A stretch of 29,236 nucleotides of DNA from a virus. The stretch lies in the IMG/VR virus record IMGVR_UViG_3300006990_000115, positions 1 through 29,236 of that record; one strand, 5' to 3'. This document shows positions 1-29,236 of this stretch, one piece after another. A program made the position numbers and the translations under genes. Position 1 is the stretch's first letter, and the number at the start of each line of letters is the position of its first letter. The notes beneath the pieces were generated by a model. That model was not told the origin of the DNA. It did no database searches and saw nothing but the letters and a program-made list of their open reading frames with translations.

Positions 1-1
1 T

Positions 2-547
2 AAGATAGCAGCAAACGCTGTTGGGTCAAGTGAGATTGCAAATAATGCAGTAACATCTACACAATTATCAAGTGCAGCACTTGATAGTAAAAGCATGTCA
101 GGGAATATAGGATTTAGTGGAGCTAATATCAATATTGGTAGTGGCACTAGTGCTATACTTGAGGTAAAAGGTAAGTTAGGTATTCAAGATGCAAACCCAG
201 TTCAAAAACTTCACATAGACGAAGTAGCTGGTATGGATGTAGGCACAGGAACTTCATCTTCAACAGCACAATTTACACTAGATAGTTTTACAGCAGCTAC
301 ATTTAGAACTGCTAAGTATACAGTATCTGTAACTAACTCTACAGATGGAGACTATCATGCTATAGAAATATTCTTATTTCACGATGGAACAACAGTTTAT
401 TTAACACAGTACGCTTCTATATTTGATAATGGTGCTCAAGCATCTTTTGACGCAGATATAAGTGGCGGTAATGTAAGATTAAGAGTAACACCAGCAAGTG
501 GTGATACAATGGCTTATAAATATATAAGAACAACAATAGAGGTATAA
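2..547 (+). CDS. Tail fibre-like structural protein, 5' end outside window
   Basis: The frame is open from base 2, so this is the C-terminal 181 codons of a longer gene; the ATG at 95 is internal. The visible start is rich in Ala, Asn and Ser (it includes the string EIANNAVTSTQLSSAALD), which is typical of the shaft of phage tail fibres. It is followed by a compact domain with alternating hydrophobic and polar residues (YTVSVTNSTDGDYHAIEIFL, then GGNVRLRVTPASGDTMAYKY) that looks like a beta-rich tip or C-terminal fibre domain. No catalytic motif is visible. The next structural gene follows after one base, and its GAGG ribosome site (539-542) lies inside this gene's last codons, so the two are translationally linked. 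Tail fibre or another tail appendage is inferred from composition and neighbours. Confidence 0.7.
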   Translation, partial: KIAANAVGSSEIANNAVTSTQLSSAALDSKSMSGNIGFSGANINIGSGTSAILEVKGKLGIQDANPVQKLHIDEVAGMDVGTGTSSSTAQFTLDSFTAATFRTAKYTVSVTNSTDGDYHAIEIFLFHDGTTVYLTQYASIFDNGAQASFDADISGGNVRLRVTPASGDTMAYKYIRTTIEV

Positions 548-548
548 A

Positions 549-770
549 ATGGGACAAAAATTAGATTTTAATATCGAAGATTCAGGATTAAAGATTGATG
601 GTGCTGATGCCATCGATGCAAGTAGAAACTTTGAGGGTGCAGTAGCCACAGGAAAAATTACTAGTGGTACTATGGCTTCGGCAAGATTGCCAAGAACTAT
701 AACGACTACCGCTCCTACAAATACTGCTGGTACTGTGGATGGTCATATATGGTTCGTATATTCGAGTTAA
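549..770 (+). CDS. Small tail/structural protein
   Basis: A 73-residue protein with a well-placed GAGG site six bases before its ATG. The middle (GAVATGKITSGTMASARLP) is low-complexity, of the kind found in phage fibre shafts. The end (TNTAGTVDGHIWFVYSS) resembles the short C-terminal segments of marine phage structural proteins. It sits between a fibre-like gene and the giant repeat protein, separated from the latter by three bases. It has no transmembrane segment or signal peptide. It is most likely a small virion or fibre-associated protein; the exact role cannot be told from sequence. Confidence 0.6.
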   Translation: MGQKLDFNIEDSGLKIDGADAIDASRNFEGAVATGKITSGTMASARLPRTITTTAPTNTAGTVDGHIWFVYSS

Positions 771-773
771 GAC

Positions 774-3700
774 ATGGCAATATATGTTAATGATAGTGGA
801 ACGCTTCGTCAAATTTCCTTTCTGGCAATTAATGATAATGGTACGCTTAGAAGAATCAATGAAGTCTATGTAAACGATAGCGGAAGTCTAGAAGGCCCGT
901 TTACGGTTACACACGAGACGTCTAGAAATACTGCTACTAGTACTAGTACTATTAGTGGATTACAAGATACTTCTTTCTCTACAACTACTACATTTAACAC
1001 AACTCAAAGTACTCTTACTACTTTTGATACTAGTAGAACAACAACATTCAACACAGGCAACGTTACTGAAACTAGTAGAACAACAGCATTTGATACCACA
1101 ACAGCTTATACAACTACAACTGCATTCACTACTACAACAACGTACAATACAACTCAAAGTACAACAACTGCATTTAATACTACTACTGCATTTACAACAA
1201 CGACAACGTTCAATACAACACAGAGTACTACAACAGCTTTTAATACCACAACAGCGTATACAACTACAACTACGTTTAATACTACACAAGCTACAACAAC
1301 TGCATTTAATACTACTACTGCATTTACAACAACGACAACATACAATACAAGTCAGAGTACAACAACTGCATTTAATACAACTACTAACTTTACGACTGTA
1401 ACAACATATAATACAAGTCAAAGTACTACTACCGCATTTACAACTACAACAGCTTTTAGTACTGTAACAACATTTAATACTTCACAAGGTACAACTACAG
1501 CATTTACAACAACAACTGCTTTTAGTACTGTAACAACATTTAATACTACACAAAGTACTACTACTGCATTTACTACAACAACCACGTTCAACACAACGAC
1601 GACGTTTAATACAACACAAAGTACTACAACAGCTTTTACAACTACGACAGCGTTTAATACTACCACGACTTTTAATACAAGTCAAAGTACTACTACTACA
1701 TTTACAACAACAACAGCTTTTAATACGACAACAACTTTTAATACAAGTCATAGTACAACAACAGCGTATACAACAACAACAACGTTTAATACTACTACAA
1801 CCTTTAATACAAGTCAAAGTACAACAACAGCATTTACAACAACAACCGCTTTTAGTACAACAACAGTATTTAATACAACTCAAAGCACAGTTACAGCATA
1901 TAATACTACAACTACTTATACTACATCATATGATACAGTAATTAGTACAAGTAGAAATACATCTTTTGCAACGAACACTGCTAGAAGTACTAATACTACA
2001 CAGTCTACAGGCTACAATACTACCTTTACTACAAGTACTGCATATATAGATAATACACTTAGGTTATCAAATACTGCTAGAAGCACAAATACTTCTCAGT
2101 CTACTTCATTTACTACTACATTTAGTACAACAACAGCATATCAAGATAATACATCCTTTGCCACAAGTAGAACAACTACATTTATTACAAATACTACATT
2201 TGCTACTAACACTACGTTTACTACTTCAACAGCATATCAAGATAATACATCATTTGCTACAAGTAGAACTACTACTTATATTACAAATACAACCTTTGGA
2301 ACAAATACTACATTTACTACTGCAACAGCATACCAAGACAACACATCGTTTGCTACAAGTAGAAACACCACATTTATTACAAATACTACATTTGCTACTA
2401 ACACTACATTCAGTACTACAACAGCATACCAAGACAATACATCGTTTGCTACAAGTAGAAATACTACATTTATAACAGCAACAGCATACCAAGACAATAC
2501 ATCGTTTGCTACAAGTAGAAATACTACATTTATAACAGCAACAGCATACCAAGACAATACATCGTTTGCTACAAGTAGAAATACTACGTTTGCGACAAAT
2601 ACTGCTTATGTAGATAACACATCATTTATAACAGCATATATAGATAACACTACATTTATAACAGCTTATATAGATAATACAAGCTTTGCTACTAATACTG
2701 CTAGAAATACAAATACAAGTAGAATTACTGCTTATGTAGATAATACAACGTTTGCAACTTCAACTTCATATACTACAACACAGGCAACAAATACAAGTCG
2801 AAGTACTGGATTTACAAACTCAACTGCGTATAATACTTCACAAGCAACAAATACAAGTAGGTCAACAGGATTTACAAATAGTACTAATACTTCTAGAAAT
2901 ACGAATACATCGAGAAGTACCTCATTTGCTACAAATACTTCTAGAAATACGAATACAAGTAGGTCAACAGCATTTACAAATATAACAACTAGAGCAACAG
3001 GTGCAGGTTTTCCTACGTCTAGATTTACAGGATATCCAGGCATAAGAATTACTACTTACATAACAATATTTGAAGAGGAGAATGAGGACAGTGAAGGGGA
3101 AGTATATTATGAAACAATCACAGAGAATACTTCAAGAACTACAAGTATTATACAACAAGTAATTACTTCTTACTTTACGAGTACTAGTTTCAATACTTCC
3201 TTTAGTACTAATACATCTAGAAACACAGCGTTTACTAATAGTACAGGCTTTACAAATAATACAGCTAGAATAACAGCATTTACTAATAGTACAGGCTTTA
3301 CAAATAATACAAATACAAGTAGGATTACTGCTTACATAGACAATACAAGTTTTGGTACAAGTAGAAATACGAATACAAGTAGAATCACTGCTTACATAGA
3401 CAATACAAGTTTTGGTACAAGTAGAAATACTAACACTACTCAATCTACAAATACAAGTAGATCAACAAGTTTTACAAACAGTACTTCATTTACAAATAAT
3501 ACTTCTCAAGCAACAAATACAAGTAGAAATACTACACAAGCAACAAATACGAGTAGAAGTACATCACAAGCAACAAATACAAGTAGAAGTACTAATACTA
3601 CACAATCAACAAGTTATAACACAGTCAGAATATCTAATACAAGTAGGAACACAAATACTACACAATCAACAAGTTATAACACAGTAAGATTATCTAATAC

Positions 3701-5381
3701 AAGTAGAAATACTAACACAACTCAATCAACAAGTTATAACACAGTTAGAATATCTAATACTGCTAGAAGTACTAATACAGTTCAGAGTACTAATACTACA
3801 CAAGGAACTAATACTACACAATCAACAAGCTATAACACAGTAAGATTATCTAATACAAGTAGAAATACTAATACAACCCAAGGTACAAATACCACACAAG
3901 GTACTAATACTTCTCAATCAACAAGTTATAACACATTAAGATTATCAAATACTGCTAGAAGTACTAATACAGTACAAAGTACAAACACTACACAAGGCAC
4001 TAATACAAGTCAGTCAACTACGTACAATACATTAAGATTATCAAATACTGCTAGAAGTACTAATACAAGTCAGTCTACAACTAGAACTACTACGTTTATT
4101 ACAAGTACAGCATATGAAGATAACACTTCAGTATCAACAAACACTGCTAGAAGTACGAACACTACTCAAGCTACTACTAGAAATACTACGTTTACAACAA
4201 GTACTGCTTATGTAGATAATACTTCACAGTCTACAAGTTACGAGACAGCATATATCACAAGTAGAATTAGTTCAAGATCTACAGGTACAAGTAGAAATAC
4301 TACAACTACCTTTGCTACTTCACAAGGTACAATTACTACAAGATCGACGGCTTCAAGTAGAGATACTACTACAGTATTTAATACAGCTAGAGCCTCACTA
4401 ACTAGTAGATCGACTGCATCAAGTAGAGACACTTCAACAGTATATAATACTTCTAAAAATACAGGTACACAAAGAAGTACAGCATCTAGTAGAGATACTT
4501 CTACAGTGTTTAATACAACTAAGACTACAGGCACTCAAAGAAGTACAGCATCTAGTAGAGATACTACAACAACATTTAATACTTCAAGACTAAGCTTAAC
4601 AAGTAGAGGCACTATTACATCTAGAGATACTACTACTACATTTGCTACCACACAAGGTACAATTACAACTAGAAGTACAGCATCTAGTAGAACTACTACA
4701 TCAGTATTCAATACAACTCAATCTACTATTACTAGCAGAGGTACAGCATCAAGTAGAACTACTGTATCAGTATTTAATACAAACACTACTACAGGTACAC
4801 AAAGAAGTACAGCATCTAGTAGAGATACTTCTACAGTGTTTAATACAACTACAAGTACTGCTTCAAGTAGAAGTACTGGTACAAGTAAAACTACTACGTC
4901 CACTTTCTTAACAGACAGAGGAACGGGATCAAGTAGATCAACTCTTACAGATAGAGGAACAACAACTACGTTTGCGACCACACAAGGTACGGTCACAACT
5001 AGAACGACTGGAACGAGTAAAAGTACTACAACCACTTTTAATACTCAAAATGTCACAGGTTCAAGTAGGTCAACAGGGTCTTCCAGAAGTACAGAAACTT
5101 CAAGAACGACAGCGTTTAATACAACTACAGGATATGAAACTAGTAGAACAACAACATTTGCTACAGGCAGAACTACTACAACTACTTTCAATACCACAAG
5201 AACTACAGACACAACGATCGCAACAGATCATTTAACCACAACAGTATTTAATACATCTACTGTTGTATATGAAAGAACAACAGCCTCACAGGTGGGAACT
5301 TTATTCGACACAGAAGTTTCCAGTCTAGACGACTACGGATATTCCTTCTGGGATGGCTCACAATGGAGTGAAAGCAACTAA
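774..5381 (+). CDS. Giant Thr/Ser/Asn-rich repeat protein, probable tail fibre or adhesin
   Basis: 1535 residues. The N-terminus has three short copies of a VNDSGTLR-type motif (residues about 3-42). Then about 1450 residues are built almost only from Thr, Ser, Asn, Ala, Phe, Tyr, Arg, Gln and Ile. In the segments I aligned, bulky residues (F, Y, R, Q, occasionally K) recur every 4 or 6 residues, always an even number, and the residue two places after each is usually Thr or Ser. This gives a strict one-face/other-face alternation expected of beta-strands. Unit length is about 22 residues in the first and last thirds (spacing 6-6-4-6) and 20 in the middle. A less repetitive acidic island lies near residues 765-785 (FEEENEDSEGE). 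The last 40 residues (ending WDGSQWSESN) are non-repetitive and may be a tip or trimerisation segment. There is no signal peptide. Thr codons are freely mixed (ACA/ACT/ACG/ACC), so most repeats are old and kept at protein level. It lies in the tail gene block, hence the fibre/adhesin call; its function is inferred. Confidence 0.7.
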   Translation: MAIYVNDSGTLRQISFLAINDNGTLRRINEVYVNDSGSLEGPFTVTHETSRNTATSTSTISGLQDTSFSTTTTFNTTQSTLTTFDTSRTTTFNTGNVTETSRTTAFDTTTAYTTTTAFTTTTTYNTTQSTTTAFNTTTAFTTTTTFNTTQSTTTAFNTTTAYTTTTTFNTTQATTTAFNTTTAFTTTTTYNTSQSTTTAFNTTTNFTTVTTYNTSQSTTTAFTTTTAFSTVTTFNTSQGTTTAFTTTTAFSTVTTFNTTQSTTTAFTTTTTFNTTTTFNTTQSTTTAFTTTTAFNTTTTFNTSQSTTTTFTTTTAFNTTTTFNTSHSTTTAYTTTTTFNTTTTFNTSQSTTTAFTTTTAFSTTTVFNTTQSTVTAYNTTTTYTTSYDTVISTSRNTSFATNTARSTNTTQSTGYNTTFTTSTAYIDNTLRLSNTARSTNTSQSTSFTTTFSTTTAYQDNTSFATSRTTTFITNTTFATNTTFTTSTAYQDNTSFATSRTTTYITNTTFGTNTTFTTATAYQDNTSFATSRNTTFITNTTFATNTTFSTTTAYQDNTSFATSRNTTFITATAYQDNTSFATSRNTTFITATAYQDNTSFATSRNTTFATNTAYVDNTSFITAYIDNTTFITAYIDNTSFATNTARNTNTSRITAYVDNTTFATSTSYTTTQATNTSRSTGFTNSTAYNTSQATNTSRSTGFTNSTNTSRNTNTSRSTSFATNTSRNTNTSRSTAFTNITTRATGAGFPTSRFTGYPGIRITTYITIFEEENEDSEGEVYYETITENTSRTTSIIQQVITSYFTSTSFNTSFSTNTSRNTAFTNSTGFTNNTARITAFTNSTGFTNNTNTSRITAYIDNTSFGTSRNTNTSRITAYIDNTSFGTSRNTNTTQSTNTSRSTSFTNSTSFTNNTSQATNTSRNTTQATNTSRSTSQATNTSRSTNTTQSTSYNTVRISNTSRNTNTTQSTSYNTVRLSNTSRNTNTTQSTSYNTVRISNTARSTNTVQSTNTTQGTNTTQSTSYNTVRLSNTSRNTNTTQGTNTTQGTNTSQSTSYNTLRLSNTARSTNTVQSTNTTQGTNTSQSTTYNTLRLSNTARSTNTSQSTTRTTTFITSTAYEDNTSVSTNTARSTNTTQATTRNTTFTTSTAYVDNTSQSTSYETAYITSRISSRSTGTSRNTTTTFATSQGTITTRSTASSRDTTTVFNTARASLTSRSTASSRDTSTVYNTSKNTGTQRSTASSRDTSTVFNTTKTTGTQRSTASSRDTTTTFNTSRLSLTSRGTITSRDTTTTFATTQGTITTRSTASSRTTTSVFNTTQSTITSRGTASSRTTVSVFNTNTTTGTQRSTASSRDTSTVFNTTTSTASSRSTGTSKTTTSTFLTDRGTGSSRSTLTDRGTTTTFATTQGTVTTRTTGTSKSTTTTFNTQNVTGSSRSTGSSRSTETSRTTAFNTTTGYETSRTTTFATGRTTTTTFNTTRTTDTTIATDHLTTTVFNTSTVVYERTTASQVGTLFDTEVSSLDDYGYSFWDGSQWSESN
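2419..2587 (+). repeat. Perfect 60-bp tandem repeat, about 2.8 copies
   Basis: Bases 2461-2520 and 2521-2580 are identical, and perfect period-60 identity extends from 2419 to 2587. Each unit encodes 20 residues of the repeat protein (TAYQDNTSFATSRNTTFITA). Identity at synonymous positions, unlike most of the gene, points to a recent duplication. Confidence 0.95.
3312..3430 (+). repeat. Near-perfect 60-bp tandem duplication
   Basis: Two adjacent 60-base units differ at only two positions and encode the TSRITAYIDNTSFGTSRNTN segment of the repeat protein. The period is the same as the array at 2419-2587. Confidence 0.9.
3601..3780 (+). repeat. Imperfect 60-bp repeats, three units
   Basis: Three consecutive 60-base units begin with CAATCAACAAGTTATAACAC and diverge mainly towards their ends. 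They encode NTTQSTSYNTVRISNTSRNT-type 20-residue units. Related, less regular units continue to about 4080. Confidence 0.85.
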
Positions 5382-5383
5382 GA

Positions 5384-5548
5384 ATGAAAAGCGAAGGCGG
5401 ATTTGAAAAAGAAACAAAGATAACACCAGAATACGTTAACAATAAGATGGAAAGTATGATGCATGCTTTGTATGATTCAATTGAAGAATCAGAAAAGAGA
5501 ATGAGAAATTTAGAGAAACAAATATTTGACCTAAAAAATGGCACTTAA
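5384..5548 (+). CDS. Small coiled-coil-like protein of unknown function
   Basis: A 54-residue frame begins two bases after the stop of the repeat protein and ends 11 bases inside the next gene. The protein starts MKSEGGFEKETKITPEYV. From about residue 20 it is a continuous charged helix with hydrophobics in heptad-like spacing (MESMMHALYDSIEESEKRM, then RNLEKQIFDL), suggesting a short coiled coil. The ribosome site is weak, so translation may be coupled to the upstream stop. Its place directly after a fibre gene would suit a small fibre-assembly or structural accessory protein, but that is inference from position only. Confidence 0.6.
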   Translation: MKSEGGFEKETKITPEYVNNKMESMMHALYDSIEESEKRMRNLEKQIFDLKNGT

Positions 5549-6437
5549 AAGAAAAGGCAAACCTTTGGAGGCTATGACGATTAAGGAATCTTTGGGAGAT
5601 ATTCCTACTCATTTTATGAAGTCAGGGTCTTCGTATAGACCTATAAAAGATCTAAATACTCTAGAAGCTTTTAAGGAAAGAATTATTGATGACTCTCATA
5701 GAGGTGCAAAATTTCAGTACGATATATGGTTTAATACTAATGCTCTCAATACAGTACACAAATGGTTGTATACAGATTTTTTAGGAAACGGTATTTTAAT
5801 AAGAGTTTCTAGTATTAAAATTAATGATAGGCTAATGGAGTCAATTGTTAAAGACCCTTACTTAGAGATAGACCATGAAAGGTGTGAAAAAATTGTAAAT
5901 AACTTTCATAATAAATATACTCTAGGTGTAAATGAAAAGTACCATGATAAAGTAATATTTTTACCAGGTACTAACTTAATTACAAAAGGTAGATGTGTAC
6001 ATTGGGGCAGAGTAAGACGTGCTGTTGATAACGGATTTGTAATTAAACCACACCCAATCACTCAGAAAGTGTGGATAGCAAAACTGAAAAAAGACTACGG
6101 GGAAGAAAATGTACTCGATAAAAAGGTAGGAGGTTTTGAACTTCTTGCAAACTGCAAAGAGTGTGCAACAATGCCTAATAGCGAAATGGGATTGATGGCA
6201 CTCATGCTAGACAAACAATTAAGTATGGTATCACATACAAAAGAGGATAGAGAAAAGTCTCTCTTAACTTATGAAAGTATCTACCATGCAATAGCTAACA
6301 CAAACGCTAAAGAATCTCTAATGAAGATATTCTCAGCAAAAAACTCAGGCATAATCTTTAGTTTTGATGAAGATGCAGAACAACGAAAAGAGCTGTTCCT
6401 GAATAACTTTTGGAACATGAAGGTAAAAAACGGATGA
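5538..6437 (+). CDS. Possible GT-B-type glycosyltransferase (capsule/teichoic-acid transferase-like)
   Basis: 299 residues, starting 11 bases before the end of the small upstream gene. I do not recognise a family with certainty. Two features suggest a GT-B fold: a VIKPHPITQ segment at residues 168-176, like the KPHP motif of capsule and glycerophosphate transferases, and a following NSEMGLMALMLDKQLSMVS stretch (214-232), like the nucleotide-sugar loop where a Ser/Glu pair precedes a helix and a 'gkPvi'-type strand. No membrane segment is seen. It ends in a 4-base overlap (ATGA) with the next gene, so the two are probably a coupled pair. It might modify host-surface or virion glycans. Alternative: an uncharacterised tail protein. 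Confidence 0.45.
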   Translation: MALKRKGKPLEAMTIKESLGDIPTHFMKSGSSYRPIKDLNTLEAFKERIIDDSHRGAKFQYDIWFNTNALNTVHKWLYTDFLGNGILIRVSSIKINDRLMESIVKDPYLEIDHERCEKIVNNFHNKYTLGVNEKYHDKVIFLPGTNLITKGRCVHWGRVRRAVDNGFVIKPHPITQKVWIAKLKKDYGEENVLDKKVGGFELLANCKECATMPNSEMGLMALMLDKQLSMVSHTKEDREKSLLTYESIYHAIANTNAKESLMKIFSAKNSGIIFSFDEDAEQRKELFLNNFWNMKVKNG

Positions 6438-7378
6438 TAGAACTAGTAACAACATATAAGAAAGATTGGACATTTTTCACTTTAGCTTCTCTACTGAATA
6501 AGTCAGGATTTCGTCTGCACTTATTTATACACAAAGAAGACTGGATAGAAAAAGAAGTGTCTTGGATGATAAATAACTTTGAAAACATTAAGATTTATGA
6601 ATCGTGGTGGAGAGAAGACCATATATCAAGAATGACTTTTCATTTAAAAGACCATTGGAAAGATAAAGGTGGACTTGCTAAGAGAATGATTGTATGGTAT
6701 GGTAATAGAATATTCAATAGACCAATTGATGAAGGCGATATACCACCAGCAGAGTTCTTCAAATCTTCACTCTCATTTTTAAGTAGAGACTTAGTATTCG
6801 ATAAAAGTCATTTGGCAAATTATTATGGCATACTTGGTATAGCTACAAAATCTCATCAAAGCATACCATTAGTTGATAAATCAATTGTGGTACTTAACTA
6901 TGACAGATTGTGTGAGTTTCATGATAAAGATTTATTCTTCATGAATCAAAAGATGCCAGTAAGTAATGGTAATAGACCTGCAGTAGATACTAAATTAATA
7001 GCGTGTAAAGATCTTGCTTTCTTTGAAGCACTTACATTCTATAATCATTCATGGTCGCCTTTGTATGTAAATGGAAAGATTGATACATTAGTAGAGCTAG
7101 ATGCTATAGGAGCAAAAGAACTATTAGACTATAATGTAATGTTAAGAAAGTCTTGGAGTATAGATGTTCAGCACAGATTTTTAGCAAAAGATTATCTAAA
7201 CTTACAGACAGGCATACAACTATCAGTGCCTTGGGATTGTTATACAAGACTTATAGACCAGATACCACTAAACTTTAGAAACGCTAGATTGAACGAAGTG
7301 TTACTAACAAAAACTGCAAAGCAGAAAGCAACCACAGGAAAATTAGTAGAAAGGGGATTTTATTTAGGAAAGGTCTAA
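6434..7378 (+). CDS. Unrecognised protein paired with the GT-B-like gene
   Basis: 314 residues from the ATG at 6434, chosen because it forms the classic ATGA overlap with the upstream stop; an in-frame ATG at 6410 would add eight residues and enlarge the overlap. The beginning (MIELVTTYKKDWTFFTLASL) looks like the first strand and helix of a Rossmann-like or glycosyltransferase domain. The rest is rich in aromatic and basic residues with no motif I can name (for instance WWREDHISRMTFHLKDHW near residue 60). No signal peptide or membrane helix. It is the last + strand gene; its stop overlaps the 3' end of the convergent GT29-like gene by 15 bases. Function unknown; glycan-related by context only. 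Confidence 0.55.
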   Translation: MIELVTTYKKDWTFFTLASLLNKSGFRLHLFIHKEDWIEKEVSWMINNFENIKIYESWWREDHISRMTFHLKDHWKDKGGLAKRMIVWYGNRIFNRPIDEGDIPPAEFFKSSLSFLSRDLVFDKSHLANYYGILGIATKSHQSIPLVDKSIVVLNYDRLCEFHDKDLFFMNQKMPVSNGNRPAVDTKLIACKDLAFFEALTFYNHSWSPLYVNGKIDTLVELDAIGAKELLDYNVMLRKSWSIDVQHRFLAKDYLNLQTGIQLSVPWDCYTRLIDQIPLNFRNARLNEVLLTKTAKQKATTGKLVERGFYLGKV

Positions 7379-8023
7379 GTAACCCTCATTTAAGTCAGTC
7401 AAAATTTTCCAATCAATTATTCCTCTCTCATATAAATCAAGCACAATCTCTTTTTCCTTTGGGGAATGGGGATTGCTGTTGATTGTGCTAACAGGAATAT
7501 GCCAACTGTATGGATTGTTCGCACCTGCGATAATTGGAAGTGCCTTAGAAAAGAAATCAAATCCTACCAATGTAAGAGTAGAAAAATTTGTTTTCTGTAA
7601 AAAATATTGAATTGCAATGAAACCTGCTGAAGGCCTTGCACCTGCAGCTACATGGTTCTCCGCTCCAACTAACTTGAATATCGACACAAGCTCTTTGTCC
7701 GAAAACATATCAACATATTTAAAACGTATGTCATGTCTATCATCCGCATCGTCTCCCAGATGCACACGAGAACGATTGAATAGTACTTCACAATCTTTTG
7801 GAAACTTATTTCTCTTTTTGTATCTTAAAAATCCAGTAACCCAAATATCTGTACGCTCACCAATATTATCAGAATTAGTAGAGTCAGGTATTCCATTACC
7901 AAATCTTACAACTGTATCGAAGTTATCTATGTACTCTCCAAGATCATACTGCAGTAACTCAACAGAGTTTCCAACAAGTACTATTGATTTGTTTTCGGTA
8001 AGCTTTCGTAAATTTTGTTCCAT
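7364..8023 (-). CDS. GT29 (sialyltransferase)-like glycosyltransferase
   Basis: 219 residues. Family 29 transferases move sialic acid from CMP-sialate to glycans and carry two nucleotide-binding sialylmotifs. Here residues 14-43 (SIVLVGNSVELL, then DLGEYIDNFDTVVRFGNG) fit the L motif, with its GNS and 'Id-fD-VvRf' core. Residues 132-157 (PSAGFIAIQYFL, then LTLVGFDFF) fit the S motif. RTDIWV (57-62) is also typical of bacterial and phage members. The protein is shorter than animal enzymes and has no membrane anchor. It starts 43 bases inside the 3' end of the GT8-like gene and is the last gene of the - strand operon, converging on the fibre/GT-B block. Acceptor and donor cannot be told from sequence; sialic acid or a related acidic sugar is inferred from the family. 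Confidence 0.7.
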   Translation of the reverse strand: MEQNLRKLTENKSIVLVGNSVELLQYDLGEYIDNFDTVVRFGNGIPDSTNSDNIGERTDIWVTGFLRYKKRNKFPKDCEVLFNRSRVHLGDDADDRHDIRFKYVDMFSDKELVSIFKLVGAENHVAAGARPSAGFIAIQYFLQKTNFSTLTLVGFDFFSKALPIIAGANNPYSWHIPVSTINSNPHSPKEKEIVLDLYERGIIDWKILTDLNEGYLDLS

Positions 8024-8628
8024 TCTTGGGAGTATTCCAGGTTGTCATTGATACCATGCCACGGTCCACCGTCTGTAAAGTGAACTGCTTTTGGTTCTTT
8101 AAATTGATAGTAATTTACCATGGCATTAAATTCTGCAGGTAAACTACCGATTGAAGTAGCCCATTTCATTTCATGCAACGCACCCGCTGGGGCTTGGTTT
8201 ACATAGGTAGGAGTTAGCCTTCTACACCTTGTGTTATCGAAATACATTAATGATGACCAGTTTTTCTTCGGATAAGAACTGTTTACTTTCTTATTCATTT
8301 TCTTACATGGCACTAAAAAGTCTGGGTGTTGCACACAGTATACATCATGCGTTTCATTTGTATGGTATGTAATCTCTTGCGGATCACATTTCCACATAAA
8401 ATCACTATCACAGAACAATGCGTTTCCATGATAATCAGATAGAAAGGGTACTAAGAATCTAGTAAAAGCAAATTCTGTACTTTCATTTTGGAAAGGTCTA
8501 TAGTACTCCTCTATCTTGTCCTTTATTAAAGGTTTAATAGTGTGGCTTCCATTATACTTACGTATGGAAGCCTCACATACGGCATATGCCTCAGGCTGAC
8601 TAGAGTCGTACCCAATGTATATAACCAT
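7981..8628 (-). CDS. GT8-like glycosyltransferase
   Basis: 215 residues. The N-terminus (MVIYIGYDSSQPEAYAVCEASI) matches the opening strand-helix of GT-A family 8 enzymes. NALFCDSDFMW (69-79) holds the DxD metal/nucleotide-sugar motif (D74, D76) preceded by a hydrophobic strand. KNWSSLMYFD (122-131) corresponds to the conserved 'W-S-fN/D' region. VHFTDGGPWHG (182-192) corresponds to the C-terminal 'iHf.g..KPW' motif, which supplies a metal-binding His. The start codon shares a base with the upstream stop (TAATG), and the 3' end overlaps the GT29-like gene by 43 bases, so the pair is co-translated. It would use an NDP-hexose; the acceptor is unknown. Confidence 0.75.
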   Translation of the reverse strand: MVIYIGYDSSQPEAYAVCEASIRKYNGSHTIKPLIKDKIEEYYRPFQNESTEFAFTRFLVPFLSDYHGNALFCDSDFMWKCDPQEITYHTNETHDVYCVQHPDFLVPCKKMNKKVNSSYPKKNWSSLMYFDNTRCRRLTPTYVNQAPAGALHEMKWATSIGSLPAEFNAMVNYYQFKEPKAVHFTDGGPWHGINDNLEYSQEWNKIYESLPKTNQ

Positions 8629-8816
8629 TAGTCTTCTTTTAAACTATTACCTAAATCATTGACATATGCTTGTCTTGCTGTTTTTAAAGCTGCAAGTTGA
8701 TTATCTGTTTCTGCTAATTTAGCATCACAGTAATTTATAGCATGATGTAGTAATTGTTGGTCTTTATTGAAGTTATCGGAATCATGTTCAATTCCATCTA
8801 TTGTAATTGTTGCCAT
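8628..8816 (-). CDS. Small conserved phage protein (DUF6447-like)
   Basis: 62 residues starting at the ATG at 8816, which shares its A with the stop of the NrdB gene (TAATG). A longer frame to 8834 would add six residues inside nrdB and is less likely. The protein opens with a beta-like ATITIDGIEHDSDNF and continues as one long helix (DAKLAETDNQLAALKTARQAY). This fold pattern, an 'ITIDG' strand pair followed by a coiled-coil helix, resembles the small DUF6447 proteins found in marine phages and cyanobacteria. It ends in a TAATG overlap with the GT8-like gene. Function is unknown; the family assignment is from memory of the pattern. Confidence 0.6.
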   Translation of the reverse strand: MATITIDGIEHDSDNFNKDQQLLHHAINYCDAKLAETDNQLAALKTARQAYVNDLGNSLKED

Positions 8817-9775
8817 TAAAATATGTCCTGCCAATTGCCTTGTGTACTACTTTTAGCATACTCTGTAGCACGGTTTTCAAAAAAGTTGGTATGCTCAACT
8901 GCGTTTACTTGTGTATCGATCCATGGTAAAGGATTAACACTACTATGAAATATAGCTTTCATACCTAAACCTAATAGTCTTCTGTCAGCAATATATCTAA
9001 TATATTCTTTAACTTCTTTTGCTGTTAAGTCGGGTATTTCTGCTTTGTCAAAACAAATATCAATAAACTTGTCCTCTAGTTCTACTACTCTTTCAGCAGC
9101 GCAATAGATTTCATACTTTAGTTTATCTGTCCATATTTCAGGGTTCTCTGATATGAATGTTCTGAAAAGTTTTGATACATTTTCTACATGAAGCGTTTCA
9201 TCACGAATACTCCAAGTTACTATCTGTCCCATGCCTTTCATAAGGTTATGTCTAGGATAGTTTAATAGTATAGCGAATGAGGAGAACAACTGTACTCCTT
9301 CTGTAAACCCACTATATACTGCCATAGTTTTGGCAATATTGTGAGGAGTGTCCATACTAAAATCGGATAAGTACTCATGCTTCTCCACCATCTCTTGTAT
9401 ATCCATAAACTCTTGATAGATATCATCAGATTTACCTAATGTTTCTAACAAAGATGAATATGCGTCTTGGTGTACTGCTTCCATAGCTGCAAATGATACT
9501 AACATCATTCTTACTTCTGGTGCTTTGAAAGTAGGAAGATAGTGTTTAGCATATCCACAGCAAACATCTACGTCTGCTTGTGTAAAAAATCTAAATATAT
9601 TATCTACTAACTGTCTATTGTCCTCTGTAAGATTTTGATTATAGTCTTTAATATCATCAGCCATAGTTACTTCTTCAGGCATCCAATGCATCTGTTGTTG
9701 TTTTTTGTAGGCTTCAAATGCCCACCCGTAATCAAACGGTTTGTAATATTCTCTTTCTTTTAATAAGTTTGCCAT
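8816..9775 (-). CDS. nrdB: Class I ribonucleotide reductase, small (radical) subunit
   Basis: 319 residues. It carries the di-metal site and tyrosyl radical that NrdA needs to reduce ribonucleotides for phage DNA synthesis. Ligands are all visible: an Asp in FFTQADVDV (D68), E99 and H102 (MEAVHQDAY), E159 (GFTEGVQ), E193 and H196 (RDETLH). Y106, seven residues after E99, is in the place of the E. coli radical tyrosine Y122. The C-terminus (QGNWQDIF) fits the flexible tail that docks on the large subunit. The start follows the nrdA stop directly (TAAATG) behind a GAGGG ribosome site, so the two subunits are coupled. Length is slightly shorter than bacterial NrdB. Confidence is high; the metal (Fe or Mn) cannot be told. 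Confidence 0.95.
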   Translation of the reverse strand: MANLLKEREYYKPFDYGWAFEAYKKQQQMHWMPEEVTMADDIKDYNQNLTEDNRQLVDNIFRFFTQADVDVCCGYAKHYLPTFKAPEVRMMLVSFAAMEAVHQDAYSSLLETLGKSDDIYQEFMDIQEMVEKHEYLSDFSMDTPHNIAKTMAVYSGFTEGVQLFSSFAILLNYPRHNLMKGMGQIVTWSIRDETLHVENVSKLFRTFISENPEIWTDKLKYEIYCAAERVVELEDKFIDICFDKAEIPDLTAKEVKEYIRYIADRRLLGLGMKAIFHSSVNPLPWIDTQVNAVEHTNFFENRATEYAKSSTQGNWQDIF

Positions 9776-11548
9776 TTATCCCTCGCAACTTAGACAATCT
9801 GATTGCTCAAAGATTATCTCTCTTTTAGCTTGATTAGATACATTATCAGCTCTACTGATAGCTTCACTTCTCAAGTAATATAATGTTTTTAAATTTTTAG
9901 CCCATGCTAACATATGTACATTATGCAAGTCTGCTTTATTTACATCAGGTGGAAAGAATAGATTTACACTTTGAGACTGACAGATAAACTCTTGTCTGAC
10001 TGAAGCGTGTTCTATTACCCACGACTGATTTATTTCTACAGCTGTTTTAAATACATCTTTCTTCCAATCGTCTAGAAAATCAAGATGTTGTACACTTCCT
10101 TTGTTTGCAACAATAGTAGACCAAGTTTCTTCATACAGTTCAGGACTAACTTTTTCTTTGATAAGTGCATCTAAGAATTTATTTTTTACTAAGTTACTTC
10201 CTGTTTTTGTTTTCTGCGTATAAGCATTAGCTCTGAAAGGTTCAATACTTGGACTCGTATTACCGCATAATATACTAGAACTTGCATTAGGAGCTATCGC
10301 TAATAAATGAGCATTTCTTACAGAAGCTGTATCATCATCAGGACATGCACCTTTTTCTATTGCAAGGTATCTAGTAGTTTGGTCTGCTTTGTGTTTGATG
10401 TGTGAAAACATCTCCATATTTGTACCACCCGCTAGACCGCTTTCAAATGGTATATCATTTTTCTGTAAATACGCATGGAATCCCATTGCACCTAATCCTA
10501 CGCTTCTCTCCCTTTGCGCACTAAACTTTGCTCTTTCGAGTTGGCTTGGCGCATTGTCGATAAAGTATGTTAGTACATTATCTAGCATACGGATTAAGTC
10601 AGGGATAAATGACCCATGGTCTTTCCATTCATCATAGTACTCTAAATTTACACTAGAAAGACAACATACTGCTGTTCTTTCTTCGTCAGTAGCAAGAGTA
10701 ATCTCACTACATAAATTACTGTGATGTACTTTTAATCCTTTTCTTTTCTGAAAATCTGGTAAATCATTATTAACAGCATCTTCAAACATTAGGTAAGGTT
10801 CACCTGTTTCCATTCTGTTTTGTAGTATTTTTACCCATAATGCTCTAGCACTTACGGTTTTAACTACTGCTTTTGTATGAGGATCTATTAAAGGCCAACT
10901 GTCGTCAAAATCTTTTTCTTTTGTTGCTTTATGGATTAGCTCCATAAAAGAGTCAGGTACAACCACAGCATGATGAAGATTAGTAAACTTCCTATTAATA
11001 TCTCCCCCCGTGGGTTTTCGTCCATCTAAGAACTCCTCTATCTCGGGGTGTGACATATGTAGATATCCTGCGTAACTACCCCGTCTAGTTACTCCTTGGC
11101 TAAATGCCAACATCTCAGCATCTACAACTTTTATGAAAGGGACAACTCCAGTACTTTCTGAGCCTTTTGATGTCTTTGTTCCAGATGAACGAACATCACT
11201 CCAAGTACCTCCGATACCTCCTCCGAAAGAAGATAAGAAAGCATTTTCCGTAAAATGTTCGGTTATGCCCTCTCTACTATCTTCTACATAATTTAAAAAA
11301 CAACTTATCGGTAATCCTCTACGAGTACCCCCATTTGATAATACAGGCGTAGCAAACATAAACCATAGATTACTTACGTAGTCGTATAATCTTTGGGCAT
11401 GAGCTTCATCATCCGCAAAACATTCTGCTGCACGAGCAAAAGCTTCTTGAGGTGATGTTTCACCTGGTATCATGTATCTATCTTTTAGAGTTGCATGTGC
11501 GAACTCATCCAAGAGAGAATCTTTACTATAATCTATCTTCACTGACAT
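9776..11548 (-). CDS. nrdA: Class I ribonucleotide reductase, large (catalytic) subunit
   Basis: 590 residues. All catalytic elements are present: C83 (PISCFLN) and C296 (VCCLSSVNL) as the redox pair, NLCSE (278-282) holding the thiyl-radical C280 with N278 and E282, PNASSSIL and NTSPSIEP phosphate/substrate loops (420-437), the radical-transfer pair Y556-Y557 (LKTLYYLR), and a C-terminal CLSC (585-588) that passes electrons from glutaredoxin or thioredoxin. The protein starts almost at the catalytic domain, so the N-terminal ATP-cone of the E. coli enzyme (761 residues) is absent and dATP inhibition is expected to be lost. It overlaps the upstream flap endonuclease gene by 23 bases. A glutaredoxin in the same sub-operon is a plausible reductant. 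Confidence 0.95.
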   Translation of the reverse strand: MSVKIDYSKDSLLDEFAHATLKDRYMIPGETSPQEAFARAAECFADDEAHAQRLYDYVSNLWFMFATPVLSNGGTRRGLPISCFLNYVEDSREGITEHFTENAFLSSFGGGIGGTWSDVRSSGTKTSKGSESTGVVPFIKVVDAEMLAFSQGVTRRGSYAGYLHMSHPEIEEFLDGRKPTGGDINRKFTNLHHAVVVPDSFMELIHKATKEKDFDDSWPLIDPHTKAVVKTVSARALWVKILQNRMETGEPYLMFEDAVNNDLPDFQKRKGLKVHHSNLCSEITLATDEERTAVCCLSSVNLEYYDEWKDHGSFIPDLIRMLDNVLTYFIDNAPSQLERAKFSAQRERSVGLGAMGFHAYLQKNDIPFESGLAGGTNMEMFSHIKHKADQTTRYLAIEKGACPDDDTASVRNAHLLAIAPNASSSILCGNTSPSIEPFRANAYTQKTKTGSNLVKNKFLDALIKEKVSPELYEETWSTIVANKGSVQHLDFLDDWKKDVFKTAVEINQSWVIEHASVRQEFICQSQSVNLFFPPDVNKADLHNVHMLAWAKNLKTLYYLRSEAISRADNVSNQAKREIIFEQSDCLSCEG

Positions 11549-12383
11549 AATTTTCTACCAATCCTATAATTTCTTGTCCATGTCCTAGCACTGCTGCATC
11601 GACATCGTATGTTAAATCCATGAGTTTTACACCAGCTTCTAGTCCTTCTGCACCGAAAGCATTTAAGTTTTCTATGTATTTGTACTTACCCTCTAGTGGC
11701 AAACTCGCCATAATATCAAAGACGTCTCCATACTGCTCAATCAATTGAGTTGCACGTTTTGGTCCGACACCATCTACACCAGGAACATTATCTCCCTTAT
11801 CTCCTGTCAACGCCTTGTAAGTCAAGTAGTAGTAAGGATCAAAGTCATAATGCTCATCCCAGTTTAGTAGTGTTGTTTCTTTTCTTGTTACAGTCGAAAA
11901 GCGACTGACTTTTTCATCGACTAGTAAATCCCAGTCTTTGTCTGATGATATCATCCATATCTCATCTACACCTATGTTTTCTCGGTTTTGGCATATAAGT
12001 GCGGCTATATCATCAGCCTCTACTCCAGCATACTTTAGTGTAAGATAACCCTTACGTTTTAAAGTAGACATAGTAGTAGAAAACTCCGCTAAGAACATTT
12101 CAAATTCTTTTGCTTCTTCGGGAGTTTGTTCTGCATATCGTTCCTTACGATTTGCTTTGTACTCTGGATCGATAGACTTACGGTAATTACTACCGCCATC
12201 GCCTAATACGACTATCTCTCCACAGTTATAGGACTTTGCCAAAGATTGTACAGTTCTTACATATTCATGCTCGAAGTCTGTAGTACCTTGGTGTTTCCAT
12301 CGAAAAGCTAGATTGAGTCCGTCAACAATCAATAAGTTCCCATTCGGGATTGGCTTTCCATGGCTCGTAAATTGTATCGCCAT
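11526..12383 (-). CDS. 5'-3' exonuclease / flap endonuclease
   Basis: 285 residues, FEN family. It removes RNA primers and 5' flaps during lagging-strand synthesis. Acidic metal ligands are visible: D21 (LLIVDGLNLAFR), D62 (LGDGGSNYRKS), E122, D124 and D125 (GVEADDIAAL), D148 and D150 (SSDKDWDLL), D195 and D198 (LTGDKGDNVPG). The GVDGVGPKRATQLI stretch after that is the H3TH DNA-binding motif. It supplies the 5' nuclease that the PolA of this phage lacks. The ATG at 12383 gives a 62-base overlap with the upstream nuclease gene, unusually long here. An AGAGG lies 12 bases before this ATG. A start nearer residue 14-18 with a non-ATG codon is possible, since the first 15 residues are not conserved in type. 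Confidence 0.92.
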   Translation of the reverse strand: MAIQFTSHGKPIPNGNLLIVDGLNLAFRWKHQGTTDFEHEYVRTVQSLAKSYNCGEIVVLGDGGSNYRKSIDPEYKANRKERYAEQTPEEAKEFEMFLAEFSTTMSTLKRKGYLTLKYAGVEADDIAALICQNRENIGVDEIWMISSDKDWDLLVDEKVSRFSTVTRKETTLLNWDEHYDFDPYYYLTYKALTGDKGDNVPGVDGVGPKRATQLIEQYGDVFDIMASLPLEGKYKYIENLNAFGAEGLEAGVKLMDLTYDVDAAVLGHGQEIIGLVENYVSEDRL

Positions 12384-12810
12384 TTGTAAATTTTACCTCT
12401 TGTGTTTCTAAAAATTTATCAGCAAGAGTGACATAGCACCCTAGCCAGTTTATGTACATATGTTTTTTGTAAAGTGGCTTTCTTGTCGTTGCCACATACC
12501 ACTGTGAGTGGTTTTCTTTGAAGATAAGTAAAGGCTCTTGGTTCATCTGTTCAGATTGTTTACAAAGCTTAGACCACCAATTCACAAATACGTTACTCTT
12601 TTGAGTGAATACTTTGTGATTGAATCCCATATCTTTATAATGTTTAATCTCTATACAGAAAAGGTTTTTCTTGTGTTCTACCATCAAGTCCCCTTTTATT
12701 TTACCAGAGCCACTACCAGGAGTCTGTACAAACTCATGACCAGTAATTCTTTTTAACATAGCTGCAGCCTTTATCTCTGCATCATGACCCTTACGTCTAC
12801 TATTAACCAA
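12322..12810 (-). CDS. Holliday-junction-resolvase-like PD-(D/E)xK nuclease
   Basis: 162 residues. The N-terminal half matches archaeal Hjc/phage resolvase nucleases: NSRRKGHDAEIKAAAML with the first acidic residue at E12, GSGSGKIKGDLMVE with D41, then FCIEIKHY with E54 and K56, giving the E...PD-(D/E)xK catalytic set. Such enzymes cut branched DNA made by recombination and replication, often before packaging. The C-terminal half (about 90 residues, rich in W and Y) is not familiar. It lies between glutaredoxin (8-base overlap) and the flap endonuclease (62-base overlap). It could instead be another branch-specific nuclease of the same fold. Confidence 0.72.
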   Translation of the reverse strand: MVNSRRKGHDAEIKAAAMLKRITGHEFVQTPGSGSGKIKGDLMVEHKKNLFCIEIKHYKDMGFNHKVFTQKSNVFVNWWSKLCKQSEQMNQEPLLIFKENHSQWYVATTRKPLYKKHMYINWLGCYVTLADKFLETQEVKFTNGDTIYEPWKANPEWELIDC

Positions 12811-13030
12811 TCAACTTCTCCAGTTCTACATAGCCACCGATATGTTTATCGTCTACTAGTATTTGTGGAAATGTTCTTGCTCCAGGAAACTTATCCCGAA
12901 TATCAGCCGCAGAAAAATCTTTGCCAATCATTTTATATGATACCTCTGTTACTTCATCTACATGGTCAGCTAAGAACTTAGCCTTCTTGCAGTAAGAACA
13001 GTTTGGTATACTATAAATCTCTACTTTCAT
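12803..13030 (-). CDS. Glutaredoxin
   Basis: 75 residues from the ATG at 13028-13030. This start is fixed by a GGAG site five bases upstream and by promoter P1 (13050-13078). The longer frame from 13078 begins within the -35 box and would not be transcribed from P1. The active site is CSYC (C11, C14) after the first strand (MKVEIYSIPNCSYCKKA). TFPQILVDD holds the cis-Pro and IGGY the glutathione-binding Gly pair. It probably recycles the CLSC tail of the phage NrdA, encoded downstream in the same sub-operon. It overlaps the resolvase-like gene by eight bases. Confidence 0.92.
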   Translation of the reverse strand: MKVEIYSIPNCSYCKKAKFLADHVDEVTEVSYKMIGKDFSAADIRDKFPGARTFPQILVDDKHIGGYVELEKLIG

Positions 13031-13049
13031 ATTTTCTCCAATATTGTAT

Positions 13050-13078
13050 ATTATAACAGGTTTTTCAACTCGTGTCAA
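13050..13078 (-). promoter_or_regulatory. Promoter P1, consensus sigma70 type
   Basis: On the - strand, TTGACA (13078-13073) and TATAAT (13055-13050) are separated by exactly 17 bases, a perfect consensus. It shares TAGTTCTTGACACGAGTT with P2. The expected start of transcription is near 13043, leaving a leader of about 13 bases with GGAG before the glutaredoxin ATG. It should drive glutaredoxin, resolvase, flap endonuclease, nrdA, nrdB and the downstream transferases. Confidence 0.85.
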
Positions 13079-13086
13079 GAACTAAA

Positions 13087-13224
13087 TTATTCCCCGATGT
13101 TTTGAGTAGTTATCTTTGCTTTCTTTTCTGCCTTAGCAAGACTATCTTTAATATCTACTTTTCCATCTTTGTTTACGTCGTTGCCGACTAGTATATTCCA
13201 CCATTTGGTTATGAATCTAAACAT
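13087..13224 (-). CDS. 45-residue protein with an EF-hand/dockerin-like calcium loop
   Basis: The small frame starts at the ATG at 13222-13224, 16 bases before the end of the SbcC-like gene, with an AAGAGGA ribosome site about 10 bases upstream. It ends with TAA nine bases before the P1 -35 box. The sequence opens with an aromatic, basic helix (MFRFITKWWNILVG). It then has DVNKDGKVDIKD (residues 16-27), which fits the 12-position EF-hand loop with acidic or amide residues at 1, 3, 5, 9 and 12 and Gly at 6. The tail is a Lys/Ala-rich helix. Calcium binding is inferred from the loop; a single EF-hand would be expected to pair or dimerise. Role unknown. Confidence 0.65.
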   Translation of the reverse strand: MFRFITKWWNILVGNDVNKDGKVDIKDSLAKAEKKAKITTQNIGE

Positions 13225-15026
13225 GATATATTATCCTCTTTTATTATTTCTATTTTTTCTAGTAGTGGATGTGTCCAACCATGAGACACTAGATACGTAT
13301 TTAGTCTCTCTTCTTTTAATAGAACTTCTACTACTTTTTCTTTACCTTGCTCATCTAAGGCTTGATTGACCTCATCTAAGAACAAGACATTAATTTGACT
13401 TCTACTAATAGATGTCATAAGTTTTCGTATTGCAACTAATGTCGCAATATTCACTCTTGCTAGTTCTCCACTAGATAGAGCTAGTATGTCAATAATGTTT
13501 CCATTATCTGATACTTCTACATTTAGTTTGTCGTTAGTAACAACAAAATTGATACTAAATCTACCATCACTAAACTCTGCTAGATAATCATTTGTCATAA
13601 CTTCTAGTTCTTTCACTAAAGATTCTATTTTGTATGCCAATAATCCGTTGGTAGAAAATGCTTTCTTAAGCGTTTCAAGTGCCGCCAAGTGTTCTTCTTT
13701 ACCTGATAGTTCAGATTGAAGTGCATCAAGCTGACTTTGAAACTCCGCAGTTTGTTCGAGTATAATTCCAACTCTTGTGTTATGTCGTTCTCTCTTTTCA
13801 TTTTCGCTAATTACTTCCTGAAGAACCGACTTAGCACTGGTAATTTCTTCACTAAGTTTAGAAACTTGCTCTTGTAAGTCATCTTCTGAGAGGACTGTGG
13901 TCGTGAGGTTGTGGTCGATAGACCTGTAGAGGTCTTCCCAATTCTCCACTTCTCTTTCGGCTGTCCTATATATCGCATTTTGTTCCTCTAGTCTTTGCAG
14001 CTTTCTTGCCGCTTCCTGTGTGAATTTTTCACAATTATCTCGTCTTTCAGTATGTTCTTTTATCATACTATTTACAAACATTTCATTAACTTCTCCTTCA
14101 CACGTTGGACAAACCATATCGTCTAAGGTTAGTAACTTTTGATATTTTGTAAGCATTCTCTCTTCATGAACCATCTCAGACTTCCAAGTTGCTACAGAAG
14201 AAACAGCATCATTAGTATCTTTTTCTTCTTCGTATTTTGCAAGTTGTCTTTTGTACTCATGCAAATCTATATCAGCAAGCTGGTGTTTAAGTTGATTATT
14301 GAGATTTATTTTTTTATTCTTTTCAGTGATATTTTCAAGTTCTATTAATAAAGAACGTAAAGACTTCTCATTCTCTTCCGAGTAAAATGGTAAATCTTTT
14401 TTATCAAGTATGGAACTATCTTCGAGAATATTATCTTCTAACCATTTTGAGATAGTTGCAAGTTTCGCATTGATGACTGTAACATCAGCTGAATTTGTCC
14501 TTACAGCTTCCTTAAATGTCTCAAAGAAAGAAACATAGTCGTCAAGTTTCAATAGGTCAATTAGGAACTTCTTTCGATTTGTATCTGTGGCAGTTAAGAA
14601 CTGCAATGATGCATTAGTATTTTGATATACTAACTGTGAAAAAGTCTTAAAGTCAATACCTAAAATGTCACCCAAAGTTTTGTAAGTATTAGAAGCTGTA
14701 TGTGAAGATATATCCTCACCATTTTTCGTTAGCTTACACTTGAGTGTAGAACGCCGTATAACAGTAATGTTATATACGTCAGTGTCCACAGTAAAATCAA
14801 GGCTAATATCGTACCCTTTGTTAACATATCTATTTGCTATATCCGCTTTCTTTACATTTTTACTATTTTTGTTAAATAGTATTTCTTCTAATATTAAAGG
14901 TATAGAAGATTTACCTACTCCATTAGTACCGACTAACTGTGTTAAAGTCGACTCTGATAGATTTAATTCATTGTCCTCTCCATACGAGAAGCAATTATCC
15001 CATTTCAGTTTTTGTAGAATAATCAT
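13209..15026 (-). CDS. SbcC/Rad50/T4 gp46-like recombination ATPase
   Basis: 605 residues. ABC-type SMC-like ATPase that works with the SbcD-like nuclease encoded just upstream to process DNA ends for recombination. Walker A is GTNGVGKS (33-40). Two long coiled-coil arms flank a zinc hook CPTC (C306, C309). The ABC signature is LSSGELARV (517-525), Walker B is VLFLDEVNQALD (547-558), and SHGW (581-584) is the switch His region. The length is near T4 gp46 and much shorter than E. coli SbcC, so the arms are short. The start overlaps the SbcD-like gene by 32 bases. The pair lies directly downstream of the SSB gene, as expected for a recombination cassette. Confidence 0.93.
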   Translation of the reverse strand: MIILQKLKWDNCFSYGEDNELNLSESTLTQLVGTNGVGKSSIPLILEEILFNKNSKNVKKADIANRYVNKGYDISLDFTVDTDVYNITVIRRSTLKCKLTKNGEDISSHTASNTYKTLGDILGIDFKTFSQLVYQNTNASLQFLTATDTNRKKFLIDLLKLDDYVSFFETFKEAVRTNSADVTVINAKLATISKWLEDNILEDSSILDKKDLPFYSEENEKSLRSLLIELENITEKNKKINLNNQLKHQLADIDLHEYKRQLAKYEEEKDTNDAVSSVATWKSEMVHEERMLTKYQKLLTLDDMVCPTCEGEVNEMFVNSMIKEHTERRDNCEKFTQEAARKLQRLEEQNAIYRTAEREVENWEDLYRSIDHNLTTTVLSEDDLQEQVSKLSEEITSAKSVLQEVISENEKRERHNTRVGIILEQTAEFQSQLDALQSELSGKEEHLAALETLKKAFSTNGLLAYKIESLVKELEVMTNDYLAEFSDGRFSINFVVTNDKLNVEVSDNGNIIDILALSSGELARVNIATLVAIRKLMTSISRSQINVLFLDEVNQALDEQGKEKVVEVLLKEERLNTYLVSHGWTHPLLEKIEIIKEDNISCLDS

Positions 15027-15948
15027 TAAAAACTCCCATTAATTTTTTTACTTTTTCATCATCAAGAGACAGAATCTCTTTCAGATATACACTTAGTTCA
15101 TCTTCCATTGACATCTCGTTAGTCAAGGTTAATGTTGCATCTGTCTGTCGTTTAACGACTTTTTTGTCAAGTAGATCGGAGTTCTTGACTTGTGCTAAGT
15201 CTTGTACATCTCCTTCTATTTCATAGATAGTATGATCGAAGTCTGTTTGTACCATCTCATTCGGATCGGTAACAGTCTTTCTAATTAACTGTGGTAAGTC
15301 AAATTCATGCCATGTCCAATCCCAACTGTTATCTATAATTAGATACCCCGTTTGGACTTTGTTTCTATGGAAAGATGTGGTCATTGGTGAGCCTGGATAT
15401 ACAATATTTCGTTGAGTATTCTCGTGAGCATGTAAGTCTCCTGCGTACACTGTTGTGAACTTATCAAATCTTTCTAAATCTACTTCTGGTATAACATGCG
15501 GTGGTATTTCGCCACGCACGTGGGTGAATAGATACTTTGCATCTATATTTTCTATACTATTCTTTCTGTGTAAGTCTGCATAAGGCAGTATACACCAGTC
15601 ATCTTCATAGTATGTTTCCGTAATCACACTTACTAGTGGGTTAAGGTCGTTTGTTACTCTTATTAGATTATCAAAGAAAGTATTATTTTTTCTAGTGGCT
15701 TCATGGTTGCCATCATATATAATTGTTCTTACATTTGCTTTTTTAACAAAGTCAAAATATAAGGTCAATTCATCCATAGAAGGGACTCGATCAAACAAGT
15801 CCCCGCCTATGATATGAAGTTTAACTCCATGATTTTCTACTGCTTCCTGTACTTGTTCAAAGAACATCTGATATCTTGTACATGCCCAAGAGCGTGGTAC
15901 ATTCTTCTGTCCTAGCTTAATGTGCCAGTCTGCTGTATATAAAATCAT
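14995..15948 (-). CDS. SbcD/Mre11/T4 gp47-like nuclease
   Basis: 317 residues, calcineurin-like phosphoesterase. The metal-site motifs are all present in order: D7 and H9 (YTADWHI), D50 (IGGDLFDR), N81 and H82 (DGNHEA), H143 (LFTHVRGE), and H172 and H174 (AGDLHAH), followed by YPGSPMTTSF. It is the nuclease half of the SbcCD/gp46-47 complex, acting on double-strand ends and hairpins. The ATG overlaps the stop of the SSB gene by four bases (ATGA), and its end overlaps the ATPase gene by 32 bases, so all three are translationally coupled. Confidence 0.93.
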   Translation of the reverse strand: MILYTADWHIKLGQKNVPRSWACTRYQMFFEQVQEAVENHGVKLHIIGGDLFDRVPSMDELTLYFDFVKKANVRTIIYDGNHEATRKNNTFFDNLIRVTNDLNPLVSVITETYYEDDWCILPYADLHRKNSIENIDAKYLFTHVRGEIPPHVIPEVDLERFDKFTTVYAGDLHAHENTQRNIVYPGSPMTTSFHRNKVQTGYLIIDNSWDWTWHEFDLPQLIRKTVTDPNEMVQTDFDHTIYEIEGDVQDLAQVKNSDLLDKKVVKRQTDATLTLTNEMSMEDELSVYLKEILSLDDEKVKKLMGVFNDYSTKTEMG

Positions 15949-16577
15949 GAAACGTCAAACTCACTTGATACATCCTCAGGAGTTTCACCACCTTGGTCGT
16001 TAACTCTTCTGAGTAATTCTAACTGTGCATCTGCAGTTGGTCTAGTAAGAACGTCATCCATTGACTTAAGATTAGCCACTAGATCCTTCTCCCAGTCCTC
16101 TAGTTCTCTAGCTTTACACTTTAGAACTGCTAACTGATACTCGACATTAAATACTTGTGGGCCAGTCTTCTTTCTTTTGAAATGAATGTCGTAGCCTGTA
16201 ACTGGGTCGGTTGGATCTCCCAACTCTTCCATAGCTACTAGTACTTGGTCGAATAGTTTTCTTTTTAAGTTTAAAACTTTAACACTTTTATCAGCGTAGT
16301 CAATGCACTGAATGGCATAAGACCATCCACATTTTAAGTCTGGGTAAAAGTCGCGAACATGGTCATGTTCTTGATTGTTAAAGGTTTCTGAGTTTCTATC
16401 AAAAGATAGGCACTCCATAGGAATGTTTTTTCCATTTTCCCCTTTAATCCAATAGACGTACCTAGGTAATAAGTCACCCACCAATCTTACATGATGGTCT
16501 TCTTTACCTGCGTAGTTATAAGTTTCGATTTTTTCTTTTTGGGCTGAGCCCTTTGTTGTATTAAAGCCAATAGCCAT
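15945..16577 (-). CDS. gp32-like single-stranded DNA-binding protein
   Basis: 210 residues. The core resembles T4-type gp32 rather than bacterial SSB: PRYVYWIKGENGKNIPMECL (38-57), then SFDRN, and later DPTDPVTGYDIHFKRKKTG and VFNVEYQLAVLKCKARELE, which recall the OB-fold strands of phage gp32 proteins. The N-terminus (about 20 residues, Lys-containing) could serve in cooperative binding. The C-terminus is acidic (GGETPEDVSSEFDVS), as in SSBs that recruit partners through an acidic tail. I do not see a clear zinc-binding Cys/His set. It starts three bases after the stop of the preceding gene and overlaps SbcD by ATGA. It coats ssDNA for the PolA/DnaB replisome and for recombination. Confidence 0.78.
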   Translation of the reverse strand: MAIGFNTTKGSAQKEKIETYNYAGKEDHHVRLVGDLLPRYVYWIKGENGKNIPMECLSFDRNSETFNNQEHDHVRDFYPDLKCGWSYAIQCIDYADKSVKVLNLKRKLFDQVLVAMEELGDPTDPVTGYDIHFKRKKTGPQVFNVEYQLAVLKCKARELEDWEKDLVANLKSMDDVLTRPTADAQLELLRRVNDQGGETPEDVSSEFDVS

Positions 16578-16580
16578 AAT

Positions 16581-16943
16581 TTATCTCCATGTCTCCTCGA
16601 ATAAAAAGTGTACCCTTCCATCTTTTAACTCAAGCAGTCTGTTTTTAGTTATAATTTCTTCTGATATCGGTGACATCAGAAAGTCTAGTGTGGTGTCTTT
16701 TGTATTCACATAGTCGTGATAGTTACGGAACGATGCGACACCTGCATACTCCGCCACTTCTTTATCACTCAATGCGCGTCCGTGTTCTAACAAATCCTTT
16801 GGGTTTAGGATATAGCTAGTACCACCGAACTGATACTTGTAAAACTTAAAAGTTTTATCATAGTAATTTTTTGGTTTAATCTTGTAAGTAATTATACGAA
16901 GAATCTGGATTATTTCACCAATGTCTCCTTTGCTTACTTTCAT
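16581..16943 (-). CDS. Unknown protein at the head of the SSB-SbcCD sub-operon
   Basis: 120 residues from the ATG at 16941-16943. A longer frame to 17027 would begin upstream of promoter P2 and inside the preceding gene, so the shorter start is preferred; it has GGA nine bases before it. The protein begins MKVSKGDIGEIIQILRIITY, with a helical first third, then a Tyr/Lys-rich part (KNYYDKTFKFYKYQFGG) and a section with ALSDKEVAEYAGVASF that looks like a helix-turn-helix or winged-helix segment. No named family is recognised. Immediate upstream position to a gp32-like SSB is where T4-like phages sometimes carry replication accessory factors, but this is only context. Confidence 0.6.
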   Translation of the reverse strand: MKVSKGDIGEIIQILRIITYKIKPKNYYDKTFKFYKYQFGGTSYILNPKDLLEHGRALSDKEVAEYAGVASFRNYHDYVNTKDTTLDFLMSPISEEIITKNRLLELKDGRVHFLFEETWR

Positions 16944-16970
16944 TATCTCATTCCAATTAAATAGTAACAT

Positions 16971-16999
16971 ATTATACCAACTTTTTAAACTCGTGTCAA
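16971..16999 (-). promoter_or_regulatory. Promoter P2, consensus sigma70 type
   Basis: On the - strand, TTGACA (16999-16994) and TATAAT (16976-16971) lie 17 bases apart. The stop codon TGA of the upstream glycosyltransferase gene (16998-16996) lies inside the -35 box. An 18-base stretch, TAGTTCTTGACACGAGTT, is identical to P1. It drives the unknown 120-residue gene, SSB, SbcD, SbcC and the EF-hand gene. Confidence 0.85.
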
Positions 17000-17943
17000 G
17001 AACTATTTTTCTCAGCTTCATTCCCACCAGCTGTACTTAGATTATCATTACCTAGTTGGGGGTCACTGCCTAGCTGTTGCTTAGTGATTTTACCAACGTC
17101 TTCAGGAGCGAGAGTAGCATGTACTCCAGCCTGTGCCATATCAGCTAGTTTACCTTGAAAGATGTGCGTACCACAATGCATTAATTCTATCATTGGTAAT
17201 GCATAGATGTCTATTCCCATATCTCGTACTACTTCTGAGAACATATAATCTTCACTAAGATATCTGTTTTGATGATTGATTATACAATCAAAGTATGCCA
17301 TAATCTGTTCACCTGGTTGAAACTCTCCTTCTCTCAAGTGATCTGGAGTGTACAATCTTTCAGGATGATGCTTGTCATATTCTTCAAAGACAGACCTATG
17401 TATAAACATAAATCCTGTTGCACCTTCTTTAATTTTTACTGGTTCGTAGATAGGAGCTTCTCCATTAGGGTACTCTTCCACTAAAGGATTAAATACCATA
17501 TCTCCAGCTACTTTTTCTAGCCCCATTGGGTCATTATCATAAGCACCTGATTTAGCTGCATGTAATACTTTCTCCCAAGCTATTGTCTTTTTAGGGTACA
17601 ACGCACAGAATACTTTTAACTTTTCTGGGTTTTCTGTTAGTAAATGCCACATGTATATTAAGTCCATTGCATTCCATGCTATATCACTATCTATGAATAA
17701 TAAATAGTCTGCATCACTTTTCAAGAAGTTAGCCACACAATAGTTTCTAGCTCTTGTTATAAGGGACTCATTGAACATGTAATAAATTTGTAACTGTAAT
17801 CCATGTTGCATACATACAGATGTAGTGTCCATCAAAGATTTTGTGTACAAACCATGACACATACCGCCATACATAGGTGTAGCTAAAAATACTTTATTCT
17901 TTTGCATTTTCGGTACATTTAGCTGTATTGTTTTCTTACTCAT
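16996..17943 (-). CDS. GT-A type glycosyltransferase
   Basis: 315 residues. After a short leader, the Rossmann-like start KVFLATPMYGG is followed by NESLITRARNYCVANFL and the DxD motif in YLLFIDSDIAW (D85, D87), the hallmark of GT-A enzymes using a nucleotide sugar and a divalent metal. EGATGFMFIHRSVFEEY and LSEDYMFSEVVRDMG (the acidic 'ED' catalytic-base region), then ELMHCGTHIF, resemble phage and Anp1-type transferases. The last 40 residues are low-complexity and end in EKNSS; the final Ser-Ser-stop codons double as the start of promoter P2. It overlaps the UvsW-like gene by four bases. Substrate unknown; could modify phage DNA or glycans. Confidence 0.75.
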   Translation of the reverse strand: MSKKTIQLNVPKMQKNKVFLATPMYGGMCHGLYTKSLMDTTSVCMQHGLQLQIYYMFNESLITRARNYCVANFLKSDADYLLFIDSDIAWNAMDLIYMWHLLTENPEKLKVFCALYPKKTIAWEKVLHAAKSGAYDNDPMGLEKVAGDMVFNPLVEEYPNGEAPIYEPVKIKEGATGFMFIHRSVFEEYDKHHPERLYTPDHLREGEFQPGEQIMAYFDCIINHQNRYLSEDYMFSEVVRDMGIDIYALPMIELMHCGTHIFQGKLADMAQAGVHATLAPEDVGKITKQQLGSDPQLGNDNLSTAGGNEAEKNSS

Positions 17944-19220
17944 AGTATATTTACCTCGTAATCTTGTTTCATATAGTAGCCCAATCTTGCATTTGCTTGA
18001 CGAGCTGCCGTTTTTCCTTTGAGATGAATGTCTACAACTACAGGTTGTTGTTTACCTTCTTTATCTCTTATTACTCTACCTATTAGCTGTGTTAGTAAAG
18101 GTTCATTATTTATTGGTGTACCCAGCACTAAACAACTTAGATCGTTTAATGATATACCTTCAGAAAAGATTGATTGAGTACCAAAGAGTATGTTCTTATC
18201 CTCTTTGATTTGATTCATTACATCTTCTCTTTCAGTAAACTCCATATCTCCTGTTATGGAAACTGCTTTATCGCCGCACAATCCTGCACAACTTTTTAAG
18301 AAAGCTACTCTATCAGACACTACTAATACTTTATGCCCTTCTGCAGCATACTTTGCAGCAATCATACTTACACTATGTACATATTCTTCATTATATGCAA
18401 GATGATTTATTCGTTCTGCCCAAGGTGTAAACGCTCCATCTAGGAAACGTATATCGGACTTAATTACATGAATCTTAGGAATCATATAGTTTTCTTTTGG
18501 TGGTATATGTACATCATTACCGAAGTAATCTCTGAATACCACATGTCGTCCGTCCTTTCTTTCTAGTGTTCCTGATAAGCCTATCTTATTCAAAGCTGGC
18601 ATTTCATCTACTATTCTAGTAAAAGTTGGACTACTGACGTGATGCATTTCATCTAAAATCACAGTTCCGAATTCCTGTTTGATGTCGTCCATCTTGCGGT
18701 ATAAACTCTGAATATTCCCAATAACTATTGGAGACTTAGTATCAAAGCTACCTGATCCGATTCTGCCTGCCTTGATTCCAAAGCAGTTTTCTACGTCTTT
18801 TTCCCACTGATTTCGTAGGGTGGTTGTATGAGTAACAACCAATGTTTTCTGACCTAGCTTCTTCGCTATAGCTAAAGCCGTTATTGTCTTTCCCCAACTT
18901 ACCCAAGCGTTAACTATACCATTGCCTTGGATTGCGTCATGTACCCTTTGCTGGCTTGGTCGTAAAGTAAACTTGAAGTCAGGAAGTTCTACAGGCGAGG
19001 TTACGCGCTTGTCGATTATTTCGTAATCATCTGGTATTAAATCCGTTCTTCCCACAGGTATAGAAATTAAACCTTCTTTTATCCATCGTACTGTTTTAAA
19101 TACGATAGGTGGATCTTGTGGCATCCTAGGGGCTATCGTGTAAGTTAGCTCCTTTTCGATGTCCGAACTTGTTTTTGTATCTACTGAGAGGTAGATTCTG
19201 TTTGATAATACTGCCTTCAT
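17940..19220 (-). CDS. UvsW-like SF2 helicase
   Basis: 426 residues from the ATG at 19218-19220, chosen because it makes an ATGA overlap with the AsnB stop; an ATG at 19256 would add 12 residues. Motifs in order: a 'tLRPSQQRVHDAI' Q-like segment; motif I NAWVSWGKTITALA (103-116), where the usual first Gly of Walker A is Ser-Trp, as in T4 UvsW-type loops; VTHTTTLRNQW (motif Ia); DEMHH (190-194, motif II); LSGTLER (motif III); and a C-terminal RecA domain with GTQSIFSEGISL and QLIGRVIRDKEG (motifs V and VI). UvsW-type helicases migrate branched DNA and resolve R-loops late in infection. The ~90-residue N-terminus before the Q segment would be the DNA-binding part. Confidence 0.88.
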   Translation of the reverse strand: MKAVLSNRIYLSVDTKTSSDIEKELTYTIAPRMPQDPPIVFKTVRWIKEGLISIPVGRTDLIPDDYEIIDKRVTSPVELPDFKFTLRPSQQRVHDAIQGNGIVNAWVSWGKTITALAIAKKLGQKTLVVTHTTTLRNQWEKDVENCFGIKAGRIGSGSFDTKSPIVIGNIQSLYRKMDDIKQEFGTVILDEMHHVSSPTFTRIVDEMPALNKIGLSGTLERKDGRHVVFRDYFGNDVHIPPKENYMIPKIHVIKSDIRFLDGAFTPWAERINHLAYNEEYVHSVSMIAAKYAAEGHKVLVVSDRVAFLKSCAGLCGDKAVSITGDMEFTEREDVMNQIKEDKNILFGTQSIFSEGISLNDLSCLVLGTPINNEPLLTQLIGRVIRDKEGKQQPVVVDIHLKGKTAARQANARLGYYMKQDYEVNIL

Positions 19221-20725
19221 AGATTCGAGATAAACTCCAAATCTTGTAGCTTCCATAGTCTAGTCAGCTCTTGATGATTATTGTCCCAGGGCGATGACCA
19301 CCCTGTTTTGTTTCTTCTATCACGAACATGCTTTGGCAAATAATCTGCCATAACTTCTCTTAATAAATATTTATATGTTCCAATCTGATGGTCGGGGTGT
19401 GTTTTGAACTTTACTCCACTTTCTATACTTAGCATGTATCGTACAAAACTTTGGGAAAGAAACACTGGTCTGCTTTCCATTCCCCACATACCACAGGTTT
19501 GATCAGTTGTGAGTATATTCTGTTCTGATGTACTCACTAAGTCATACCAAAGAGCATTGTTTTTATAGTCTGTTTTACTAAATATCTGCCTTGGAATCCA
19601 CTTTTGTTTTGAGGCATAGTGATCTATTGTTTCTTTATTGTACTCATCATTATAATATCTATCATGATGTTGATAGCCTGTAAATAATTCATCCGCACTA
19701 TCTCCAGTTAGAACTACTTTACACCCGTCACGGCTTGCTGCTTTGCATAAAGAGTACCTAGGTGCTGTTCTATTTCTATCCACCCAAGGAAAGTGAGTAT
19801 GTGCTAACCACATTCTATGATAATGATGTACGGAACTATAGTCTAGTTTTACAACTTTATATGGCACTCCCCACTCTTGACAAGTTTTGATTGCCATCTT
19901 TGCTTCTTTACGAAATCCATCATGGTCATGCACAAGCCCACCTTCTTTTCCATAATCACAAATGTAAGCGGTTAAATCTATATTTGTATCTTTTAGTATG
20001 CCTAAGGCACAAGTGCTGTCTAAACCTCCGCTAAGAAATATAGCAGTTTTCTGTTTAGTATTCGCTACTTTCTTTATGCTAGTTATTAAGTTTGTTTTGA
20101 ATTGGTTTATATTTATATTTGAGTTACCAATTGTAAAGTTGCCCCATAAGTTTCTTCTTTCAATATTAAGAGTTTCTAAGTTTAATTCCCATATTTGTCC
20201 AGGAGCTACTTTAATTATATTAGTATACGGACTAGCGTTGCCTAACCATAGGGGATTATTCATATACATATGATGAGTCTTAGTATTATTCTGTTTAAAA
20301 TGTATACTTCTTAGACTTGTACTAACTGTTAAATCTTTACCCTTTTTGTATATCCACAAAGGTTTTGCACCAAAATGATCTCTTGCTATAATTAATTTGT
20401 TTTTCTTTTTATTATAATACACAAAAGAACCGTGCCAATCTGTATTCGCTATAAATCTATATCCAAATAAGTCTAATCCATTTCCTAAAAAGGCAGTATC
20501 ATTATCAATATTAGAATCATACATCTCTCCATTAAAAACTAAGATGTTGCCCTTCTTAGTTTTGAATGGTTGTATTTGATGTGTTCCATTTACGTCTAAC
20601 AATACATGACCAAAAGCTAACTTTTCGTCTTGCCAGTAGGAATGGTCAGTTGGACCTCTATGCTTTTGTCGCATAGTCATATGTTCTATATCATTTTTTC
20701 GTGTTGTTACTACGAATCCGCACAT
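19217..20725 (-). CDS. Glutamine-hydrolysing asparagine synthase-like amidotransferase
   Basis: 502 residues. The N-terminal Ntn glutaminase domain begins MCGFVV with the Cys2 nucleophile and carries HRGPTD (22-27) and VFNGEMYD (63-70). The C-terminal synthetase domain has the PP-loop LSGGLDS (231-237) and GDSADELFTGY (341-351), both diagnostic. In cells AsnB makes asparagine from aspartate, ATP and glutamine. Related phage and surface-sugar enzymes amidate other acids, so the real substrate here is uncertain. It overlaps the oxygenase gene upstream by 16 bases and the UvsW-like helicase by four. It could relieve asparagine limits for phage proteins (the repeat protein is very Asn-rich) or modify a glycan. 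Confidence 0.9.
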   Translation of the reverse strand: MCGFVVTTRKNDIEHMTMRQKHRGPTDHSYWQDEKLAFGHVLLDVNGTHQIQPFKTKKGNILVFNGEMYDSNIDNDTAFLGNGLDLFGYRFIANTDWHGSFVYYNKKKNKLIIARDHFGAKPLWIYKKGKDLTVSTSLRSIHFKQNNTKTHHMYMNNPLWLGNASPYTNIIKVAPGQIWELNLETLNIERRNLWGNFTIGNSNININQFKTNLITSIKKVANTKQKTAIFLSGGLDSTCALGILKDTNIDLTAYICDYGKEGGLVHDHDGFRKEAKMAIKTCQEWGVPYKVVKLDYSSVHHYHRMWLAHTHFPWVDRNRTAPRYSLCKAASRDGCKVVLTGDSADELFTGYQHHDRYYNDEYNKETIDHYASKQKWIPRQIFSKTDYKNNALWYDLVSTSEQNILTTDQTCGMWGMESRPVFLSQSFVRYMLSIESGVKFKTHPDHQIGTYKYLLREVMADYLPKHVRDRRNKTGWSSPWDNNHQELTRLWKLQDLEFISNL

Positions 20726-21225
20726 TTTCTTTGTTCCTTATTTTGTAGCCACATGACTAAACTTTTCTTTTGTCCACTCCCTAAAGGCGTAACTCTATGC
20801 ATTCTATTACTAGCATAGAATACTGCAGCTTTATATGGTAAGTGTATCTGTTCATCTTTTATTTGAAACTCTGCTCCTGTATATTCATGGTCTTTTGATA
20901 AATTTACAGATACAGATACTGTTGCAATATTAGGTTCTGCATGCCACTCAAGTCCTTGTCCTGGAGTATGATAGTGCATTATATGACCAAAAGTGTATTT
21001 TTGAAAATATAAAGTCTCTGCAAATTCTTTTTCTGAAAGTTGTTTTACTTCATCCATAAACTTGTAATGACTTCTAAGAGTGTAATAATTTCTATCTACT
21101 TTCTCATTCTTTTTACCTGTAACTAGGCTTACTTCTAGACTATCATTATTACTTGCATAGTCACAGTACGTTCTGAAAAAGTTAGCTTGGTCTTCCGTAA
21201 AGAAGTTTGATATAATCATTATCAT
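20710..21225 (-). CDS. 2-oxoglutarate/Fe(II)-dependent oxygenase
   Basis: 171 residues, the size of single-domain prolyl-hydroxylase-type enzymes. The double-stranded beta-helix core is recognisable: GLEWHAEPN gives H95 and E97 (an HxE variant of the usual HxD), followed by VSVSVNLSKDHEYTGAEF. MHRVTPLGSG gives the distal His (H143), and a Lys pair at 153-154 sits where a basic residue normally grips 2-oxoglutarate. There are two nearby Met starts (residues 1 and 3). The ATG overlaps the 41-residue gene upstream by four bases. Such phage enzymes may hydroxylate proteins or modified nucleotides; the substrate cannot be inferred. Confidence 0.75.
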   Translation of the reverse strand: MIMIISNFFTEDQANFFRTYCDYASNNDSLEVSLVTGKKNEKVDRNYYTLRSHYKFMDEVKQLSEKEFAETLYFQKYTFGHIMHYHTPGQGLEWHAEPNIATVSVSVNLSKDHEYTGAEFQIKDEQIHLPYKAAVFYASNRMHRVTPLGSGQKKSLVMWLQNKEQRKCADS

Positions 21226-21347
21226 GTGTTATCACCATCTTTATATTGGATTTGTGATTTATCAAATAATCTATTTGCAGTTCTCTGCATTGAACGTTCC
21301 ATCCAACGATTTATTATAATTGAAACCCATTGTCTTAATTTACCCAT
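21222..21347 (-). CDS. 41-residue basic protein of unknown function
   Basis: A tightly coupled mini-gene: its ATG shares a base with the stop of the preceding gene (TAATG at 21347) and its TGA overlaps the oxygenase ATG by four bases. The sequence, MGKLRQWVSIIINRWMERSM followed by QRTANRLFDKSQIQYKDGDN, is a basic amphipathic helix with Trp residues and a polar tail. There is no recognisable domain. Overlaps at both ends argue for real translation. It might bind a membrane or nucleic acid, but nothing in the sequence settles this. Confidence 0.6.
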   Translation of the reverse strand: MGKLRQWVSIIINRWMERSMQRTANRLFDKSQIQYKDGDNT

Positions 21348-21583
21348 TATTCTACCACCGTAAAAGTTTGTATAGTATCTATCTCAATATCTTCCCACTT
21401 TTGGAACTCTACATCATAGCAAATTAACTTATCTCCCTGTTGATTTAGTACATGGTTTGGTACTTTCATATACTTCTCACACAGAGTATATTCTCTATGA
21501 TGTATTTTTCCTGACTTTAAACTCTCAAAAGTTACGAGTACTATGCTTGTTTCTAATTTTCTTCTTAGTTTATTTATATCCAT
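21347..21583 (-). CDS. Small phage protein of the DUF2693-like type
   Basis: 78 residues from the ATG at 21581-21583, which shares a base with the previous stop (TAATG) and has GGAG nine bases upstream. A longer frame to 21598 would start on the ATGGAG that supplies this ribosome site. The pattern KLRRKLETSIVLVTFESLKSG, a short variable part, then YTLCEKYM and a terminal strand pair, fits the small SH3-like beta proteins (DUF2693) common in T4-like and cyanophages, which start 'lr..m...vv.VtFtk.dG..R.m.ctl'. Function is unknown. Confidence 0.65.
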   Translation of the reverse strand: MDINKLRRKLETSIVLVTFESLKSGKIHHREYTLCEKYMKVPNHVLNQQGDKLICYDVEFQKWEDIEIDTIQTFTVVE

Positions 21584-22047
21584 TAAATTTTTCTCCATGT
21601 ATCTTTCTTTTGTTCTTCACAATATTCCCATATCTTCCAAGGTATTCCTGACTTATACAATAAGCCTGCCCAAGAGTTTCCATCTTGGGGAGGCCTTGCT
21701 TCTACAAAAGGAAAAGGTACATCTTTTAGCCAAACAACTGCGGCTATGTCTTTCTTTTCAACTTTTCTTATTTTATGGTATTTAAGAGTTGCTGTTTTTG
21801 TTTTCTCGTTATACCAATATACTCCATTAGTATCAATGAAGTGTTTACCTCTATGTTTCATCATGCCAACTTCATCATCAATCTGGTAACGAAGTGGATA
21901 AATACTTTTCATAGGGCTTTGTAATCTTCTCATGCCTAGAGTTTCTCCAGACATATTTTTGTCATCTACTATTTGATCTGCTATAATCAATAGTCCATCT
22001 ATCTCTTCAGGTTCTTCTGAGAGTACGTATGCAGGAAACTTAATCAT
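21583..22047 (-). CDS. Conserved-looking phage protein of unknown function
   Basis: 154 residues. It has the look of an all-beta protein: MIKFPAYVLSEEPEEIDGLL, IYPLRYQIDDEVGMMKHRG, then NGVYWYNEKTKTATLKYHKI and AAVVWLKDVPFPFVEARPPQ, followed by a Trp-rich helix near the end (GNSWAGLL, PWKIWEY). I recognise no catalytic motif and name no family. It starts in an ATGA overlap with the second oxygenase-like gene and ends in a TAATG overlap with the DUF2693-like gene, so it is part of the same co-translated run. No membrane segment or signal peptide. Confidence 0.65.
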   Translation of the reverse strand: MIKFPAYVLSEEPEEIDGLLIIADQIVDDKNMSGETLGMRRLQSPMKSIYPLRYQIDDEVGMMKHRGKHFIDTNGVYWYNEKTKTATLKYHKIRKVEKKDIAAVVWLKDVPFPFVEARPPQDGNSWAGLLYKSGIPWKIWEYCEEQKKDTWRKI

Positions 22048-22586
22048 GGTCTAGATTTGAACCCTTTGAAACAGTTACTCCAGTTTGTACATACCCAATC
22101 AAAGTCTTTATCAATAATAGATAGCTTAAACATAATTTTTTCTTTACTTTTAACTACTACTTTATGTTCGGTAGAAGTATCAAGTATTGCATTTTGGTAA
22201 ACCCACTTTCTTTCATGGTCTGCTCTGTTACCCCCTATGTGTCCTTTAGGTCTAAAGTAAGTACAAGACTCTCTCCAGCCTTGTAGTCCCCACACTATTG
22301 CACACTTATTTCCTTTGTCTGTATGCCAAGGTAGTACTGTATCTTTTTCTAGCCAAACAAAACTAGTTCTATACTTACAGCTACTAAGAAAAGGCATAGT
22401 ATCTAAAAAGCCTTGTATTTGGTCGTTATGAAAATGTGCAAATTTATAGTTATCAATAGCTTGACCTGTCTTATGTGTATAAGCTCTTTTCTTTAATTTG
22501 TTTGCTTTGTCAAGTAAGTACTCAGTGTCTGCTCTAAAATGTATAGGCTGTAGTAATTGACATCTACTTATTCTTACTTCTTCCAT
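22044..22586 (-). CDS. Aspartyl/asparaginyl beta-hydroxylase-like oxygenase
   Basis: 180 residues. The core VLPWHTDKGNKCAIVWGLQG (84-103) contains an HxD metal motif (H88, D90) on a typical cupin strand pair. NAILDTSTEHKVVV (132-145) supplies the distal His (H141), and EKIMFKLSI (149-157) holds a basic residue (K154) that would bind 2-oxoglutarate. This order (HxD, 'n...tsteHkV', then the final strand) matches the aspartyl/asparaginyl hydroxylase branch of Fe(II)/2-oxoglutarate enzymes. It overlaps the small upstream gene by 13 bases. It is the second such oxygenase within 2 kb, and the two are not similar enough to be a simple duplication. The target protein or molecule is unknown. Confidence 0.62.
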   Translation of the reverse strand: MEEVRISRCQLLQPIHFRADTEYLLDKANKLKKRAYTHKTGQAIDNYKFAHFHNDQIQGFLDTMPFLSSCKYRTSFVWLEKDTVLPWHTDKGNKCAIVWGLQGWRESCTYFRPKGHIGGNRADHERKWVYQNAILDTSTEHKVVVKSKEKIMFKLSIIDKDFDWVCTNWSNCFKGFKSRP

Positions 22587-22777
22587 GACCAGCCCTCTTC
22601 TATTGAGCCTTGTACTCCTTGTATGAAGTCTCTATCTTCTTCTGATAGTATTGACCAAAACTTACTTACATTCAGAGTCTGATTATATACTTCATCAGGA
22701 TTCTTTAGATGATAGTCTTCCTTCATTAGCATTTCTATTTGGTCTAGTCTTACTTGTATTTTCTCTTTAAGATTCAT
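22574..22777 (-). CDS. Small helical phage protein
   Basis: 67 residues, predicted all-helical: MNLKEKIQVRLDQIEMLMKE, then NQTLNVSKFWSILSEEDRDF and a final IQGVQGSIEEGWSWKK. The 'LNVSKFWS.LSEEDRDfI' core is a pattern I associate with short conserved proteins of T4-like and cyanophages, always without a known role. It starts inside the end of the ElaA-like gene (11-base overlap) and overlaps the oxygenase-like gene by 13 bases. Acidic and soluble, no membrane segment. Confidence 0.65.
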   Translation of the reverse strand: MNLKEKIQVRLDQIEMLMKEDYHLKNPDEVYNQTLNVSKFWSILSEEDRDFIQGVQGSIEEGWSWKK

Positions 22778-23258
22778 ATATAAACATCCAATTTTTCCTA
22801 CCCGCTGGGTCTACGTTAGTCCCGATTTCTTTCATTCCAAAATCTAAAAAGACTTGTCTGCCCCTTTCATATGTTATTTCACACATCATGTTAGGACTAT
22901 CAAATTCTTTTTCACAGAACTCTTTGCCTATATTAAGGTCATAAGTTGACGCTCCACCTTTGTAGGCGTCAACCCATGATTGTCTACGGAATGCAGGATA
23001 ACGATACTCTGTACCATCATCCCCTGTAAATACTTTGTTTGTACACAAAGCATTTACACCCACCATAAGCTGTGGGTCTAAACCAAGAACAGTATCATAC
23101 GTCATCATATAATACTGCTCTTTGTCGTAATATGCTTCTAGGTCTTGATAACAAGTTCCGTTTCGCACTATGAAGCCTTGTATTCTAAGCTGTATAACTC
23201 GATACAACTCATCTATGTTTAACTCTTCATAAGGCTTGATTACTGTAACTAAACTCAT
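22767..23258 (-). CDS. ElaA-like GNAT N-acetyltransferase
   Basis: 163 residues. The opening follows ElaA-type GNAT proteins: ELNIDELYRVIQLRIQGFIV then GTCYQDLEAYYD, corresponding to 'L...eLYavLqLR.evFVVEQ.CpYqDlD'. The end (VFLDFGMKEIGTNVDPAGRK, then NWMFIYES) matches the final 'fyekfGF...g.....giph..M' part. The middle, where the acetyl-CoA loop should be, reads YPAFRRQSWVDAYKGG and departs from the usual R/Q-x-x-G-x-G/A motif, so activity is uncertain. It starts in an ATGA overlap with PolA. Target unknown; acylation of a small molecule, protein or sugar is possible. Confidence 0.55.
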   Translation of the reverse strand: MSLVTVIKPYEELNIDELYRVIQLRIQGFIVRNGTCYQDLEAYYDKEQYYMMTYDTVLGLDPQLMVGVNALCTNKVFTGDDGTEYRYPAFRRQSWVDAYKGGASTYDLNIGKEFCEKEFDSPNMMCEITYERGRQVFLDFGMKEIGTNVDPAGRKNWMFIYES

Positions 23259-25516
23259 AATCCGTATAACTTACTAAACTTACCAAGAGAGTAATCGTCC
23301 GCAACATCAAAGTCACAGCCAACTGGAGCGTCAGGTATTGACAGTCCTCTATCTTTTTGGATAAACTCTTTCAGTTTCTTACTATAGAGTTCTATTTCAT
23401 CATCAGGAACTTCTGCTAAGATGGAGTCATGCACTAGTGCAAATATCTTTGCTTTCATACCAGTCTTACGAATATACTTCTGTGTATCGATTGCACCAAG
23501 CAGATTGATGTCGGATGATACAGACTGTACGAGTGCATTAACTCCTGACCTTACTTCATGAGCTGCGATTCCCTTATCTGACGAGAATACATTTGGTAGT
23601 CTTCTCTTTCTTCCGAAATGAGAATAAATAAAACCATTGGCTTGAATAAACTTCTGCATATTATTCAACCATTCTCGCAGTTTAGGGAAAGCCTCAAAGT
23701 AATCTTTGATAACGTACTGTGCTTCTTGCATAGAAAACTCAGTACCACTATCTTTAGTGACCTGCTCACTAATCTTTTTCGGGCCTGCTCCGTACATGAT
23801 ACCAAAGGTAACAGCTTTTGCTTGTTGTCTTTTGTCTCCATATAGTTCTGCAACTTGTTCTACCTCACACGGAAGTCTGAACACTTGTTTTGCAATTGTA
23901 CTATGAAAATTACCCCCAGACTTAAACACATTCTGTAGGCCTCTGTCTTTAGCAAGTACTGCAGCACAATATACTTCTGCGGTTGTTAAGTCCATCGCGA
24001 CTATCTTATGTCCAGCCTTCGCCTTGATACAACCCTTTACTGTCGGATTGTCTCTTGGGAGCTGCTGCATATTTAGTTTACCACTACTGGACAGTCTACC
24101 TGAAGTTGTACCGTGAAGATTGAAGTTTGTTCTCAATCTAGAATCTATGTCAAGGTTAGGGATAATCTTATCAAGATATGTATTCTTGATTTTAACTTTC
24201 TGTCTAATCTCTAAGATATGTTTTGGTACATCATGTTGTTCTGCTAGTATACCCAATACTTCGGCATCAGTGCTATCAGCACCAGTACCCGTTTTCTTAC
24301 CCGTTGGGGCTAAGCCTATGTAATCAAACAATAGACTTCTAAGCTGTAGAGTTGAGTTAGGATTAAATCCACCCTTAGCCGCAACAAATGCTTTGACTTC
24401 AGGAAACTCTTGTAGGGCGTCTACTGCTTTTTGTATATCTTCGCCCATTCTTTTCTGACCAAACTCTAGACGAGTCTTGTCAAAAGGAACACCATTAGAT
24501 TCTACATCTTTCAGGAATCTAACACCTTCTACTAGAAGATTCTTATATACCCAATATAGTTTCTCGTTTCTCAATATAGCTGCTTCAAACTTTTGAAACA
24601 ACAAGAATGTTACTATGGCATCCATTGCAGCATAACTTTTCATAACTTCAAAAGGAATCAAATCATAACTAAAGTCTCCTTTGAGGATTCCTGTTCTTTT
24701 GATATAGTCTGCTTTCCAGTTATCAAGTTCTGCTTCGTAGTCTCCATAATCTGTGTGTTTGATTGCAAGAGTCTTAAGACCATGTGTACCTGGGTTCTCA
24801 TCAAACATATAATGCATAAGCATTGTATCTTCAAAGTGTGGGAACTCAAAGTTGAAATGATACTCAAACCATTGTAAGTCAAACTTACTGTTATGAAATA
24901 CTACTCTTTTCTTGTTAAATATATCTTGCATAAGTAGTTCTGCTGTGCCATCAATACACTCACAGTCTACGTATACTCCATGTTCTTTCTTGTATGACAT
25001 AGAGAAACCAAGCATATACCCATTTCTCGGATAGAGAGATGAAGTCTCTGAGTCAAGTGCGATATAGTCTAAAGGGTACTCTAAGGCATCTTTTAGATAT
25101 CTATGAAGAGTTGCTGTGTCTTCGATACCAAAACATTTATCATCGCCTAGCGACTTCTGTGTTAGTTCTCCGCTTACATATCCCGTTATACTCTCGACTG
25201 CTTCCTCGAACGACTTCTTTGCTTCTGGTTTGAACTTTATCATAGCAGGGTTGATTAAAGCTAAAAACTTATCATCAACAATTTTTCCATTGTACTCTGT
25301 TATGGATGTCTTTCTAGTAAACATTTTGAAAGGTTCAGAACCTACAAGAATAAGCCAATCGTACGAGTCTGTATCGATTTCGATATCTACATCTCTTTTC
25401 AGAATTTTTTGTTTACCACTATCTGAGCATAACGCAAATCGGTCATACTCGAAGTCAAAGTACTTATCATAATTAGTACTTGACATTGTTTTTTCTATTA
25501 TTGCCACTTTAGCCAT
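23255..25516 (-). CDS. polA: Family A DNA polymerase with 3'-5' exonuclease
   Basis: 753 residues; replicative polymerase of the phage. Proofreading domain: Exo I ALDSETSS (D155, E157), Exo II HNSKFDLQWF (D213), Exo III YAAMDAIVT (D299). Polymerase: TTSGRLSSS (470-478), motif A VAMDLTTAEV (D509), motif B with R563, K567, F571 and Y575 (RQQAKAVTFGIMYG), motif C LVHDS (D697). The residue equivalent to E. coli F762 is Phe (F571). There is no 5' nuclease domain; a separate flap endonuclease lies at 11526-12383. The first about 115 residues are not needed for exo/pol. They contain LILVGSEPFKMF and FLALINPAMIKFKPEAK, reminiscent of a uracil-DNA-glycosylase fold with the usual catalytic His replaced by Asn. 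It overlaps the primase by eight bases. Confidence 0.96.
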   Translation of the reverse strand: MAKVAIIEKTMSSTNYDKYFDFEYDRFALCSDSGKQKILKRDVDIEIDTDSYDWLILVGSEPFKMFTRKTSITEYNGKIVDDKFLALINPAMIKFKPEAKKSFEEAVESITGYVSGELTQKSLGDDKCFGIEDTATLHRYLKDALEYPLDYIALDSETSSLYPRNGYMLGFSMSYKKEHGVYVDCECIDGTAELLMQDIFNKKRVVFHNSKFDLQWFEYHFNFEFPHFEDTMLMHYMFDENPGTHGLKTLAIKHTDYGDYEAELDNWKADYIKRTGILKGDFSYDLIPFEVMKSYAAMDAIVTFLLFQKFEAAILRNEKLYWVYKNLLVEGVRFLKDVESNGVPFDKTRLEFGQKRMGEDIQKAVDALQEFPEVKAFVAAKGGFNPNSTLQLRSLLFDYIGLAPTGKKTGTGADSTDAEVLGILAEQHDVPKHILEIRQKVKIKNTYLDKIIPNLDIDSRLRTNFNLHGTTSGRLSSSGKLNMQQLPRDNPTVKGCIKAKAGHKIVAMDLTTAEVYCAAVLAKDRGLQNVFKSGGNFHSTIAKQVFRLPCEVEQVAELYGDKRQQAKAVTFGIMYGAGPKKISEQVTKDSGTEFSMQEAQYVIKDYFEAFPKLREWLNNMQKFIQANGFIYSHFGRKRRLPNVFSSDKGIAAHEVRSGVNALVQSVSSDINLLGAIDTQKYIRKTGMKAKIFALVHDSILAEVPDDEIELYSKKLKEFIQKDRGLSIPDAPVGCDFDVADDYSLGKFSKLYGL

Positions 25517-26348
25517 ATAATTTTTCCTTTAATCTTTGTATTTCTGGTTTTGTTAAATTGCCAGGGTCTATATTATCTCGTAGTTTTACTACTCTAGCAC
25601 TTAACTCTAGTTGTTCTGCCAAGCCTTTTGCCATCTCGCCAGCTTTTACACCCGCTTCATCCCCGTCAAACATAATGTCTACTCCTTGTACTCCTTGGAG
25701 TTTAAGTAGACTTAGCTTGACCCAATTAACTTGTTGTGTACCAAAACAGCACACTGTATTCTTGAGACCTTTGTCCCAAAGGTTAAGAGCATCAAAGATA
25801 CCCTCCACCAATATAACTCTATTCTGTATTGGTTTTATTTTAGCTGGACAGAATGGCATCTCTGCACCATTCGGATATATGAAATACTTGTTCATATTGA
25901 AGTCGTCCAGACTTCTACCAATCAGAGCCACTGTCTTTCCTCGGATGTCGCGTATAGGAAAGATGATACGATTCTCGAATTGAGGTACGTTCCATGTGAA
26001 CGCTCCCCATATTGCAAGAGTCTCCTCAGATATATTTCTGATTCCACCACCTTTCCACGGTACTCGATCCTTTGGGAGTTGGATTCCGACAGTTTCGCTT
26101 TTAACTTTATTTACTTTTTCTTTGATTCTGTGCATACGAACTTCTAGTGGAGAAGCAGGTGCACCGAAGTATGTAAACAGATTACCTTTGTACCCACAAG
26201 AGAAACAGTTAAATATACCTGTTACTTTATCCACTCTCATACTAGGGTTACTATCATCATGCTCTGGGTTCAGACACGATATTACAGCGTCTCGTCCTGA
26301 GATGCGGTAATCTATTTTCTTTTCTCTTAAGAGTTCTTCTGCTATCAT
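25509..26348 (-). CDS. DNA primase with zinc finger and Toprim domain
   Basis: 279 residues. An N-terminal CHC2-type zinc finger is formed by C25, H30, C48 and C51 (ISCLNPEHDDSN, then FNCFSCGYKGN). The Toprim catalytic domain shows E182 (VILVEGIFDAL) and D228/D230 (IMFDGDEAG). It is much shorter than DnaG (about 580) because there is no helicase-binding domain; the helicase is a separate DnaB-type protein nearby. It makes RNA primers for the PolA replisome. The ATG lies only 11 bases past the TATAAT box of promoter P3 and no ribosome site can fit between, so translation from that promoter would be nearly leaderless. There is no later Met before the zinc finger. Confidence 0.93.
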   Translation of the reverse strand: MIAEELLREKKIDYRISGRDAVISCLNPEHDDSNPSMRVDKVTGIFNCFSCGYKGNLFTYFGAPASPLEVRMHRIKEKVNKVKSETVGIQLPKDRVPWKGGGIRNISEETLAIWGAFTWNVPQFENRIIFPIRDIRGKTVALIGRSLDDFNMNKYFIYPNGAEMPFCPAKIKPIQNRVILVEGIFDALNLWDKGLKNTVCCFGTQQVNWVKLSLLKLQGVQGVDIMFDGDEAGVKAGEMAKGLAEQLELSARVVKLRDNIDPGNLTKPEIQRLKEKLYG

Positions 26349-26358
26349 AATTATATAT

Positions 26359-26387
26359 ATTATATCAAAATTTTAAGATTGTGTCAA
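26359..26387 (-). promoter_or_regulatory. Promoter P3, consensus sigma70 type
   Basis: On the - strand, TTGACA (26387-26382) and TATAAT (26364-26359) are 17 bases apart. TAGTTCTTGACAC is shared exactly with P1 and P2. The stop codon of the ParB-like gene (26386-26384) sits in the -35 box. It should drive primase, PolA and genes down to the glycosyltransferase before P2. Confidence 0.85.
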
Positions 26388-26869
26388 GAACTATTTTCCG
26401 TTAGTTTTGACTTATGCTTCCATTTCAATTGATCTCCAAGTCGCTCGTACTCTCGAAACTTTTCATCATTTTCATAGTACCTAGACTTCCAAACCAACTC
26501 TGCCATTTGAAACCAGACAGCTACAGCTTTATCTCTAAACTCATGGTCTGGCCATAGATAGTAGTGTAGCCACCACTCTTGATCGAATCTACACACTCTT
26601 ATTTCTTGTTCGTGTAGTTCAGGTATCTCGCTTAGGACTCTAAGACGTTGACTACCTGCTATTGGGTACCAGTTAGGCATAACTAGTAGAGGAGAACGCA
26701 CACCTTCTTTCTTCAAGGCTTCTTTCAACGGCTCGTTGGAAGGTACGTTCATAATGTTTTCTTTTACTTTTGGTTGCTCTAACATCCACCCTACGGTTTT
26801 TACATACCAAGTATGTGGTGCTAAAGGTATTTGTTCGGCACTTTCTCGTGCTACTCTGTCATCTGCCAT
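26384..26869 (-). CDS. ParB-like domain protein
   Basis: 161 residues. The central part, NEPLKEALKKEGVRSPLLVM followed by YPIAGSQRLRVLSEI (68-82), matches the ParB/Srx-type N-terminal fold: a helix that sets up 'G...Pl.V', then the 'Y.i..G.qRl.a' nucleotide-binding loop. No C-terminal HTH of true partition ParB is seen; instead there is a Trp/Tyr-rich region (WWLHYYLWPDHEF) and a basic tail. Phage ParB-like proteins of this kind may be nucleases, transcription regulators or CTP-dependent switches. It overlaps the sulfotransferase gene by 19 bases and ends in TENSS-stop, with that stop inside promoter P3. Confidence 0.6.
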   Translation of the reverse strand: MADDRVARESAEQIPLAPHTWYVKTVGWMLEQPKVKENIMNVPSNEPLKEALKKEGVRSPLLVMPNWYPIAGSQRLRVLSEIPELHEQEIRVCRFDQEWWLHYYLWPDHEFRDKAVAVWFQMAELVWKSRYYENDEKFREYERLGDQLKWKHKSKLTENSS

Positions 26870-27504
26870 CTTTCAAAGTCCTTCTTGTAGTAATTATATA
26901 TTAGATTATATACTTTTTGAGTATCATATCCTGCTAGTTGTGTTATAGAGGCATGGTGAATGTTTTTCATCAATCCCATTTCTTTCCAAATTGTTTGGTT
27001 CTCTAGTTTATGTACCTCTACTTCAGGCTCTCTATAATATACCCATGCAGGTAAGTACATCACATGGTAACTTCCCATTCTAACTAAACTTTTTTCAAAT
27101 AAATCTAAATTCTGTATAGTCCCGAAGTACGCACCATTCTCTAGTGATTGTATTGCTTTTCTTGTCCAAGTTATAATATCCCAGTCTACTATAAATCCTT
27201 CATCACAGTTATGTTTGTAAAGACTTTCCCACCTAGTTAGTGGATTTCTAATTACAGTATAGTATTTATAGTCTGGGTACTGTAATGCTAACTGGTCATA
27301 AGTTGCATGTATATTATTAAATACTGTTCCTTTTGTTGCTTTGTTTACTCCTTCTCTAATAAAATCTGCTTGTAGTCCACCTTGCCAATTTCTATGTTGG
27401 AACATAAACTTTTTATCTTGTTGAGCTAACCAAGCACGAGCAATAGAAATACCACCGCACTTAGGTATATGAATAAAACAACTTTTTTTATCATGTATGA
27501 CCAT
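26851..27504 (-). CDS. Sulfotransferase (PAPS-dependent) family protein
   Basis: 217 residues. The 5'-phosphosulfate loop is CFIHIPKCGGISIA (9-22), a close match to the 'fihIPKtGGtSi' signature. The 3'-phosphate-binding segment is YYTVIRNPLTRWESLYKH (81-98) with R86 and S94. In between, NNIHATYDQL supplies the usual catalytic His (H66). These enzymes move sulfate from PAPS to hydroxyls of sugars or proteins. It lies between a 55-residue gene and the ParB-like gene within the replication operon, an odd place for a glycan enzyme. No membrane anchor is present, so it acts in the cytoplasm. The acceptor is unknown. Confidence 0.82.
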   Translation of the reverse strand: MVIHDKKSCFIHIPKCGGISIARAWLAQQDKKFMFQHRNWQGGLQADFIREGVNKATKGTVFNNIHATYDQLALQYPDYKYYTVIRNPLTRWESLYKHNCDEGFIVDWDIITWTRKAIQSLENGAYFGTIQNLDLFEKSLVRMGSYHVMYLPAWVYYREPEVEVHKLENQTIWKEMGLMKNIHHASITQLAGYDTQKVYNLIYNYYKKDFERWQMTE

Positions 27505-27658
27505 TGTGTATATCTTCTATTGTTTCTTCATAAATACGTCTAAAATCTTCCAAGGTTGGAAAGTCTATGTGTACTATACTTTCTTGGTTACTATATGCAA
27601 TTTCTGCACAATGACAATGCCACGCTTCTTCGAGTTGTTGTTCAGTATATAATATCAT
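27491..27658 (-). CDS. 55-residue acidic protein of unknown function
   Basis: The start at 27656-27658 forms an ATGA overlap with the stop of the helicase gene, and the end runs 14 bases into the sulfotransferase gene. The protein begins MILYTEQQLEEAWHCHCAEI, then has a strand-like ESIVHIDFPT and a final acidic helix (LEDFRRIYEETIEDI). The H-C-H-C cluster (residues 14-17) could bind metal, but four ligands so close together cannot form a usual finger. No family recognised. Coupling on both sides supports it as a real gene. Confidence 0.6.
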   Translation of the reverse strand: MILYTEQQLEEAWHCHCAEIAYSNQESIVHIDFPTLEDFRRIYEETIEDIHNGHT

Positions 27659-29013
27659 AAGTCGTAGGCATCCTCTCCTGTTGTCATTGTTTCTTTTAAT
27701 TCTGTTTTTTCATCTGGGTCTAAGGCTGTGTGAGGCCCGATCTTTAGTGTCTCCCAGTTCATTTCAGATGTAAACGGCTCAATTGAACCACTCCTCATCT
27801 TGTCACACTTAAACTTAATACAAGGCTCTGTGTCTCCCCAATGCTGAATACTGTAAGCAGCATCAACAGCATCCAAGATTCCTTTCGAGAATCTTGCCTC
27901 TCCTTTCTCATTAGTCTGGAAAGCGGAGAGAACTAGAACTTTACTCTCTTGTGCGAGAGATTTGAGACCTTTTGAGATCTCGATTTGCTCAGTCCAATCA
28001 TATTGACCTTGACGATTTGGTGCGTTATGGCGTTTTACTTGGTTTAGATAGTCTACTATTACGATACCCAAGTTAGGTAACTGGGCTTGCTTCTGTCTTA
28101 CTACACTAATAATTTTAGCTAGTGTAAGAGAAGGGTCGTAATGTATATCTATTTGAGGGATATCTGCTAATTTGTTTCTACTAAGTTGATAGTGAAACTT
28201 ATCAAAATCCTCATGATCTTTCCATTCGTTATACGCTTCTGTTCCATTATCGAATCTATTAGCCCACCATTGAGCAACTTTATCCCACTCCATAGGAGTA
28301 AGATTCTTTGCTTTGATACGACCACTGTTGATACCAGTTTGTATGCCACAGATTCTCTGTAACATTTGTCTAGTGTCCATTTCGATAGTAAAATAGAGTG
28401 CTGACTTGCCTCTTTCTTGTGCGGCAGCAGCGATGTTACAACATGTGAAGGACTTACCTCCACCACGATGTCCACCAACAACGACCAAGTCTTTGGGAGA
28501 AAAGGTATAGTCTAAGTCGTACTCTTGATTTAGACCGAGCGGTAAAAATTTTGCTAAATCTTCATCTGTATCAAATAAAGGAACTGTGTTCATGTCGTCA
28601 GCTTCGTCGTTTGTTTCGACTGCATCTTCCACTTGTACGACAATTTCTTGCAACAAGTCTATATTTTCTCTAGCGTCAGAGATTGCTACTTGATGGTCTA
28701 CATAGTTTTCTATTTTTGATAATATTTCAGATTGTGTGAATTGGTTTTTCAGATAGTCCAATAAGAGTATGGACTCGACATCTGTTTCCACGGTTTCGAT
28801 TGCATAGATTTTCTCTTGCAAATCACGAGAACGCACTTCTAGCTTCAAGTCTTCAAAGGTAGGTAGGTTATTGTACTTGTGTACATGTTTGTCTACTACT
28901 CGCCATAACTTACGATACTCTCCTTCTGGAAAGTAATGTTCTTTAAGACCATTCCAAGTCTCAAAGTCTCCGTTCGCAAGTATTTGCTTGAGTAATGCAC
29001 TCTCTAATGTCAT
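27655..29013 (-). CDS. DnaB-type replicative helicase
   Basis: 452 residues. The N-terminal about 140 residues are helical and fit the DnaB collar/primase-contact domain (for example TFEDLKLEVRSRDLQEKIYA). The RecA-like C-terminal domain has Walker A GGHRGGGKSF (180-189), the typical next strand ALYFTIEMD with a Glu, Walker B GIVIVDYLNQV (D321), a DnaB-like sensor region with LSAFQTNEKGEARFSKG, and KCDKMRSGS as the arginine-finger/DNA loop area. It unwinds DNA ahead of PolA. A GGGAG ribosome site lies seven bases before the ATG. It directly follows an intrinsic terminator (29042-29067) with no promoter between, so its transcript must come from read-through or begin elsewhere. Confidence 0.93.
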   Translation of the reverse strand: MTLESALLKQILANGDFETWNGLKEHYFPEGEYRKLWRVVDKHVHKYNNLPTFEDLKLEVRSRDLQEKIYAIETVETDVESILLLDYLKNQFTQSEILSKIENYVDHQVAISDARENIDLLQEIVVQVEDAVETNDEADDMNTVPLFDTDEDLAKFLPLGLNQEYDLDYTFSPKDLVVVGGHRGGGKSFTCCNIAAAAQERGKSALYFTIEMDTRQMLQRICGIQTGINSGRIKAKNLTPMEWDKVAQWWANRFDNGTEAYNEWKDHEDFDKFHYQLSRNKLADIPQIDIHYDPSLTLAKIISVVRQKQAQLPNLGIVIVDYLNQVKRHNAPNRQGQYDWTEQIEISKGLKSLAQESKVLVLSAFQTNEKGEARFSKGILDAVDAAYSIQHWGDTEPCIKFKCDKMRSGSIEPFTSEMNWETLKIGPHTALDPDEKTELKETMTTGEDAYDL

Positions 29014-29041
29014 TTGACTTCTCCCGAATCAAATTAAGTTG

Positions 29042-29067
29042 AAAAAAAGGCGAGCCGAAGCTCGCCC
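29042..29067 (-). terminator. Strong intrinsic terminator
   Basis: Read on the - strand: GGGCGAGC, loop TTCG, GCTCGCC, then seven T. The stem is seven perfect pairs, GC-rich, with a UUCG tetraloop, immediately followed by the U tract. It lies 15 bases past the stop of the HTH-like gene and 28 bases before the helicase ATG. Confidence 0.93.
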
Positions 29068-29082
29068 AATGATGAATAGGTA

Positions 29083-29236
29083 TTAACCTATTTCTTTTTT
29101 AGCAGCACCGTTATAGTCTGAGCACTGTAAGCCTCTTCTAGTAAGCATTGTTTTCACGCCTCTTACTGTTTTGCCGATTTCATCAGCAATTTCTTCAACA
29201 GTCATGCCGTCAATGTCGACACCTGCTAAAGGATCA
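29083..29236 (-). CDS. Small HTH-like protein, 5' end outside window
   Basis: The open frame runs off the right edge; the last 50 codons are visible and end with TAA at 29085-29083. MTVEEIADEIGKTVRGVKTM followed by LTRRGLQCSDYNGAAKK has the spacing of a helix-turn-helix: a first helix with EEIAdeIG, a turn, and a recognition helix ending in LTRRGL, like sigma-region-4 or GcrA-type short DNA-binding proteins. The tail is basic. A strong terminator follows it directly. It is probably a regulator or nucleoid-like protein made in excess over the operon behind it; the role is inferred. Confidence 0.65.
   Translation of the reverse strand, partial: DPLAGVDIDGMTVEEIADEIGKTVRGVKTMLTRRGLQCSDYNGAAKKEIG

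Follow-up and report, generated by a model that had tools for sequence, protein, structure and literature searches.

What kind of structure is encoded by a viral gene whose 1535-residue product contains 576 Thr (38%)? The gene lies in the window analysed here, the whole 29,236-nucleotide stretch of IMG/VR record IMGVR_UViG_3300006990_000115, and a first-pass annotation had noticed, in segments aligned by eye, that its bulky residues (F, Y, R, Q, K) are spaced by 4 or 6 and never by odd numbers. Between residues 45 and 1495, the 276 bulky residues were found to be split 261:15 by parity, with spacings of 4 (91 times) and 6 (146 times) dominating between neighbours. "Never" was slightly too strong, as 29 of 275 adjacent spacings are odd; their sources are the Q of YQDN (six sites), the Q of TQRST/TQN (four sites), R51 and the tip at residues 751-801. 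The autocorrelation of bulky positions is nevertheless negative at all odd lags up to 49, so that odd spacings are not as common as even ones, and the further observation that Thr or Ser stands two positions after nearly every bulky residue was borne out for 239 of the 276.

Relatives were collected from IMG/VR by querying with the N-terminal 68 residues, which gave 80 of them, and further scans added more; a query resembling the conserved C-terminal end (C-cap, Table 1) recovered 142 loci. The set of complete distinct relatives in this family from uncultured phages comprised 75, later 83, proteins of 668-1621 residues, with 38 clusters and 59 different lengths. All complete proteins found in the C-cap and mid-arm scans had the same N- and C-caps. 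Two scans of bacterial and archaeal genome contigs returned no relative, and none was found in annotated phage records by tblastn with the first 80 residues or the whole protein, a search in which the low-complexity filter masks the arms. Under a three-state phase model, of the bulky residues in the coherent segments of 62 relatives, 10272 kept the phase and 312 did not, while shuffled proteins gave zero coherent segments. In many relatives a single phase switch occurred at the exact middle of the chain, which led us to search for symmetry about the centre.

Every centre c was tried, and bulky positions at i were correlated with those at 2c-i. For the window protein (identical to that of L002), the best centre was c = 775, with a mirror correlation of r = 0.87 across 712 residues; the second-best centre reached 0.50. 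Correlations were 0.8-0.95 in most relatives and 0.4-0.7 in more divergent ones, and the best centre was near the midpoint in nearly all of them, divergent ones included. The presence or absence of a phase switch follows from 2c being odd or even, and the arrangement of 22-residue units at both ends and 20-residue units mid-protein follows from the mirror symmetry. The even spacing, which the annotation had already seen to survive across these repeat types, extends to the relatives, as the phase counts above show.

Table 1. Features of the window around the Thr-rich gene (residue numbers refer to the 1535-residue protein)
Feature	Positions	Strand	Remarks
Upstream tail-fibre-like protein, C-terminal part	2..547	+	weak PHROG tail/baseplate matches; complete in relatives, ~1000-1290 aa
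73-aa ORF between fibre gene and Thr-rich gene	549..770	+	
Thr-rich gene (putative hairpin protein)	774..5381	+	1535 aa; mirror centre at residue 775 (i + j = 1550)
N-cap, residues 1-62	774..959	+	conserved in all relatives; opens with three tandem ~14-aa YVNDSGTLRxI motifs
Arm 1, residues 63-744	960..3005	+	outgoing beta-strand (predicted); phase-coherent, mirror-complementary to arm 2
Tip/turn, residues 745-806	3006..3191	+	regular pairing ends; acidic EEENEDSEGE around residue 775
Arm 2, residues 807-1493	3192..5252	+	returning beta-strand (predicted); phase-coherent, mirror-complementary to arm 1
C-cap, residues 1494-1535	5253..5381	+	conserved; ends ERTTASQVGTLFDTEVSSLDDYGYSFWDGSQWSESN
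Downstream 299-aa protein	5538..6437	+	phrog_26179 family; conserved neighbour

The residues placed opposite each other at this register are complementary. In the window protein, 122 of the 123 inter-arm bulky pairs set an aromatic residue against R/Q/K/H and one is a like pair; 20,000 label shuffles gave a mean of 70 complementary pairs and a maximum of 88, and at most 61 were obtained when the arms were slid against each other. Bulky-face pairs at the mirror register of 20 relatives comprised 1579 aromatic:polar (R/Q/K/H), 0 aromatic:aromatic, 24 polar:polar, 17 aromatic:Thr, 2 polar:Thr, 2111 Thr:Thr and 619 Thr:other (mostly S/N/D) pairs. At fourteen other offsets in the same proteins, like pairs and aromatic:Thr pairs are abundant and the code vanishes. 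Phe is partnered by Arg, Gln or Lys, Tyr by Arg or rarely Gln, and Thr by Thr, Ser, Asn or Asp. An open relative of more than 3065 residues (L043) has 222 aromatic:polar and no like pairs. The mirror centre of L043/L125 lies at 1561.5, from which a full length of about 3108 residues is expected for this sequence, itself open at >3065. None of 308 other ORFs with enough residues exceeded a mirror z of 3.7, versus 11.0 for the Thr-rich protein; when arm 2 was shuffled in 20-100-residue blocks, z reached at most 8.2, and when it was reversed, 4.8. The side chains at i and 2c-i thus match as they should in an antiparallel hairpin, as judged by sequence complementarity.

If a pairing code sets the register, the two arms should be able to gain or lose length only together. 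The best centre by pair score was at the midpoint +7.0, 7.5, 8.0 or 8.5 residues in 75 of 75 complete relatives, then in 82 of 83, an offset that is constant because the two caps differ in length. The sole complete exception, the 845-aa protein of L258:7422, has its best centre at the midpoint -0.5, with 19 aromatic:polar and 0 like pairs. Indels were read from nucleotide alignments, in which their placement inside repeats is approximate. Mirror-paired indels were observed between L041 and L077 (32/32 residues), L039 and L040 (10/10), L006 and L014 (20/20), L010 and L012 (16/16 and 28/28) and L027 and L070 (~40/40). In L054/L055 and L001/L002 the indels do not balance cleanly in the nucleotide alignment, and an unpaired 20-residue difference was seen in L026/L027 and in L059/L060. 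Past its unpaired 20-aa deletion, the register of L026 moves by exactly -20 and pairing continues. These two unpaired differences could be either assembly collapse or real intermediates of paired-indel evolution; L026 and L027 are otherwise identical in DNA, and theirs is possibly an assembly collapse. In one subfamily (L046, L060, L065 and L072), arm 1 is broken at about residues 410-590 by a non-regular interruption, possibly a kink or knob, after which the register is shifted by +2 to +6 and pairing resumes; some divergent relatives likewise have interruptions or weaker pairing. Nonsynonymous/synonymous differences per site were 0.11-0.34 in ten of eleven relative pairs and 0.72 in L039/L040, and across the eleven pairs 772 aromatic:polar pairs were kept and 9 broken.

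At the centre the pairing stops. Across relatives, the paired fraction is 0.21 within 10 residues of the centre versus 0.77 beyond 200 residues, and Pro (0.1 to 2.5%), Glu (1.2 to 8.0%) and Gly (2.9 to 6.2%) are all enriched near the centre. An acidic DPExG-like turn motif (e.g. FDPExGT) was detected with a loose search pattern in 21 of 38 clusters. A central turn of this kind is what an antiparallel hairpin calls for. At the other end of the arms, the N-cap, matched by phrog_13729 over residues 3-43 (E=5e-7), is likely the anchor to the virion, and the C-cap is predicted to lie beside it at the fibre base. Weak tblastn matches also showed N-cap-like starts in two cultured phages, Serratia phage 2050HW and Pectobacterium phage ZF40, in small proteins whose genes adjoin annotated tail-fibre genes; these proteins do not have Thr-rich arms and were rejected as family members. 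A match in Cyanophage PSS2 was judged not meaningful.

The sequences themselves show the mirror complementarity, its constant centre, indels that come in pairs, and caps conserved among the relatives. Since the N-terminal half is complementary to the C-terminal half in the antiparallel sense, a single hairpin running out and back is to be expected, and we consider it very probable that the protein is a giant single-chain antiparallel beta-hairpin fibre of a large tailed phage, anchored by both ends. The chain would depart from the N-terminal anchor, continue for ~680 residues as one unbroken beta-strand, turn at residue ~775 and come back as a second strand to the C-terminal anchor next to the first. 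The two strands would pair with each other, antiparallel and in register over their full length, like a zip. On one face, each aromatic residue would be opposite Arg, Gln or Lys, in stacking or cation-pi contacts, and Thr opposite Thr, Ser, Asn or Asp; the opposite face would carry small residues. With ~680-700 residue pairs at 0.33-0.34 nm per residue, the fibre would be roughly 230-240 nm long, and that of the longest relative up to ~500 nm. The variable turn would be presented at the fibre tip, from where it may contact the host and bind a receptor. An isolated two-stranded ribbon of this length would be unusual, so oligomerisation, whatever the number of chains and the packing face, would probably be needed; several hairpins could pack parallel to each other. 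The very long beta fibre with one bulky/Thr face that had been proposed from the spacing is thus retained, but the antiparallel complementarity of the two halves had been missed. More generally, it is probable that two strands of 300-1500 residues find their common register through a near-digital code, in which F pairs with R/Q/K, Y with R and T with T/S/N/D, and that the resulting single-chain hairpin fibres, of at most ~0.5 micrometre, evolve in length through paired changes of the arms.

Structure prediction lends weak support to this model. AlphaFold2 folded the central 270 aa of L012 into one long antiparallel hairpin (strands 89-133/137-182 and 3-39/232-268) with index sums of 270-271, exactly the mirror prediction, at a pLDDT of 38 (~60 near the turn). 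For the full 668-aa protein of L077, the model could not be interpreted (pLDDT 31).

The same sequence symmetry would be expected of an antiparallel homodimer or higher polymer, in which i pairs with 1550-i of another chain to form rods capped at both ends, and there too the N- and C-caps, of different chains, would meet. Such an assembly does not need a central break, yet pairing drops at the centre and turn residues, often DPExG, appear there across clusters, which favours a hairpin turn over a dimer. Caps at both ends would also suit tail attachment poorly, and the AlphaFold2 hairpin, although of low confidence, is monomeric; we regard the homodimer as unlikely. A beta-solenoid with TxT ladders, suggested in the first-pass annotation, or a parallel trimeric beta-fibre would fit the Thr-x-Thr arrays, the even spacing and the tandem 22/20-residue units. 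Insect and bacterial TxT ice-binding beta-solenoids carry such arrays on a flat beta face, but they are parallel coils in which the neighbours are i and i+period, whereas in the Thr-rich protein they are i and 2c-i. Contacts between i and i+period would here be like-with-like, and no translation register gives complementarity (best parallel i, i+k register, z 4.9 versus 11.0 for the mirror), so neither fold can supply the organising contact; stacking of i on i+period as a specific contact was not found. The midpoint centre and the mirror-paired indels would be left unexplained as well, and these folds are highly unlikely.

Could the symmetry arise without pairing of protein strands, as a side effect of duplicated repeats or of mRNA base pairing? 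Nucleotide complementarity is indeed highest of all offsets at the mirror register (46%, with G-U, against a mean of 32%), and the central 904 nt fold better than shuffles (z -2.65). However, the remaining 54% of positions are unpaired, stems at the mirror register are mostly of 1-4 bp, and the fold predicted for the central 904 nt differs from the long hairpin; mRNA pairing was rejected as the cause of the mirror. In addition, C stands against C in Thr:Thr codons, base complementarity is incomplete for Phe:Gln and Tyr:Arg, and the signal is lost when arms are block-shuffled or reversed. We therefore give very little credence to an origin of this kind. The other alternative raised at the outset, a disordered mucin-like Thr/Ser linker, would agree with the low complexity, the 38% Thr and the low AlphaFold2 confidence; it has no need of parity, complementarity, a conserved register or paired indels, and it is contradicted by the strict complementarity together with the paired indels and the purifying selection seen in ten of the eleven relative pairs. 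We consider it extremely unlikely.

The suggestion that the fibre belongs to an undescribed family has so far held. PHROGs and Pfam profiles gave no match to the whole protein, the N-cap alone being matched; a PDB sequence search returned only Crov588 (E=0.007, in a low-complexity stretch), and nothing for the N-cap. No description of such a protein was found in the open-access papers searched. Judged against Pfam, PHROGs, PDB sequences and open-access papers, no such fold was found. The tail proteins of LtfC-bearing cyanophage and pelagiphage loci (L098-L103) have at most ~19% Thr and do not carry the mirror code. Designed beta-hairpin peptides, which are short and synthetic, use cross-strand aromatic-Arg/Lys pairs, so that an aromatic faces a cationic or amide side chain as in our protein, whose code differs in being genetically maintained over hundreds of residue pairs. 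Protruding antiparallel beta-hairpins are also known in fibre systems, where chaperones of phage fibres (T5, K1F, Alteromonas phage A5 gp9) carry them as "tentacles", the longest modelled in one study being ~88 A (PMC10579305); the hairpin predicted here would be about 25 times longer and has the pair code in addition. If correct, our model describes a new way of building a fibre, from one chain folded once, with its register set by a side-chain code that is readable in the sequence, like base pairing. It would then predict, with no structure needed, which residues touch at 700 positions, beta-fibres of chosen length could be designed on this template, and the evolutionary question would be how an indel in one arm acquires its counterpart at the mirror position of the other.

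The gene sits in a tail-fibre gene cluster. In a 105-kb relative, it is preceded by genes for an LtfC-like protein (L-shaped fibre assembly), a 523-aa tail-fibre-like protein, a 110-aa protein and a 999-aa tail fibre, an order repeated in other relatives; the 999-aa protein, a complete relative of the protein upstream in the window, matches phrog_892 tail fibre with E=5e-105. The best matches of the window DNA polymerase, at ~46%, are Pantoea phage AAS21, Erwinia phage KEY and Vibrio phage Pontus, and the phage would be a large one with a T5-like (Demerecviridae) polymerase, its kinship being judged by this polymerase. The tail-fibre neighbours and the T5-like polymerase make a tail fibre the likely role of the protein. 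In T5, the L-shaped tail fibre pb1 forms a homotrimer whose C-terminal domain binds the receptor (PMC4690869); in T4 long fibres gp37 is at the receptor end (PMC5537660). The protein resembles pb1 and trimeric fibres such as T4 gp34/gp37 in being, by prediction, a long thin beta-structured fibre, and shares with the pb1 system the LtfC-like and tail-fibre genes of its cluster, but differs from these fibres in having both termini predicted at the base and the middle of the chain at the tip.

The same cluster of the 105-kb relative also encodes a 1546-aa tail-fibre-like protein (L083:14604-19244, minus strand) that ends in a Hint-like domain of the self-splicing type (Hom_end_hint 8.6e-7, PT-HINT 1.1e-4, both below the Pfam cut-off). 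Close to the Thr-rich gene in the window, positions 7364-8023 (minus strand) show a weak match to glycosyltransferase family 29 (sialyltransferase; 24.7 bits). Further along, positions 19217-21225 (minus strand) encode a PAPS-reductase/QueC-like protein and a 2OG-Fe(II) oxygenase, genes of the host-takeover type.
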